Both the position numbers and the translations under genes were made by a program. 64,000 nt of DNA from Spirochaetaceae bacterium (GTDB lineage Bacteria > Spirochaetota > Spirochaetia > Treponematales > Rectinemataceae). Positions 1 to 64,000 of this stretch are shown in pieces; positions within the stretch are counted from its first letter, which is position 1, and the number at the start of each line of letters is the position of its first letter. The notes beneath the pieces are model-generated. The model did no database searches, had not been told where the DNA came from, and was given only the letters and a program-made list of their open reading frames with translations. Location of the stretch: NCBI GenBank assembly GCA_025358255.1, contig JANYKC010000027.1, positions 44,077 through 108,076 of the forward strand, given 5' to 3'.

Positions 1-444
1 GCGGCATCCATCCTTGTGCAGGTCCTGCTCCAGTACATCGTGAAACGGACCAAGATCGGCATCGCTATGCGGGCGGCCTCCTATGACAAACCCACCGCCA
101 GGCTCATGGGCATCAACGTCGACCGCGTCATTTCCTTCACCTTCGCGATCGGCGCGGCCTTCGCAGGCCTTGGCGGAGTCCTCTATGCGATCGCCTATTC
201 CTCGATCTATACACAATTAGGCGTATTACCTGGCCTCAAGGCCTTCGTCGCCGCTGTCCTTGGCGGCATCGGCTCCATCCCGGGAGCCTTCGTGGGGGCC
301 CTCATCATGGGCCAGGCGGAGGCGATGACCATGGGCTACATCTCGACGCCGATGCGCGACGCGGTCGCGTTCTCCATCCTCATCATCGTGCTCCTCGTGA
401 AGCCCACGGGACTCTTCGGCGAGCCGGCCCAAGAAAAGGCATAG
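1..444 (+). CDS. livH: Branched-chain amino acid ABC transporter permease (LivH family), 5' truncated by window edge
   Basis: Hydrophobic ORF ending LLVKPTGLFGEPAQEKA; typical LivH C-terminal half; followed directly by LivM, LivG and LivF-like ORFs. Confidence 0.9.
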   Translation, partial: AASILVQVLLQYIVKRTKIGIAMRAASYDKPTARLMGINVDRVISFTFAIGAAFAGLGGVLYAIAYSSIYTQLGVLPGLKAFVAAVLGGIGSIPGAFVGALIMGQAEAMTMGYISTPMRDAVAFSILIIVLLVKPTGLFGEPAQEKA

Positions 445-453
445 GAACACAGC

Positions 454-1875
454 ATGGAACAGCTCGGATACCTGCTTTCGTCCACGGTCAAGATCCTGGG
501 GCTCATAGCCTGGATCTTCGGCCTGCTCTGGGGCCTCGGCCGCAAGCCGCTCTGGCAGAAGCTCCTCACGATAGTCGCCGCCTTCGCCGTCATCCAGGCG
601 CTCTTCGGGTTCAAGATCGGATCGTTCCAGTTCTTCTCCGCCTTTGACCAGGGCCTTCTTTTCCAGGCCGTGACCATGGCCATGGTCGCCCTCGGCCTCA
701 ACCTGATCTATGGCTTCAACGGGCAGTTCAGCCTCGCGCAGTGGGGATTTTACGGGCTCGGCGCCTATTGCTCAGCCGACGTCACCTACCGCTGGTCAAA
801 TGGCGATGCGGGCGGCCTGATCGTCGTCGGGCTCGGCGTCATCCTCGCCGGCGTGGCGATAGGCCTTGTCAGGATGTTCCTCAACCGGAAACGGGGCGTC
901 CCCGTCCTCTCCGCTTTCACCTTCTACCTCTTCGGGATCCTTGCGGCGGTCTTCATCGCCGTGCAGGTCGGCAAGCCGCTCGCCACGGCCTGCTTGCCCC
1001 TCTTCGGGACCGTGGACGCACCAGGCCCGCTCTCCGCGCCGATCTTCCTCCAGATCGTCTTCCCGCTATCGGTCATCTTCGCAGGCGCCTTCGCGGCGGA
1101 GGTGAGCTTCCTCTTCGGCCTTCCCGTACTCAGCCTGGGATCCGATTATTTTGGGATAGCCACCCTCGGTTTCTCGATCGTCGTCCAGACGCTCATGGTC
1201 AACTCCGACACGATCCTGCCCTTCCCCGAGATGAAGGGCGGCCGTGGCATGATCGGCATCACAAAGCTCACGACCTGGTTTTGGGCCTTCGCCTTCCTGA
1301 TATTCGTGATCATGCTGATACGGAATTTCGTCAGGTCGAGCACGGGACGCGCGACGCTCGCGGTCAGGGAGGACGAGATCGCGGCGAGGGCTATGGGCAT
1401 CGACGTGGCCAGCTCCAAGCTGCTCGCCTTCGTGCTCGGCTCCTTCGTCGCGGGCATCGGCGGCGGCATCTACGCCCACTACATCGGATTCCTCTCACCG
1501 AACACTTTCAGCTTCATCAAGGGTTTTGACCCCCTGATAATAGTGGTCTTCGGAGGCCTCGGATCCCTCACGGGAACGGTCGCCGCCGCTTTCGGCTGGA
1601 TCTTCTTCCTTGAGGGCTTCCTCCGCGTCCTTCTTGGGCAGCTAGGCACCGACGCGCCTTCCTGGCGCTTCGTCCTCTACCCGATCACCCTCCTCCTCCT
1701 CATGCTCCTCCGCCCCAAGGGCCTTTTGGGCACGACAGAATGGGGATTCTTCCAGGCGTCGATCGTGAAGAGAAAGATCGCCGCGCCGCTGGACAAGGGA
1801 AAGGGCGAGGGCGTTGCCGCCACGCCGCCGCCTCCAAGCGAGGTTGGCAAACCCACCACGGGCAACAAACACTAA
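454..1875 (+). CDS. livM: Branched-chain amino acid ABC transporter permease (LivM family)
   Basis: ORF 473 aa with LivM motifs (LGSDYFGIATLGFSIVVQ, GRATLAVREDEIAARAMGIDVASSKLLAFVLGSF). Confidence 0.93.
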   Translation: MEQLGYLLSSTVKILGLIAWIFGLLWGLGRKPLWQKLLTIVAAFAVIQALFGFKIGSFQFFSAFDQGLLFQAVTMAMVALGLNLIYGFNGQFSLAQWGFYGLGAYCSADVTYRWSNGDAGGLIVVGLGVILAGVAIGLVRMFLNRKRGVPVLSAFTFYLFGILAAVFIAVQVGKPLATACLPLFGTVDAPGPLSAPIFLQIVFPLSVIFAGAFAAEVSFLFGLPVLSLGSDYFGIATLGFSIVVQTLMVNSDTILPFPEMKGGRGMIGITKLTTWFWAFAFLIFVIMLIRNFVRSSTGRATLAVREDEIAARAMGIDVASSKLLAFVLGSFVAGIGGGIYAHYIGFLSPNTFSFIKGFDPLIIVVFGGLGSLTGTVAAAFGWIFFLEGFLRVLLGQLGTDAPSWRFVLYPITLLLLMLLRPKGLLGTTEWGFFQASIVKRKIAAPLDKGKGEGVAATPPPPSEVGKPTTGNKH

Positions 1876-1890
1876 AGCGAGGAAAGACCA

Positions 1891-2694
1891 ATGGCTGACA
1901 TGAATGGCGACCAGATCATCCTCGACGTCAAGCAGGCGACTAAGGCTTTCGGCGGTCTCCTCGCCGTCAATGGGCTCGACTTGCGCCTGCCCAAGCGGGC
2001 GCTCCAGGGCCTCATCGGACCCAACGGCGCCGGAAAGACCACCGCTTTCAACCTGATCACCGGCATCATCCCCCTCACCAACGGCGCTGTCGAATTCAAG
2101 GGCGAGCGCGTGGATGGCCTCGAGCCTTTCGAGATCACGCGGCTCGGCATCGCCCGCACCTTCCAGAACATCCGGCTCTTCTCGAACCTCTCGGTCCTCG
2201 ACAATGTGCGCATCGCCTACCACGCCCATGCCGGCTACGGGCTCGTGGACAGCATCTTGCGCTCGCGGCGCTTCACCGAAAAAGAGGCAGAGCTCACCGA
2301 AAAGGCCCTCGACTTCCTTGACATCTTCAAGCTGGCGGACATCGCCGACGAGACGGCGAGGAACCTGCCATATGGACAGCAGCGCCGCGTGGAGATCGCA
2401 CGGGCCCTCGCCTGCAACCCCGCCCTCCTCCTCCTTGACGAGCCGGCGGCGGGCATGAATCCGAGGGAGATCCTCGAGCTCATGGAGCTCATCCATTTCA
2501 TCAGGGACCGTTTCGAGTTGACGATACTTCTCATCGAACACCAGATGCGTGTCGTGATGGGCATCTGCGAATACCTCACGGTGATGGACTTCGGCGAAGT
2601 CATCGCGCGCGGCACACCGCGTGAAATCCAGGAAAACCAGACAGTCGTCGAGGCCTACCTCGGGAAAGGAGCGGGAAAAAGTGCTGCGAGTTGA
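1891..2694 (+). CDS. livG: Branched-chain amino acid ABC transporter ATP-binding protein LivG
   Basis: Walker A GPNGAGKTT, Walker B LLLLDEPAAGMN, LivG-type C-terminus. Confidence 0.94.
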   Translation: MADMNGDQIILDVKQATKAFGGLLAVNGLDLRLPKRALQGLIGPNGAGKTTAFNLITGIIPLTNGAVEFKGERVDGLEPFEITRLGIARTFQNIRLFSNLSVLDNVRIAYHAHAGYGLVDSILRSRRFTEKEAELTEKALDFLDIFKLADIADETARNLPYGQQRRVEIARALACNPALLLLDEPAAGMNPREILELMELIHFIRDRFELTILLIEHQMRVVMGICEYLTVMDFGEVIARGTPREIQENQTVVEAYLGKGAGKSAAS

Positions 2695-3385
2695 GAACCT
2701 CCACGTCTATTATGGCGCCATTCACGCGCTCCAAGGCGTATCCTTCAATGTGGAGCAGGGAGAGATCGTCACGCTCATCGGCGCAAACGGCGCCGGGAAG
2801 TCGACGATCCTCCGCACCATCTCGGGCCTCCTCCGGCCCCGCGAAGGCTCCATCATGCTCAACGGGACGGAGATAACCACCATGCCCGCCGAGAGGATCG
2901 TGTCCATGGGCATCAGCCAGGTGCCGGAAGGCCGCCGGATATTCGCGCCCCTCACCGTGAAGGAAAACCTCACGATGGGCGCTTACACGCGCAAGGACCA
3001 GGCGGAGATCCAGGCGACCCTCGAGCGCTCCTACAAGAGCTTCCCCCGCCTCAAGGAGCGCGAGAGCCAGTATGGTGGCACCCTATCGGGCGGCGAGCAG
3101 CAGATGCTCGCGATGGCCCGCGCCCTCATGGCCCAGCCCAGCCTCCTCCTCCTAGACGAGCCTTCCATGGGGCTCTCGCCCCTCCTCGTCGAGGAGATAT
3201 TCCGGATCATCGTCGAGATCAACAAGCAGGGGACCAGCATCCTCCTCGTCGAGCAGAATGCCCAGATGGCGCTGTCGATCGCAAACAGGGCATACGTCCT
3301 CGAGACGGGGAGCATCGTGCTTTCCGGCGATGCGTCCGAGATCGCCGAGAACCCCGACGTGAAGAAGGCCTACCTCGGGATATGA
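2681..3385 (+). CDS. livF: Branched-chain amino acid ABC transporter ATP-binding protein LivF
   Basis: GTG start at 2681 overlapping livG; GANGAGKST, LSGGEQQMLAMARALM, LLLDEPSMGLSP. Confidence 0.94.
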   Translation: MLRVENLHVYYGAIHALQGVSFNVEQGEIVTLIGANGAGKSTILRTISGLLRPREGSIMLNGTEITTMPAERIVSMGISQVPEGRRIFAPLTVKENLTMGAYTRKDQAEIQATLERSYKSFPRLKERESQYGGTLSGGEQQMLAMARALMAQPSLLLLDEPSMGLSPLLVEEIFRIIVEINKQGTSILLVEQNAQMALSIANRAYVLETGSIVLSGDASEIAENPDVKKAYLGI

Positions 3386-3426
3386 GCCCAGGTCCGATCG
3401 CTTGAAGAAGCCGATCGGAAAGACAT

Positions 3427-3461
3427 AAACGGCTGCCTTAAAAAGGGGCAGCCGTTTTTTT
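3427..3461. terminator. Rho-independent terminator after livF (may serve both convergent genes)
   Basis: AAACGGCTGCC-TTAAAAAGG-GGCAGCCGTTTTTTT. Confidence 0.85.
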
Positions 3462-3476
3462 CGGCTTTTGCTGGCC

Positions 3477-3800
3477 CTACAGGATCCGCGAGGAGAAGCG
3501 GCCTCCCCACAAGTGGCCCGTGATGCCTTTGGCCCGGTTATGGCTCATGGCAAAGGCGCTCATGATCCAGCGCATGATGGCTGAAAGGCTTTCTCCCTCC
3601 CCGGGCCTCAGCACGAGGTCGAAGCGCTCGCCGCAAAGGGAAAAACCCTCGATGGCAAAATCATATTTCTCCTTGGCCTTCTTGAGGACCATGAAGAATA
3701 GCTCGATCTCCGGAGCGGAGTCAAAGATGCGCTCTTTTCGGGTGGCGCTCACGATGACATGGTAAAGGGCCCCGACCCTGGTCTCACGCCGCGTTTTCAT
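3477..3800 (-). CDS. Truncated/degenerate Y1 (IS200/RAYT-like) transposase-family protein
   Basis: GALYHVIVSATRKERIF...LSAIMRWIMSAFAMSHNRAKGITGHLWGGRFSS resembles the RAYT/Y1_Tnp core; start taken at internal Met (ORF track start 3827). Confidence 0.7.
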   Translation of the reverse strand: MKTRRETRVGALYHVIVSATRKERIFDSAPEIELFFMVLKKAKEKYDFAIEGFSLCGERFDLVLRPGEGESLSAIMRWIMSAFAMSHNRAKGITGHLWGGRFSSRIL

Positions 3801-3889
3801 GCAAGTACCACGCACGAAAATGCCCACGACGATTGAGGCCCGCGCCCAAGCCTTGAAGAATCCGCCGATCCGACCTAGGATAAGGCTCC

Positions 3890-4195
3890 TTGAAGGAGGC
3901 CTCCATCAAAGCCAAAGCCGTATTGCTCGTCACGGGGGACCGCTACGAACCCGATGGCATCGCGCTTGTGGAAATCGAAAAAAAGGGCGATGGGTATTAT
4001 TTCTCCTGGAAAGCGGTGGATTCCGCGGAGACGGATATCGCCGAAGACCACAAGCTCCTTGCCTTCAGCTCCATGGACAACGCGCAGAAGCCCCACGCCT
4101 ACCTTGAGCAGTACATAACCACGAATATCCAGAAAACGGTGCTGAAGCGCAAGAACAGGATGAAAGTCTCCGAGTGGACCTGGATCGAACGGTAG
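3890..4195 (+). CDS. Conserved hypothetical protein (101 aa)
   Basis: ORF with protein-like composition ending MKVSEWTWIER; no family recognised. Confidence 0.5.
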   Translation: MKEASIKAKAVLLVTGDRYEPDGIALVEIEKKGDGYYFSWKAVDSAETDIAEDHKLLAFSSMDNAQKPHAYLEQYITTNIQKTVLKRKNRMKVSEWTWIER

Positions 4196-4239
4196 CACAG
4201 GATTGTTCAGGACGGGCCTTCGAGGCGAAGGCCATCCTC

Positions 4240-6396
4240 CTACTCCACCCCGCCGTACTGCAGCCGGTACAGGTTCCAATACAAGCCCCTCTTGGCGAGC
4301 AGCTCCTCGTGCCTTCCCTCCTCCGCGACCCGGCCCGCCGCCAGGACAATGATCCTGTCGGCATGCCTGATCGTCGACAGGCGATGGGCGATTACGATGC
4401 TGGTGCGGCCTGCCAAGAGGCCCTCGAGTCCCCTCTGGATCATCCGCTCCGTTTCGGTGTCCACCGAACTCGTGGCTTCATCCAGGATGATGAGGGCGGG
4501 ATCATGGGCCAGGACGCGGGCGAAGGACAGGATCTGCCGCTGCCCGGAGGAGAGGTTGGTGGCGCCTTCCGAAAGCACCGTCGCATAGCCGTCGGGGAGC
4601 ACGTCGATGAACTCGTCGGCGTGGACCGCATGGGCGGCGATGCGCATCCGCTCCTCGCTTACCTGCGTCCCGAGCCGAATGTTGTTTTCGATCGTGCCCG
4701 AGAAAAGGAACACATCCTGCAGGACCGGTTGGACAGCGCGCCGGAGGTCGTTGAGAGGCAGGTCACGCACAGGACGGCCATCAAGCCGGATCTCGCCCTC
4801 CTGGACATCCCATAGCCGCGTGATCAGGTTCGTGACCGTGGTCTTGCCCGCGCCCGTGGAGCCGACGACAGCCACCATCTCGCCCGGCTCGACACGGAAG
4901 GAGAGGTCCTTGAGCACCCACTCCCCTTGCTTGTAGGCGAACCTGACGTGGTCGAACTCGACCCTTCCCCGCACGGGATCGCCCATCTCGGCCCTGGGCT
5001 CGTCAGGGATGCGGTCCCGCGAATCCAGGAGCTGGAAGACCCGCTCTCCGCCGGCCATGGCGCTTTGGAGAAGGGTGTACTTTTCCGAAAGGTCCTGTAT
5101 GGGCGAATAGAACATGCCCACGAGATTGATGAACGCGATGAGGGTTCCGAGGGAGACAAGCTCCAGGCCGAACATCCTCGAGCCGAAATACAGGATGACA
5201 GCTGTCGTGACAGCGCCCAGGAAGTCCACTATTGGCCTGAAAGTCGCATAGACATACATCTCGCCCAGGTTGGCGCGGAGGAGTTCGCGGTCACGCTCCT
5301 TGAACTCAGCGCTGGTCTGGGCTTCCCGCACGAAGAGCTTGACGACCGTGATGCCGGAAAGCCGCTCGGCAAGGTAGGAATTCACCTTGGAAAGCCAGGT
5401 GCGCTGACGACGGTAGGCATCCCGGGCCCTTGTCCTGGATATGACCGTCACCAGGACGACGGGAGGAAGGGTAGCAAGGGTGATGAGGGCAAGCCGCCAG
5501 TCGAGGATGAACAGCACCACGAGGACCCCGACCATAAGCGAGGCATCCTTCAAGAAGGCGCCGAGGACATCGGTGAAGAACTGGTTGATCGTCTCCACGT
5601 CGCTCGTCATCCTCGTCACGAGGCGCCCCACCGGCTGCTTTGATAGGAAGGCAAGCGACCGGGTCGAGGCATGGCGAAAGAGCTCCATGCGCATGTCCTT
5701 CATGATCCTCTGGCCCATGAGGCTCGCGAGGAAGACCTGGAGGAAGGTGGCCACGAGGACCGCGAGCAGGACCACGAGGAGTATTGACACGTTATGCGAT
5801 ATTATCCGGGAATCCCCAAGGCGCAAGGCTCCCGCGTCGGAGGGAGGAAGGACCTTCACTATGGAAAGGAGGAGGACGGCCGCGTCGCGATCGCTCACCA
5901 CGCCTGGGGTCGGGCCGCCGCCCCCCCAGGCTGGAAGTGGAACTATGCCCCTTGAAAGCTCCCTGGCCGTGAGCAGGGCCTTCTCCTGGGCCTCCCTGGC
6001 CGGGCCATGTGGCTCGAGCGCCACGAGATACAAGGGCTCCGCGCCGATGGCCCCCTTCGCGACGAGCTCTTTCCTCTGGGCGCCAGTCACCGCCTTGAGC
6101 CGTGAGACAGGCACTATGGACCGGCCTGCGAGGACCGGGTCCCCCGGATGGACAAGGGAAGCCTTCGATCCAAGCATGGCAGGGTCTGCATCGATGTAGG
6201 AGACCATGAGGGCATCGTCCACCGTGGATTTCACGAGGACGGGAAGGAAAAGCTCTCCCGCGGTACCTACCACCAGGGCAAGGACGGCCCCCAGGACCAC
6301 CTTGAGGTAGGGGCGAACATAGCCGACGATCCTTCCGGCTATGACCCTGTCATAGCCCTTGGTGACGGTTTCCTCGTTGTCGAAATAATCAGCCAC
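4240..6396 (-). CDS. ABC exporter half-transporter (TMD-NBD), canonical Walker B Glu, large TM1-TM2 insertion
   Basis: GSTGAGKTT, LSSGQRQ, LIILDEATSSVD; GTG start at 6396 (VADYFDNEETV) preferred over track start 6498. Confidence 0.92.
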   Translation of the reverse strand: MADYFDNEETVTKGYDRVIAGRIVGYVRPYLKVVLGAVLALVVGTAGELFLPVLVKSTVDDALMVSYIDADPAMLGSKASLVHPGDPVLAGRSIVPVSRLKAVTGAQRKELVAKGAIGAEPLYLVALEPHGPAREAQEKALLTARELSRGIVPLPAWGGGGPTPGVVSDRDAAVLLLSIVKVLPPSDAGALRLGDSRIISHNVSILLVVLLAVLVATFLQVFLASLMGQRIMKDMRMELFRHASTRSLAFLSKQPVGRLVTRMTSDVETINQFFTDVLGAFLKDASLMVGVLVVLFILDWRLALITLATLPPVVLVTVISRTRARDAYRRQRTWLSKVNSYLAERLSGITVVKLFVREAQTSAEFKERDRELLRANLGEMYVYATFRPIVDFLGAVTTAVILYFGSRMFGLELVSLGTLIAFINLVGMFYSPIQDLSEKYTLLQSAMAGGERVFQLLDSRDRIPDEPRAEMGDPVRGRVEFDHVRFAYKQGEWVLKDLSFRVEPGEMVAVVGSTGAGKTTVTNLITRLWDVQEGEIRLDGRPVRDLPLNDLRRAVQPVLQDVFLFSGTIENNIRLGTQVSEERMRIAAHAVHADEFIDVLPDGYATVLSEGATNLSSGQRQILSFARVLAHDPALIILDEATSSVDTETERMIQRGLEGLLAGRTSIVIAHRLSTIRHADRIIVLAAGRVAEEGRHEELLAKRGLYWNLYRLQYGGVE

Positions 6397-8167
6397 GGCC
6401 CTGCTCTCCCTTCTCCGCGGCGCGTTCCAGCTCCTGGAGGCGGGCGATCTCCGCGTAGAAGCCCTCCTCCTGCGCCAATAGCTCTTCGTGGCTGCCATGT
6501 TGGCTTACCTTTCCCTTCTCGAGCACAAGGATGAGGTCGGCATGGCGGAGGGTGGAAACCCGATGGGAGATGATGATGTTCGTCCGGCCCCGCCGTTCCT
6601 CGATCAAGGCGGAAAGGATCCGGTCCTCGGTCTCGGCGTCCACAGCGGAGAGTGAATCGTCAAGGATGAGGACGGGCGGCCGTGACGCGAGGGCCCGCGC
6701 TATCGCGATGCGCTGCTTCTGCCCTCCGGAGAGGGTAAGTCCCTTCTCCCCGACGACCGTCTCGAACCCAGAGGGGAAATCAAGGACGTCCCGGTCCATG
6801 GCGGCGATTGCGGAGACCCGCCGGAAATCAGTCTCGGAGAGTCCAGGCATTCCATAGCGTATGTTGGCCGCGATCGTGTCGGAGAAAAGGAAGCTGTCCT
6901 GCGGCACGAAGCCGAACACGGCCCTGAGGACGGGAAGTGGATAGTCCCGGACATCATGGCCGCCCACGAGGACGCTTCCCGGAGGCGGATCGATGATGCG
7001 CGGCAGCAGGCGGATCAGGGTGGACTTGCCGGAGCCTACCCGTCCCAGGATGCCCAGGGTCTTCCCCTCGGGCAGGAAAAGTGAAACGTCCCGCAGGGCG
7101 GGCGTTTCGGCCTTGCCATAGGCGAATGAGAGGGCGCGAAATTCGATGTCGCATGACGCGACAGCATTGTCGGCATGGTGGGCCGACGCCCCCGGGAGGG
7201 AAACGATGTCCGGCACCGCCTCAAGGATCTCGTTCACCCTCTTGAGGCTCGCGGCCCCACGCTGGAGCGTATTGACCGTGAAGCCCGCTCCAAGCATGGG
7301 CCAGACCAGCATCTGGAGATAGGCGAGCATGGCCACGATGTCGCCCGCGCTCATGCGGTTCCGGAGGACAGCGCCTCCACCCGCGGCGAGGAGGATCAGG
7401 GTCGTGAGCCCGGACAGGAAGGCTATGAGCGGAAAGAAGAAACCGAAAACTTTCACGAGGCCCATGGAGGCATCCCGATAGAGGTCATTCGATCCGGAGA
7501 AATCCTGGGCGAATTTCTCCTCCTTCACGAAGGCCTTGACCACGCGGATCCCCGCCATGGTTTCCTGAGCGATCTCGGACATTCGCGAATAGATCGCCTG
7601 CACGCGCTCGAAGCGCTTCCCGACCATCGAGCCAAAGAAGATGATGAGTATGGTGATGAGGGGAAGGGGGATTATCGTGAGAAGGGCCGTCCCCGGATTC
7701 TGGGCGATCATGATGGCGAGGATGGCAATTGCCATGAAGGTGCCGTCCACGAAGGAGACGAAACCCATGCCGGTCGCCTGCCGGATCGCTCCCATGTCGT
7801 TTGTCGCCCTCGCCATGATGTCACCAGTCTTGTTGGCCTGGTAAAAGCCGCCGGAGAGCTCGAGCAGATGGTCGAAAAGCCGGTCGCGCATCTCGGTCTC
7901 GATGCGCCTGGATGAACCGTGGATGAAAAAGCGCCAGAGGAACCTGCCACTCGAAATCAGCACGGCGATCCCGACCATCGCAATGCTGAGGAAGAGGATG
8001 GAGCGCAAATCGAAGGCACCGGCGGAGACAAGGTTGATGGCCTTCCGGATGATCTGTGGAATGAGAAGCTGGGCGGCATCGACCGTGACAAGGCAGAGTA
8101 GGCCCACCGCATACTTGATGCGGTACTTCCTGAGGTAGGGAAGGATGGTCGCGTATTGTTTGAACAT
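6389..8167 (-). CDS. ABC exporter half-transporter (TMD-NBD), degenerate Walker B (ILDDS)
   Basis: GRVGSGKST, LSGGQKQR, VLILDDSLSAVD, ISHRVSTLRHAD; overlaps the partner gene. Confidence 0.93.
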   Translation of the reverse strand: MFKQYATILPYLRKYRIKYAVGLLCLVTVDAAQLLIPQIIRKAINLVSAGAFDLRSILFLSIAMVGIAVLISSGRFLWRFFIHGSSRRIETEMRDRLFDHLLELSGGFYQANKTGDIMARATNDMGAIRQATGMGFVSFVDGTFMAIAILAIMIAQNPGTALLTIIPLPLITILIIFFGSMVGKRFERVQAIYSRMSEIAQETMAGIRVVKAFVKEEKFAQDFSGSNDLYRDASMGLVKVFGFFFPLIAFLSGLTTLILLAAGGGAVLRNRMSAGDIVAMLAYLQMLVWPMLGAGFTVNTLQRGAASLKRVNEILEAVPDIVSLPGASAHHADNAVASCDIEFRALSFAYGKAETPALRDVSLFLPEGKTLGILGRVGSGKSTLIRLLPRIIDPPPGSVLVGGHDVRDYPLPVLRAVFGFVPQDSFLFSDTIAANIRYGMPGLSETDFRRVSAIAAMDRDVLDFPSGFETVVGEKGLTLSGGQKQRIAIARALASRPPVLILDDSLSAVDAETEDRILSALIEERRGRTNIIISHRVSTLRHADLILVLEKGKVSQHGSHEELLAQEEGFYAEIARLQELERAAEKGEQGRG

Positions 8168-8270
8168 GCTTGGGCGAGTCTATCCCCCGGCGCGGGACGG
8201 ATGCAAGTGGATCCACTCCAGGAGCATGGCATTGACCTGACGCTGGCCTCCCGAGCATACTCGCCCCCAT

Positions 8271-8714
8271 ATGGCGAACATTGAGATCTATACCGATGGC
8301 GGCTGTTCGGGGAATCCCGGTCCCGGGGGCTGGGCTTTTGTGTTGATGTCAGGCAACGAGGTGATCGAGCGTTCGGGCGGGGAAGCCAATACCACCAACA
8401 ACAGGATGGAATTGACAGCGGTCATAGAGGCGCTCTCGGAGGCGGAACGGCGTGCGCCCGGCGCTTCTGTCGAACTCAAGACGGACTCCCAGTACGTCAA
8501 GAACGGCATCACGGCTTGGATCAAGTCCTGGGAAAAAAATGGCTGGCTCACCTCGGACAAGAAACCCGTCAAGAACCGCGAGCTCTGGGAAGCCCTGGAT
8601 GCGGTCAACTCGCGGGTGAATCCCGTCTTAGCCTGGGTCAAGGGGCACGCGGGTGTGGAGCACAACGAGCGCTGCGACGACCTCGTGCAGGTTGAGATCG
8701 CGAAATTCCGCTAA
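8271..8714 (+). CDS. rnhA: Ribonuclease HI
   Basis: MANIEIYTDGGCSGNPGPGGWAFV, NNRMELTAVIEAL, TDSQYVKNGI, WVKGHAGVEHNERCD. Confidence 0.97.
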   Translation: MANIEIYTDGGCSGNPGPGGWAFVLMSGNEVIERSGGEANTTNNRMELTAVIEALSEAERRAPGASVELKTDSQYVKNGITAWIKSWEKNGWLTSDKKPVKNRELWEALDAVNSRVNPVLAWVKGHAGVEHNERCDDLVQVEIAKFR

Positions 8715-8870
8715 ATCGCGGCAGTCCACGGAAGCAGGGGCGGCTCCATGGGGGGGCGGCTCCTTTTCATTTTAGGCGCTTGAACCCATATCAAAAGCCT
8801 TCAATACGGTGGCCGAACGGCGGGAAGATCGTATAAAGCCCCATTCTCGATCAGGCACATCAAAAAAATG

Positions 8871-8905
8871 GCCGCCCGGAAAAACGTTCCCGGGCGGCTT
8901 TTCTC
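8871..8905. terminator. Hairpin GCCGCCCGG/CCCGGGCGGC with flanking A and T runs (bidirectional terminator candidate)
   Basis: aaaaaaatggCCGCCCGGaaaaacgttCCCGGGCGGcttttc between convergent genes. Confidence 0.75.
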
Positions 8906-8921
8906 ATGAGGACAAAGCGCC

Positions 8922-10064
8922 CTAGAAATGCAGGAGGAACTGGATGTTCCAGAAGAAAGCCTCGGTGGAGGTATAGGTTGTGTAGATGGAGGACCCGTCG
9001 GGCAGCTTGAGGCCGGCGAAAGCGCCGAGGTTCACGAAATCGAAGACATTGAAGTTGAGGCCGGCGCCGGTCGACATGATGGCGCCGCTTGCGTCCTTGT
9101 TCGCGCCTGAGTCGTTGGCAAAGCCCGAGTAATAGCCCGCATCGAAAAACCCGTAGAGCATGGAGACAAGCCAGGCCTGGTGGAAAAGCGCCGGCAGGAT
9201 GGCCCGGACTTCGCCATTGGCCACGAGCTTGAGTGAGGAATCGAAGCTGTTCGAGGGATACCCGCGTACGCAATCGCCAAGGCTGCCGCGCAGGTCGCGG
9301 CCACCGAAGCTCTGCATGACCCAGATAGGCACGTGGCCCCCACTGGCATAGTCCGCGCTCGCGAAGCCGGCGAGATAGAGGGAAAAGGCATTGAGCTTTT
9401 CGTCCGATGCTTGCCCCGTGGACACGAGGGGAAGATATCCCTTGGCCTTGAGCGTAAAGCGCAGGAAATCGGATTCACGGGCCGCTTCATTCAGGGCATC
9501 TGGACCGTATTCCCCCGAAAGCTCTGCGAAGACGCCCGAGTATACCCGGCGCGAATCCCTGGCCGTGTTGTCGTATGCCAGTCCGGCAAGGAAGGAATTG
9601 CCAAAGATGCCCTCCATGTCCGTGAAGGCAAGGGCGGAAAGGCTGGTGTCATAAAAGTCATAGCGGCCGCGATAGAAGGCGAATGCCTCGACCAGGTTTC
9701 CTTTTTCCTTCTGAGCAAGGCCCAGCGTCGCGCCGAGGGCCCACTGGAAATTGGGCGACTGGTAGCGATACGCACCGTCAAAGGCGCCGGGTTCGGTCCG
9801 GACATCGCCGGTGACTGGATCGCGGAGGATGCGGCCATCCTCGTAGCCGCCACGGAGGCGGGCAACCGCAGTGAGGGGGGAGTTGCCCAGCGCCCCGATA
9901 GGAAGGCCGAACTGCAGGTCGGCGCCGGTCGGCACCGGCAATCCCGTCACTCCCGGGATCGCCCAGTCCAGGGCGATTCCCTTGAAATCGAACTGAAGCC
10001 CTTCCGCGGACAGGGCTCCAAGGAAAAGGGCAATAAGGGCTGTACATGCGATGCTGCGTTTCAT
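8922..10064 (-). CDS. Putative outer-membrane beta-barrel protein
   Basis: Signal peptide MKRSIACTALIALFLGALSAEG; alternating aromatic/glycine pattern; C-terminal FFWNIQFLLHF with terminal Phe. Confidence 0.65.
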   Translation of the reverse strand: MKRSIACTALIALFLGALSAEGLQFDFKGIALDWAIPGVTGLPVPTGADLQFGLPIGALGNSPLTAVARLRGGYEDGRILRDPVTGDVRTEPGAFDGAYRYQSPNFQWALGATLGLAQKEKGNLVEAFAFYRGRYDFYDTSLSALAFTDMEGIFGNSFLAGLAYDNTARDSRRVYSGVFAELSGEYGPDALNEAARESDFLRFTLKAKGYLPLVSTGQASDEKLNAFSLYLAGFASADYASGGHVPIWVMQSFGGRDLRGSLGDCVRGYPSNSFDSSLKLVANGEVRAILPALFHQAWLVSMLYGFFDAGYYSGFANDSGANKDASGAIMSTGAGLNFNVFDFVNLGAFAGLKLPDGSSIYTTYTSTEAFFWNIQFLLHF

Positions 10065-10329
10065 GCTGGCCTCCTGACGGAAGCGTCAGTATAGACCGTC
10101 ACGCTCATCGATCGCAAGCAAAAAGGTGGACATGGATGCAGGACGACTGCCATCCGACGTGAAGGTGCTTTCAATTAAGCGAAGTTTACCCCAGGCGAGC
10201 GGGGCTGATTCCACCCTTCGCCCGGGTCTTCCTTGAAGTCGCAGCCGGTCTGGCCTGTGCGTGGGCAGTCGCGCCATTCAAGGCTCCGCCACAGTCTCCG
10301 GTGATTCCGCATGGCCGAAGCGCCGCAGC

Positions 10330-10362
10330 AAAATAAAAGTTGCGCAGGCCTTGCCTGCGCAA
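10330..10362 (-). terminator. Terminator downstream of tRNA-Arg
   Basis: Minus strand GTTGCGCAGGCAAGGCCTGCGCAACTTTTATTTT. Confidence 0.8.
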
Positions 10363-10368
10363 CCGAAG

Positions 10369-10442
10369 TGGGACCAGCCCGGCTCGAACGGGCGACCTGC
10401 TGCTTAGAAGGCAGCTGCTCTATCCGGTTGAGCTATGATCCC
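10369..10442 (-). tRNA. tRNA-Arg (anticodon TCT)
   Basis: Full cloverleaf by hand: GGGATCA acceptor pairs with TGGTCCC; anticodon loop CTTCTAA; T arm GCCCG-TTCGAGC-CGGGC. Confidence 0.93.
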
Positions 10443-10683
10443 CCGTGAACGAAGCGCTCAAGTCGCTTAAGCGCTCCGTTCACGCGCAATTCCGCTTTTT
10501 AAGGAATTGCGAACATGGCATCTCGAAAGCTCCTGCGGCGCATCGACCGGGCGACGCATTCGCCGTCATGCGGCCTTTTCGCCCCGGCTCCTGCCCTCTA
10601 GCGGAGCGCAGGCCTTGCGCCGCTCAGGCCTTGCGCCGCGCACATTGATCCCTGCGGCTCGCGGCAGGCAAAACGCAGGCAAA

Positions 10684-10756
10684 TCGGGACGGGGGGATTC
10701 GAACCCCCGATCTCCTGGTCCCAAACCAGGTGCCTTAGCCTCTAGGCTACGTCCCG
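10684..10756 (-). tRNA. tRNA-Pro (anticodon TGG)
   Basis: CGGGACG acceptor pairs with CGTCCCG; anticodon loop TTTGGGA; T arm GGGGG-TTCGAAT-CCCCC. Confidence 0.94.
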
Positions 10757-10832
10757 GAGCGCATAAATTAGTCCGCGAGCGGCATATATGTCAATAAGCA
10801 GGGGGAGTGCCTTTTGTGGAGGGATTTTCTCC

Positions 10833-10861
10833 TTGACAGCGATAAATTCGGGTCTTAACAT
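10833..10861 (+). promoter_or_regulatory. Sigma70-type promoter upstream of EF-G-like gene
   Basis: TTGACA - 17 bp - TAACAT. Confidence 0.7.
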
Positions 10862-10924
10862 AGCAAGGCCTTTTTATTCACATTCAGGTGACAGTCATCG
10901 CTGAGCACCCTCCAAGGAGCAATT

Positions 10925-13021
10925 ATGGCGTATTCGACCGACCTCATCCGGAACGTGGCCATAGCCGGTCACGGCGGCACGGGCAAGACATCCTTGCTCG
11001 AGCACGTCCTTTTCCAGGGTGGAGCGATCGGGAAGCCCGAGACGATAGAGTCCGGCAAGACCGTGAGTGATTCTGGTGAAGACGAGATCGCCCGCAAGAT
11101 CTCCGTCCATGCCTCCCTCTCCCATGTGACGATGAAGGACGTGAAGATCAATTTCATCGACACGCCGGGCTCCTCCGATTTTGTCGGTGAAGTGATCCTT
11201 GCCTTCCGTGCCTGTGAATCCGCCCTCCTCCTCGTGGACGGAAGGTCGGGAGTGCAGATGGAGACCATCAAGCTCTGGAGGAACCTCGATTCGCGCAAGC
11301 AGCCCAGGGCGATCTTCGTTTCCCGCCTTGACGAGGAAAGGGCCTCATATGCGAGATCCCTAGAGGACCTGCATGACAGGTTCAAGGTGACACCCGTCGC
11401 GATCACCATCCCGATCGGTGAAGGCGCAGGCATCAAGGGCGTCGTGGACATCCTGAACCAGGTCGCCTATGCGGCCCCCGCCACCCACGACCAGAAGGAA
11501 GTCCCCGGTCCCGTCCCCGCTGAAATGCAGGCGCTGGTGGCTGAATACCGCGCCAAGCTCTACGAAGCCGCGGCCGAAGGCGATGACGAGCTCATGGAGA
11601 AATACCTGAGCGAAGGGGAACTCACCCAAGAGGAGACCCTCAGGGGTTTGCGCGAATCCATGGCCGCCGACACCTGCTTTCCGGCGTTCGCGGGAGCGGG
11701 AGCGAAGAACATCGGCACCGAAGCCCTCCTGGAATTCATCATCGCATCTGCTCCCTCCCCCCTGCTGGCCCACAAGGAGACGACGGTCGATCATGACCAG
11801 AACGAGGTCGAGGTTCCGATTGATCCGGCAAAGCCGGCAAGCGCCCTTGTCGTGAAGACTCAGATCGACCAGTTCTCGGGCCGCCTTTCCTACGTGAAAG
11901 TCGTGACGGGAACCCTTTCTCCCGATCTTGAGATCATGAATCTCCGTGACGGGCACAGGGAGAAATTCGCCAAGCTCTATACCGCCCAGGGGAAGAAACT
12001 CGAGGAAGCCGGAAGCCTCGCTGCCGGAGACATCGGCATCATCGCCAAATCCGCCTCGCTCAAGACCAATGACACCCTTGCGGCCGGCGACAAGGCGCTT
12101 CCCTACAAGCGCCTTACGCTCCCCACCCCCGTCCATACCCTCGCGATCACCGCGACCAACAAGAAGGAAGAGGACAAGCTCAACGAGAGCCTCCTCAAGG
12201 CAGCCGAGGAGGATCTCACCTTCCAGGTGCATTTCAACGTGGAGACGAAGGAGACTGTCATCGCCGGCATGGGCGAGCTCCAGATCAACATGATCCTCGA
12301 CAAGATCAAGAACATGTCGAGGATTGTCGCCGAGACCAGGGTTCCGCGCGTCGCCTACCGGGAGACGATCACGAAGAAGGCGACCGCGGAATACACCCAC
12401 AAGAAGCAGACCGGGGGTCACGGGCAATACGCCCGCGTCGTCTTCGACCTCGAACCCCTCGAGAGGGGAACCGGCTATCAGTTCGAAAACAAGCTTTTCG
12501 GCCAGTCCGTCTCCAAGGGTTTCATCCCGGGCATCGAGAAGGGCATCCACCAGGCGATGGAAATGGGCGTTGTGGCCGGCTACCCTGTGGTCGACGTGAA
12601 AACCGCGATCACCGACGGGAAGGAGCATCCGGTAGACTCCTCCGAAATGGCCTTCAAGCTGGCCTCGCGGGGAGCCTTCCGCGAAGCCAGCCGGAACGCC
12701 GGGGCGGTGCTCCTCGAGCCCATCATGAACCTAAGGGTCTATGTCGAGGAAAAAAGCCTTGGCGACGTCATGTCCGACCTTTCAAGCCGCCGCGGCCGAA
12801 TCTCGGGACAGAATCCCTTGGGGGGCGGCATCGTCGAGATAGATGCGCAGGTCCCGCAAGCGGAACTCCTTCGCTATGCGATCGACCTCCGCTCCATGAC
12901 AAGCGGCACGGGGTCCTTCGCGGTCGACTTCGACCACTACTCGCCGATCACGGGCAAGATCGCAGAGGATGTCACCAAGGCCGCCTCCGCCTTCAGGACG
13001 CACGAAGAAGAGGAAGAATAG
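10925..13021 (+). CDS. EF-G-like translational GTPase paralogue (FusA2-like)
   Basis: 698 aa EF-G architecture (GKQTGGHGQYARV, PIMNLRVYVEEKSLGDVMSDLSSRRGRI) with altered G motifs. Confidence 0.92.
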   Translation: MAYSTDLIRNVAIAGHGGTGKTSLLEHVLFQGGAIGKPETIESGKTVSDSGEDEIARKISVHASLSHVTMKDVKINFIDTPGSSDFVGEVILAFRACESALLLVDGRSGVQMETIKLWRNLDSRKQPRAIFVSRLDEERASYARSLEDLHDRFKVTPVAITIPIGEGAGIKGVVDILNQVAYAAPATHDQKEVPGPVPAEMQALVAEYRAKLYEAAAEGDDELMEKYLSEGELTQEETLRGLRESMAADTCFPAFAGAGAKNIGTEALLEFIIASAPSPLLAHKETTVDHDQNEVEVPIDPAKPASALVVKTQIDQFSGRLSYVKVVTGTLSPDLEIMNLRDGHREKFAKLYTAQGKKLEEAGSLAAGDIGIIAKSASLKTNDTLAAGDKALPYKRLTLPTPVHTLAITATNKKEEDKLNESLLKAAEEDLTFQVHFNVETKETVIAGMGELQINMILDKIKNMSRIVAETRVPRVAYRETITKKATAEYTHKKQTGGHGQYARVVFDLEPLERGTGYQFENKLFGQSVSKGFIPGIEKGIHQAMEMGVVAGYPVVDVKTAITDGKEHPVDSSEMAFKLASRGAFREASRNAGAVLLEPIMNLRVYVEEKSLGDVMSDLSSRRGRISGQNPLGGGIVEIDAQVPQAELLRYAIDLRSMTSGTGSFAVDFDHYSPITGKIAEDVTKAASAFRTHEEEEE

Positions 13022-13040
13022 GCCCAATTAGGATATAAAA

Positions 13041-13080
13041 GCCCCCGTGCGCCATCCTGGCGGACGGGGGCTTTCCTTTT
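13041..13080 (+). terminator. Rho-independent terminator
   Basis: AAAAGCCCCCGTgcgccatcctggcggACGGGGGCTTTCCTTTT. Confidence 0.85.
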
Positions 13081-13134
13081 GACGCCGGCGAAGGGGACCT
13101 TGCCATTTCAGCCGGTTTTTTGTACCTTTCGGGC

Positions 13135-14511
13135 ATGAGCAAAAGCGCGACGGCATTATGCTTCCTTTTGGCCTCCTTGGCCCTCGCCTCCTGCGCCAGC
13201 TCAAGGCCTGCCGCTTCGCCAGACCTGCCGCCCGATGCGATCGCTCGGTCGAGCGACGCCGTCATGGCCGGAAGCCTCCTTGAGTGGAGACCGGGAAAGC
13301 CCACTTTGCCTGCGGAAAGCCGCCGCCTCCTTGCGCTTTTTTCGCCTTCCCTCCTCAAGACCCAATTCGGGCAGGAAGTCCTGGATGCGGTTGGCTATCC
13401 TGCCTGGCGCAAGGAAAGGAGCCCGGGGCTTGTCGGAACCCAAACCATCGTGGTGGGTTTCGCGGCCCGCCAGATAGCTGGCGGCCTCGACCGGCAGTCA
13501 GGGAGCATATTCCTTCCGAGCGATTGGCAGGAAAGCGACAAACCTCTTAGTTGGGTCCTTTTCTTCAAGGGAACGGAGCTCCTGCGCGATGAGACACCGT
13601 CCAACGGCAAGGGCCTTGAGTTGCCCATCATCAGGCTCCTCGCCTCCCTTGGATACGCGGTCTTCGCGCCGGATTACGTGGGGATGGCCGCTTCCATGGG
13701 CATCCAGGAATATTGCGTTCCGGATTCGCTGGCCAATTCCGGGAGCGATGGCCTTGCGGCGGCGAGAGCTTGGCTGTCGAAGGCGCGGCGGGGAGGGAAG
13801 GATCCACTCAAGGAGAGCGGCCGCCTTTACATCGTCGGCTATTCCGAAGGCGGGCTTTCGGCCATGGCCGCGGTCCAAAGCATTGCGTCGAAAAGGCTCA
13901 TGGCGCCGGGGTTGGAGCTTGCCGCGGCTTGGCCGATGGCGGCCCCCCTCAACCTCATGTCCGCTGTCCCGTTCCTGACAGAGGAACCGGCCATCCTCCG
14001 CCGACCCGACTACCAGGTCTACATAGCGATGGGCTGGGCGAGGGCCTATCCCGGCATCGTCAACCTCTCCGACATCCTCCTGCCGCGAACCATTTCCGAA
14101 ATCGTCCCCCTCTTTGACGGGAAGCACTCGGGCGACTCGATATGCGTCTCCATCGCAAGGACAGTCGGAAAGCAAATAGGCAAGGTCACGGACAAAGACC
14201 TCTTCACCGCCTCCTTCCTCCAAGGCCTGCGTGCCGATCCCTTGTCGCTGCCGTACTTCCTTGCCCAGGACAAGGCCCGGCTCGATCGCTTCATTCCCCC
14301 AGCCGGTCTCCACCTCGTGCTCATGGCCTCTGAGACCGATGAGATCGTGCGCTTTTCGAACAGCGAGGATGAGTACCTCTTTGTCAAGAGAATGGCCCCG
14401 TCGTCAAGCATCGAACTTGTGCGGCTTTCCGCACGGGATCATGGGCGCGGTGCCGTTGAGGGAATGCTGTACGCCATAGTCGACATGGATAGAAGGGAAA
14501 GGGCCAGGTAG
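13135..14511 (+). CDS. Putative lipoprotein, secretory lipase/alpha-beta hydrolase-like
   Basis: Lipobox-like LALASC near N-terminus; nucleophile elbow GYSEGG; start taken at internal ATG. Confidence 0.75.
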   Translation: MSKSATALCFLLASLALASCASSRPAASPDLPPDAIARSSDAVMAGSLLEWRPGKPTLPAESRRLLALFSPSLLKTQFGQEVLDAVGYPAWRKERSPGLVGTQTIVVGFAARQIAGGLDRQSGSIFLPSDWQESDKPLSWVLFFKGTELLRDETPSNGKGLELPIIRLLASLGYAVFAPDYVGMAASMGIQEYCVPDSLANSGSDGLAAARAWLSKARRGGKDPLKESGRLYIVGYSEGGLSAMAAVQSIASKRLMAPGLELAAAWPMAAPLNLMSAVPFLTEEPAILRRPDYQVYIAMGWARAYPGIVNLSDILLPRTISEIVPLFDGKHSGDSICVSIARTVGKQIGKVTDKDLFTASFLQGLRADPLSLPYFLAQDKARLDRFIPPAGLHLVLMASETDEIVRFSNSEDEYLFVKRMAPSSSIELVRLSARDHGRGAVEGMLYAIVDMDRRERAR

Positions 14512-14573
14512 CGCCGATCACGGGGAGGTGACCGGAGTTACCTCGCTACCAGGCGGCTTTTCCCGATCACCAC

Positions 14574-15418
14574 CTAGCCGCCCAGTTCAGCCGAAAGCCC
14601 GGCAAAGCCCTGAAGTATCGAATCGGCGACCGTCCCGCTCGCCAGCTCGCCCCGGGAATCGAACTCGCAGCAGGCGATCAGGCTTTTCCTGAACCTGGCA
14701 TCGTTCCGGGTCGCGTCGCGGTGCGAATGGAATATGAAATTCCCGAGACAGCGGAATATGGGCTTGCCTTGATATAATTCTGGCCCCTGAAGTACAGGGG
14801 CGCCAGGCCCACGAAAACATCGGCGCCTGCGTCCACGCAAGCCCGCGCGAATTGCCTGGTCCAATCGGGGACAGTTTCCCACGCAGGCAACCAAGGATGG
14901 TGGTGGAGGCTCCCGATTCCAAAGTCGGCGCTTGCGCGCGCCGGCCTGATCGAGTCGAGACCTCTCTCCTTGTCCGAGGCATCGACAGGGCGCGTTTCCT
15001 CCACGGCCTCGCCCCGCTCCACACGACTGCCGAAGAAATCGAACGCCTCGCTCGCGGGGTCAAGGCGCTTCCCGTAGCCGACAAGGGCCTTTGCCGCCTT
15101 GCGCGCCTCTTCGCCGCATGCCTCACTGATGGCGCACAACCTGTCGTAGTCCTTGCCCGGAAGCCGCAGCGCCTGCCTCACGAGGAGGCGGTTGATGCCG
15201 GCCCGGGCCGGGTTTCCCGCGGCCGCGTCGCGGGCGTAGACGAAGTCGGGTGGGGGGGACGCGTCCTTTGCGACATGCGCGATTCGGCCGGCGGGAAGGT
15301 CAAGGTAGCGGGGGACCGCCGCTTCCGTCGCGTTTATTCCCGTTCCGCGTGCAGGAAGGCGCGGGCCGACGCTTCCCCGCAGGTGGAAGTATGCCTCCCG
15401 GCCCCAAGTCAAAGGCAC
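14574..15418 (-). pseudogene. CapA/PGA_cap-family (poly-gamma-glutamate synthesis-like) pseudogene, N-terminally truncated and frameshifted
   Basis: GTGINATEA..LDLPAGRIAHVAKD..GNPARAGINRLLV and LHHHPWLPAWETVPDWTRQFARACVDAGADVFVG, then a frame change to APVLQGPELYQGKPIFRCLGNFIFHS. Confidence 0.8.
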
Positions 15419-17145
15419 GGTTGTTCGCGAGGGAAAGCTAACGGAATCCTGTCCAGGAAAAGCAGTCGAGCAGCTCGGGTCCCGGATGGGCGTGATAGCC
15501 GTCCCTTTCCCTCCGCCTCTCCCGAGTTGGGCTTGACGTCAGAGCGCGGGAAGTTCGAGCTCGCTATGTCGAGCCGGATGCGATGTCCCTTCACGAAGAG
15601 GCTGCCCGTCGGGAAGGTCTCGACAAGGACTTCATAGCTCTTCCCGGGTTCCATGAGCCTGGGTTCCTCCCAGGAATCCCGGTACCTGGCTCGGGGTATC
15701 CCATCGGTGATGTTCATGCAAAAACCGCGTGGATAGTCGGCATTGGCTGGATATGCGTCGACAAGCCCCATGGTGAAATCGGTGTCGGGGCAGTCGGAGG
15801 AAATCCAGAGCCGCGCCTGTATCGGACCGGCAACCTCCGGGTCAGCCTCGAGGGGAGCCGTCTTGAAGACCAGCACGTCGGGCCTCCTGCCGAGGGGAAG
15901 GAAGGGAGGCTTGCAGCCGAAAAAACGCCCGTCCTCGACGTCCTCGACCTGGTCAAAGGCGCCGCTTACCATCACGGGCTCGCCCGAGGTTATCGCCCCA
16001 CCGATCGTCGGCGCGGGCCGCTCGAGGTCATGCCGCCAGGACAGGCCGACCGACTCGCGGGAAGGAGGGGAATGCTCGCGGCGGCCGACAGGTCCAAGCT
16101 GCAGTCCCATGGGAAGGGTCTTGGGAAGCGGCCAGCCAGCGCTGGCCTTCCAGGCTCCGCCATGGTCCATCCTCCCCGCCTGGTTCCTCCGCCTAGAACC
16201 TCCGCCCATGCGGAAATAGCGCACTTACGGCTCGGCATCAACGCCATTTTCGGTCATCCTGAGCCAGCGGTCGAACCAACGCAGCCTGAACTCGTCCAAG
16301 TCCGGGTCGACGGTTCCGTCCAACGTGGCATCAGGGCCTAAATCGACATCGCCGGAATAGGCCAACGATCGGTTGCCGTGGGTCCATGGTCCGAGGACCA
16401 GGCGAAGCGGCCCCTTGCCGAGGGCCGAGAGGCCGATGCAGTTCTCCGTAGCCGTCCTGGGATAGGGGTCATACCAACTGGACAGAATGACGAGAGGGAC
16501 GTCGGCGAACCTGCCGTACTGGCCGGCCGCCCAGAGGCCGAGCTTCTTCCAGTGGTCTCCGAAATCGCCGCTTGTCCATCGCTCGAGGAGTTAGTCCTCG
16601 TATTCGGGCACGGCGCTGATGGGTGAATTGCCAGGGCGCCAAGGCAGCCGCGTGAACCACGCCGCGATGTCCTGCGCGTCAAGGGCAGCCTGGGTATGGG
16701 CGTTGTAGGAAAGGCCCATGGTCCCGACCTTGCCATCGCACCACGCCTGCCTCGCATGCCATTCGACCGTGTCGTAGCCATCCTCGGCCTCGCCGAAGTA
16801 CTTGGCAAAGACGCCTTCGGAGCCGTAGCGGCTCCTGCAATCCTGGCCGGCGACGACATATCCACGGGCGGCGAACCATCGCGCCGTCGTGGCCTGTGAC
16901 TGTGGCCGTGGATCCTTGGCCGTTATCGAGCTCCGGATGCCGCTGGCGCGCTTGTCATAGGGGGTGCGTTCAAGGATTACGGGAAATGGTCCACGGTCTG
17001 GAAGCCCCTCGCCAGTGGCAGGCCGATAGATGTCTGTCGCCAGCCTCACCCCGTCACGCATGGGGACCATGACATCGCCTTCGAATGCGACAGCCCAAAG
17101 TCCGCCGTCCATCCTTTCAGCCTCAGTCATGGCCACCCCCGGCAT
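15409..17145 (-). pseudogene. CocE/NonD (X-Pro dipeptidyl-peptidase S15-like) hydrolase interrupted by two in-frame TAA codons
   Basis: One continuous frame: DVMVPMRDGVRLATDIYRP...GTMGLSYNAHTQ...AVPEYED*LLERWTSGDFGDHWKK...VDAEP*VRYFRMGGGS...SLFVKGHRIRLDIASSNFPR; stops at 16591-16593 and 16225-16227. Confidence 0.85.
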
Positions 17146-17220
17146 TGGAATTCTTGGGCTAACTTGGAAGCCGGGTACAGGTCCATCGGATTCGGCCTCG
17201 GGATGCCCAACCCTGGCTTG

Positions 17221-17415
17221 AATACGAATCCCTTCTTCGTTGCGAACGCCGAGGTCTCAATAAAACGGGAGCTCGATGGACGCTCTGGTCAGACATCCCG
17301 CCGCGATGTCCGAATGGCCGTATTCGAATACATTGAGGAGCATTGCAATCGTTTCAGGATTCGCTCGCGGAATGGCTTCAGGCCGCCCGCAGCCGTACCC
17401 AGGAGAGCGGCTTAA
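17221..17415 (+). mobile_element. Remnant of IS3-family transposase C-terminus (integrase-domain tail)
   Basis: NTNPFFVANAEVSIKRELDGRSGQTSRRDVRMAVFEYIEEHCNRFRIRSRNGFRPPAAV resembles the typical ...FFxxxKREL..R...R...R.AVFEYIE.YNR.R.HS.LGYRSPAEF tail. Confidence 0.75.
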
Positions 17416-17788
17416 CTAGCTCTCCACCAAAGCCGGGCAAGTCCCTGCAGGCCTCGAAAGCGAGACGCACCGAATCGAAACGCGACAACCCTCCCCCTTC
17501 GAAGCCAACCAGGAAGGAGCCATCGCCGTCCTCAATGAGGGCAAGCACCGGAGGCGAGCCCATCGGGGCCGCGGCGGTGTTGGGTCGGAATGTCGAGAAA
17601 GCATGGCCATCGAAACAGGAGATGCCCCCGTTTCCACCGAACCAAAGGAGGCCATTCGGGTCCTGGAGCATGCAGTTCACCCTTGAGCCCGCAAGCCCCT
17701 GCCCGATGCCCAGCGATTAGCATGAAAGGCGCGAAGCGTCAGCCCCCGCAAGGTGCAAGGGAAAGCCGATGGCAATGCATGCCGCCAT
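17378..17788 (-). pseudogene. Truncated two-component-regulator propeller (Reg_prop) sensor N-terminus with an in-frame TAA
   Basis: MAACIAIGFPLHLAGADASRLSC*SLGIGQGLAGSRVNCMLQDPNGLLWFGGNGGISCFDGHAFSTFR; TAA at 17717-17719; frame ends at 17378. Confidence 0.7.
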
Positions 17789-17805
17789 CCCCGAAGGACA
17801 AGAAG

Positions 17806-20800
17806 CTACCAGAGAGACATCCGCCCCCTGTCGCTCTCGAACCCTGCCTTTGCAAGGTCGCCGGCCCAGGGAGAATTGGCGGATTTCTCTCCGTTCACGG
17901 TCTCGATGCATAGTCGCTTCCCGGTCCGGGACCGGAGTCCCGCCAGTCCCTGAATGACCGTGGCGGCGCTTTCTGGCTCAAGCCCTTGGGCAAGGACGAG
18001 TTGCCTTCCCGAACGAAGAAGGAGGGCAACCACGCGGCCAGCCAAGACGCAAAATCGGTTGCCCAGGATGCGGCCGGGCAGGCGAAGCGGTTCCTGCCCC
18101 TGGACGCTGTCGACAGCCTCGGTCCGCGAGGCGAGCGAAAGAGCAGCCGCCGCCGGGTCGAGGGCGCAGAGCCACAGCGCCGGAAGGGGCGACCACTCGT
18201 CTATGTGGTTGAACAACTCGAAGGCCTCGATTGTCATGAATTGTGGCCCTTCGAGGCCCTCGAAAAAATGCCCGCACAGGAGTTCACCGCGGAGCTCCAT
18301 GCGCCGCATGGCGGAAAAGAGGGAGCCGAAGCGGAGGGGCGGGGGCTCCCGCTCAAGCAGGGCCCTGGTCAGGAGGCCATAGCGCTCCGCCACGATCCGT
18401 ATCCTCGCCGCATTCAGCTCTTCCTCGTCAAGGGCATCCACCTCCCCTCCGGGAAGCTCCAGCGAGAACCATCGCCCCGCTACGGGAGCGCCGCTTCTCC
18501 AACGCTCCCTCAAGGCCCGGGGGATGCGTCGGGGAAACCCCGGCTTCCGCGGGTCCATGCCACCGACCAATGCATTGGGACCCGGAGCGGCGGTGTCGAA
18601 CTCGGGGAGGTCCTTGCCGAAACCGTCGCGCATCCCCTTCCTGAGGACCTCGAAGCCCTCGCCTGCGCAAAGCCCGGTCCATGCCTCCTTCCAGAGGGCG
18701 AGGGCGGCGGCCTTCGACTCCATGCCCAGCCCTTCCTTGATCGCCCAGAATTCCTTCTTGCCCTCCTCGGCGTCAAGCAGCCTCGAAGGCAAGGACCCGA
18801 TCCCGAAAAGCTCCAGCTCGTCGGCACGGCAGAATGCGACGGTTTCCTTCCCTGCGCCGAACCAGAGACGCGGCTCGGCGGCGAGGATTGCATCAATGTC
18901 CTGTGGCGCATAACGCGACAGTCGGAGTGGGAGGATCTCCCCCTCCCATAGCCTCAAGGGAAGCGGATAGCCCGCAAGGCTGTCGAGCACGCCGGACAGT
19001 CCCTTCCCCCCGATGTCCCCAAGGCCCTGGAGGCGCGCGACGAGGGAGAATGCATCCCGGGAGGGCCTGGCTGCGACGTCGGGCCGCGCAGCCTTGCGGG
19101 AGAGCCTGAGCAGGATCTCCAGGTTTTCCGCGTCAAGGACCTCGACCTCCTTCGATCCTGCGCGGAATTGGTCTACGACAACCTCGCCCCCTTCCTCCAG
19201 TTCGGAGAGGAGCCCGCGCAAATCGTCGCTGGTCAAACCGAAGAGGCCCTCGATCCTCCTCGCGGGAACAGGCCCTTGGCGCCGCAGCCACTCAGCGACA
19301 TGGGAAAGCGGATCCCGCTCCAGGCTTGCCTTGCGCTCGACATGGACAAGGACAAGGTCGCCGCCCTTCCCGAGGGAGAGGCGGACAAGACGGCCCCCTA
19401 CGCCGGGATCGGCATTGTAGTCCTCGCGCAGCCCTTCCGCGCCTGCTGCCATGAGGGCCTCGACTTCATCAAGCGGCAGGAGGACGGCTTCCTTCGCCCA
19501 TTCCGCGAGCTCGAAAGGACTCGCCGGCCCCCACCCCGGGATGAGCCGCCTCGCCTTCCGCGAGAAGCCTTCCACAAGCGCTTCATCAAGCCTCGGGCGC
19601 AGGCGCGATGAGGCGAGGGCGGCCTTTATAACCTCATCCGAGATGGACGAGGAAGGGCTGGCCAGAAGGGCATCGCCTCGATACATGTACTCGCCCGTCT
19701 CCCGCCAGATCGCCTCGCGGGCAAAGGGCGAAGGTATCCTTGAGGCGAAGGAGTGCACCTCGATGCGCGAGGTGGCTATGCCGTCAACGAACTCCGCCAA
19801 ACCCGGCATGTCAAAGAGGTCGACAAGGCAGGACCTCCAGGTCTCGGCCGTGATGGGAAAATCGGGGAATCCCCGCACCGCCTCGAAGAGCCGCTTGGAC
19901 CGCAACCGGGTCATCCAGAGGGGTATGCGCTTCCCATAGCCGCCACGCGGGATGAGGAGGGCCCTTCCCGCGTTTTCGCGGAACTGGGCACCGAAGAGCC
20001 CCGAACCCTCAAGGCGGCCGCGGACCAGCGACTCGAGCCTTTTCGAGGGGCCAAGGCTTCGGAGCATTCGGACAACGCGAGGCCCCCCTCCTTCGCGCGG
20101 ATCCCCTCCAAAGTCCGGCTCAAGGCCAGGGTTATGCCCGAAGCCTGCCGACGGAAAGATGAGGAGCACAAAGTCGTCATCGCTGATCACGTCAGGCGCG
20201 ATGCCCCCCGATTCCTCGAAGGCGGAGGCAAGTGCAAGGGCGAGGGGCTCGTTTATTCCTCCTCCGCGGAGGGTGTGGATGACCACGCAATTGGTATCGC
20301 TTTTCCGTGAGGGGTCGGTGTATGCCTCCACACAGATCGCATGACGCCCCGGCAAGCCAAGGCCCTGGCCCGGTCCTCGGCCCAGGCCGCCACAGGACGC
20401 GGCCGCCTGTGCGGCCACGAAGGAGGCGGCCACCCGGGCCGCCTCCGCGGAAAAATGGAACTCGCCCACAAGAAGCGCCTCGGCGGCCTCGCGGTCTAAT
20501 CCGCCAGCCGGGGACAACCGGTCAAGGAGGCCAAGGAGGCGATCGGACACTATGCCGCTGCGGAAGAGGGACTCGGCCCGCCAGAAGGGGATAAAATCCG
20601 TTCCCTTGCCCAGTGGCAGGACTTCCACCGCCTCCGCGCCGATTTTTACGATCCGCCATGACTGGGCTCCGAGGGTGAATGCGTCGCCCAGCTTCCTTTC
20701 GTAGACGAACTCCTCGTCCAGCTCCCCTATCCTGGTCCCTGACCCCGAAAGCCGCATCGAGTAATGCCCGCGGTCGGGTATGGCCCCTCCCGAGGAATAA

Positions 20801-22368
20801 AGGAGGGTCCGGATGCCATCCCGGGCGCGTACAGTGCCGGTCACGCGGTCCAGGAAGACCCTGGGCTCGAGTTCGCGGAGGCGGGCAGCCCCTGAAACTG
20901 CGCCATCCCCATCCGGTCCAGCGATCGCGAACCTTCCTCCCAGCATGTCGAGGGTGGAGTCGAAAATGGTCCGCGCGAGGCGCTCGAACGGAGGGAAGGA
21001 CAGGATGGTTTCGTACAACTCGTCGACCTTCCATCCGCGCTCCGCGGCCATGGAGAGGAGAACCTGCGCCAGTATGTCCAGGGGAGACTGGGGAATCCGG
21101 ATGGACTCCACGTCACGGTCCTCTGCGCCCTCGACGACGGCTGCCGCGCGGAGAAGGTCCATGCCATGGAAGGGGAAAATGACGGCCGTGCTGGTGAATC
21201 CGACGCCATGTCCCGAACGGCCCGCGCGCTGGAGCGCGGCGTTCACCTCGTTGGGCGAGCCGGCGAGGATGACCTCGTCGACACTGCCCATGTCGATGCC
21301 AAGCTCAAGGGATGCGGTGGCCACGACGCATTTCAGCTCGCCCGCCTTGAAGCGTTCCTCCACGACAAGGCGCGCTTCCCTTGCAAGGGAGCCATGATGC
21401 GCATAGGCCGTGCCCTCCCCCATCTCCTCGTTGAGCAACCAGGCGATGCGTTCGGCCCGGCGCCGCGAATCGGTGAATAAAAGGACGCTCCTCACCGCCG
21501 CTATCCGCGCGGCTATGGCCGGGATGACGGCGTCATACCGCGTCGCGTCCTCGACATCGACAGAGGGAAGATCCGAAGCGCCAGGGAGCTGCGTCTTCGG
21601 CCGCGAAGCCGGCCATTCAACCAGGAAATCGATGCGCTTCCCGATTGAAGGGGCGACAATGGACACATCCCTCTCGGTCCAGGAGATGCTGCCGTCCGCT
21701 CGTCGCACCGCCTCCCGGCCTCCGACATAGCGGGCGGCCAGGTCCAGCGGCCTGAGCGTCGCTGAAAGCGCCACGCGCTGGAACTCCCCGGCAAGGAGGG
21801 CAAGGCGTCCTACCGAGCAGGCAAGGAGGGACCCGCGCTTGGAACCGGCGACCGCATGCAATTCATCGAGAATGACCAGCCGCACGCCTGCCAGGATGGG
21901 CCGTGCGCGCGGGGAATCAAGGAGGAGGGCAAGGCTCTCGGGCGTCGTACAGAGTATCGAGGGAGGCTTGGCGAGGAACCGTCGCCTTTGGGATTGGGGC
22001 GTATCGCCTGATCGTGTCTCAACCCTAGCCTCGGGCATGGGCAGGCGACGCTCCTGGAAAAGCAGGGCGATTTCCGCGAGAGGCGTCTCAAGATTGCGGC
22101 GGACGTCCTCGTTCAATGCCTTGAGGGGGGAGACATAGAGCACCGAGAGGCCGCCCGCAGGGAAGGCTCCCGAAACCGTACAGGAGATCGCATGGAGAAA
22201 AGCGGCCAAGGTCTTGCCGCTGCCTGTCGGGGCCAAGGCCAGGACATGTCCGCCCGACGCCAGGTGGGACCAGGTCTCGGCCTGGACGGCGGTCGCGCCG
22301 CCGTAGCGCCCGATGAACCACTCCCGCACCAGCGGATGGAAGGTGTCGAAGCCGCTGCCCGGATTCAA
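17806..22368 (-). CDS. lhr: Lhr-type DEAD/DEAH large helicase (1520 aa)
   Basis: ALAPTGSGKTLAAFLHA, VILDELHAVAGSKRG, LSATLRPLD, AGRSGHGVGFTSTAVIFP plus long C-terminal Lhr region. Confidence 0.95.
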   Translation of the reverse strand: MNPGSGFDTFHPLVREWFIGRYGGATAVQAETWSHLASGGHVLALAPTGSGKTLAAFLHAISCTVSGAFPAGGLSVLYVSPLKALNEDVRRNLETPLAEIALLFQERRLPMPEARVETRSGDTPQSQRRRFLAKPPSILCTTPESLALLLDSPRARPILAGVRLVILDELHAVAGSKRGSLLACSVGRLALLAGEFQRVALSATLRPLDLAARYVGGREAVRRADGSISWTERDVSIVAPSIGKRIDFLVEWPASRPKTQLPGASDLPSVDVEDATRYDAVIPAIAARIAAVRSVLLFTDSRRRAERIAWLLNEEMGEGTAYAHHGSLAREARLVVEERFKAGELKCVVATASLELGIDMGSVDEVILAGSPNEVNAALQRAGRSGHGVGFTSTAVIFPFHGMDLLRAAAVVEGAEDRDVESIRIPQSPLDILAQVLLSMAAERGWKVDELYETILSFPPFERLARTIFDSTLDMLGGRFAIAGPDGDGAVSGAARLRELEPRVFLDRVTGTVRARDGIRTLLYSSGGAIPDRGHYSMRLSGSGTRIGELDEEFVYERKLGDAFTLGAQSWRIVKIGAEAVEVLPLGKGTDFIPFWRAESLFRSGIVSDRLLGLLDRLSPAGGLDREAAEALLVGEFHFSAEAARVAASFVAAQAAASCGGLGRGPGQGLGLPGRHAICVEAYTDPSRKSDTNCVVIHTLRGGGINEPLALALASAFEESGGIAPDVISDDDFVLLIFPSAGFGHNPGLEPDFGGDPREGGGPRVVRMLRSLGPSKRLESLVRGRLEGSGLFGAQFRENAGRALLIPRGGYGKRIPLWMTRLRSKRLFEAVRGFPDFPITAETWRSCLVDLFDMPGLAEFVDGIATSRIEVHSFASRIPSPFAREAIWRETGEYMYRGDALLASPSSSISDEVIKAALASSRLRPRLDEALVEGFSRKARRLIPGWGPASPFELAEWAKEAVLLPLDEVEALMAAGAEGLREDYNADPGVGGRLVRLSLGKGGDLVLVHVERKASLERDPLSHVAEWLRRQGPVPARRIEGLFGLTSDDLRGLLSELEEGGEVVVDQFRAGSKEVEVLDAENLEILLRLSRKAARPDVAARPSRDAFSLVARLQGLGDIGGKGLSGVLDSLAGYPLPLRLWEGEILPLRLSRYAPQDIDAILAAEPRLWFGAGKETVAFCRADELELFGIGSLPSRLLDAEEGKKEFWAIKEGLGMESKAAALALWKEAWTGLCAGEGFEVLRKGMRDGFGKDLPEFDTAAPGPNALVGGMDPRKPGFPRRIPRALRERWRSGAPVAGRWFSLELPGGEVDALDEEELNAARIRIVAERYGLLTRALLEREPPPLRFGSLFSAMRRMELRGELLCGHFFEGLEGPQFMTIEAFELFNHIDEWSPLPALWLCALDPAAAALSLASRTEAVDSVQGQEPLRLPGRILGNRFCVLAGRVVALLLRSGRQLVLAQGLEPESAATVIQGLAGLRSRTGKRLCIETVNGEKSANSPWAGDLAKAGFESDRGRMSLW

Positions 22369-23105
22369 GCGTGCGGCCTCGCTTGCCCGCGGATCCTCGC
22401 TTTCGGCGCCACACCGCGGATGAGGCCGAGGAAAACCTCGAGCACGGTCTCCGGATAGGGCAGGACCGAGTCCCAGGCGGGATCAAGGCAGGCGCCTGGC
22501 CGGAAGGGCTGGAGCACCACGTCGTCCCGCCTTTCGAGTACAGCCATCAGTCCATCGAGGTCGGGGAGGTCGAGCACACCCGGCGCACAGGTTATGCGGA
22601 CTTCATAGGGATGGCCGGCTGAGCGGATCAGGGCGAGCGACTCCACGACAAGGTTCCCGGCGTTCCGCAGGGCAGGGGCGACCCGGGCATAGCTGGACGG
22701 CGAGGTTTTCAGGTCGAGGGATATGAAATCCGCGCGCACTCCGGCTATGCGATCAGGGAAAGAGCCATTGGTGTCGAGCTTCACGGCGAGCCCCAAGGCC
22801 GCGATCCGGCGGGCGAGGAAGGCCAGGTCGTCATGGAAAAGGGGCTCCCCGCCCGATAGGACAACCCCCGAGACAAGGCCCGCCCTCTTCTTCAGGAAGG
22901 CGAGGGCCCCATCCAGCGAGAAGCTTTCATCCACCTCGCCCGGCAGCGCCCCGACCGGACATTGAGGCTCCCCTGAAGTCCGGACAAGATCGGCATTATG
23001 GCAATAGGGACAGCGGAAGTTGCAGCCCTTCGTGAACAGCACGGCGGACACCCGGCCTGGAAAGTCGATGAGGCTCGTCTTTCTCAGGGCCAGCGTGGTC
23101 ATCAT
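22365..23105 (-). CDS. nrdG: Anaerobic ribonucleotide reductase activating radical-SAM protein
   Basis: ALRKTSLIDFPGRVSAVLFTKGCNFRCPYCHNADLV (CxxxCxxC); start at internal MMTTLAL. Confidence 0.9.
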   Translation of the reverse strand: MMTTLALRKTSLIDFPGRVSAVLFTKGCNFRCPYCHNADLVRTSGEPQCPVGALPGEVDESFSLDGALAFLKKRAGLVSGVVLSGGEPLFHDDLAFLARRIAALGLAVKLDTNGSFPDRIAGVRADFISLDLKTSPSSYARVAPALRNAGNLVVESLALIRSAGHPYEVRITCAPGVLDLPDLDGLMAVLERRDDVVLQPFRPGACLDPAWDSVLPYPETVLEVFLGLIRGVAPKARIRGQARPHA

Positions 23106-23650
23106 GCGCCTGTTCCCGCTCCCGGAAACCTCGCCTTGAGCTCCATGAGGCCAAGGGCACGGAAGGCTTCCCTTCCCTGACCATCCAGCCCCAGCACCAT
23201 GGGGGTGGAAAGGATGCCATGGCGTCTGGCGAGGGCCAGACCTTCCTCGTCGTCCACGTCCACAAAAACAGCCGGCAAGCGGGAGCTCGTCACGTAGTCC
23301 GCCACCGGGGGACAATTGGGACATGCCTTGCGGGTGAAGACAAGCATCCCACTCCCCGCAGCCTCTCCGGCATGGGCGGGCGCATCGCCACAAAGCGCGA
23401 GTGCCGCAGCTGAGGACCTTGGCTCGCCGCCGACGCGGTGGCTCTCCTCGCCGGGGAAGGCATCGGACGCCTCAGGCATCCCGAAGGCCAGGCGCGATCG
23501 ATATTCCTGTCGCTTGCCCGCGTTCCAGTTCCGGACAGAACGGTAGTAACCGACGATCCGGCTATAGACCTCGGTCGGCCGCCCTTCCACCGCTTCCAGT
23601 TCCGCCCGCAGTCCGGCAAGTTTCTCCTCAAGTCCCTGACGCGTATCCAA
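23102..23650 (-). CDS. Separate glycyl-radical segment of class III RNR (RIVGYYRSVRNWNAGKRQEY) fused to a CPNC redoxin-like domain
   Basis: TTG start preceded by AGGGGAGGG; EVYSRIVGYYRSVRNWNAGKRQEYRSR then LVFTRKACPNCPPVADYV...GILSTPMVLGLDGQG. Confidence 0.8.
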   Translation of the reverse strand: MDTRQGLEEKLAGLRAELEAVEGRPTEVYSRIVGYYRSVRNWNAGKRQEYRSRLAFGMPEASDAFPGEESHRVGGEPRSSAAALALCGDAPAHAGEAAGSGMLVFTRKACPNCPPVADYVTSSRLPAVFVDVDDEEGLALARRHGILSTPMVLGLDGQGREAFRALGLMELKARFPGAGTGA

Positions 23651-23699
23651 ATTCCCTCCCCTTTCCCTGTCTCATGCGCTTCCTGGCCGGGTCCGGCAG

Positions 23700-25859
23700 T
23701 CATGCGCTCGGGAGCGCGGCCAATTCCCTCTCCACCGCCAGGATCTCGGACCGCAGGCGTTCTTCGCTTTCGGCGCGGCATTTAGGGCATGTCCAGGTCT
23801 CGCCGGGCAGGTAGCCATGGACCGGGCAGACCGAAAAGGTCGGCGACACCGTGTAATAGGGGATCCGGTAGCGCGAGGCCACGGACCTGACAAGCTCCCT
23901 GACCGCCCTCCAGTCCTCCGGCGCCTCTCCGAGGAAGATGTGGAACACCGTCCCCCCCGTGTACCTCGACTGCAGCGCCTCCTGGTGGTCGAGGGCGTCG
24001 AAGAGGTCTGCGGTCTTGCCCACCGGGAGTTGGCTCGAGTTGGTGTAATATGGCACGCCTCCGTCCTCCCCATCCGTTTCCCCAGGGACGACGCCGGAGA
24101 CCAGCAGGTCCTTCCAATTGGCGTGGTCGTGCTTCGCAAGGCGATACGAGGTGGATTCGGCCGGCGTGGCCTCGAGGTTGAACAGCTCGCCCGTCCTTTC
24201 CTGCCAATCCTGGAGCCTTGTGCGCATGTGTTCGAGCACCTCGAGCGCGAAGTCCCGGCCCTTGCCGTCGTCGATGCCGACGCCGAGGAAATTCAGGCAG
24301 CATTCGTGCATTCCAACGAGGCCTATCGTGTTGAAATGGCTGTCGAAATTCCCTAGGTAGCGCCGGGTATATGGGAAAAGCCCCCCGTCCAGGAGGCGGG
24401 TGATGACTTTCCGCTTGATGCGCAGGGACTCGGCGGCCAGGTCGACGAGGCGATCGAGGCGCGCGTAGAAGGAGTCTAGGCCATGCCGCCCGCGGCCGTC
24501 ATCCCGGCCATGAAGGCCGCTCGAAAGGTAGCCGATGCGCGGCAGGTTTATCGTCACGACGCCGATCGATCCTGTGAGCTCATCCGAGCCGAACAAGCCC
24601 CCGCCTCGCTTTCGCAGCTCCCGCTTGTCCAGCTGGAGGCGGCAGCACATGGAGCGGACGTCCGAGGGATCGAGGTCGGAGTTCACGAAATTCTGGAAGT
24701 AGGGGGTGCCGTACTTCGCCGTCATCTCGAAGAGAAGCCTCGCGTTGGGCGATTCCCAATCGAAGTCCTTCGTGATGTTGTAGGTCGGGATCGGGTACTG
24801 GAAGCCGCGCCCGACCGAATCGCCTTGGAGCATCAGCTCGATGAAGATGCGGTTGATGCTGTCCATCTCCGCCCGGCAATCGCCGTAGGTGAAGGGCATC
24901 TCCTCGCCGCCGACCACGGCGGGACGGCCCGCAAGGTCCTCCGGGCAGGTCCAGTCGAGGGTGATGTTCGTGAAGGGCGCCTGGCTGCCCCAGCGGCTGG
25001 GCGTGTTGACGCCGAAGAGGAAGGACTGGACGCATTGCCGCAATTCGAAATCGCTCATCGCGTCCTTCTTGACGAAGGGGGCGAGGTAGGTGTCGAAGGA
25101 GGAGAAAGCCTGGGCTCCGGCCCATTCGTTCTGGAGGACGCCGAGGAAGTTAACCATCTGCTGGACGAGGGTCGAGAGCCTCCGCGCGGGCTTCGACGAT
25201 ATCTTGTCGGGGACTCCTCCGAGTCCTTCCGCAATGAGCTGCCGGAGCGACCATCCCGCGCAGTAGCCGGAGAACATGGACAGGTCATGGATGTGGAGGT
25301 CGGCGTTGCGGTGGGCATCCGCGATCTCCTCGGGATAGATGTTCTTGAGCCAGTAATTTGCGGTGATGGCGCCTGAATTGTGGAGGATGAGTCCACCCAG
25401 GGAATAGTTGACATTCGCGTTTTCCTTGACCCGCCAGTCGGCCTGCGAGAGGTAGCCGTCCATGGTCCCGTTGATGTCAAGCATGAGGCGCTTCGCGTCG
25501 CGCATCGCGTCATGGCGGGAGCGGTACAGGATGTAGGCCTTGGCGGCCCTCGCCTGGCCCGCTTCGATAAGCGCCTCCTCCACGAGGTCCTGGATCTCCT
25601 CGATCGCGGGGATGGAATTGGGATGGCGTGCCGACATGAGATCGCGCAACTTTGCCTCGACACAGGCCACTATCGCGGGCAAGGCCTCAAGGGCGGCGGA
25701 TTCAAGCCCGACCGCGCCGAAGGCGCTCCTGACCGCCACATCGATCCTGGATCGGTCATAGCGCTCTATCTCCCCGGAACGCTTGGCGACGTGGCGGACG
25801 GGGCCGGGATCCGCGCTGCCAAGGAAGGATCTCCACTCCGGGAAGACCTCCTGGCTAGC
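23700..25859 (-). CDS. nrdD: Anaerobic ribonucleoside-triphosphate reductase catalytic subunit, ending after the Zn-binding cysteines
   Basis: KRSGEIERYDRSRI ATP-cone, SMCCRLQLDKRELRKRGGGLFG, CPVHGYLPGETWTCPKCRAESEERL then stop; no RxxGY in this ORF; start at MASQEVF preferred. Confidence 0.92.
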   Translation of the reverse strand, partial: ASQEVFPEWRSFLGSADPGPVRHVAKRSGEIERYDRSRIDVAVRSAFGAVGLESAALEALPAIVACVEAKLRDLMSARHPNSIPAIEEIQDLVEEALIEAGQARAAKAYILYRSRHDAMRDAKRLMLDINGTMDGYLSQADWRVKENANVNYSLGGLILHNSGAITANYWLKNIYPEEIADAHRNADLHIHDLSMFSGYCAGWSLRQLIAEGLGGVPDKISSKPARRLSTLVQQMVNFLGVLQNEWAGAQAFSSFDTYLAPFVKKDAMSDFELRQCVQSFLFGVNTPSRWGSQAPFTNITLDWTCPEDLAGRPAVVGGEEMPFTYGDCRAEMDSINRIFIELMLQGDSVGRGFQYPIPTYNITKDFDWESPNARLLFEMTAKYGTPYFQNFVNSDLDPSDVRSMCCRLQLDKRELRKRGGGLFGSDELTGSIGVVTINLPRIGYLSSGLHGRDDGRGRHGLDSFYARLDRLVDLAAESLRIKRKVITRLLDGGLFPYTRRYLGNFDSHFNTIGLVGMHECCLNFLGVGIDDGKGRDFALEVLEHMRTRLQDWQERTGELFNLEATPAESTSYRLAKHDHANWKDLLVSGVVPGETDGEDGGVPYYTNSSQLPVGKTADLFDALDHQEALQSRYTGGTVFHIFLGEAPEDWRAVRELVRSVASRYRIPYYTVSPTFSVCPVHGYLPGETWTCPKCRAESEERLRSEILAVERELAALPSA

Positions 25860-26382
25860 CATCGAGGCTACCTTCAAGCTCGCTTGCCTTGGCCCGGTGC
25901 CCCAGGGCGCTTTCGCCCGCCAGGTTCAGCTCCCCAAGGAGCTCGATCTCGCGGATGAACTCCCCAGTGGTCTCGAATTTCCGGTACACCGAGGCGAAGC
26001 GCACGTAGGCCACCTTGTCGAGGGCATAGAGCTTGCCTAAGGACATCTCCCCGAGCTCGGAGCTCGCGATCTCATTCGAGGTCTTTCCCCGCATGGCCGC
26101 TTCATCCTCGATCTCATTGACGAGGTTCTCGATCGAAAGCTGGGATACGGGGCGTTTTTCCAGCGCACGGATGATGCCGCGCTCGAGCTTGGCGCGTTCG
26201 TAGGGCTGGCGCCGGCCGTCGCGCTTTATCACCATGAGGGGCTTTTCCTCGATCCTCTCATAGCTGGTAAAGCGGAAGCCGCAGGAGAGGCATTCCCGGC
26301 GCCTCCGGATGCTCTCGCCGTTGGCCAGGGTCCTTGAATCGATCACCTTGTCATCCATGCTTCCACAATGAGGACAGCGCAT
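25855..26382 (-). CDS. nrdR: Transcriptional repressor NrdR
   Basis: MRCPHCGSMDDKVIDSRTLANGESIRRRRECLSCGFRFTSYERIE. Confidence 0.97.
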   Translation of the reverse strand: MRCPHCGSMDDKVIDSRTLANGESIRRRRECLSCGFRFTSYERIEEKPLMVIKRDGRRQPYERAKLERGIIRALEKRPVSQLSIENLVNEIEDEAAMRGKTSNEIASSELGEMSLGKLYALDKVAYVRFASVYRKFETTGEFIREIELLGELNLAGESALGHRAKASELEGSLDG

Positions 26383-26421
26383 TTTGCTCCCACGTTTGGT
26401 ATGATCTTTGCATACATCAAA

Positions 26422-26468
26422 CCACTACACATTGAGTACTGAAAACCAATAGGTACAGGATATAGTGG
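26422..26468. promoter_or_regulatory. Tandem candidate NrdR boxes (26422-26437 and 26453-26468), centres 31 bp apart
   Basis: CCACTACACATTGAGT and GTACAGGATATAGTGG (reverse CCACTATATCCTGTAC) resemble an ACACTATATATAGTGT-type box; placed just upstream of nrdR. Confidence 0.65.
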
Positions 26469-26584
26469 GTGGCTCGGGCACTGTCAAGCAAAGATGGAGC
26501 GAAAACTACCCGATTAGCACGGGAACACATTCGGAACCGAGGTAAGTGGATTTTTTGGATTATTTTGCCCGCCAAGCACGCGAC

Positions 26585-26620
26585 AAAAAAAGTCCGGACC
26601 ACCTTGCGGCCGGCCCGGAC
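26585..26620 (-). terminator. Terminator downstream of slipin gene
   Basis: Minus strand GTCCGGGCCGGCCGCAAGGTGGTCCGGACTTTTTTT. Confidence 0.75.
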
Positions 26621-26662
26621 CAGTCCCATCGTCCCGCCACCTCGCGGGGATGATAGGACGCC

Positions 26663-27577
26663 TCAGTCCTTTTTCACTGCCTCGAAAAAGCGCAGCAATT
26701 CCATTGGCAAGGGGAAGAGTATGGTCGAGTTCTTCTCGACCGCTATCTCGGTAAGTGTCTGCATGTAGCGCAGCTGGAGGGCCGCGGGCTGGGTCGCTAT
26801 TACGGCGGCGGCTTGGGCGAGCTTTTCGCTCGACTGATACTCACCCTCGGCCGAGATGATCTTGGCCCGCCTTTCGCGCTCCGCCTCGGCCTGGCGCGCG
26901 ATGGCGCGTTTCATGGTCTCGGCGAGCTCGACTGCCTTGATCTCGACGGCGGTGACCTTGATGCCCCAGGGGTCGGTCGCCTCGTCCAGGAGCTTCTGCA
27001 GCATGATGCCGAGCTCCGCGCGCTTCTGGAGCATCTCATCGAGCTCATGCTGGCCAAGTACCGAGCGGAGGATGGTCTGGGAAAGGAGGCTCGTGGACTT
27101 CACGTAGTTCTCGACCTTGGTCACCGCGAGGATGGGGTCGAAGACGCTGAAATACACGACGGCGTCGACCAGGACGGGCACATTGTCCTTCGTGATGACC
27201 TCCTGCTGGGGAACGTCGATCGTGAAGGTGCGGAGGTCCATCTTGCGCACAACGTCTATGCCGAGGGGGAATACGAGGTTGAGGCCAGGGTCCAGGATGG
27301 CCTTGAGCTTGCCAAGACGGAAGAGGACACCGCGCTCGTACTGGATGATGATGCGGACCATGGGCGGAAGGATGAGGACAGGGATGACGAAGAGCACGAA
27401 GATCGCGGGGCTGAAGAATTCGCCCGAACCGGCGATGAAGGTGCCGAGGGACCAAAGTCCCCCGACGACAATGAGGAAAACGAGCATTGGAATAGCCTTC
27501 TTGGCAAGGGCGATTCCGGCCCAGAGAACCCACCACACGAGGGCCATGGCCCACAGGGTGTAAAAAATACCTGTCAT
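26663..27577 (-). CDS. Slipin/stomatin-like SPFH-domain membrane protein
   Basis: IIIQYERGVLFRLGKLKAILDPGLNLVFPLGIDVVRKMDLRTFTIDVPQQEVITKDNVPVLVDAVVYF. Confidence 0.92.
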   Translation of the reverse strand: MTGIFYTLWAMALVWWVLWAGIALAKKAIPMLVFLIVVGGLWSLGTFIAGSGEFFSPAIFVLFVIPVLILPPMVRIIIQYERGVLFRLGKLKAILDPGLNLVFPLGIDVVRKMDLRTFTIDVPQQEVITKDNVPVLVDAVVYFSVFDPILAVTKVENYVKSTSLLSQTILRSVLGQHELDEMLQKRAELGIMLQKLLDEATDPWGIKVTAVEIKAVELAETMKRAIARQAEAERERRAKIISAEGEYQSSEKLAQAAAVIATQPAALQLRYMQTLTEIAVEKNSTILFPLPMELLRFFEAVKKD

Positions 27578-27639
27578 GATTCCTCCTTACAGAGATGGAT
27601 CTAGCATAGTCCTCCCCTCAGGGTCAGGGAAGGGGGAAG

Positions 27640-28071
27640 TTATTCGCTTTCATCCCAGGACTTGAGGAGATCGGCGTAGATGGCGATCCAGCCCTTTATC
27701 GCGCCGCAGGTGACGCCTCCCGCCAGGTCGAGGTCGCTTTGCACGCAGACATCGTTTTCGCTGTCGTAGTAGGCGCAAGAGAAGCGGTAGCTCTCGTTGA
27801 AGCGGTTTACCCGTGCGGGGTCGGCGGGGCCGGCGAACCAGGTGTAGAGCTGGAGATCGTCGTTGTTGACGCTTATGAAGGACGAAAAGCCCCCTATCTC
27901 GAGCTTCAGTGTCCTTTCCTTGACGTTCGACGGGGCATAGCCAAGGCTGCGCAGGAATACGGAAAGATCCTCGCGCGAGATTCCCGTGATGACCTTCCCG
28001 GGGTCAAATTCCTGGGCGGCAAGGGGGGCGGCAAGGAGAAGGCCCATGGCCAGCCAAGGAAGGATCTTCAT
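27640..28071 (-). CDS. YbjN-domain protein with signal peptide
   Basis: MKILPWLAMGLLLAAPLAAQ; FSSFISVNNDDLQLYTWFAG; NESYRFSCAYYDSENDVCVQSDLDLAGGV. Confidence 0.75.
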   Translation of the reverse strand: MKILPWLAMGLLLAAPLAAQEFDPGKVITGISREDLSVFLRSLGYAPSNVKERTLKLEIGGFSSFISVNNDDLQLYTWFAGPADPARVNRFNESYRFSCAYYDSENDVCVQSDLDLAGGVTCGAIKGWIAIYADLLKSWDESE

Positions 28072-28206
28072 TTCGGCCTCCATTCCCACAACTATCGCCC
28101 ATGGGGTATTCCTCTTCAAGGGCAGGCGCCGCTCCGGGACCGTTTTGCCCTTTTCGGGAAAATGACTATATTCGGGTAGGTGGGACATATTTTCCAGGAG
28201 GGATGC

Positions 28207-28566
28207 TTGACTTTTTCCCAAAGAACGCAGGACTTGATCAGCAAGGGTATCGCGGCATCAAAGGACATCGCCATGCGCGCGGGCGAGCAGGCCCAGGCCT
28301 GGGGTGAAATGGGGGTCCTTCGGATCGAGATCATCCAGCTCCACAGCCAAGCGGAAAAACTCACCGCCCGGCTAGGCGCGGAAGTCTACGGCCGCTTTGT
28401 CGAGGAGAGCCAGGAAAGCGTCGCCGCCAATGATACTTCCATCAAGGCAGTCCTCGCCGCCATCCATGAGGCCGAGGTGGCCATCATTGAGAAGGAAGGC
28501 CGCTACCGGAAACTCGGGGGCAAGGACAGCGACCTCGAGCCTGAAATCCAGGAACCAGGCCGCTAG
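28207..28566 (+). CDS. Conserved hypothetical protein (coiled-coil-like)
   Basis: Probable TTG start after CAGGAGGGATGC; helical, charged composition. Confidence 0.55.
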   Translation: MTFSQRTQDLISKGIAASKDIAMRAGEQAQAWGEMGVLRIEIIQLHSQAEKLTARLGAEVYGRFVEESQESVAANDTSIKAVLAAIHEAEVAIIEKEGRYRKLGGKDSDLEPEIQEPGR

Positions 28567-29474
28567 GAAGGGATTTTTGGGGATTTGCGCATCTTGAAAA
28601 CGTACATCGGGCCTCTTCCGACAGCGTGATCTGGCAGGACCAGGACACCGTGTTCGGTCGCTTCCCCTCCGCTGAGGCTAGCCCGCTGGACGACCAATGA
28701 CGCGCCATGCTTTTTCACGAGCCGATCGACCACTCCGTCGTTCTCCCCTGGATTGATGGAGCAGGTCGAGTAGACCAGGCAGCCTCCCGGCGCGAGCATA
28801 TGAAAGGCCGAGGAGAGCAATGCCCACTGGCGGTTCGCGAGCGACCGTGGCCGGGAGGCAGTCCATGCCGCAAGGGCTGATGGATCCTGGAGGACGTGGC
28901 GTTCGCTGGAGCAGGGAGCGTCGAGGAGGATGGCGTCGAAGGCCGAGGGACGCCTAAGGCAGAGGGCCGATGCGTCGGCGCCAAAAATGGAGACGCGGAC
29001 ACGGACCTCCTTGGGCAGGAAGGCGTCAAGGACGGTCTGCAGTCGGTGACGGCGCTCGGACGACAACTCGTTGGCAAGAAGGCGGACTGAGGATCCCATT
29101 CTTGCCGCTATGACGAGGCTCTTGCCGCCCGGAGCGGCGCAGGCATCGAGGACTTGGCCCGTTGTAGGCAAGTCAAGGGCCAAGGCCGCCTCGACGGAGC
29201 TGGGATCGAGGAAATACCTCGCCGTCGGCCCGGCCGTTGGCTCGTCATCCGAATCGCAGCCATCGATGCCGGCAGGCGAGAGATCGAAACCGCCGCCTTC
29301 GAGGATCCGAAGTCCAACTTGGGGGGAGGGGAAAGCCAAGGCTGCCGCAAGCCCCACCCATCGCTCGCCGTAAAGCCCCGAATAGAAGGCTTCAAACGAG
29401 GCGGGACACGGGATCGGCTTTGCGCCACTGCCGTCTTTTTGGCGTTTCACGGGAATTGACGCTCCTCGGCGCAA
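28563..29474 (-). CDS. NOL1/NOP2/Sun-family RNA m5C methyltransferase
   Basis: VLDACAAPGGKSLVIA, ILLDAPCSSERHVLQDP, LVYSTCSINPGENDGVV. Confidence 0.92.
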   Translation of the reverse strand: MRRGASIPVKRQKDGSGAKPIPCPASFEAFYSGLYGERWVGLAAALAFPSPQVGLRILEGGGFDLSPAGIDGCDSDDEPTAGPTARYFLDPSSVEAALALDLPTTGQVLDACAAPGGKSLVIAARMGSSVRLLANELSSERRHRLQTVLDAFLPKEVRVRVSIFGADASALCLRRPSAFDAILLDAPCSSERHVLQDPSALAAWTASRPRSLANRQWALLSSAFHMLAPGGCLVYSTCSINPGENDGVVDRLVKKHGASLVVQRASLSGGEATEHGVLVLPDHAVGRGPMYVFKMRKSPKIPS

Positions 29475-29608
29475 GAGGATAGTGTCTCAAGGCCTATATA
29501 TCAGCTTCTTCATGAGCGATGACAAGGTTCCCTGGGGATCCGCCGCGAGCGGCATTTTAGCCTGCTTGTCCCGCTTCGGGGAAGGTGCCATGCACTTCAA
29601 GGATAGTA

Positions 29609-30268
29609 ATGCCAAGCGCAGTCATTTTCGACCTTGATGGAACCCTCGCCGACACCATTGAGGACCTGGCAAATTCGCTGAACCGCTCGCTGGCCGCACG
29701 GAAGCTTCCCATTCACGATTTTCCGGCCTACAAGATGATGGTCGGCAACGGCTTCCGGAACCTGGTGATCGCCGCATTGCCTGAGGATAAAAGGCAGGAA
29801 GCTCTCGTGTCGGAAATCCATGCCGAAGCCTCTGACTGGTATGCTCATCACCTTGTCGACGCGACCCGTCCCTATCCAGGGGTGGTGGACCTTCTCGCGG
29901 CCCTGGCCGAGAAAGGCATCCCCCTGGCCATTCTTTCGAACAAACCGGAAAAACTGGTCATCAGCATGGTGGAGAGCCTTTTCCCGCAGGCCGGCTTCGC
30001 CTTCGTGCGGGGCGAGACTGGCGTTTTCCCGCGCAAACCCGCGCCTGACCAAGCCCAGGACCTGGCCCGCCGCCTGGGCTTGCCAGCCAAAGACATCGTC
30101 TACCTCGGCGATTCCGACGTGGACATGATGATGGCGCGGAACGCAGGCATGATCGCCGCCGGGGCAGGTTGGGGATTTCGGGGCGCCGCGGAGCTTACCG
30201 CTTCGGGCGCCGAATTCATTGTCCAAAGCCCGCTCGAAATCCTCGCTCACTTCGATAAATGGCGCTAA
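29609..30268 (+). CDS. HAD-family phosphoglycolate phosphatase-like hydrolase
   Basis: MPSAVIFDLDGTLADTIEDL, ILSNKPEKL, VYLGDSDVDMMMARNAG. Confidence 0.92.
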   Translation: MPSAVIFDLDGTLADTIEDLANSLNRSLAARKLPIHDFPAYKMMVGNGFRNLVIAALPEDKRQEALVSEIHAEASDWYAHHLVDATRPYPGVVDLLAALAEKGIPLAILSNKPEKLVISMVESLFPQAGFAFVRGETGVFPRKPAPDQAQDLARRLGLPAKDIVYLGDSDVDMMMARNAGMIAAGAGWGFRGAAELTASGAEFIVQSPLEILAHFDKWR

Positions 30269-30332
30269 AATGGTATCCGCGGAGCGAAAAGCCGCATGGG
30301 CGCACCGCAATGCATTCGCGTAAGGAGAAATC

Positions 30333-32135
30333 ATGGATCGAGGGCAGATAACCGCCAGGGCGAAAGAATATGTCGCGCGCGAAAGCGAAACAGGCTTCAG
30401 GACCGAGGTCGAGCAGCTTCTTGCGAAGGCCGATGGCGCCGCGGGCGAAAGCGAGTGGAAGGAGCTGGAGGACCGCTTCTACCGGGACCTCGAGTTCGGG
30501 ACCGGCGGCCTTAGGGGCGTGATAGGCGGCGGCTACAACCGCATGAACCGTCTTGTCGTTACCCGCGCTACCCAGGGCCTCTGCGACTACCTGAAAGCCA
30601 CTTTCCCCGGCAAGCCCCTCTCGGCCTGCATCGCCTATGACTCCCGGCGCTATTCGGCGAGCTTCGCCCTCGACACGGCCCTGGTCTTCGCCGCCAATGG
30701 CATCAAGGCCTGGCTCTTCAGCGCTCTCCGCCCGACGCCGGAGCTCTCCTTTGCGATCCGCCACCTCAAGGCCGATACGGGCGTCGTGGTCACCGCCAGC
30801 CACAATCCACCCAAGTACAACGGATACAAGGCCTACTGGAATGACGGCTCCCAGGTCACGCCTCCCCATGACGAAGGCATCATCGAAAGGGTGAACGCGG
30901 TCAAGGAAGTGAAATTCATGGACAAGGAGGAGGCCCTCGCGAAGGGACTCCTTGCCGTGATCGACAAGGATGTGGACGAGCCCTATGTGGCCATGGTGAA
31001 GTCCAACCTCTTCCGCCCCGAGCTTTTCAAGGAATTCGGGAAGCGGGTGAGACTGGTCTATACCCCCCTCCATGGCACAGGAGCCCTTCATTTTGAAAGG
31101 GTTATGAAAGACCTGGGCCTCGATGTGGCCACGGTGCCGGAGCAACGGGAACCCGATGGCGAGTTCCCCACGGTGGCATTCCCCAACCCCGAGGAAGCCG
31201 CGGCCCTCAAGCTCGCCCTGGAACTCGGCAGGAAGCTCAAGGCCGACTGCGTGATGGCCACCGATCCAGACGCTGACAGGCTCGGCATCGCCGTTCCAGG
31301 CAAGGATGGGACGGGGGATTTCATCCTCATCACCGGCAACCAGCTCGGCAGCCTCCATCTCGATTACATCCTCCTCACCAGGACTGAGCTTGGGATCATG
31401 CCGAAAAAGCCCGCCGCGATCCGTTCCATCGTCACCACGGACCTTCAGGCCAGGATCGCCCACAAATACGGCGTCGAATCCCATGAATGCCTCACGGGCT
31501 TCAAGTGGATCGCGGAGCTCATGCGGAAATTCGAGCTGGATGGGCGTGGTTTCGTCTATGGCAGCGAGGAGAGCTACGGCCACCTCATCGAGAAAGAGGT
31601 GCGCGACAAGGACGGCATCTCGGCGGCGGCCCTCACCGCCGAGATGACCCTGTACTGGAAGAGCAAGGGCAAGAGCCTTCTTGACCGTCTCGACGAAATC
31701 TACCTCGAGTACGGCTTCTACGAGGAAAAGGGCGTCAGCAAGTATTTCGAGGGCGCTTCGGGGATGGACGTGATGCGCGGCATCATGGAGGGTTACCGGA
31801 ACTCCCAGCCGGCGACCTTGGGAGGCATCGCGGTCACATCCATCCGCGACGTGAAGACCGGCCTGGCCTGGGATGTCGCCGATCCTGCGGATCCGCAGGC
31901 GACCGGCATGGCGACGCGCAAGGTCGACCTCCCCGCAAGCGACGTCATCCAGTGGTACCTGAAGGATGGCACCATGGTCACCGTGCGCCCGAGCGGCACC
32001 GAACCCAAGATCAAGTATTACATCCTCCTGCGCACCGATGCCGGGATGACGGGCGGACTCGAGGTGGCACGCGCCGCTTCGGCGAAAAAAACCGCGGCCA
32101 TCCTTGCCGACATCAGGAAAGTGATAGACCGGTGA
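30333..32135 (+). CDS. Phosphohexomutase (phosphoglucomutase/phosphomannomutase)
   Basis: GTGGLRGVIGGGYNRMN, VVTASHNPPKYNGYKAYW, DPDADRLGIAV, GSEESYG, TVRPSGTEPKIKYY. Confidence 0.95.
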   Translation: MDRGQITARAKEYVARESETGFRTEVEQLLAKADGAAGESEWKELEDRFYRDLEFGTGGLRGVIGGGYNRMNRLVVTRATQGLCDYLKATFPGKPLSACIAYDSRRYSASFALDTALVFAANGIKAWLFSALRPTPELSFAIRHLKADTGVVVTASHNPPKYNGYKAYWNDGSQVTPPHDEGIIERVNAVKEVKFMDKEEALAKGLLAVIDKDVDEPYVAMVKSNLFRPELFKEFGKRVRLVYTPLHGTGALHFERVMKDLGLDVATVPEQREPDGEFPTVAFPNPEEAAALKLALELGRKLKADCVMATDPDADRLGIAVPGKDGTGDFILITGNQLGSLHLDYILLTRTELGIMPKKPAAIRSIVTTDLQARIAHKYGVESHECLTGFKWIAELMRKFELDGRGFVYGSEESYGHLIEKEVRDKDGISAAALTAEMTLYWKSKGKSLLDRLDEIYLEYGFYEEKGVSKYFEGASGMDVMRGIMEGYRNSQPATLGGIAVTSIRDVKTGLAWDVADPADPQATGMATRKVDLPASDVIQWYLKDGTMVTVRPSGTEPKIKYYILLRTDAGMTGGLEVARAASAKKTAAILADIRKVIDR

Positions 32136-32782
32136 GTTCCCGTTCGGATAGCGAAGCCCCCGCGGGCAAGATCGCCATGGACGGCCTTGTCCTGCCGACC
32201 CCGCCTCCGGTCAAACGACCCACCTCGCCCTCCTATGCGGCCGCCTTCGGCCACGACTGGCGGAGGGATTCCTGGCTTGCGCTGGACTTTGAGACCACGG
32301 GCCTCGATCCCCACCGTGAGCGCGTGGTCGAGATCGGCGCCCTGCGCTGGTCCGACGGACAGGAGACCGCGACTTTCTCGAGCCTCGTCAAACCTGGCAT
32401 CCATATCCCCTCCGTGGTCGTGGCCATCCATGGCATCCGGGACAAGGACGTCTCCTCCTCGCCCCGCTTCCTCGATATCGGCGCTGTCCTCATGGCCATG
32501 GCCGAAGGTGCCACGATTGTCGCGCATAACGCGCCATTTGACCTCGCCTTTCTCCGGATGGAACTCGCCAAGGCGGGACTCCCCTCCCCGGAAAACCGGG
32601 TCCTCGACACGCGCCTGCTGGCCAAGGCGGCATGGCCAGGGCTTTCGAGCTACCGCCTCGTGGACTTGGCCGCCAGGTTCGGCATCGATACAGGCAGGTC
32701 ACATCGCGCCCTCGATGACGCGCGCGCCTGCCTGGGCCTCCTCCTCCTCTGCGCACAGAGGTTGGCGCCGCGTGGCAGCTGA
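32132..32782 (+). CDS. DnaQ-like 3'-5' exonuclease
   Basis: GTG start; WLALDFETTGLDPHRERVVEIGALRW, VAHNAPFDLAFL, HRALDDARACLGL. Confidence 0.9.
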   Translation: MSSRSDSEAPAGKIAMDGLVLPTPPPVKRPTSPSYAAAFGHDWRRDSWLALDFETTGLDPHRERVVEIGALRWSDGQETATFSSLVKPGIHIPSVVVAIHGIRDKDVSSSPRFLDIGAVLMAMAEGATIVAHNAPFDLAFLRMELAKAGLPSPENRVLDTRLLAKAAWPGLSSYRLVDLAARFGIDTGRSHRALDDARACLGLLLLCAQRLAPRGS

Positions 32783-33767
32783 TCCGGCCGGTAGGAGGGG
32801 GAGCCTCAGGTTCATCGCGATAGTCCTCCTCCTCGCGACCATAGCCGCCGCGTCAGGGGGGCTTGGAATGGCGGCTCCTCCGGGGCCGAGGGGAGCCGCC
32901 GCGGATTCGGAGACTTTGGCTTCCCTCCTCTGCGCCGCCGCGGCCAACCAGAGACGGGGCGGGGAAATCAAGGAATTGGCGCGAAGCCTGGGAGAGACCT
33001 TGCGCATCGAGGGCCTGGACGCCGGGGAAAGCTTCCTCACGGCGTTTCCGCCCTCAGGTGCCGTGCTTTCCATGCTTGCCCTGGACCGCGACGTGGAGGA
33101 CTTTGCGGAGGCCGGAAAAGGCATGAGCCTGGCCGCGGCCCACTACCGGCGTGCGGCGATGGAAGCGGAAGTGTTGCGCCCCCTCCGCTCGAACTATGCC
33201 CTCCTGTATGCCGCGGCCTGGAAGGAAATCACGCGGTCGCAAATTGGCAGGGAGAGGGAGGAGCGCCTCCTGGCTTCGCTTTCCCAGTCTCCCGACCTGG
33301 CTGCGCTCGGCGAGGAAGGCGCGCTGAGCCTGCCGCCCAAGAGCGACCTCGAATATTCCCATCCATTCGCGCTCGATATCTTTTTCGACGAAATCGAGAC
33401 CCGGGGGATGGTGGAGCGCGGACCCCATATTCGATCGCTCGAGGCCGGAATCGTCGTGGCAGCAGCCGATGATTGGCGCGGCGGAGCGGGCGCGGTGGCT
33501 TGGGAAAAGGGCGGCCTCTCCCCTTCCTCGGGCAACGGGGTAATCGTCTTCAGTCCGGGCTCGGGCCGGTACTATTCCTATTTCCATTTCTTCGAGGTGG
33601 CGGTCAGGCGCGGCGATGCGGTTCGGGAGGGCGATATCCTCGGTCGGGGTGGCAACACCGGGGCAAACGCCCGCAAGCCGGGCCATGGCGGCCACCTCCA
33701 CCTGGAGATATATGACAGCGTCCGCGATCGGGCGCTTTCCGCGTGGGAGATACGGGCGCTCCTGTAG
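32772..33767 (+). CDS. M23-family metallopeptidase (LytM-like), membrane anchored
   Basis: GTG start overlapping dnaQ-like gene; RYYSYFHFFEVAVRRGDAVREGDILGRGGNTG, GHGGHLHLEIYD. Confidence 0.85.
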   Translation: MAADPAGRRGSLRFIAIVLLLATIAAASGGLGMAAPPGPRGAAADSETLASLLCAAAANQRRGGEIKELARSLGETLRIEGLDAGESFLTAFPPSGAVLSMLALDRDVEDFAEAGKGMSLAAAHYRRAAMEAEVLRPLRSNYALLYAAAWKEITRSQIGREREERLLASLSQSPDLAALGEEGALSLPPKSDLEYSHPFALDIFFDEIETRGMVERGPHIRSLEAGIVVAAADDWRGGAGAVAWEKGGLSPSSGNGVIVFSPGSGRYYSYFHFFEVAVRRGDAVREGDILGRGGNTGANARKPGHGGHLHLEIYDSVRDRALSAWEIRALL

Positions 33768-33834
33768 ACAGTGCCCTCGGGAACTTGGGAGACGCCTCTT
33801 TCCAACAAGGCATCCCTTTCGCTATCATTCCGCC

Positions 33835-34893
33835 ATGGCTTCCCAAACCGACACATTCGATCACGTTGTAGTCGCCGGAGACATCGGTGGCACAAACACC
33901 AACCTTGCCCTCGTAGGCGCGAAAGACGGAAAGTTCCGCATACTCTTCGAACGCCATTACCGCACGAAAGAGGAGTATTCCCTCGCGGACCCATTCGGCC
34001 GCTTCCTGGCGCAGGCCAGGCTAGAAATGGCGGGGACAGTCCCGACGGCATGCTGCATCTCGGGCGCCGGCCCTGTCGTGGACCGGCGCATAGAGCTCAC
34101 CAACGCCCCGTGGAGCATCGACGGAAACGCGATCGAGCGCGAGTATGGCATGCGTGTCCGCGTCATCAACGACTTCACCGCCATCTCATACGGCGTCGTC
34201 CTCCTCGATCCCGAAAGGCCCGAGGAGGTGACCCGGTTGCCCCATCTGGACGGCAGCCGACCTCTTCCGGAGGAGGGCATCAAGCTCGTCGTCGGCGCCG
34301 GTACGGGACTTGGCGTCGGATTCCTCGCCCTGAAGGGCGACCACCTCGAAGCCTATCCTTCGGAAGGCGGCCACATCACCCTCCCCGTCTATGATGAGGA
34401 AAGCCGCGTATTCCAGCGCTGGCTCGAGTTCAAGTCCGATTTCGTCCCGGGTGCGGAGGCCGGGGTATCGGGCACGGGGATAGCCAACCTCTTCCTCTTC
34501 TTCTGCGAACGCGAATCCGGGGAGCTCGGCGAAAGGGCCAAGCTGGTCTTGGCAGCCAGCGAGCATGACAGGCCTGCCTTGATCGCCGCGAACGCCGATC
34601 TCGACCCGGTCTGCGCGCGGGCGATGGATGCATTCGTGAGGCTCTACGCGCGCGTCGCCGCCGACCTTTCGGCCACTTTCATCCCGCGCGGTGGCGTCTA
34701 TCTCGCCGGCGGCATCGTGGCCAAGAACGAAACGCGCTTCCTCCAAGGCTACCGATTCATGGCCATGTTCGAGAAAAGCTACCGCGAGCACATCAGGTCG
34801 ATACTCAAGGGCCTCCCGGTCATGATCGTGAAGGACTACTCGATCTCCCTGTTTGGCGCGGCAAGCGCCGCCGTGCTCGAGGAAAGGAAATGA
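33835..34893 (+). CDS. glk: Glucokinase
   Basis: VVVAGDIGGTNTNLALVGAKDG, RVINDFTAISYGV, LVVGAGTGLGVGFLA, PRGGVYLAGGIVAKN. Confidence 0.92.
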   Translation: MASQTDTFDHVVVAGDIGGTNTNLALVGAKDGKFRILFERHYRTKEEYSLADPFGRFLAQARLEMAGTVPTACCISGAGPVVDRRIELTNAPWSIDGNAIEREYGMRVRVINDFTAISYGVVLLDPERPEEVTRLPHLDGSRPLPEEGIKLVVGAGTGLGVGFLALKGDHLEAYPSEGGHITLPVYDEESRVFQRWLEFKSDFVPGAEAGVSGTGIANLFLFFCERESGELGERAKLVLAASEHDRPALIAANADLDPVCARAMDAFVRLYARVAADLSATFIPRGGVYLAGGIVAKNETRFLQGYRFMAMFEKSYREHIRSILKGLPVMIVKDYSISLFGAASAAVLEERK

Positions 34894-36428
34894 CGTCCGG
34901 TGTGGTCCGCGGCCTGGGCGAGGCCCTGGTGAGGGACATGGAATCCCGGGGGATCGACATCGACCTGTCGCTCTCCATCCTTGCCGACTGCAATTCGGGG
35001 CGCCATGGCGGCGCGGGGGCGGTCAAGGCACAAGGAGTCCCGCGCGTGGATGGTGAATCGGTCATCGCGGCCGGACAGGGGTTGGCATGCTCGATCCCTG
35101 TCGCCGAAGCGGAAGCCCGGCTCAAGGCACTCGGCCTGCCGCTGCCTCGTGCGGCGGCCCTTGAGGGGGGACGCCTGACCTTTCCACGGGCCGCGCTGGA
35201 GGAATTGGGCGAGCGCCTCTACCCCCGCACCGCCTGGGGATTGCTCAATGGCGGCTCAGCGACAAGTTATGCGGACTCCAAAAAGAACCTCGCCTTCGGG
35301 CAGGATGCATTCCTGGCCTTTGCCAAGGAGTTCGATGCCCTGGCACCCGCCTGCAAGGACAGGCCAAAGGGCCTGACACCAGCCTACGTCAACCCCGACG
35401 GAAGCCCGGGGGTCTCCTTCCTCGTCCTCAAGGCGCGGGCCCGCCTCCTGGCCGCGAAAGCCTACATCTCGAAGTACGGAAAGCCCAAGGGCGATTTCCT
35501 GCCGTTCTTCCAGATGTCGAGCGTCGGCAACGACGACGAGCTAAAGGCCGCTTTTGAGGCCTATGGAAAATCGCCCTTCCTCGCGGACCTGGCGGCGGAG
35601 ACCGGACTCCCCGCTTCCAGCTTCGCGACTGGGGTTCAACCCCTTGTCGCGGCCTTTACGCATTCCTCCGAGGGAAAGCCACGCCGCATCTTCGACAGGG
35701 CCTGGGACAAGCCGGACAGCTCCATCGCCCTCCCCGGTGGCCATGGCCAATGCTTCCGCGTCCTTGCGCCGGTCCTGCGCGCCCTCCACGGGCGCGGCAT
35801 CCGCTTCGCATGGCTCGGCAACGTCGACAACATCGGCTATCTCCCCGAAGCGGCGGAGTTGGCCGTGCTGGCGCTTTCGGGGAAGCCGGCCGCCTTCGAC
35901 TTCGCCCTCAGGACGCCGATGGACGTCAAGGGCGGCATCCTCGTCGAGACAGAAGGCGGAAAGAGGACGGTAGCGGACATTGGACCGGCTATTTCCTTCG
36001 AAGAAGTCAAGCGCCTTGAGGATGGGGGGGCGGCTATCCTCTTCAATTGCGCCACCGGCCTATTCGATCTCGATTGGCTCGTTCCCCGCCTCGAGGAGGT
36101 CGCGCGCGGACTTCCCGTGCGCGTGACAGACCAGGACAAGGACGCAGGCCGCTATTCGCAGGCTGAACAGGTGACGTGGGAAGTCACCTCCCTCCTTCCT
36201 TCCTTCATCGCCTTCGCCGTGGACAAGTACGACCGCTTCATGGCAGCCAAGCTGCTCGCCGAAACCCTCCTCACGAGCGGCATCGCGGCGGCAGACCCCC
36301 GTATACCGCCTGAACTGGCGGAGACCTCCCGCCTCCTCAAGGCGGGCCTCGAGAGGAAGCTCTCCGGTCCCTGCGGTCTTGTGCTCAGGGACGGTGCATG
36401 GCATCCCATCCCTGGCGAAGGGGGCTGA
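34890..36428 (+). CDS. UTP--glucose/hexose-1-phosphate uridylyltransferase family protein
   Basis: GLLNGGSATSYADSKKNLAFG, GGHGQCFRVLAPVLRALHGRGIRFAWLGNVDNIGY. Confidence 0.8.
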   Translation: MTSGVVRGLGEALVRDMESRGIDIDLSLSILADCNSGRHGGAGAVKAQGVPRVDGESVIAAGQGLACSIPVAEAEARLKALGLPLPRAAALEGGRLTFPRAALEELGERLYPRTAWGLLNGGSATSYADSKKNLAFGQDAFLAFAKEFDALAPACKDRPKGLTPAYVNPDGSPGVSFLVLKARARLLAAKAYISKYGKPKGDFLPFFQMSSVGNDDELKAAFEAYGKSPFLADLAAETGLPASSFATGVQPLVAAFTHSSEGKPRRIFDRAWDKPDSSIALPGGHGQCFRVLAPVLRALHGRGIRFAWLGNVDNIGYLPEAAELAVLALSGKPAAFDFALRTPMDVKGGILVETEGGKRTVADIGPAISFEEVKRLEDGGAAILFNCATGLFDLDWLVPRLEEVARGLPVRVTDQDKDAGRYSQAEQVTWEVTSLLPSFIAFAVDKYDRFMAAKLLAETLLTSGIAAADPRIPPELAETSRLLKAGLERKLSGPCGLVLRDGAWHPIPGEGG

Positions 36429-36429
36429 A

Positions 36430-37152
36430 ATGGACCTGGATTTCGCTGCCGGAGATCCCCGGTCGGGCCTCCTCTTCCTCTTCCTCTGCTCGGCCTATGT
36501 GGCGTACATCGCCTCAGGGGCCTTGCCCTCGTCTTCCCGTCCGGCAAGGAGGAAGCCCGGCCGGGTCCTCCTGGATCGCGCCGGCTTCGCCCTCGTTTTC
36601 CTCGGTCTCCCCTTCGCCGCCTTCTTGTTGGCGGGGCTTGCCTTGCCAGGCGCAACCTACCTGCGCATGGAAGCTCCCCGCGCCTGGCTCCTGCCCACCG
36701 CGGTCCTCGGCGGCCTTGCCTGGGCGCTTGGACGCTATAGCCGGAAAGACGCCGCCGACATGGCCAATTATCCGCAATTCCTGCCTGTCCGCTGGGGCGT
36801 CCGTGCGTTCTGCGCCGAGTTGCTTTCCTGGCTTGCCTACCTCTTCGCCTACGAGTTCGTCTTCAGGGGGATGATCCTCGAACTGCTCCTTCCCTTGGGC
36901 AGCCTCGCGGCGATCGGGGCCGATACGGCCCTCTATGCCTTCGCCCACCTGTCCAAGAGCCCCAAGGAAGCGGCAGGATGCGTGCTTTTCGGGGTCGTAG
37001 CGTGCGTGCTGACGCTGGTCTTCGGCTCGCTCTATCCGGCCTTCCTGATCCACGCGGCCCTTGCGCTCGGCAACGACCGCGGCGCCTACCTGGCGTCCCG
37101 GGCGGCCTCGGCGCCCCACGCCAAGGCGGCGCGGGAGAAACCCTCGCGATAG
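36430..37152 (+). CDS. CPBP-type intramembrane protease family protein
   Basis: Multiple TM segments; YEFVFRGMILELLLPLG; ALYAFAHLSKSPKE. Confidence 0.75.
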   Translation: MDLDFAAGDPRSGLLFLFLCSAYVAYIASGALPSSSRPARRKPGRVLLDRAGFALVFLGLPFAAFLLAGLALPGATYLRMEAPRAWLLPTAVLGGLAWALGRYSRKDAADMANYPQFLPVRWGVRAFCAELLSWLAYLFAYEFVFRGMILELLLPLGSLAAIGADTALYAFAHLSKSPKEAAGCVLFGVVACVLTLVFGSLYPAFLIHAALALGNDRGAYLASRAASAPHAKAAREKPSR

Positions 37153-38096
37153 CCGATCGACGGACGGAATCCGAGTATTCGCCTGGCCTTTTCATTCGAG
37201 AACACATACTCGACCGTCGAACGTCTCACGCGGTAAGGCGTGAGCGGCGGCGCGTCATGGCTTCCAGCCAGGCGCGCGAAGCCCGTCATCGTCGCGGCGG
37301 CGAGCGCCGCAAGGGCTTTCGGGACGTGGCGGGGATGGCCATCCGCCCCGCTCGTCTCGTACACGACGGAGGCCAGTTCGCGCCACGAGACCGCCTCGTC
37401 CCCCACGATATTGATTGCCTCGCCGGCCACGGCCGGGTTTCCAAGGGCCGCGACCAGGGCGGCGCAGGCGTCGTCCACGTAGACGAGGCTCGTGCGCGAC
37501 TTCCCGGAGCCGATCCAGCCGAAGGCGCCGCGCCGAGCGGCTTCGAACATCCGATAGCTGCTTGTCGTGTCCCCGGGGCCGTAGACGTAGCCCAGCCTCA
37601 GCGAAGCCACGGAGAAACCTGGCCTGTTCCGCCCGAGGGCCAGGCGTTCCGCCTTGAGCTTCGATGCCGGATAGGCGTCCCGGAGGGCATAGTAGGGACC
37701 TTCCTCCGTGCTCGCCGCATGGCGGCCGAAACCATGGACGGAGACCGAGCTCACAAAGACCAATTGGGACAATCCGCATCCTTCGGCCGCGTCAAGGACG
37801 CATACGGTCGCACGGACGTTCGCTTCCTCGAATTCCCGCCGCGTGCCCCAGTCGCTGGCGAGGGCCGCGGCGTGGATTACCGAAGCCGCGCCTTCAAGCG
37901 CGGCCCTTGCCTCCGCCGCATCGGACAGGTCCGCGCGGACGAGCTCCGCACCTTCCGCTTCCAGGCGCCTGAGCGCCACAGGCGCTTCCCTACGCCGATG
38001 GATGGCGCGAACCTTGAACCCGCGCCCGAGCAGGATGGCCGCGAGACGTCCCCCCACGAACCCCGAAGCTCCGGTGACCGCTACGACGCCGTTCAT
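37086..38096 (-). CDS. NAD-dependent epimerase/dehydratase (extended SDR)
   Basis: VAVTGASGFVGGRLAAILLGRG; DAYPASKLKAERLAL; ATGA overlap with upstream paralogue. Confidence 0.88.
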   Translation of the reverse strand: MNGVVAVTGASGFVGGRLAAILLGRGFKVRAIHRRREAPVALRRLEAEGAELVRADLSDAAEARAALEGAASVIHAAALASDWGTRREFEEANVRATVCVLDAAEGCGLSQLVFVSSVSVHGFGRHAASTEEGPYYALRDAYPASKLKAERLALGRNRPGFSVASLRLGYVYGPGDTTSSYRMFEAARRGAFGWIGSGKSRTSLVYVDDACAALVAALGNPAVAGEAINIVGDEAVSWRELASVVYETSGADGHPRHVPKALAALAAATMTGFARLAGSHDAPPLTPYRVRRSTVEYVFSNEKARRILGFRPSIGYREGFSRAALAWGAEAARDAR

Positions 38097-39109
38097 AGCA
38101 TGCCCCGGGAACGGAACCATTCGCAGGCCGCGGCGATGGCAGCGCCGATGGGCGCGACCGCATAACCGAGCTCCCGCGTGGCCTTGGCCGAACTGTAGTA
38201 CTGCGTCTCGCACGCGATGCGCGCCATTGCCAGACTCACCTGGGGCGCCTTGCCCGTCAGGGAGGCCGCAAGGGATCCAAGCGCCCCGAAAGCGAGGACT
38301 GCCGCCCTCGGCATCCTGGCCCTCGGGGGTTTCCGTCCCAGGACGGCGGCGATTTCCGCGAACACCTGCGCGTAGCTGAGGTTCTCCCCGCCGAGGATAT
38401 AGCAATCCCCAGGTATTCCCCTTTCCAGCGCGGCCACGGTGCCACGAGCCACGGCCCGCACGTCGGCGAAGCTCCTCCCTCCGGGGGAGGAGCCTGGCAC
38501 GCCGCGTTTGGCCAAGGCCAGTATCATCGCTCCCGAACCCGGCTTGGAATCCCAAGGGCCGAACATGAACGTGGGATTCACTACGATGACCTCTAAGGGC
38601 GGCCGCGACATGGCCAGGAGGAGCTCCTGGGCCTCTCGCTTTGTATCCTGGTAATCGAGCCCGAAATGGCCTGCGTCATAAGGGCCGCTTTCGTCCCCGG
38701 GCATCTGCGCGCTGCCGGAGGCGAAGGAATTCGCCGTGCCCACATGCACGAAACGCATCGCGCTTCCACCTGCCTCCCGATCCCTCGCGGCGGCCTCGGC
38801 GGCCCGCGCAAGTCCCATTGCCGCATCGACGTTGAGGGACCTCATCCAGGGGTCGCGGGAGGGCCAGACGGCTGTCGAAGCGACGGTATGGATCACGGCA
38901 TCCACGCCTCGGCAGGATTCGGCGACGAAGGCTGGATCGAGAAGGTCGCCGCGCGACTCATCGACGGCAAGGCCGTCCAGGCTTCCGGTCCGGCGCGACG
39001 GCTCGACCATCGCACGGACGCGATAGCCGCCATCCAGGAGGACGCGGACTATGTTCGAACCCAGGAAACCGTCTGCGCCTGTCACCAGGACGGTCGTCTT
39101 TCCTTGCAT
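38093..39109 (-). CDS. NAD-dependent epimerase/dehydratase (extended SDR)
   Basis: VLVTGADGFLGSNIVRVLLDGG; LDYQDTKREAQELL; start at MQGKTTV. Confidence 0.88.
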   Translation of the reverse strand: MQGKTTVLVTGADGFLGSNIVRVLLDGGYRVRAMVEPSRRTGSLDGLAVDESRGDLLDPAFVAESCRGVDAVIHTVASTAVWPSRDPWMRSLNVDAAMGLARAAEAAARDREAGGSAMRFVHVGTANSFASGSAQMPGDESGPYDAGHFGLDYQDTKREAQELLLAMSRPPLEVIVVNPTFMFGPWDSKPGSGAMILALAKRGVPGSSPGGRSFADVRAVARGTVAALERGIPGDCYILGGENLSYAQVFAEIAAVLGRKPPRARMPRAAVLAFGALGSLAASLTGKAPQVSLAMARIACETQYYSSAKATRELGYAVAPIGAAIAAACEWFRSRGML

Positions 39110-39292
39110 GGCTTCACCTCCGCCAGGCGGTGCGTGCACACCTTCCTGAGAGTGTATACCGTCCAAGGGGGGGCGCGAAACGAAAAACCGCCGCGATGGC
39201 GGCCGCTCCCCACAGGATTTCCGCGATCCGTCCCAACGAGGGCGAGGGCCCATTCACAGACATCGCACACCACCGGAAGGCACTGGCGGCAT

Positions 39293-41641
39293 CTATTCGC
39301 CGAGCGCGATCGCGATGACATCCTCCATCCTTTCCACGGGGTGGAAGGTGATGCCCTTTTTCACGTTCTCCGGGATCTCATCAAGGTCCTTTTCGTTCGC
39401 GGCGGGGATGATGATGTCCTTTATCTTGTTGCGTTTCGCCGCGACCGTCTTCTCCCGGAGTCCGCCAATCGGGAGGACCTGGCCGGTGAGGGAGAGCTCA
39501 CCCGTCATGGCGAGCCTGTCCTTGATGCGTTTCCCGAGCACGAGGGAGAGCAGCGCCGTGGCCATCGTGACTCCCGCCGACGGCCCATCCTTGGGGGTGG
39601 CGCCTTCGGGGATGTGGAGGTGGATCTGCTTCGTCTCGAAATAATCCGCCCCAACATTGTAGCGTTCGGCGGCGATGTGCCTCACGAAGGTATAGGCTAT
39701 GCCGGCTGATTCCTGCATGACATTGCCCATCTGGCCCGTGAGCTTGAAGCCTTCCTTGCCGGGATTCGCCACCGCCTCGATGATGAGCGTATCGCCGCCC
39801 ATGCTCGTCCAGGCAAGCCCGATGGACATCCCGGCCATGGTGGCGCGCTTCATGTCGTCATCCCGGAACAGCGGCTTGCCCAGGTACTTCTGCACCGCGG
39901 CCTTGTCGATCGAGAATTTCTCGCCGCCCATGCCGTCCAGGATAACCTGCTTGGCTATTTTCCTGTGGATCTTGTCCAGGGCCTTCTCGAAGTTGCGCAC
40001 CCCCGCCTCGCGCGCGTAGGATTCAGCGATGAAGATGAATGCATCGCGCGTATACCGCACGTTCGCCTTCCTCAATCCGTTCTTCTCGGTCGATTTCGGG
40101 ACGAGGTAGTTCCGGGCGATCTCGATTTTCTCGGAATCGACGTAGCCTGGGAGCTGGATGATCTCCATGCGGTCGATGAGGGGAGCCGGGATCGAATCGA
40201 GGGTATTCGCGGTGCAGATGAAGAAGACGCCGGAGACATCGAAGGGCAGGTCGAGGTAGTGGTCACGAAACGAGAAATTCTGTTCGGGATCGAGGGTTTC
40301 GAGGAGTGCGCTCGAGGGATCGCCTTGGTAGGAGGAGCCCATCTTGTCGATCTCGTCGATCATGAAGACCGGATCACGGCTCTTCGTGATCTTGAGCCCC
40401 TGGACAATCTTGCCGGGCAAGGCCCCGACATAGGTGCGCCGATGGCCCTTGATCTCGGCTTCGTCACGCATGCCGCCGACAGAAAACCGGAAAAACTCCT
40501 TCCCCATTGCGCGGGCGATGGATCGGCCCACGCTGGTCTTGCCCACGCCCGGCGGCCCTACAAGGCAGATGATCGAGCCCTTCGCGTCCTTCTTGAGCTT
40601 GCGGACGGCGAGGTACTCAAGGATGCGCTCTTTCACGTCCTTGAGCCCATAGTGGTCGTTCTCGAGGATGTCCTGGGCCTTCTGGAGATCGAAGTCACCG
40701 GACACCGCTGCCTTCCAGGGCAAGGAGCAGACAAGGTCCAGCCAGTTCCGCGTCACGATGAACTCCGAGGAGTTCGGGTCCATTAGGCCGAATTTCTCAA
40801 GCTCCTGCTCGACCTGCTCCTTGGCCTCGCCCTGGAATTTGAAGGACTCTATTCTCTCCTTGAACCGTTGGACGTCGGAGGTCTTGGCATCCGTGGGCAT
40901 GCCGAGTTCGGTCTTGATCGCCTTGAGCTCCTCCTTGAGGAAATACTCGCGCTGGCTTTTCTCTATCTTCTCGTTGATCTCGGTCTGTACCCGTTTCTGG
41001 ATCTTGAGGAGCTCCTCCTCCTTCTTGATGAAGACCAGGACGCGTTCCATGCGCTCGCGGACATTGAGCGTCTCGAGGAGCTTCTGCTGCTCGGCCTTGT
41101 CGATGTTGAGGATGCTGGCGATGAAGTCGGCGATCTTCCCAGGGTGATCGATGTTGATCATGTTGAGGCGCATCTCCTCCGAGAACATCGGATTGTTCTC
41201 GGATATCTGCTTCATCTCCGAAAGCAGGGCCCGCGTCATGGCACGCACCTCGTCGGTATCCTCGCCTTCCTCATCGAGGTAGGTGATGGCCGCCACGATG
41301 GGCGATTCCTTGGACAGGAATTTCTTCACCTTGAAGCGCTTCATCGTCGAGATGTAGATGTTGGAGCCGCCGTCGGGGAGGTTTATCCGCTTGACGATCT
41401 TGGCCGCTGTGCCCACGAGATGAAGGTCATCCGACTTGGGCTTTTCGAATTCGTTCTTGATCATGACGAGGCCTATCATGCCATCGGCGGCCAAGGCTTC
41501 CTCGACAACTTTCACGTCATCCGGATTGCCTACCATGATGGGCGTAAAGATGCCGGGGAATATGGGACGCCCGAGGAGGGGGACGATCGGAAGCTTGTTC
41601 GGAAGAATCTGTTCGATGGGGATGATCTCATTTTCAGACAT
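39293..41641 (-). CDS. lon: ATP-dependent protease Lon
   Basis: GPPGVGKTSVGRSIARAMG, FMIDEIDKMGSSYQGDP, PKDGPSAGVTMATAL. Confidence 0.98.
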   Translation of the reverse strand: MSENEIIPIEQILPNKLPIVPLLGRPIFPGIFTPIMVGNPDDVKVVEEALAADGMIGLVMIKNEFEKPKSDDLHLVGTAAKIVKRINLPDGGSNIYISTMKRFKVKKFLSKESPIVAAITYLDEEGEDTDEVRAMTRALLSEMKQISENNPMFSEEMRLNMINIDHPGKIADFIASILNIDKAEQQKLLETLNVRERMERVLVFIKKEEELLKIQKRVQTEINEKIEKSQREYFLKEELKAIKTELGMPTDAKTSDVQRFKERIESFKFQGEAKEQVEQELEKFGLMDPNSSEFIVTRNWLDLVCSLPWKAAVSGDFDLQKAQDILENDHYGLKDVKERILEYLAVRKLKKDAKGSIICLVGPPGVGKTSVGRSIARAMGKEFFRFSVGGMRDEAEIKGHRRTYVGALPGKIVQGLKITKSRDPVFMIDEIDKMGSSYQGDPSSALLETLDPEQNFSFRDHYLDLPFDVSGVFFICTANTLDSIPAPLIDRMEIIQLPGYVDSEKIEIARNYLVPKSTEKNGLRKANVRYTRDAFIFIAESYAREAGVRNFEKALDKIHRKIAKQVILDGMGGEKFSIDKAAVQKYLGKPLFRDDDMKRATMAGMSIGLAWTSMGGDTLIIEAVANPGKEGFKLTGQMGNVMQESAGIAYTFVRHIAAERYNVGADYFETKQIHLHIPEGATPKDGPSAGVTMATALLSLVLGKRIKDRLAMTGELSLTGQVLPIGGLREKTVAAKRNKIKDIIIPAANEKDLDEIPENVKKGITFHPVERMEDVIAIALGE

Positions 41642-41802
41642 AGCGACTCCCTCGAGAATTGGGTTCTCAAGTCAAAAATACGCTTTTTGGAAGAAAGAGG
41701 CAATATTTCAGGGGCAAGGCCACGAAAAATAGGAGTGCTTTGCGTGTTTTTCGGGTCAAGGCAGGCGGGAACCAGGGCATAACACCACAGCCCGGCGGAT
41801 CG

Positions 41803-42762
41803 TCAACCCGCCACCGAAGCGAGCGCCTTGACCAGGCGGGCTGGATCGATCGCGAGCCCAGGCACCGAGAGGATTTCCTCCGCGATCCTGTTGCCCATCC
41901 GTAGGCACCGCTCGGGGGAATAACCTTTGTCGAGCGCGGTCAGGAAGGCGGCCGCGAAGGCGTCACCTGCACCCGTTTCATCCACGGGGCAGATCGCGCG
42001 CACGGGGCTCTCAAGGCACAGACCGCCTTTCACATAAATGGCTCCGCGCTCGGACCGCTTGACGACCAAGGCTGGACCGGAATCGCCAAGGAGATCGAGG
42101 CCTTCGCCCAATGGAAGGCCGGCAAGCGAGCAGAATTCATCCTCATTCGCGAATAGCCAATCGCAATAATCGGTCAGGATCTCGAGGATGAAATCGCGTT
42201 CCGACTCGACAAGGGAAAAAGAGCCGAGATCCAGGGCGATCTTCATGCCTGCCTGCCTGGCGCCTTCGAGGCAGGCGACAAAGAAGGGCCGGCTCTTGAG
42301 GAGGAAGCCTTCGAGGTAGAGGATGGATCCGTGATGGAAGACGCCAGGCTGGGGGGCAGAGCGGCAAATGTCCAAGGCCGCGCCGGGGGCCACAAGGATT
42401 GTCCTCCCTGAATCGGGACGCACAAGACTGACAAAAAAACCGGTCGGCTCGGGAGAGGGCGAGAGGATGAGGTGGACGCCCGATTCGCCGAGGTCCCGCT
42501 GATAGTCCTGACCCTGCCGGTCATCACCGACCGCACCGCAAAAATGGGTTGTCGCGCCGAGCATGGATGCGACGCGGAGGGTATTGGCGGCTCCCCCTCC
42601 GGCATTCCACACATAGCCAGGGAGGCAGTCGAGCACGGCGGCGAGTTTCGCCGCTTCCATGTGGACCGTGGCTCCGTTGTGATATCCGAGGGACGGGGCG
42701 AAGTCATCATCGACAAAGGCGATGACGTCCATGAGGGCATTGCCGATGCCGACGATCTCCAT
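41803..42762 (-). CDS. PfkB-family carbohydrate/adenosine kinase
   Basis: VGIGNALMDVIAFVDD, DETGAGDAFAAAFLTALDKG. Confidence 0.9.
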   Translation of the reverse strand: MEIVGIGNALMDVIAFVDDDFAPSLGYHNGATVHMEAAKLAAVLDCLPGYVWNAGGGAANTLRVASMLGATTHFCGAVGDDRQGQDYQRDLGESGVHLILSPSPEPTGFFVSLVRPDSGRTILVAPGAALDICRSAPQPGVFHHGSILYLEGFLLKSRPFFVACLEGARQAGMKIALDLGSFSLVESERDFILEILTDYCDWLFANEDEFCSLAGLPLGEGLDLLGDSGPALVVKRSERGAIYVKGGLCLESPVRAICPVDETGAGDAFAAAFLTALDKGYSPERCLRMGNRIAEEILSVPGLAIDPARLVKALASVAG

Positions 42763-43011
42763 GGCCTTCCCCCTTCTTCACCTATGCAGGATTTTATCAC
42801 CGTACCTAATGGACAGGCAAGGTGGAATCTTTCCACGGAGCCGGAACCCGCCGGAAAGCCCAGGGGCCGATGCGCCACATTTGCACAGAAATTCCGGCGT
42901 ATTCGTAGCAAGGATATTTTTCCTCTTATATACTTGGAGCGGCAACGGGCGACAATGCGAGCCGGGACGCCGGTCCTTGAGACTCCACGCTGCCGCGAAA
43001 AGGAGCATTCA

Positions 43012-44259
43012 ATGTCCCTCGATTCCATCCTGGGAGTGTTCCAGGGTATTCAAACGCTCGCGCAAGCCTCCCCTGCCATGGTGATTGCCCGCATTGGACT
43101 GATCGTCCTCGGCCTCCTCCTCGTCTGGCTAGGCAAGAAGGGCGTCCTTGAGCCCCTGCTCATGATACCCATGGGTCTTGGCATGGCAACGGTCAATGCC
43201 GCTGTCATGTTCTTCGATCCCCTTGCGCTCCATGGCGGGATGGGAACCCTCTTTGTGGAAGCCCAGGCAGGCGCTACCTCCGATGCGGTACGGAACGCCG
43301 CCGACCTCATGACCATCATGCAGATCGATTTCCTGCAGCCGATCTATACCTTGATGTTCTCCAACGGCCTCATTGCCTGCTTTGTCTTCATGGGCATCGG
43401 CTCCATACTTGACATTTCCTTCGTCATGCTCCACCCCTTCATCTCGATGTTCCTGGCCCTCTGCGCCGAACTCGGGACAATCCTGGTCCTCCCCATCGCC
43501 CAACTCTTCGGCTTTACAGCCAAGGAAGCGGCGGCCATCGCGATGGTCGGTGGCGCGGACGGCCCGATGGTCCTTTTCACGAGCCTCAAGCTCGCGCCGC
43601 AACTCTTCGTTCCGATCAGTGTCGTGGCCTACCTCTATCTGGGCCTGACGTATGGAGGCTATCCCTACCTCATAAAGCTTATGGTGCCCAAGGGCATCCG
43701 CGGCACCCCGATGCCGATGGAGAGCAATGCGGGGACCGTCACCTCCGGGCAGAAACTCGCCTTCGCCGTCATCCTCTGCGCCTTCCTCTCTTTTCTCTTC
43801 CCGGTAGCGGCTCCCCTCTTCTTCTCGCTCTTCCTCGGCATCGCCATCAGGGAATCCGGCATCAAGCCCTTCCAGGATTTCGTGAGCAACACGTTGCTCT
43901 ATGCTTCGACCCTCTTCCTCGGCCTCATGCTCGGCATCCTCTGCGAAGCCGGCACGATCTTCAGCCCGAAGGTCCTTCCCCTACTCCTCCTCGGCATGCT
44001 TGCCCTCCTCCTTTCGGGGATAGGAGGACTCATCGGCGGCTACATCCTTTGGTTCTTCAAGAAAGGCAAATTCAACCCTGTCATCGGCATCGCCGGCGTG
44101 TCCTGCGTACCCAGCACGGCCAAGGTCGCGCAGAAGGTCGCGGCGGAAGCCAATCCCCAAGCCATGATCATGCAATACGCCTTGGGCGCGAACATTTCCG
44201 GAGTCGTCACGACCGCCATCATCGCCGCGATCTACGTCAGCTTCCTCGGCGGGAAATAG
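43012..44259 (+). CDS. oadB: Sodium ion-translocating decarboxylase beta subunit
   Basis: AAIAMVGGADGPMVLFTSLKLAPQLF; multispanning; preceded by AGGAG; start MSLDSILGVFQG. Confidence 0.93.
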   Translation: MSLDSILGVFQGIQTLAQASPAMVIARIGLIVLGLLLVWLGKKGVLEPLLMIPMGLGMATVNAAVMFFDPLALHGGMGTLFVEAQAGATSDAVRNAADLMTIMQIDFLQPIYTLMFSNGLIACFVFMGIGSILDISFVMLHPFISMFLALCAELGTILVLPIAQLFGFTAKEAAAIAMVGGADGPMVLFTSLKLAPQLFVPISVVAYLYLGLTYGGYPYLIKLMVPKGIRGTPMPMESNAGTVTSGQKLAFAVILCAFLSFLFPVAAPLFFSLFLGIAIRESGIKPFQDFVSNTLLYASTLFLGLMLGILCEAGTIFSPKVLPLLLLGMLALLLSGIGGLIGGYILWFFKKGKFNPVIGIAGVSCVPSTAKVAQKVAAEANPQAMIMQYALGANISGVVTTAIIAAIYVSFLGGK

Positions 44260-44273
44260 GCAAGGAGACCGAT

Positions 44274-44591
44274 ATGTTGGCAACAGATGTCCTCATCGCA
44301 ATAACCGTCATTCTCGCCATCCTCGCGGCGATCGCGACACGCATCGCGCTCAGCCTGAAGGACATAGGGAGCTCGCTTGACCGGATCGCGGAAGGGATGG
44401 TGGAGCGGCCTTCGTTGATTCCAGACCTGGGGCTGCACCTCCCCCTGGCAAGGCCAGATGATGCGGTTCCCTCCGACACCGAAATGGCCGCCGTCATCGC
44501 CGCTGCCGCCCGATTTTCGGGAGCTGCCCGATCCTCAGGCGCGCGAGGTTCTGACATCGCCACCCAGCCCAACGTAGAAAGGACCACGTGA
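44274..44591 (+). CDS. OadG-like gamma subunit (N-terminal TM, C-terminal DTEMAAVIAAAARFSG)
   Basis: AAGGAGA RBS; position between oadB and oadA; C-terminal motif typical of OadG proteins. Confidence 0.65.
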   Translation: MLATDVLIAITVILAILAAIATRIALSLKDIGSSLDRIAEGMVERPSLIPDLGLHLPLARPDDAVPSDTEMAAVIAAAARFSGAARSSGARGSDIATQPNVERTT

Positions 44592-46732
44592 TGAAAAAGA
44601 TCGAATTCATGCTGACCGCTTTCCGCGATGGCCTCCAATCGGCCTTCGGCTCCCGAGTCCTCTCCAGCGACTACCTTGGCGTGGTCGAGGCCTGCGCGGG
44701 CGCGGGCATCGAGCACTTCGAATCCGGCGGCGGAGCCCTCTTCCAATCCTCCTATTTCTACTGCAACGAGGACGCCTTCAAGGTCATGGATGACTTCAGG
44801 GCAGCGGCAGGACCAAAGGCCAGGCTCCAGACCCTCGCCCGTGGCGTGTATCTCGTAGGGCTGGAGGGACAGGGCTCGGACGTGATAAAGCTCCATGCGG
44901 CCCTCTTCCGGAAACACGGCGTGGATATCGTGCGCAATTTCGACGCCCTGAACGACATGGACAATCTCCGCTATTCGGGCGCCTGCATCCGGGAAGCCGG
45001 GCTCCGCCACGAGCTTGGCATCGCGATGATGGAGTTGCCCCCCGACAGCCCCGCCGTCAGGGGACCGGAATTCTACCTCTCGGTCCTGCGAAGGCTCATG
45101 GACGGCGGCGTCGACTTTGATTCCCTCTGTTTCAAGGACGCCTCAGGCACCTGCACTCCCCGCCTTGTCCACGATGTGGTGAAGGGAGCCCGCAAGATCC
45201 TTGGACCGAAGGCAAGGATCGTTTTCCATGGCCATGACACCGCCGGCCTCGGAGTGGAGTCCTGCATGGGAGCCATCGAGGCTGGCGTCGACCAGGTCGA
45301 TCTTTCGATGGCGCCTTGTTCCGGCGGAACCTGCCAGCCCGATATACTTTCGCTGTGGCATGCGTTGAGAGGGACCGAGTACAGCCTCGAGATCGATCCG
45401 CACAGGATCATCGCGGTGGAGGAACGCTTCAAGGACGCGCTCAGGGACTACTTCATGCCGCCTGAGGCCACCCGTGTCGATCCCCTCGTCTCCTTCTTCC
45501 CGATGCCCGGAGGAGCCCTCACCTCGAATACTCAGATGCTTCGTGACAATGGCCTGCTCGACCGCTACCGCGACGTGGTGAAGGCCATGGGCGAGGCCAT
45601 CGTGAAGGGAGGCATGGGAACCTCGGTCACGCCCGTCAGCCAGTTCTACTTCCAGCAGGCATTCAACAACGTGATGTACGGACCCTGGACCCGCATCGCG
45701 GAAGGTTATGGCAAGATGGTGCTTGGCTATTTCGGCAAGACCCCTGAAGAGCCGGATCCCGAGGTCAAGCGCCTTGCCATCGCCCAATTGAATCTTCCGC
45801 CGACCACCGCTAGCCCCCTCGAGATCGTGGACAGGGACCCTCGGCAGGGCCTGGCCGCCGCCAAGGCCATCCTCGAGGCCGAAGGGCTCGCTGTCACCGA
45901 GGAAAACCTCTTCATCGCCGCGGAGTGCCACGAGAAAGGCATCCTCTTCCTCAAGGGAAAGGCCCCTTGCCTCGTGGACAAGAGCGGTGTTGAAGCGAAG
46001 GGCCGAGCCAGCCTTCCTGTCCAGAAGGCCCATCCCACCGACGATGAGGTCACGGTCCGCATCAACAACCGCGCCTACGGGGTGAAGTTCTCAGGGGACC
46101 ATGTGACCGTGAACGGCATCATGTACAACTTCCTGGTCGCTACTGGAATTGATGCGGAAGCGGTGGCGCGCACCGCGGTCTTGCCCAAGGGCGCGGATGC
46201 CCCGGCGATCGCCACGACGACATCCGTGGATTCGCCGCTTTCCGGCATCCTGACCCGACTGTACAAGAAGCCAGGCGACAAGGTCGCTGTCGGCGAAACC
46301 GTCATGGTCATCGATGCCATGAGCATCGAGGTCCCCGTCAATTCACGGTTCTCGGGGATCATGCAGGATGTCTTCGTCCACCTTGGAGAGCAGATAGGCA
46401 CAGGCCATCCGTTGTTCCGCGTTTCCACCATCACCCACGGCAGCGAACGCACCGTATCCCACGCTGCAGAAGGACGCATCGTGGAGGAGGCCAGCGGCAG
46501 GAGATCCGCGATGGCTTCCCCGATAACCGGCCTCGTGCTTCGCATCTACAAGGAGAGCGGCGAACGGGTCCGCGCCGGCGAATCGGTGGTGGTCCTCGAG
46601 TCCATGAAGATGGAGACACCCGTGAATTGTCCCATAGAGGGGCTCATCGAATCCATCGTCGTGAAGCGCGGAGACATCGTCCGAGAAGGGGACATCCTCG
46701 CAAGGCTCGACCAAAAAAGGGAAGAACGATGA
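44588..46732 (+). CDS. oadA: Carboxyltransferase (OadA-like) alpha subunit with two tandem biotinyl domains
   Basis: TAFRDGLQS, VFHGHDTAGLGVESCMGAIEAGVDQVD, VIDAMSIEVPVNS (biotinyl-like 1), VVLESMKMETPVNC (biotinyl 2). Confidence 0.9.
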   Translation: MMKKIEFMLTAFRDGLQSAFGSRVLSSDYLGVVEACAGAGIEHFESGGGALFQSSYFYCNEDAFKVMDDFRAAAGPKARLQTLARGVYLVGLEGQGSDVIKLHAALFRKHGVDIVRNFDALNDMDNLRYSGACIREAGLRHELGIAMMELPPDSPAVRGPEFYLSVLRRLMDGGVDFDSLCFKDASGTCTPRLVHDVVKGARKILGPKARIVFHGHDTAGLGVESCMGAIEAGVDQVDLSMAPCSGGTCQPDILSLWHALRGTEYSLEIDPHRIIAVEERFKDALRDYFMPPEATRVDPLVSFFPMPGGALTSNTQMLRDNGLLDRYRDVVKAMGEAIVKGGMGTSVTPVSQFYFQQAFNNVMYGPWTRIAEGYGKMVLGYFGKTPEEPDPEVKRLAIAQLNLPPTTASPLEIVDRDPRQGLAAAKAILEAEGLAVTEENLFIAAECHEKGILFLKGKAPCLVDKSGVEAKGRASLPVQKAHPTDDEVTVRINNRAYGVKFSGDHVTVNGIMYNFLVATGIDAEAVARTAVLPKGADAPAIATTTSVDSPLSGILTRLYKKPGDKVAVGETVMVIDAMSIEVPVNSRFSGIMQDVFVHLGEQIGTGHPLFRVSTITHGSERTVSHAAEGRIVEEASGRRSAMASPITGLVLRIYKESGERVRAGESVVVLESMKMETPVNCPIEGLIESIVVKRGDIVREGDILARLDQKREER

Positions 46733-46851
46733 ATGACGGCATGACGATAGCCTTTACAAGTTATGCGCTCGCGGCGGTCATATCATTCATCACCGCCGGC
46801 CTCATGGCCTTGATCCTCAAGGCCATCAATCTCACGATGCGGAAAAAATAG
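46729..46851 (+). CDS. 40-aa single-TM microprotein translationally coupled to the decarboxylase alpha gene
   Basis: ATGA overlap; MNDGMTIAFTSYALAAVISFITAGLMALILKAINLTMRKK. Confidence 0.6.
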   Translation: MNDGMTIAFTSYALAAVISFITAGLMALILKAINLTMRKK

Positions 46852-46889
46852 TCCGGGCTGCCCGGCGATCCTTGGGATTTCCGGGCGGC

Positions 46890-46919
46890 TTGACCGCTTT
46901 TGAGCTAGCATGCTAATTT
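46890..46919 (+). promoter_or_regulatory. Candidate sigma70 promoter for tRNA-Val
   Basis: TTGACC - 18 bp - TAATTT, 37 bp upstream of the tRNA. Confidence 0.55.
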
Positions 46920-46956
46920 CAAGCCCGTGGAAAGGCTTCGAAGCCCATTCGAACCG

Positions 46957-47030
46957 GGGCGCTTGGCTCAGCTGGTGAGAGCGGCTGGTTTACACCCAGT
47001 AGGTCACAGGTTCAAATCCTGTAGCGCCCA
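46957..47030 (+). tRNA. tRNA-Val (anticodon TAC)
   Basis: GGGCGCT/AGCGCCC acceptor; anticodon loop TTTACAC; T arm ACAGG-TTCAAAT-CCTGT. Confidence 0.95.
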
Positions 47031-47034
47031 ATAT

Positions 47035-47062
47035 GACAGGACTGCCCCCGGGCGGTCCTGTC
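47035..47062 (+). terminator. 13-bp stem hairpin after tRNA-Val (no strong T run)
   Basis: GACAGGACTGCCC-CC-GGGCGGTCCTGTC. Confidence 0.5.
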
Positions 47063-47233
47063 TGCCCATGAGGCAAATGGATTTGTCGCCGCCGCTCGCG
47101 TGGCTTTATCAGGCATGGCACCAGGCAGGAGCATGCCCATCGAAAAGTCGCGATAGGGGGAAAGTGCCCAAGCCCTCCGGCACGCCATCCCCATGATTGT
47201 CCCGATTCATCCCCATGAGCGAGCGTCCTCGTT

Positions 47234-48319
47234 TCAATGCCCCGGCCAAGGCCGGTACCAGTCAGCCAAGGATTCCCTGACCCTACCCTTATAACCGACA
47301 GCCCTTCGAGCGGCGAACATGGAATTGAGCACACTCTCTTCCTCGCATTCCGCGACAGCGCGGAACACCAGGTCCAGGCGGTTTTCATTGAGGATGCGAT
47401 GGTCGAAAAAATCCTCTTCCGCGTCCTGCGCCACATGGTTCGCGGTGGAAAAAGCGAGGGCTATTTCACCGCTGCCTTGGCCGAGGAATGAACCGAGCCG
47501 AGCAAGCCCTACCCCGACGCGGCGGCAAGCCCGCCCGAGTTGCCTGCTCGACAGGGGAAGATCCGTGGCGATAACCGAGATGATGGAGCCGCGCTCAGGC
47601 ATGGTCTCGGCAGCCATCCTCTCCATGAGCTCCCGGCCGACCGGGCGCCCCGAGATGGCCAAGTCGGGCAGGCTGCCATGATTGGAAAGTGCCAAGACGC
47701 CAAGCGTATAGTCCTTTCCACCGATTGAGAGCACGCGGGATGCCGACCCGATTCCGCCTTTGAGTCCATGGCAGGACATGCCTGTCCCCGCCCCGACCCC
47801 GCCCTCCTCGAAATCGGCGCATGCGCTTTCCATCGCCTCATAGACGTGCCGTCGCTCGACCACGCGCTTCCGGATGTCATTGAGCCAGGAATCGTTGCAT
47901 TCCCCGACGACGGGATTGAAGGAGGTCAAGAGGCCGCCGGCCTTCAGGTCACTCGAAAGCGCGCGCTCCACCAAGGCATCGGCTACGATGCCGACACCCA
48001 GGGTATTCGTCAGGGCGATGGGGGATTCGAGGGTTCCAAGCTCATCGATCTGCACCAGGCCGACAGTCTTTCCGAAGCCATTCAGGACGCAGCACGCCGC
48101 CTCGAATTTGCTCCGGTAAAGATCATGCTCCGCAGGGAGGAGGACGGTCACGCCGGTCTTGCTCCCGCCATCGTCGATCGTCGCATGGCCAACCCTGACA
48201 CCTGGCACGTCGGAGATCAAGCCCAGCTTTCCCGCCGGGAGTTCCCCGACCCGTATCCCGTAATCCGAGGCTCGATTCCTTCGTTCCATCTTGCGGCCTC
48301 TCTCCGTGGAATTGCCCAC
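47234..48319 (-). CDS. P1/S58-family peptidase (DmpA/L-aminopeptidase-like)
   Basis: GLISDVPGVRVGHATIDDGGSKTGVTVLLP; GVLALSNHGSLPDL. Confidence 0.9.
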   Translation of the reverse strand: MGNSTERGRKMERRNRASDYGIRVGELPAGKLGLISDVPGVRVGHATIDDGGSKTGVTVLLPAEHDLYRSKFEAACCVLNGFGKTVGLVQIDELGTLESPIALTNTLGVGIVADALVERALSSDLKAGGLLTSFNPVVGECNDSWLNDIRKRVVERRHVYEAMESACADFEEGGVGAGTGMSCHGLKGGIGSASRVLSIGGKDYTLGVLALSNHGSLPDLAISGRPVGRELMERMAAETMPERGSIISVIATDLPLSSRQLGRACRRVGVGLARLGSFLGQGSGEIALAFSTANHVAQDAEEDFFDHRILNENRLDLVFRAVAECEEESVLNSMFAARRAVGYKGRVRESLADWYRPWPGH

Positions 48320-48326
48320 GTGCGTC

Positions 48327-48896
48327 TCAGATGCCCTGGATGATGCCCGCGCCCATGAGAAGCTCGGAGTAGTACCGGCTTTCGATGTCGGATTCGCTCA
48401 CGCCGGCCTTCGCGAGGAGACCCTTGATTTCGCCCAGTGCCAAGGCTACCAGTTCCGGCGCCTCGCTTTCGAGCAGGGCTTCGATCTCGATGAAGGAGCC
48501 AAGGCCCTCAAGCTCGAGGACCTCGATGGTTATGGGCCTCTCCCCCCCAAGCAAGTCGGATTCCCATCTCGTGCCGCGCTTGCGTTTGGTGTAGAAGGGT
48601 TCGCATCCGAGGCGAAGGAAGAACTCGTCCGCAGCCGCAGGATCGGAGACCGAGAACTCCACCTCCCGGTTGACCTCGATGCCCCCCTCGCAACGCTTGG
48701 TCTTGAAGGCGACCAGCGTCTCTCCGTTCTCCGTCCGCACCCGGAATCCCTTGGTGCCTCGGGACAGCCGCCAATCGGGGCCATGCCAATAGGCGTCGAA
48801 CTTCTCGAAGCCACAGACGAACTTCGAGAAGGTACCCACGCGCTTCACGACCGCATCCGGATCGCGGACATGAGCCTTGAGCTCCACTTCGATCAT
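48327..48896 (-). CDS. CYTH-domain protein (class IV adenylate cyclase/thiamine-triphosphatase-like)
   Basis: MIEVELKAHV ExExK motif; RVRTENGETLVAFKTKR; EVEFSVSD; start at 48896. Confidence 0.88.
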   Translation of the reverse strand: MIEVELKAHVRDPDAVVKRVGTFSKFVCGFEKFDAYWHGPDWRLSRGTKGFRVRTENGETLVAFKTKRCEGGIEVNREVEFSVSDPAAADEFFLRLGCEPFYTKRKRGTRWESDLLGGERPITIEVLELEGLGSFIEIEALLESEAPELVALALGEIKGLLAKAGVSESDIESRYYSELLMGAGIIQGI

Positions 48897-48921
48897 GCGG
48901 GCGCAAAGGAGGCGGGACGCC

Positions 48922-50592
48922 TCATGGCTCCAGGACCGAGGGATCGTAGCCGTCAGGGGGCACGAGGCCGAGGAGCTGGATGCAGGTCGCGGAAAGGGAG
49001 GAGATCCCCAAGCCCTCCCTGAGCGCCGTCGCGTACTCGCCCTTGCCCTCGGGGTCATAGATCACGCAGGGCACTGGATTGAGGGAATGGCTTGTCTTTG
49101 CGCGCGGCGTGCCATCGGCCTTGCGGACCACGGCTCCCGACTTCTTATCATGCTCGAACATGTCATCGGAGTTGCCATGATCGGCCGTAATCACCATGAT
49201 GCCCCCGGCTTTTTCAACCGCTTCCCTGAGCCTGCCGAGCTGGAGGTCCATCCCTTCAAGCCCGCAGACGACGGCTTCATAGACTCCCGTATGCCCCACC
49301 ATGTCTCCATTGGGGAAGTTGAGCCTGATGAAGTCGTACTTCCCCGAAGGGATGGCTTCAAGGACCTTGTCGGTGATCTCGGCGCATTTCATCCAGGGCC
49401 TCTGCTCGAAGGGCAGGCGGTCGGAAGGGACCTCGACGTAGTCCTCGAGCTTGTCGTTGAACTTGCCGCTCCGGTTGCCGTTGAAGAAATACGTGACATG
49501 GCCGAACTTCTGCGTCTCGGAGATGGCCAATTGGCGGAGTCCCGTCGCGGCGAGATACTCGCCGACCGTGCGGTCGATGGCGGGAGGTGTCACGAGATAG
49601 CGGGCGGGGACATGGAGGTCCCCGTCGTATTCCATCATCCCCGCATATTCGACGCGCGGTCGCCTCACGCGGTCGAATTTGTCGAAGCTATCCCGCTCAA
49701 AAGCCGCCGTGATCTCGAGGGCACGGTCCCCCCGGAAGTTGAAATAGACCACGGAATCCCCATCCTCGATCGTACCGACGGGCTTGCCTGAGGAAGGGTC
49801 CACGACCACGAACTCGGGAAGGTCCTGGTCGATGATGGAAGGCTTCTCGACGCGATATGCGGTAATGGCCGCGGCAGCGCTCGGGAATTGCCTGCCCTTC
49901 CCGAGCACATGGGTATCCCATCCCCTCTTGACCTGTTCCCAGTTCGCGCCGTAACGGTCCATCGTGATGTATTGCCGGCCTCCGCCTGAAGCGATGCGGT
50001 AGTCATGGCCAGCCGCCTTGCCTTTCGCGTTGATGCCGGCAAGGAAGCCCTCAAAAGGCTCCACATACTCGAGGGCACTCTGTTCGCCCACGTCGCGGCC
50101 ATCAAGGAGTATATGCACGCGGGCCTTCTTCACTCCCTCTTCGGCGGCACGGGAGAGCATGGCCTTCAGATGGTCGATATGGGAATGGACGTTGCCGTCC
50201 GAAAAAAGCCCGATGAAATGCAAGGTTCCGCCGGTCGCCTTCAGGTTGGAGACGAGACGGGTCCAGGTCTCTCCCTGGAACATGGCTCCTGTCTCCAGCG
50301 ATGCCGATACGAGCTTGGCGCCTTGGGCGAAAACCCTTCCGCATCCGATGGCGTTGTGGCCGACCTCGGAATTGCCCATGTCCTCGTCCGAGGGCAGGCC
50401 GACTGCCTTGCCATGGGCCTTGAGTTTCGTATGGGGACTCGCCGATTCGATGGCCTTGAAATGGTACATCTTGGAATCGGCTACCGCGTCACCTTCCTGG
50501 AATTGACCGTACCCGACACCATCCATGATCACGAGGAGGACGGGACCGCGACGTCCCCTCCATGCCGCATTTCGTTCAAGGGCTTTTACCAT
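48922..50592 (-). CDS. gpmI: 2,3-bisphosphoglycerate-independent phosphoglycerate mutase
   Basis: LLVIMDGVGYG, MGNSEVGHNAIGCGRV, VHILLDGRDVGEQSA, ITADHGNSDDM. Confidence 0.96.
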   Translation of the reverse strand: MVKALERNAAWRGRRGPVLLVIMDGVGYGQFQEGDAVADSKMYHFKAIESASPHTKLKAHGKAVGLPSDEDMGNSEVGHNAIGCGRVFAQGAKLVSASLETGAMFQGETWTRLVSNLKATGGTLHFIGLFSDGNVHSHIDHLKAMLSRAAEEGVKKARVHILLDGRDVGEQSALEYVEPFEGFLAGINAKGKAAGHDYRIASGGGRQYITMDRYGANWEQVKRGWDTHVLGKGRQFPSAAAAITAYRVEKPSIIDQDLPEFVVVDPSSGKPVGTIEDGDSVVYFNFRGDRALEITAAFERDSFDKFDRVRRPRVEYAGMMEYDGDLHVPARYLVTPPAIDRTVGEYLAATGLRQLAISETQKFGHVTYFFNGNRSGKFNDKLEDYVEVPSDRLPFEQRPWMKCAEITDKVLEAIPSGKYDFIRLNFPNGDMVGHTGVYEAVVCGLEGMDLQLGRLREAVEKAGGIMVITADHGNSDDMFEHDKKSGAVVRKADGTPRAKTSHSLNPVPCVIYDPEGKGEYATALREGLGISSLSATCIQLLGLVPPDGYDPSVLEP

Positions 50593-50682
50593 GAGTATTC
50601 TCCTTGTCGCGCGATCCTGGGGAAAAAGGCGGGAGTCATCGATTTCGTCGCTTTGGCCTTGGCCTTTGCATCGCCTCCGGCA

Positions 50683-51216
50683 TCACTCGCCGTGATACTC
50701 GATGAGGGTTTTCACCGGGAAACCGCTCAGGCTTTTGGAGTATTCGAGGAAGGGAAGTCCCACGACGGCAAAGGCACCGACGGGATTCGCTCCGCCACGC
50801 CTGAGGAGTTGGGCCACGGCTTCCACCGTCCCTCCGGTGGCGATGAGGTCATCCACGATAAGGACCCTGCCCCCCTCCGGGATGTCCGCCACGTGCATCT
50901 CGATTTCGGCCTTGCCATATTCGAGGTCGTAGCTTGCGCTGATGGTCTTGCCGGGGAGCTTGCCTTTCTTCCTGGCAAGAAGGAGGGGGAGGCCCAGCTT
51001 TTCGCAGAAGGGCGCTGCAAAAATGAAGCCCCTGGACTCTATGGCCACGACGGCAGCTATACCCTCGTCGCGGTAGAGCTTGATCATCGAATCTATGCAA
51101 AACCGAAAAGCCGCAGGCTGTACCAGAATGCTCGTGATATCATAAAAAAGGATACCCGCCTTGGGAAAATCCGGGACTTTCCTGATCGCTTTGTCAAGAT
51201 CGAAGGTTTCGGCCAT
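50683..51216 (-). CDS. apt: Adenine phosphoribosyltransferase
   Basis: IRKVPDFPKAGILFYDITSIL, VLIVDDLIATGGTVEAV. Confidence 0.95.
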   Translation of the reverse strand: MAETFDLDKAIRKVPDFPKAGILFYDITSILVQPAAFRFCIDSMIKLYRDEGIAAVVAIESRGFIFAAPFCEKLGLPLLLARKKGKLPGKTISASYDLEYGKAEIEMHVADIPEGGRVLIVDDLIATGGTVEAVAQLLRRGGANPVGAFAVVGLPFLEYSKSLSGFPVKTLIEYHGE

Positions 51217-51241
51217 ACTGTACCTCAAGGGGGATGGGTTT

Positions 51242-51628
51242 CTAGAGAATCCGTCCAAGCCAGTCAACCACCGATGTCTGGCCCGGCTTGCCCTCTACAA
51301 GATCAGGACCGACGGTCTTTAGATCGGTGTCAGCCGCCATTTTTTTGAGGGAGGCCAAGGCGCTGGCTGATGCGCCAAAATAGGCAGCGGTCCGTCCCGC
51401 AAGGCTTATTCCCATAAAAACCCTTGCTACCTCTCCGTACGAGGGGCTGTTGGGGTGCTCGGCGCCGAAGAAATAGAACTTCGTGGCAAGGATATCGGGA
51501 ATCGAGACGGAGGAAGCAGCCCGAAGGCACACCTCATGGCTGCGTGAAGACAATTCGGAAGCTATGAGCTTCGCGCTTTCTTCGAGGCTTTGCACACCGT
51601 CTTCGTAGACAACCATTGTTTTCATCAT
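51242..51628 (-). CDS. Flavodoxin-like domain protein
   Basis: MVVYEDGVQSLEESAKLIASEL...FYFFGAEHPNSPSYGEVARVFMG. Confidence 0.6.
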   Translation of the reverse strand: MMKTMVVYEDGVQSLEESAKLIASELSSRSHEVCLRAASSVSIPDILATKFYFFGAEHPNSPSYGEVARVFMGISLAGRTAAYFGASASALASLKKMAADTDLKTVGPDLVEGKPGQTSVVDWLGRIL

Positions 51629-51649
51629 GACTACCACAACTGTTTAGAC

Positions 51650-51678
51650 ATACTAGTGCGGTCATACCCTGCTGTCAA
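51650..51678 (-). promoter_or_regulatory. Sigma70-type promoter for flavodoxin-like/apt genes
   Basis: Minus strand TTGACA - 17 bp - TAGTAT. Confidence 0.7.
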
Positions 51679-51725
51679 GTTCGCCCTCACTTTGCGCAGC
51701 GCCATGGCCATGCGCAGCCTTCCCG

Positions 51726-52727
51726 CTACCTTTTCCCGGCCCGCAGGTTCACTTCAGCGCCAAACCCAAGGCCAATCCCACCGTAATCCAGATAGGAATC
51801 GCTCACCGCCAACCAGTACTCGAGCCCTGTTTCCAGATATAGACCGAGGGCATTGGAGGAATAGACCGAGAAACGGGCTAAAAGCTCGGCACCCAGATGG
51901 GACAATTTCCCGACGGCCTGGGTCGCCACGGCGTCCGCGGCAGATACGAAGGCGAACGTGAGGCCGCCGGCCAGCAAAGGCGTAAGGATGAGGCGGCCAA
52001 GCCTGAGTTCACCCTGGGCTCCAAAGGAAAAATTCAAGGACAATGCCTTCGGCGCGAATTCAGTGCCATAAACCAGGATGGGGACCTGCGTTAGCGCCAC
52101 AGGACGCAGGCCGGGTCTTGCAGGGCCAAGCAGGACCCTGAGGCCGGGTTCAACAAGGATCGAAGGGGAAGTGGCCGAGGGAGTAGCCAGGACCTTGGCG
52201 AAGGGTTCCAGGTCGCCATTGGTCGCGAGCGCATCAAGGCCGGCTATCCCAAATGAAGCCATCGCGGCGACGGCAAGGCGGGTAAGTCGCTCGTCATCGC
52301 TAAGGCCGGCCGAAGTGCTGCTGGAAAACGGCCAAGGCGCATATTGGGCATCGAAGCTGTTTTGCAGGTAGCGCATCAAGTCAAAGCCCATGTTGGTATA
52401 AAAAAGGGCGATCGGCACACCGCCAACGGCGATGATCTCATAGCGCCTGAGCGGACTCTCCGTGGCTTTGCGGATCGCAAGGCCAGCGGGAAGCGCCGAA
52501 GGCGCAACACCCCTCCCAGGCGCAGCCTCAAGTGTTTCGCTTCCAGGGACCGTGGGCGTGGCTTGACTCGCGCTGTCCTTCCCTGGCGCGGAGAGGACCG
52601 GAAGGCCAGCCGTATCGCCGATTTCGGCATCGTCGACATCCACCGCCGAAAGGCCTGGGGCCGCGACTAGCATGAAAGCCGCGGCGCCCGCGAGAAGCAG
52701 GCGCCTGCCATGAGGCGGTCGCCTCAT
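51726..52727 (-). CDS. Hypothetical secreted/envelope protein
   Basis: Signal peptide LLLAGAAAFMLVAAPGLSA; C-terminal barrel-like pattern. Confidence 0.6.
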   Translation of the reverse strand: MRRPPHGRRLLLAGAAAFMLVAAPGLSAVDVDDAEIGDTAGLPVLSAPGKDSASQATPTVPGSETLEAAPGRGVAPSALPAGLAIRKATESPLRRYEIIAVGGVPIALFYTNMGFDLMRYLQNSFDAQYAPWPFSSSTSAGLSDDERLTRLAVAAMASFGIAGLDALATNGDLEPFAKVLATPSATSPSILVEPGLRVLLGPARPGLRPVALTQVPILVYGTEFAPKALSLNFSFGAQGELRLGRLILTPLLAGGLTFAFVSAADAVATQAVGKLSHLGAELLARFSVYSSNALGLYLETGLEYWLAVSDSYLDYGGIGLGFGAEVNLRAGKR

Positions 52728-53443
52728 GGCGTGGCCCTCGAGCCAAACAGGGCCGTTCCAATCCTCACAAGGGTGGATCCTTCCTCAACCGCGATCGCGT
52801 AGTCGTTCGTCATGCCCATGGAGAGAACGTCAAAAGACACCGGGGCGAGCCTTTTCCGCACTTCGTCAAAGGCATGGGCAAGGCTCCTGAAAGAAGCCCG
52901 GATCGGCCTTTCGTCATTCGTATAAGGCGCCATGGTCATGAGGCCGCGAAGGCGCAACCCGCTCCCGGAGGTGGATTCCACGATGGTCTCAGCGGCGCGG
53001 AGGAGCTCATCCAAGGAGGCGAAACCGGCCTTGGACTCCTCACCGGTATGCAGTTCCAGAAGGATATCCAGGTGCTTCCCCAAGCTCCGCGCCCTCTTGT
53101 CCAGCTCCGCCACCAGGGGAATTGAGTCGACGGACTGGATGGAGGAAAACAGGGATACGGCACGCTTGGCCTTGTTCGATTGGAGACTGCCAATGAGCTC
53201 AAGCCGCGCGTCAGGATGGGCAAGGAGAAAGGGCTCGAACTTGGATTCTGCCTCCTGGACCCTGCTCTCCCCAAAAAGGCGAAGGCCCGCATTCCAGGCC
53301 GATTCAACAGCTCCGACGGGATGGAATTTCGTGACCGCCATGATGGCGATCGATTGACTGTCGCGGCCTGACCGCTGCGCGGCGGACACGATGCGCTCCC
53401 GAACCCGGGAAAGGTTGTCCGGAACAAGATCGTATTCGCTCAT
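52724..53443 (-). CDS. yggS: YggS-family PLP homeostasis protein
   Basis: IAIMAVTKFHP, LFGESRVQEAESKF, LELIGSLQSNKAKRAV, LSMGMTNDYAIAVEEGSTLVRIGTALFG. Confidence 0.95.
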   Translation of the reverse strand: MSEYDLVPDNLSRVRERIVSAAQRSGRDSQSIAIMAVTKFHPVGAVESAWNAGLRLFGESRVQEAESKFEPFLLAHPDARLELIGSLQSNKAKRAVSLFSSIQSVDSIPLVAELDKRARSLGKHLDILLELHTGEESKAGFASLDELLRAAETIVESTSGSGLRLRGLMTMAPYTNDERPIRASFRSLAHAFDEVRKRLAPVSFDVLSMGMTNDYAIAVEEGSTLVRIGTALFGSRATP

Positions 53444-53465
53444 CGTTTCCTTTTGGAGGCGATGC

Positions 53466-55358
53466 TCACAGGAAATCCCTTAGCGACTCATCGATGCCCT
53501 TGCGCATCTCGAACCAGAAGGAAAGGGAGGCTTCCTTGGGATCCGCATCGAAGGCCGCGATCCAGCGGGCAAGCTCGGGATTCGTGTCCTTTTCCACATC
53601 GCGCCGACGAATCAGGAAGCTGCGGATGAAATCGATGTTGGCCTGGCTCTCCCAGTAAACAGCCGCATTGCGGCTGTTTATCCGGCTGGCTGCGACGGCT
53701 ATGGCGGCCTGGTATTCCGCTTTTTTCCCGTATACAAGGCCTATCGCCTCAGGCATCATCTCCTCGCCCCAAGCACGATGGAAACGGCAAAGTCCTGCAT
53801 TGTCCATCGCGAGCTCCTTTTTGAAACGCTCCGCGCAGGTCCGCCCGAGTTCGCGCGGAGCGATGAATTCCGGTCCATAATGCATGTAGTACTTTCCCAT
53901 TATGGCCATGGGCGCAAGGACTCCGGCAGTCCAATACTGGTTTGGAACCATCCAGCCCTTCCTGCCGTTCGCGGTCGCCACGAATCTGTCGAGTATCCGG
54001 ATGCCCTTCTCGCGGCGGATGCGGCGCGCCCACTTCCTTGGCCCTTCCGAAAAATCGATGTTGCCCCGCTTGCCGAGGATCGAGTCGATGAGCTCGATGC
54101 CAAGGTCCGCATTGTGCGAGGAGTCGGCGACTATCTCGAAGCCTTCGAGTCTCCAGCGGGGCTTTTTCGCGACACCGAGGTCCTCGGGGCTAAGCTCGCC
54201 GCGATCAAGGCAGTCCATGAGCCATGCCAGGACGCCTCCAAGGGAGATGGCATCAAATCCGGCGGAATCCGCCGCCCGGTTCAGCCTTTCGGCTGCGCGC
54301 TGGTCGAAGATGCCGCATAGGGGACCGAGGGCCTGATAGGGTTCGTAGTCCTTCTTGAACTCGCCGCGGAATTTCTTGCAGACCGCCGAGCATGGTTCGC
54401 CGCAGGTGGCCTGGCTCTTTGTCGCCATGGTCTCCTCGTTGAATTGTTTCAGGTAGTGGTCCAGGACGAAATTCTTGTGAAGCGCAAGGCGCTCGGCCTC
54501 GGTCCAAGACAGGCTTCGATAATTGAAAGCCAGGATGCGCCCGCCTACCGAGGCGTAATTGACGCCAAGGGTGCCGCCGGTCTCGAACTTGGGGTCGAAG
54601 CGATACTTGGTCGTGGCCTCGAAATCCTTGACCGCTAGTTTCTGCTTGTATTTCTCCTCGAACCATTTATCGGCCACGCTTCGGTCCCGGAAATCCTCGT
54701 CGATGACCGTGCCGCCGTACACCACTGCCGCGATGCCATGCTCCTGCAGCATCTTGGAGCCCAGCCCGCCCCTCCCTGCCCAGGTGTCGATATCGGTGGC
54801 CTTCCCGTCTTTCAGGGGCGCGGACACTATTCCGCCGAAATCGCTGGCCAAAGAGGCCGGTCCGACGGCGAAGGCACGATAGTCCGCCATGTAGCGCTTG
54901 CCATACTTGGCCAAGGCATGGTCAAGCAGCGCATAGGAACCTCCACGTTCCTTGGCGGCGAGTCCGCCAGGCCACAACTCCGCCAACTCAACGCTCTCAA
55001 GCTCTACTTCGATCTCCTCGCCATGGAGGCGGTTGAGATAAAGGATGGAAGGCCTCGCGGCCTTGCCGACAAGACTCACCATGTTGATGCCGAGGTTGTC
55101 GAAGACGAGACCGGCGCCTCCCATGCTCGATATGTAGAAACCACGCCAACACGGGGAGAAGCCGGTGAAGACCAAACGGTTCGAGCCAGGCAGGATCGAT
55201 CCGGCGAAAAGACCCGTGCCGAAATTCAGGCTTTGGGTCCTGCCGGAGAGGTGGAGGCCCAGGTCCACCGGGCCAAAATACTGGTCGAGCGAATAACGGC
55301 GCAGGCGATAGAAGCCAGTCGCGGCATCGATACACAGTACTTTCTGTGTTGCGTCCAT
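53466..55358 (-). CDS. aor: Aldehyde:ferredoxin oxidoreductase (tungsten-pterin family)
   Basis: AGRGGLGSKMLQEHGIAAVVYGG, CGEPCSAVCKKFRGEF, YQALGPLCGIFD. Confidence 0.92.
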   Translation of the reverse strand: MDATQKVLCIDAATGFYRLRRYSLDQYFGPVDLGLHLSGRTQSLNFGTGLFAGSILPGSNRLVFTGFSPCWRGFYISSMGGAGLVFDNLGINMVSLVGKAARPSILYLNRLHGEEIEVELESVELAELWPGGLAAKERGGSYALLDHALAKYGKRYMADYRAFAVGPASLASDFGGIVSAPLKDGKATDIDTWAGRGGLGSKMLQEHGIAAVVYGGTVIDEDFRDRSVADKWFEEKYKQKLAVKDFEATTKYRFDPKFETGGTLGVNYASVGGRILAFNYRSLSWTEAERLALHKNFVLDHYLKQFNEETMATKSQATCGEPCSAVCKKFRGEFKKDYEPYQALGPLCGIFDQRAAERLNRAADSAGFDAISLGGVLAWLMDCLDRGELSPEDLGVAKKPRWRLEGFEIVADSSHNADLGIELIDSILGKRGNIDFSEGPRKWARRIRREKGIRILDRFVATANGRKGWMVPNQYWTAGVLAPMAIMGKYYMHYGPEFIAPRELGRTCAERFKKELAMDNAGLCRFHRAWGEEMMPEAIGLVYGKKAEYQAAIAVAASRINSRNAAVYWESQANIDFIRSFLIRRRDVEKDTNPELARWIAAFDADPKEASLSFWFEMRKGIDESLRDFL

Positions 55359-55379
55359 TGTTTACCCCTCGAGAAGACT

Positions 55380-56294
55380 CTAGGCTTTCCGCGGGTGACG
55401 ATCAAGCAGGGTCGCATCCGGTCTGGCGATGCCGGAGGAGGGTCGAGCGAGGACAGCCTGGACGTCGCCCCATCCATGTCGCTTGGCTGCCCTATCAAGG
55501 GGCTTCTTGATGCAGCCAGGCCAGAGTCCGGCTGCCCATCCGCCCCAATTTACTTGCCGGATGACCTGGAACCCCTCTCCAGACAACAAGGCCACCAGCG
55601 TCGCCTTGGAAAAAAGGTAGAGGTGGTCATGGATCGCGCTCCTCCAGCGGCTTCCAAATGCGCGCGCCTGGAAGCCCGCCGCATTTGGCGTGGCCAGGAC
55701 GAGGAATCCCCCGGGGCGCAACAGCCGGCGCGCCGCACGGATGAAGGAGCGTGGATCATTCACGTGCTCGATGACCTGGGAGGCATGGACCACATCAAAA
55801 GAGGCCTCGGGGAGTGAAAGGTCCTCCAGTGTGCCAGATAGAAGGTCAAGGCCAAAATGCTCGCGACCCCACTCCACGGCTTCCGCGCATACTTCGACTC
55901 CCGTGGCTGACCAACCTGCCTCCGAAAAGGCGGCGAGCAAGGCGCCGGTCGCACAGCCGACATCAAGGATCCCGGGCTTCCTTCCATTCCTATGGGCCTC
56001 CGCCACAAGGCGGCTGGCTTCCTGGTCAAAACCGAGATCGGCGAGTGCCTTTTTTTCCAAGTCCCGATAGATGAACTGCTTCTCCACTTCGTAGGCCAGA
56101 TATTCCGCCCCATATCGGGCCAATACGGCCTTTCGCTCCGGCTGGGGGTTTTGCTGGATCAGGCCGCAGGTCCGGCAACGCACGAAGGAAAAGCCTTCAA
56201 GTCGCCAAAGAGGCGCGAAGGCGGTATCTCCGCAAAGCGCACAGGGCTGGGTCCTGCTGATCTCGGGGCGGACCGCCGTGGCAAAGGTTTTCAT
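55380..56294 (-). CDS. Class I SAM-dependent methyltransferase with N-terminal Zn-ribbon
   Basis: CALCGDTAF..VRCRTCGLIQQNP; ILDVGCATGALLAAFSEAGW. Confidence 0.9.
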   Translation of the reverse strand: MKTFATAVRPEISRTQPCALCGDTAFAPLWRLEGFSFVRCRTCGLIQQNPQPERKAVLARYGAEYLAYEVEKQFIYRDLEKKALADLGFDQEASRLVAEAHRNGRKPGILDVGCATGALLAAFSEAGWSATGVEVCAEAVEWGREHFGLDLLSGTLEDLSLPEASFDVVHASQVIEHVNDPRSFIRAARRLLRPGGFLVLATPNAAGFQARAFGSRWRSAIHDHLYLFSKATLVALLSGEGFQVIRQVNWGGWAAGLWPGCIKKPLDRAAKRHGWGDVQAVLARPSSGIARPDATLLDRHPRKA

Positions 56295-57220
56295 TCGAGG
56301 TTGATTGCCCAGCTTGCCTGCCGCTCATTGCCTGCGAAGTCGCGAACGAGGATCTGGATCACCGACCGACCCCTTGGGAAAAGCTTGCTTGCAAGGATGA
56401 TCTTCCCGTCTCCCGCATAGAGCTCAGGAAAACCCCTTGGCCCGGTTGAGGAAAGCCTGAGCGAACCCTGCTTGACTTCCGCCGTGTCAAGGGAGAGCTC
56501 TGCGGCCTTCACTCCATCCACAATGAGGCGAATGTAGTAGGGGGCCGCGGCACCCGACCCGGATGCGACCGGATCCACCGCATCCACGATGATCGTGTAC
56601 TGCCCCTGGGGAAGGCTTTTTGTCTCGCCGAGGGCCCAGGCTTTCCCGCCGCGCAGGAGATAGGCAGAGCGGATCACGGGCGCTGTCTTGTCCTCAATGG
56701 ATGGCATGAGGAGAAGCGGATTTACCCATCGACCCGCGGTACGATCATACAGCGCGAAATCGAGCCCCTCGCCCTTCCTCCAGCCGGAAGCGCCGGTGGA
56801 ACCGAGGATGCTGCCCTTCTTCAACTTTTTCAGGTAATAAGCGGCGGAGTCCGGTGCAAGCTGGCTATAGAGGCCTATCATGCCCCGCGCATGCTCGACG
56901 GCGACCCAGGTCCCGATGGTCGAAGGGAGGCTATTGATATGGAAATCACGCCCATCATGGACAAAGGACAGCTCTCCATCATCGGCTGACCTCACCAGGC
57001 TTCCCTGGGCATCCAAGCCAATGGCCGTCGTGAACCCTCCGGAGGCGGCTGTGCCGAAATGCGCCGACGGCTTGGGATTCTGAAGTGGCCAATCCAGTCC
57101 CGCAAGGGTAGCGCACGAGAGGACGACAAAAAGTGCCGCGAAAACCCAATCTATCCGCAGGCGGGAAAAACGGCAGGGAACCTCGTGCCTGTGGAAGAAC
57201 GCCCATTTCCGGACCATCAT
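56291..57220 (-). CDS. M23/LytM-like exported protein lacking catalytic metal ligands
   Basis: LDWPLQNPKPSAHFGTAASGG...GTWVAVEHARGMIGLYSQLAPDS..KKGSILGSTGASGWRKGEGLDFALYD. Confidence 0.75.
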   Translation of the reverse strand: MMVRKWAFFHRHEVPCRFSRLRIDWVFAALFVVLSCATLAGLDWPLQNPKPSAHFGTAASGGFTTAIGLDAQGSLVRSADDGELSFVHDGRDFHINSLPSTIGTWVAVEHARGMIGLYSQLAPDSAAYYLKKLKKGSILGSTGASGWRKGEGLDFALYDRTAGRWVNPLLLMPSIEDKTAPVIRSAYLLRGGKAWALGETKSLPQGQYTIIVDAVDPVASGSGAAAPYYIRLIVDGVKAAELSLDTAEVKQGSLRLSSTGPRGFPELYAGDGKIILASKLFPRGRSVIQILVRDFAGNERQASWAINLE

Positions 57221-58314
57221 TCCTCCTTGAAATCAAGCCTGAGCATGTTCGAAGCCCCGCCTTGGCTAGTCAGGCCAAGGAAGATGGCATCACTCGACAG
57301 GGCGATGCTGGAATCCTCCGCATTGAAGGGAAGGGTGAAAAGCCGCTTGCCCACGGGTGAAGCACAAAGGATATCCCGGCCCCCCTCCCCGCTTTCGATG
57401 GCGACGAGGATCTCGCGAGCCGACGAGAATAGCCCCAAATCCCCAAGAAATGCCGAATCGACCACTGCTTCCCTTCGTTTGGAAGGGTCGTAGACGAAGA
57501 AGCGCCCTTCCTGTTCATACAGGAGGAAGCGGCCGTCTTCCGTGAAGGACATATCGACCGCACGCCGGAAATTGGAATCAAGATACCTGTGGTAAGTGAC
57601 GCGATAGGCCGAGCTTCGTTTTTCGAGGACAACAAGCCTTTGACTGTCGAGCCCTGAGATCGCCGCCGCAAGGAGACCATCGGGAGAAATCGCGCAACCG
57701 TAGATGCCCGGAATTCGGCTGCCCCCCGGCGAAAACCCGAGGACTTCATCCCCTTTCGAATCAAGTCCGACGAGGCTTCCATCGAGAAGACCGAAAAGGG
57801 CCATGGATGGGCAAGCGTCGAAGGCCGTTATCACCGAGGGGAAATCATGGGTCCAAAGCCTCTTTCCATCGGAGCCGATTTCGGCCACGGAGACCTGGCC
57901 GGGATGCATCACGAAGAGCCGACCTCCGCCCCAAAAAGGGTAGCCAGGTTCGGAAATCCGGGCGGTCTCCTGACCTTGGGCATTCCTGAGTGAAAGGTAT
58001 TCCGGCAGGCGGTCGTAGGAGACATATGCCTCATCGGAGATGGCGCATCCGAACGACACGGGGGCGGCGAATATCGAAGCGCCAGCTTCGTCGAAATAAC
58101 CGAAACTTCCCTTGAGCCGGAATGAAAGCCTGGAGCCATGGCCAGCCGTAGGCCGATCAAGTCCCAGCGTCGCGGCACCTGTGGGTATCGAGACGGCCCA
58201 TGCGGGTTCAAGGATGAGTTCCCTGGACAAGGGAATCGCGCAGACAAAGAAATAGATGACTCCAGACAGGGCGACGAGGGCGATGGCCAGCTGCCTCTTC
58301 CCGTTTTCTTCCAT
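57217..58314 (-). CDS. Membrane-anchored beta-propeller-like hypothetical protein
   Basis: N-terminal TM LAIALVALSGVIYFFVCAIPLS; repetitive propeller-like strands; start at MEENGKR. Confidence 0.6.
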   Translation of the reverse strand: MEENGKRQLAIALVALSGVIYFFVCAIPLSRELILEPAWAVSIPTGAATLGLDRPTAGHGSRLSFRLKGSFGYFDEAGASIFAAPVSFGCAISDEAYVSYDRLPEYLSLRNAQGQETARISEPGYPFWGGGRLFVMHPGQVSVAEIGSDGKRLWTHDFPSVITAFDACPSMALFGLLDGSLVGLDSKGDEVLGFSPGGSRIPGIYGCAISPDGLLAAAISGLDSQRLVVLEKRSSAYRVTYHRYLDSNFRRAVDMSFTEDGRFLLYEQEGRFFVYDPSKRREAVVDSAFLGDLGLFSSAREILVAIESGEGGRDILCASPVGKRLFTLPFNAEDSSIALSSDAIFLGLTSQGGASNMLRLDFKEE

Positions 58315-58405
58315 AGTTGAACTCCGAACCTTTCGCCGCTTAACTCCGACGCGGGAATCGTATATACTGCTACATGCTGCTGTCAACCAACATGCGAGGA
58401 TAGAC

Positions 58406-58807
58406 ATGGACAAGGACGGGCTTTTTGGACGCGCACTGCAGGCCGCGCAGGCCTCATATTCTCCCTACTCCAAGTTCCGCGTCGGAGCCGCCCTCGCTTG
58501 CGCGGACGGCACGATTTTCACAGGGACGAACGTGGAGAACCGGTCATTCGGCTTGACGATCTGCGCCGAAAGAAGCGCGATGCTGGCGGCGATAAGCGCG
58601 GGAAAGCGCGAGTTTTCGGGGATTGTCATCGCCACGCCGGACGCCGACTATCCTGTGAGCCCCTGCGGCGCCTGTCGGCAGGTGCTGTCGGAGTTCCTTC
58701 CGGCCGAAGCCTTTGTCCATTTCGGCTCTTCGTGCGACGATAAAGTGGAAACGACGATTGGCGCGCTCATGCCCTATGACGCGCTTCACGAACTGGGCAA
58801 GCGCTAG
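58406..58807 (+). CDS. cdd: Cytidine deaminase
   Basis: YSPYSKFRVGAALACADG, NVENRSFGLTICAERSAM, SPCGACRQVLSEF. Confidence 0.97.
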   Translation: MDKDGLFGRALQAAQASYSPYSKFRVGAALACADGTIFTGTNVENRSFGLTICAERSAMLAAISAGKREFSGIVIATPDADYPVSPCGACRQVLSEFLPAEAFVHFGSSCDDKVETTIGALMPYDALHELGKR

Positions 58808-58846
58808 AGGGGAATGCTTGGCAGGCGAGACAGGGGGAAACTTGGC

Positions 58847-59653
58847 CTATCGGGAGGCTGTTTCCGTCTTCTTCTCGTCGGCATCAAGCTTGGTATTCCA
58901 GACATCGATCTTTCTTTTCAGGTTCTCGGCTTCCTCACGATCCCCTAAGGCTATGTTGAGTCGCCTAAGCGCCGCAAGATAGACCATGGCCTGACGAAAA
59001 TCGGCCGGCTTGTTCGTGTAGAGTTCGTATTTCTCGCGATACCGGTCAGCGCAACGCTGGAATATCGATTTGACCAAGGCTAAATTCGCCGAGATGACCG
59101 GCCTGATGGGTGAGGAAAAATCCAGGTCTGATACCACGGTCCGCAGGTCGATGAAGTTCTTGGCCAGGGCGCCGTACTTGCCCCACAGCTCGATGAAGGA
59201 CCAGGCATACTTGGAGTTCTCACCGAAGGCTTCTTCATAGGACTGGATGGCGAAACCGAATTTGCGGAAAAGCTTGTTGCGGTCCTCCACGCCAAAATCC
59301 TTGATCTCGTCCAGGTTCTTCTCGTAGTCGGAAAAAGGAACATCAAGATAGGGCGGCACCGTGTCCTCGAGGTACTTGAGGGCACGCACGAGGGTCTTGC
59401 GCCCCTCGATGAGGTAATCTTCGTTCTTTATGCCCAGCAGGGAAACGGATAGCGTGTTGACCAGGAGATACCAGGAAGAGAGGTCGAGCACCTCTTCGGC
59501 GATGTGGATACGCTTGTATGCCACCGCGACTTCATCCTTGGAGAGGAGTTCGAGGAGGGTTTTTTCCTTGGCTAGCCCGGCTTCAATGGTACGCCGGTGC
59601 TCCTTGACCTTCTCGAAGTAGCGATTCCGCTGCTCTTGCGTGATTTTTCCCAT
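58847..59653 (-). CDS. Conserved hypothetical helical protein
   Basis: 273-aa ORF in ATGA overlap with recN; start at MGKITQEQ. Confidence 0.65.
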   Translation of the reverse strand: MGKITQEQRNRYFEKVKEHRRTIEAGLAKEKTLLELLSKDEVAVAYKRIHIAEEVLDLSSWYLLVNTLSVSLLGIKNEDYLIEGRKTLVRALKYLEDTVPPYLDVPFSDYEKNLDEIKDFGVEDRNKLFRKFGFAIQSYEEAFGENSKYAWSFIELWGKYGALAKNFIDLRTVVSDLDFSSPIRPVISANLALVKSIFQRCADRYREKYELYTNKPADFRQAMVYLAALRRLNIALGDREEAENLKRKIDVWNTKLDADEKKTETASR

Positions 59654-61353
59654 CAGCTGTCCCGCCAATTTCCATATTTGCGCAGTAACTCCATCGCATG
59701 CACGATGGAAGCCTCTTCTTTGGGGTCGCCTGCAAGCATGCGGGCGATTTCCTCTGCCCTGACCCGGCCGTCCATACGCGAAAGCCGCGTGGATGTCCGT
59801 CCGTCCCGCACTTCCTTTTCGACCCTGTAATGATTATCGGCTCGCGCGGCGATGGACGCGAGATGCGTTATGCACAGGACCTGCCGCTTTTCCCCGAGGG
59901 CGGCCAAGTGCTCGCCTACGGCGACAGCGACTTCACCTCCTATTCCTGCGTCAACTTCGTCAAATATCAGTGTATCGACCGTATCGCTCGCAGCCAAGAC
60001 CGTTTTTGCCGCGAGCGCTACCCGCGAAAGCTCGCCTCCTGAAGCGATACGCACCAGCGGCCGAAGCGGCTCCCCCTGATTCGGGGCGATGAGGTACTCA
60101 ACCTCGTCGACTCCGGAAGGTCCAACGACGGGACTGCCTTCCTCGGGTTCCTTTCGCGTTACCCGCACGACGAAACGGGCATTGGGCATGCCAAGCGTTT
60201 TGAGGACGGCCTCAATCGCCTTCTGGAGCGAGCTTGCGGCTTCGCTCCGTTTCCGTGATATGGACAAGGCATCCTCGAGGACCCGTGATTCAAGCGCCGT
60301 GATCTCGGCCGCTAGGCCTTCCTTGTCTTCCTCCCAGGTCTCAAGCCTCGAAAGTCGGGCCTTGTCTTCCTCAAGCCGAAGAAGGACATCCTCCACGGTA
60401 GCGCCGTATTTTTTCTTGAGCTTGTGGATTTCGGCGAGCCTGGATTCGATCTCCTCCAGGCGTTCGGGGCTGTACCTTTGGTTTTCCAAGTATCGCCTCA
60501 AGGAATCCGCGATGTCTTCCAACTCATAAAAGGCGTCATCCGCGCGACGCGACATGTCGAAAAGACCGGGATCTATGGCAGATGCCGCTTCAAGGGAGCT
60601 GCGCAGGTGGCGGAGCGGCGCAAGCGCGGCGCCGGAACCCCCACCGACGAGGCTTTCATGGGCTTGACCAACTGCCCCATGGAGCTTCTCATGTTGCGCA
60701 AGGAGGAGCTCCTCGGCTTCAAGCTCGCTTTCCTCACCCCGCTTGAGCTTGGCCTTGCCGATCTCCTCCACCGCATAGCGCAGGAACTCGAGCTCCCTCG
60801 CTTTCTCCCTCTCGGAGGCAAGGGCGGATTCAAAAGCGCGGCGCTTGGCGGAAAGCTCGGCAAACCGGGCGGAAAAAGCGGCGACTTCATCCTCGATGCG
60901 CGCGAAACGATCAAGCAAGCGTCGATGGTTTTCGATGGCCAATAGGGATTGGTGCTCATGCTGACCATGGAGGTCTACAAGGAGGGAAGTCAGCTCCACA
61001 AGATCTGAGCGCAAGGCGCTTTGGTTCTGTATGAAAACCGATCCCTTGCCGTTGGACTTTATTCCGCGCCGAACAAGCACCTTGCCGTCCTCGGCCTGCA
61101 ATCCGCGGGTCTCCAACCATCTGCCCGCTTCGGGATTGCGGGAAACATCGATGATCCCGGTTACGAGAGCCTCGTCAGCCCCTGTCCTTATGACGCCGGT
61201 ATCGACCTTGCCACCGAGCAGGAATCCAATTGCCCCAATGAGTATGGATTTGCCGGCACCGGTCTCACCCGAGAGGATGGTCATCCCATCCCCCAAGGAA
61301 ACCTGGAGTCGGTCTATGAGCGCGAAATCCCTGACCGAAAGCTCCTCAAGCAT
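59653..61353 (-). CDS. recN: DNA repair protein RecN
   Basis: MLEELSVRDFALIDRLQVSLGDGMTILSGETGAGKSILIGAIGFLLGG; IFDEVDAGIGGEVAVAVG. Confidence 0.96.
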   Translation of the reverse strand: MLEELSVRDFALIDRLQVSLGDGMTILSGETGAGKSILIGAIGFLLGGKVDTGVIRTGADEALVTGIIDVSRNPEAGRWLETRGLQAEDGKVLVRRGIKSNGKGSVFIQNQSALRSDLVELTSLLVDLHGQHEHQSLLAIENHRRLLDRFARIEDEVAAFSARFAELSAKRRAFESALASEREKARELEFLRYAVEEIGKAKLKRGEESELEAEELLLAQHEKLHGAVGQAHESLVGGGSGAALAPLRHLRSSLEAASAIDPGLFDMSRRADDAFYELEDIADSLRRYLENQRYSPERLEEIESRLAEIHKLKKKYGATVEDVLLRLEEDKARLSRLETWEEDKEGLAAEITALESRVLEDALSISRKRSEAASSLQKAIEAVLKTLGMPNARFVVRVTRKEPEEGSPVVGPSGVDEVEYLIAPNQGEPLRPLVRIASGGELSRVALAAKTVLAASDTVDTLIFDEVDAGIGGEVAVAVGEHLAALGEKRQVLCITHLASIAARADNHYRVEKEVRDGRTSTRLSRMDGRVRAEEIARMLAGDPKEEASIVHAMELLRKYGNWRDS

Positions 61354-62197
61354 TGGGTCCCCCCGACCAATTGAGCTTTTCGCGCAGCACTTCGTAAAAG
61401 CCCAGTCGCTCCGGCGTATAGATAAGGGCGCGGCGCTCTGCATGGGTGAACGATATCTTGTCGCCGGCCTGCAAAATGAAGGTTTCCTGCCCATCTACTG
61501 TCAACATAACCCCAGTGCGCTTGCCCTCTTCGACCAAAATTTCTATTTTTTCCGAACCAGGGACCACAAGGGGCCGGTTGGAAAGCGTGAATGGGCAGAT
61601 GGGGTTAAGGATCATCGCATCCATCTCCGGGTGCATGACAGGTCCACCCGCGGCCAGATTATACGCCGTGGAGCCCGTTGGTGTCGCGACAATTACGCCA
61701 TCCGATCGATAGCTTCCCATCGGGGAGCCGCCGGCCTCGATATCAAGGCATATCACCTTGGCTATCCCCTGGGCCGAAATCACGCCGTCGTTCAAGGCCT
61801 TGAATGAAGCCAGGACCCTGCCTTCCCTATGCACATGGATCTGGAGCATGGTCCGGGCGGTGAGCCCGAGGCGACCGGCAAGCCAGCAGTCCAGGGCCAC
61901 GACCCAATCGTTGCGGCCAAATCCCGCGATGAAGCCAAGCCTGCCTAGATTGAAAGGAAGGATTGGCACACCTTGGCCAGCGACGGCCCTGGCAGCGAAC
62001 AGGACTGTTCCATCGCCCCCCAGCGAGATGACCAGGTCGATATCCTTGAAAAACGGATTCTGTATGGGCGCCCCGGCGAAGGCGTAGATTTCCGCCTGGA
62101 TGCCGAGATTCGCCAAATGCGACTCGATCTCGTGAGCCACCCCAGAGGCATCGTCTTTCATGAGGTTGGCGAATATTAGAACTTTGCGCCCTGGCAT
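61346..62197 (-). CDS. nadK: NAD kinase
   Basis: LVISLGGDGTVLFAAR; VATPTGSTAYNLAAGGP. Confidence 0.96.
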   Translation of the reverse strand: MPGRKVLIFANLMKDDASGVAHEIESHLANLGIQAEIYAFAGAPIQNPFFKDIDLVISLGGDGTVLFAARAVAGQGVPILPFNLGRLGFIAGFGRNDWVVALDCWLAGRLGLTARTMLQIHVHREGRVLASFKALNDGVISAQGIAKVICLDIEAGGSPMGSYRSDGVIVATPTGSTAYNLAAGGPVMHPEMDAMILNPICPFTLSNRPLVVPGSEKIEILVEEGKRTGVMLTVDGQETFILQAGDKISFTHAERRALIYTPERLGFYEVLREKLNWSGGPNA

Positions 62198-62209
62198 GCG
62201 CGATCCTTT

Positions 62210-63244
62210 TCAGGGAAGCGTGGCAAGGACGCGGGCGATCTTCTGGGCGCCCGTCGTTCCTACCCGCTGGTGGACAGGGAAAAGAAGGGTACGCAGGAGG
62301 AGGGAACGCGAATTGGGACAGGAACCTTCGGGGACGAGGCCTTTGCCCATGAGGCTCGATTCAAATGCCGTCTCCGTTTCGATCTCCTTCTTTTTCGCGT
62401 AAGCGCTTGCGTCCTTCATGCCGGAGTCAAGGGCAACAGGGAGTGCCCAATAGCCGCATTCGCCTTCCCCTTCCTGAAGGAGAAGGCGGTGCCTGGTCCT
62501 GGCGACAGCCTGTGCGAAGCCCGCGTAGATGTCGCGGCGCTTCTGGATGTTGGCTTCCAGTTCGCGCAGCTGGGCAAATCCCAAAGCCGCATTATAATCC
62601 GTCATCCTAAGTTCAGGCTCGATCTTTTCATGGAGGTTACGCAACACCGCACCCTCCCGCTTGCCCTTCGCGAAAAGCAGGGCGCCGCCACCTGCGGTGA
62701 CCAGGCCACCGCTTTCCAGGCCTAAAATGGAAAGCTGCCCGATGGAGCCCGCCTTGGTCTCTCCTCGGTAGCCGCCGAGTGCTTGGGACATGTCCTCGAT
62801 GATGGGAAGGCCAAATGCCTTGAAGGCCTCTGGATCCGGTATGAGGCCGAGGGCCTCGAAGAGAAGAATCACTCGAGGTTTTTTTTCCGCCTGTCCGATA
62901 GACCCTTCCAGGGAGGAAGCGCTCAACGTCGCGCCATCGGCCTGGACATCGAAAAAAAGCGTCGCATAGCCTTTTTCCGACAAGACTCGCCCATAGTATG
63001 CGGGAGAAAGGGCGGGCAATGCGACCACATCGCCGGGCTGCAGGCCCAAGGCCTCCAAGGCCAGGCCTAAAGCCAAATAGGGACTGCGAAGCGCCATGCC
63101 ATAGTCGAAGGAAAGGACCTCCCGACTGGCCTTCAGGAAGCGATCGGTATAGTCTCCAGGGCCGATTGAATCGGTGACCAGGCAGTTTAGCACCGAATCC
63201 ATGTCTTTCCTGCGTATATATGAGCAAAAAACCGGAATAACCAT
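62210..63244 (-). CDS. DegT/DnrJ/EryC1-family aminotransferase-like protein without the PLP lysine
   Basis: GDVVALPALSPAYYGRVL, PIIEDMSQALGGYRG, GSIGQLSILGLESGGLVTAGGGALL. Confidence 0.8.
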   Translation of the reverse strand: MVIPVFCSYIRRKDMDSVLNCLVTDSIGPGDYTDRFLKASREVLSFDYGMALRSPYLALGLALEALGLQPGDVVALPALSPAYYGRVLSEKGYATLFFDVQADGATLSASSLEGSIGQAEKKPRVILLFEALGLIPDPEAFKAFGLPIIEDMSQALGGYRGETKAGSIGQLSILGLESGGLVTAGGGALLFAKGKREGAVLRNLHEKIEPELRMTDYNAALGFAQLRELEANIQKRRDIYAGFAQAVARTRHRLLLQEGEGECGYWALPVALDSGMKDASAYAKKKEIETETAFESSLMGKGLVPEGSCPNSRSLLLRTLLFPVHQRVGTTGAQKIARVLATLP

Positions 63245-63257
63245 GACGACCTTTGGC

Positions 63258-63749
63258 CTAGCGCCCGATTTCTTCTATCTTCTTGAGCTCTTTGGCGCTG
63301 AACAGCTTCCTGATGTCAAGGAGGATCAAATAGCCGCCCTCCCGGTTTACGACACCCTGGATGTACTCCGCTCCTATGCCGGAAAGCATCTGCGGTGGTG
63401 GCTGAATGTCATTTCCTTCAATGGTCACGACTCGCTCGACCTTATCGATGATCACGCCAAGTTTCATGCCATCGAGATCGATGATGATGAAGCCTGAAAG
63501 CAACTCATCGTCATCCCCTAGGTGCGCCCTTTTCAGGTGAAACCGCTTGTGGAGGGAAATGATCGGGATGATTTCTCCACGCAGGTTGAAGAGCCCTTCC
63601 ACATAGATCGGCGCATTCGGGATCTGGCGTATTTCCTGGACACGGACGATTTCTTTCACGTCCATGATGTCGATTCCGTAGAGTTCGTCGCTGATCTGGA
63701 AGGTGACGAGCTGAATCTGGGTGTCCCGTTCGGCCATGAGCTCCCCCAT
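63258..63749 (-). CDS. cheW: CheW-like chemotaxis coupling protein
   Basis: IQLVTFQISDELYGIDIMDVKEIVRVQEIRQIPNAPIYVEGLFNLRGEIIPIISLHKRF. Confidence 0.95.
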   Translation of the reverse strand: MGELMAERDTQIQLVTFQISDELYGIDIMDVKEIVRVQEIRQIPNAPIYVEGLFNLRGEIIPIISLHKRFHLKRAHLGDDDELLSGFIIIDLDGMKLGVIIDKVERVVTIEGNDIQPPPQMLSGIGAEYIQGVVNREGGYLILLDIRKLFSAKELKKIEEIGR

Positions 63750-63865
63750 TCTGTTTTCGCAAGTTCGCTGGGTCAGAGTCTAGCATCTTTCGCTTTCTCG
63801 AGCAAGGAAATCGCTTTTCCACATGGCCAAAAGCGATTTCCAACGATGTGTTTAAAATAAAAAAA

Positions 63866-63977
<112 letters not shown>

Positions 63978-64000
63978 ATAATTTACTGTAACTATGCTGT

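Follow-up and report, generated by a model that had tools for sequence, protein, structure and literature searches.

The usual picture of a biotin-dependent pump has a single biotin arm, attached through a flexible Ala/Pro linker. The locus described here raises the question of why such an enzyme would keep, ahead of a canonical biotinyl domain, a second domain of the same type that lacks the lysine to which biotin is attached. The locus lies in a 64,000-nucleotide stretch of contig JANYKC010000027.1 from a Spirochaetaceae bacterium; this whole stretch is referred to as the window, and positions are counted from its first letter.

An alpha subunit with two biotinyl-type domains

The features of the predicted operon are as follows.

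43009..44259, + strand: beta subunit, MadB-like carboxybiotin decarboxylase/Na+ translocator (PF03977 OAD_beta)
44274..44591, + strand: gamma-like small subunit, with one TM helix and a C-terminal EMAAVIAAAAR segment like the gamma end in relatives (from the translation)
44591..46732, + strand: alpha subunit, OadA/5S-type carboxyltransferase with association domain and two biotinyl-type domains (PF02436, PF00682, PF00364 twice)
46211..46432, + strand: D1 (residues 541-614), lysine-less biotinyl-type domain
46322..46324, + strand: Ser578 (AGC), hairpin tip, at the place of the biotinyl lysine in D1
46433..46495, + strand: D1-D2 linker, not Ala/Pro-rich
46496..46714, + strand: D2, canonical biotinyl domain (ESMKMET), residues about 636-708
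46607..46609, + strand: Lys673 (AAG), predicted biotin attachment site in D2
46729..46851, + strand: 40-aa single-TM protein, similar to the N-terminal TM portion of gamma subunits from relatives

The alpha ORF runs from an ATG at 44591 to a stop codon at 46730-46732 and encodes a product of 713 aa, the N-terminal two thirds of which are a carboxyltransferase of OadA/transcarboxylase-5S type (PF02436, PF00682). Transcarboxylase 5S is the best solved relative (alignment E about 1e-53), and the metal-site Asp, Lys and His-x-His are present as D13, K182, H213 and H215, which align to 5S and are nearly invariant across 40 relatives. Foldseek analysis of the whole alpha chain returned pyruvate carboxylases (two-subunit 5ks8), 5S and the OadA CT 2nx9. 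Against TIGR01108 (OadA equivalog) the protein scored 297.8 bits, below the cut-off of 756.5, and it is far from this equivalog. An OadB/MadB-type membrane subunit is encoded beside alpha (PF03977, 348 bits, 43009-44259), with profile scores of 470 bits for TIGR03136 (below the cut-off of 596.9) and 194 bits for TIGR01109 (above the cut-off of 190.6). With this MadB-like beta and small gamma-like membrane proteins beside alpha, the setting is that of a Na+ pump; the gene encodes the alpha chain of a decarboxylase that depends on biotin and probably translocates Na+, and we infer that the pump moves Na+.

The upstream small protein (44274..44591) has its own TM helix together with the AAVIA-type C-terminal segment of gamma; counterparts were found in L063, L006, L003, L004 and L064, and profile scans gave no family match for it. 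The start codon of the downstream 40-aa protein shares bases with the alpha stop codon (ATGA). This protein is one of a group of single-TM proteins of 40-48 aa that follow alpha in eight genomes of the window's taxonomic family (f1), whose members are uncultured Spirochaetota, and in L064, and that resemble the N-terminal TM portion of the L034, L087 and L076 gamma subunits. By these resemblances, the gamma subunit looks to have been split into two small membrane proteins. Comparison by eye indicated that beta types differ beside related alphas, being MadB-like in f1, L034, L076 and L087, and of another, OadB-like type, located downstream, in L038 and L070. A tRNA-Val gene (tac) lies directly after the operon at 46957-47030, and the window genome has a second carboxyltransferase-like gene and, some 10 kb off, a gene for a separate biotinyl protein (G000:C60:22877-23629 and 33628-33828).

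A preliminary description of this DNA had placed tandem biotinyl domains at the alpha C-terminus, the second with a canonical motif and the first with Ser in place of the biotinylated Lys. Its sequence, frame and coordinates were correct: each domain scanned alone passed the PF00364 Biotin_lipoyl cut-off of 22.1 bits (43.6 bits for D1, 59.3 bits for D2), the AGC codon in the D1 context ...VIDAMSIEVPVNS... is residue 578, and the AAG codon in the D2 context ...VLESMKMETPV... is Lys673. A full-length AlphaFold2 model of alpha (40 sequences, mean pLDDT 83) had the same strand order in D1 and D2, with a pLDDT of about 68-81 for the D1 block. Residues 577-578 form the hairpin tip between strands 570-576 and 579-584, as their D2 counterparts 672-673 do between strands 665-671 and 674-679, so that the tip lysine of a functional carrier is absent from D1 (Ser578) and present in D2 (Lys673). 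D1 modelled alone (10 sequences) gave a poor model (pLDDT 43); a D1 profile, which took in two lysine-bearing rows, matched solved structures of biotinyl domains, 2d5d and 1dcz among them. On the full-length model, the Pfam score and these profile matches, D1 is predicted to have the barrel-sandwich biotinyl fold, in agreement with the earlier view that this fold was retained. We infer that D2 alone is biotinylated; the window genome encodes a BirA-like biotin ligase (TIGR00121, 68.4 bits, below the cut-off of 83.1) and a lipoate ligase.

Distribution and history of the lysine loss

The gene was found in 9 of 30 searched genomes of f1, representing five genera, and D1 was readable in eight of these proteins, including that of the window. 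The lysine was absent from all eight and replaced by Ser, Gly or Asn, with tips reading DAMSIE (window), DTMGVE, DSMNIE (twice), DSMGIE, ETMGMQ, ETMGMS and ESMGIK. Whether AMSIE is conserved had been raised as a check in the preliminary description; no f1 orthologue has AMKIE, and the residue itself varies. In D2 the lysine was kept in all eight (AAA or AAG). The D1 tip codons are AGC, GGG, AAC, AAC and, four times, GGC, six of the eight being more than one base from AAA/AAG; as eight genomes with differing codons agree on the lack of Lys, a sequencing or assembly error was ruled out and has virtually no probability as the explanation for Ser578.

Tandem domains proved to be common among relatives, a distribution that went beyond the earlier description. 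The number of domains ranges from one to three in about 100 wider relatives, drawn from Spirochaetota, Victivallis, Kiritimatiellota, Elusimicrobiota and other groups, and every domain in the sequences examined has its lysine (37 K, 71 KK and 9 KKK entries, counts that include some duplicate records of one genome); no further case of lysine loss was seen among them. A further scan, covering 394 genomes of the order, added only one member outside f1, G550, whose length and position match those of L064 (SZUA-377, KK). In the sequences examined, lysine loss is confined to a single taxonomic family, most of the genomes compared being metagenome assemblies. The Spirochaetota relatives L037, L036, L042, L077, L091, L072, L083, L051 and L102 each have three biotinyl domains in tandem, none of which lacks the lysine. 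A distant OadA paralogue of the same order (L010-L015, which constitute family f3, L016, L017 and L020) has two biotinyl domains, both with lysine.

A core tree was built on the part of alpha upstream of the biotinyl domains, with the incomplete row L006 handled apart. The lysine-less proteins formed one clade (89/95), whose sister was the SZUA-377 protein L064 (100/99), the closest relative outside f1 and the bearer of a D1/D2 pair with both lysines. One change is enough to explain the loss on this tree. AU tests rejected grouping of L064 with the window genus (p 0.034) or with the G011 group (p 0.028) but did not reject its grouping with the G019 group (p 0.24). The lysine of D1 was thus probably lost once; two separate losses are possible because support for the single-loss node (89/95) is not strong and because the L064/G019 grouping was not rejected.

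The pair itself is older than the loss. In a single-domain tree, which has few columns and is weak, f1 D1 grouped with L064 D1 and f1 D2 with L064 D2. Identity between D1 and D2 is 27-39% in f1, 53% in L064 and 75% in L034; in the other tandems the two domains are 68-77% identical and mostly group inside their own lineage. This domain-tree grouping and these identities indicate that the D1/D2 pair is old in the f1/L064 lineage, that divergence began before the loss and that L064 represents the pre-loss state.

Constraint on D1 and its possible roles

Comparison of pN/pS for D1 and D2 in five f1 pairs gave values of 0.28/0.37, 0.09/0.16, 0.17/0.24, 0.13/0.16 and 0.30/0.40, such that D1 was lower in every pair; these values come from a counting method applied to few pairs with near-saturated synonymous sites. 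In the two lysine-bearing tandem pairs compared, D1 evolved faster than D2. Site entropy in f1 at the tip (offsets 0 to +3 from the lysine) was 1.36 bits for D1 versus 0.24 bits for D2, and outside the tip 0.94 versus 0.92 bits; the Met preceding the lost lysine is invariant in f1 D1. These patterns show that D1 has been kept by purifying selection without decay, with relaxation of the hairpin tip only, and that the constraint lifted was that tied to biotin attachment and use while the fold was kept.

The geometry of the arm provides a possible reason for this retention. In the GcdC subunit of glutaconyl-CoA decarboxylase, an Ala/Pro-rich linker is held to let the biotinyl domain swing between carboxyltransferase and membrane subunit (PMC7145394), and the same is held for the biotinyl domain of OAD (PMC7274780). 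Ala/Pro content in f1 is 12-35% before D1 and 4-28% after it, both linkers being short; the D1-D2 linker of other tandems has a median of 60%. Between the association domain and D2 lie about 130 residues, compared with 29 ahead of the biotinyl domain in single-domain relatives. Given these short, Ala/Pro-poor flanking linkers and the distance to D2, we read D1 as a folded spacer. In double-lysine relatives the arm is about as long (131 residues) and reaches equally far, so arm length alone does not account for the dropped lysine: a spacer explains why D1 stayed, not why its lysine went. For the latter, one carrier domain would suffice.

With moderate confidence, we favour D1 as a folded structural module in the arm, a spacer with possibly a docking role, which lost its lysine after the SZUA-377 split and is no carboxyl carrier. 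On this proposal, an old tandem duplication produced two biotinyl domains; after separation from the SZUA-377 lineage, D1 lost its lysine, ending carboxyl carriage; and D1 would have been retained as a folded module that adds the length of a globular domain to the arm and holds D2 in place. Biotin on Lys673 of D2 would shuttle the carboxyl group between the alpha carboxyltransferase and the MadB-like beta. The preliminary description had proposed duplication followed by neofunctionalisation as a structural or docking domain. Duplication and then loss of the D1 biotin site fit the core and domain trees, and retention under purifying selection fits the pN/pS values; the new structural or docking function is plausible, and a demoted spacer would need no new function.

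D1 would act as a spacer or a docking surface, and the sequences fit both alike. A rival reading, in which D1 is a docking or regulatory pseudo-carrier in cis whose surface binds the carboxyltransferase, beta or D2 and organizes or restrains the complex, is unlikely; it would make D1 analogous to plant BADC proteins, which lack the AMKL motif and are credited with assembly and inhibitory roles (PMC11926652). Constraint on D1 outside the tip, equal to that on D2, would be expected of such a surface; however, the relaxed f1 tip (S/G/N, then I/V/M and E/Q/S/K) is unlike a dock that binds through its tip. Alternatively, D1 may be a relic past its carrier role, without dedicated function and staying only since its removal would upset folding. 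Loss of the lysine where a second, intact carrier domain exists, and its replacement by three different residues, would be natural for a relic, but D1 has the lower pN/pS in every f1 pair and has been retained across five genera, making this explanation improbable. Finally, the fold is common to lipoyl domains and the D1 tip residue could bear another prosthetic group or modification, but this is highly improbable: Ser, Gly and Asn alternate there in f1, which rules out a modified Ser, Gly has no side chain to modify and the window protein has no lysine in the D1 hairpin tip.

Comparison with known systems

The architecture of the window alpha resembles OadA, the alpha subunit of the Na+ pump oxaloacetate decarboxylase (TIGR01108/PF02436 + PF00364), in having carboxyltransferase, association domain and C-terminal biotinyl domain on one chain and in being encoded in an operon with beta and small gamma-like subunits. 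Unlike OadA, the window system has two biotinyl-type domains, the first without lysine, a MadB-like beta and an extra small TM protein. The glutaconyl-CoA decarboxylase of Clostridium symbiosum, which is Na+-translocating, also has two carrier domains (GcdC1 and GcdC2), but these are separate subunits with flexible Ala/Pro regions and both are described as biotin carriers (PMC7145394). Multi-lipoyl E2 proteins (e.g. 7b9k) likewise have carrier domains from this fold family arranged in tandem in a single chain, although these are lipoyl rather than biotinyl and the lysine is kept in all three domains of the aligned entry. The open-access literature searched, which excludes most subscription journals, yielded no description of a lysine-free carrier domain in such a pump and no paper on tandem biotinyl domains.

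With a conserved, lysine-free D1 and a close relative that has both lysines, the possible conversion of a cofactor domain into a structural part can be put to the test, as can the contribution of the arm as such to biotin-dependent pumps. For a biotinyl fold retained in the absence of its lysine, the nearest precedent is plant BADC of the heteromeric acetyl-CoA carboxylase, which similarly has a biotinyl-type fold without a biotinylation motif in a biotin enzyme (PMC11926652). BADC proteins are separate subunits of a plastid carboxylase, whereas D1 lies in cis in a bacterial decarboxylase, and the likeness is one of analogy only. Tentatively, and in the knowledge that it may well not hold, we suggest that in this predicted bacterial Na+ pump a carrier domain has turned, in cis, into a module with a dedicated role other than carriage, as an independent bacterial counterpart of plant BADC, and that the gamma subunit has been divided between two small membrane proteins.
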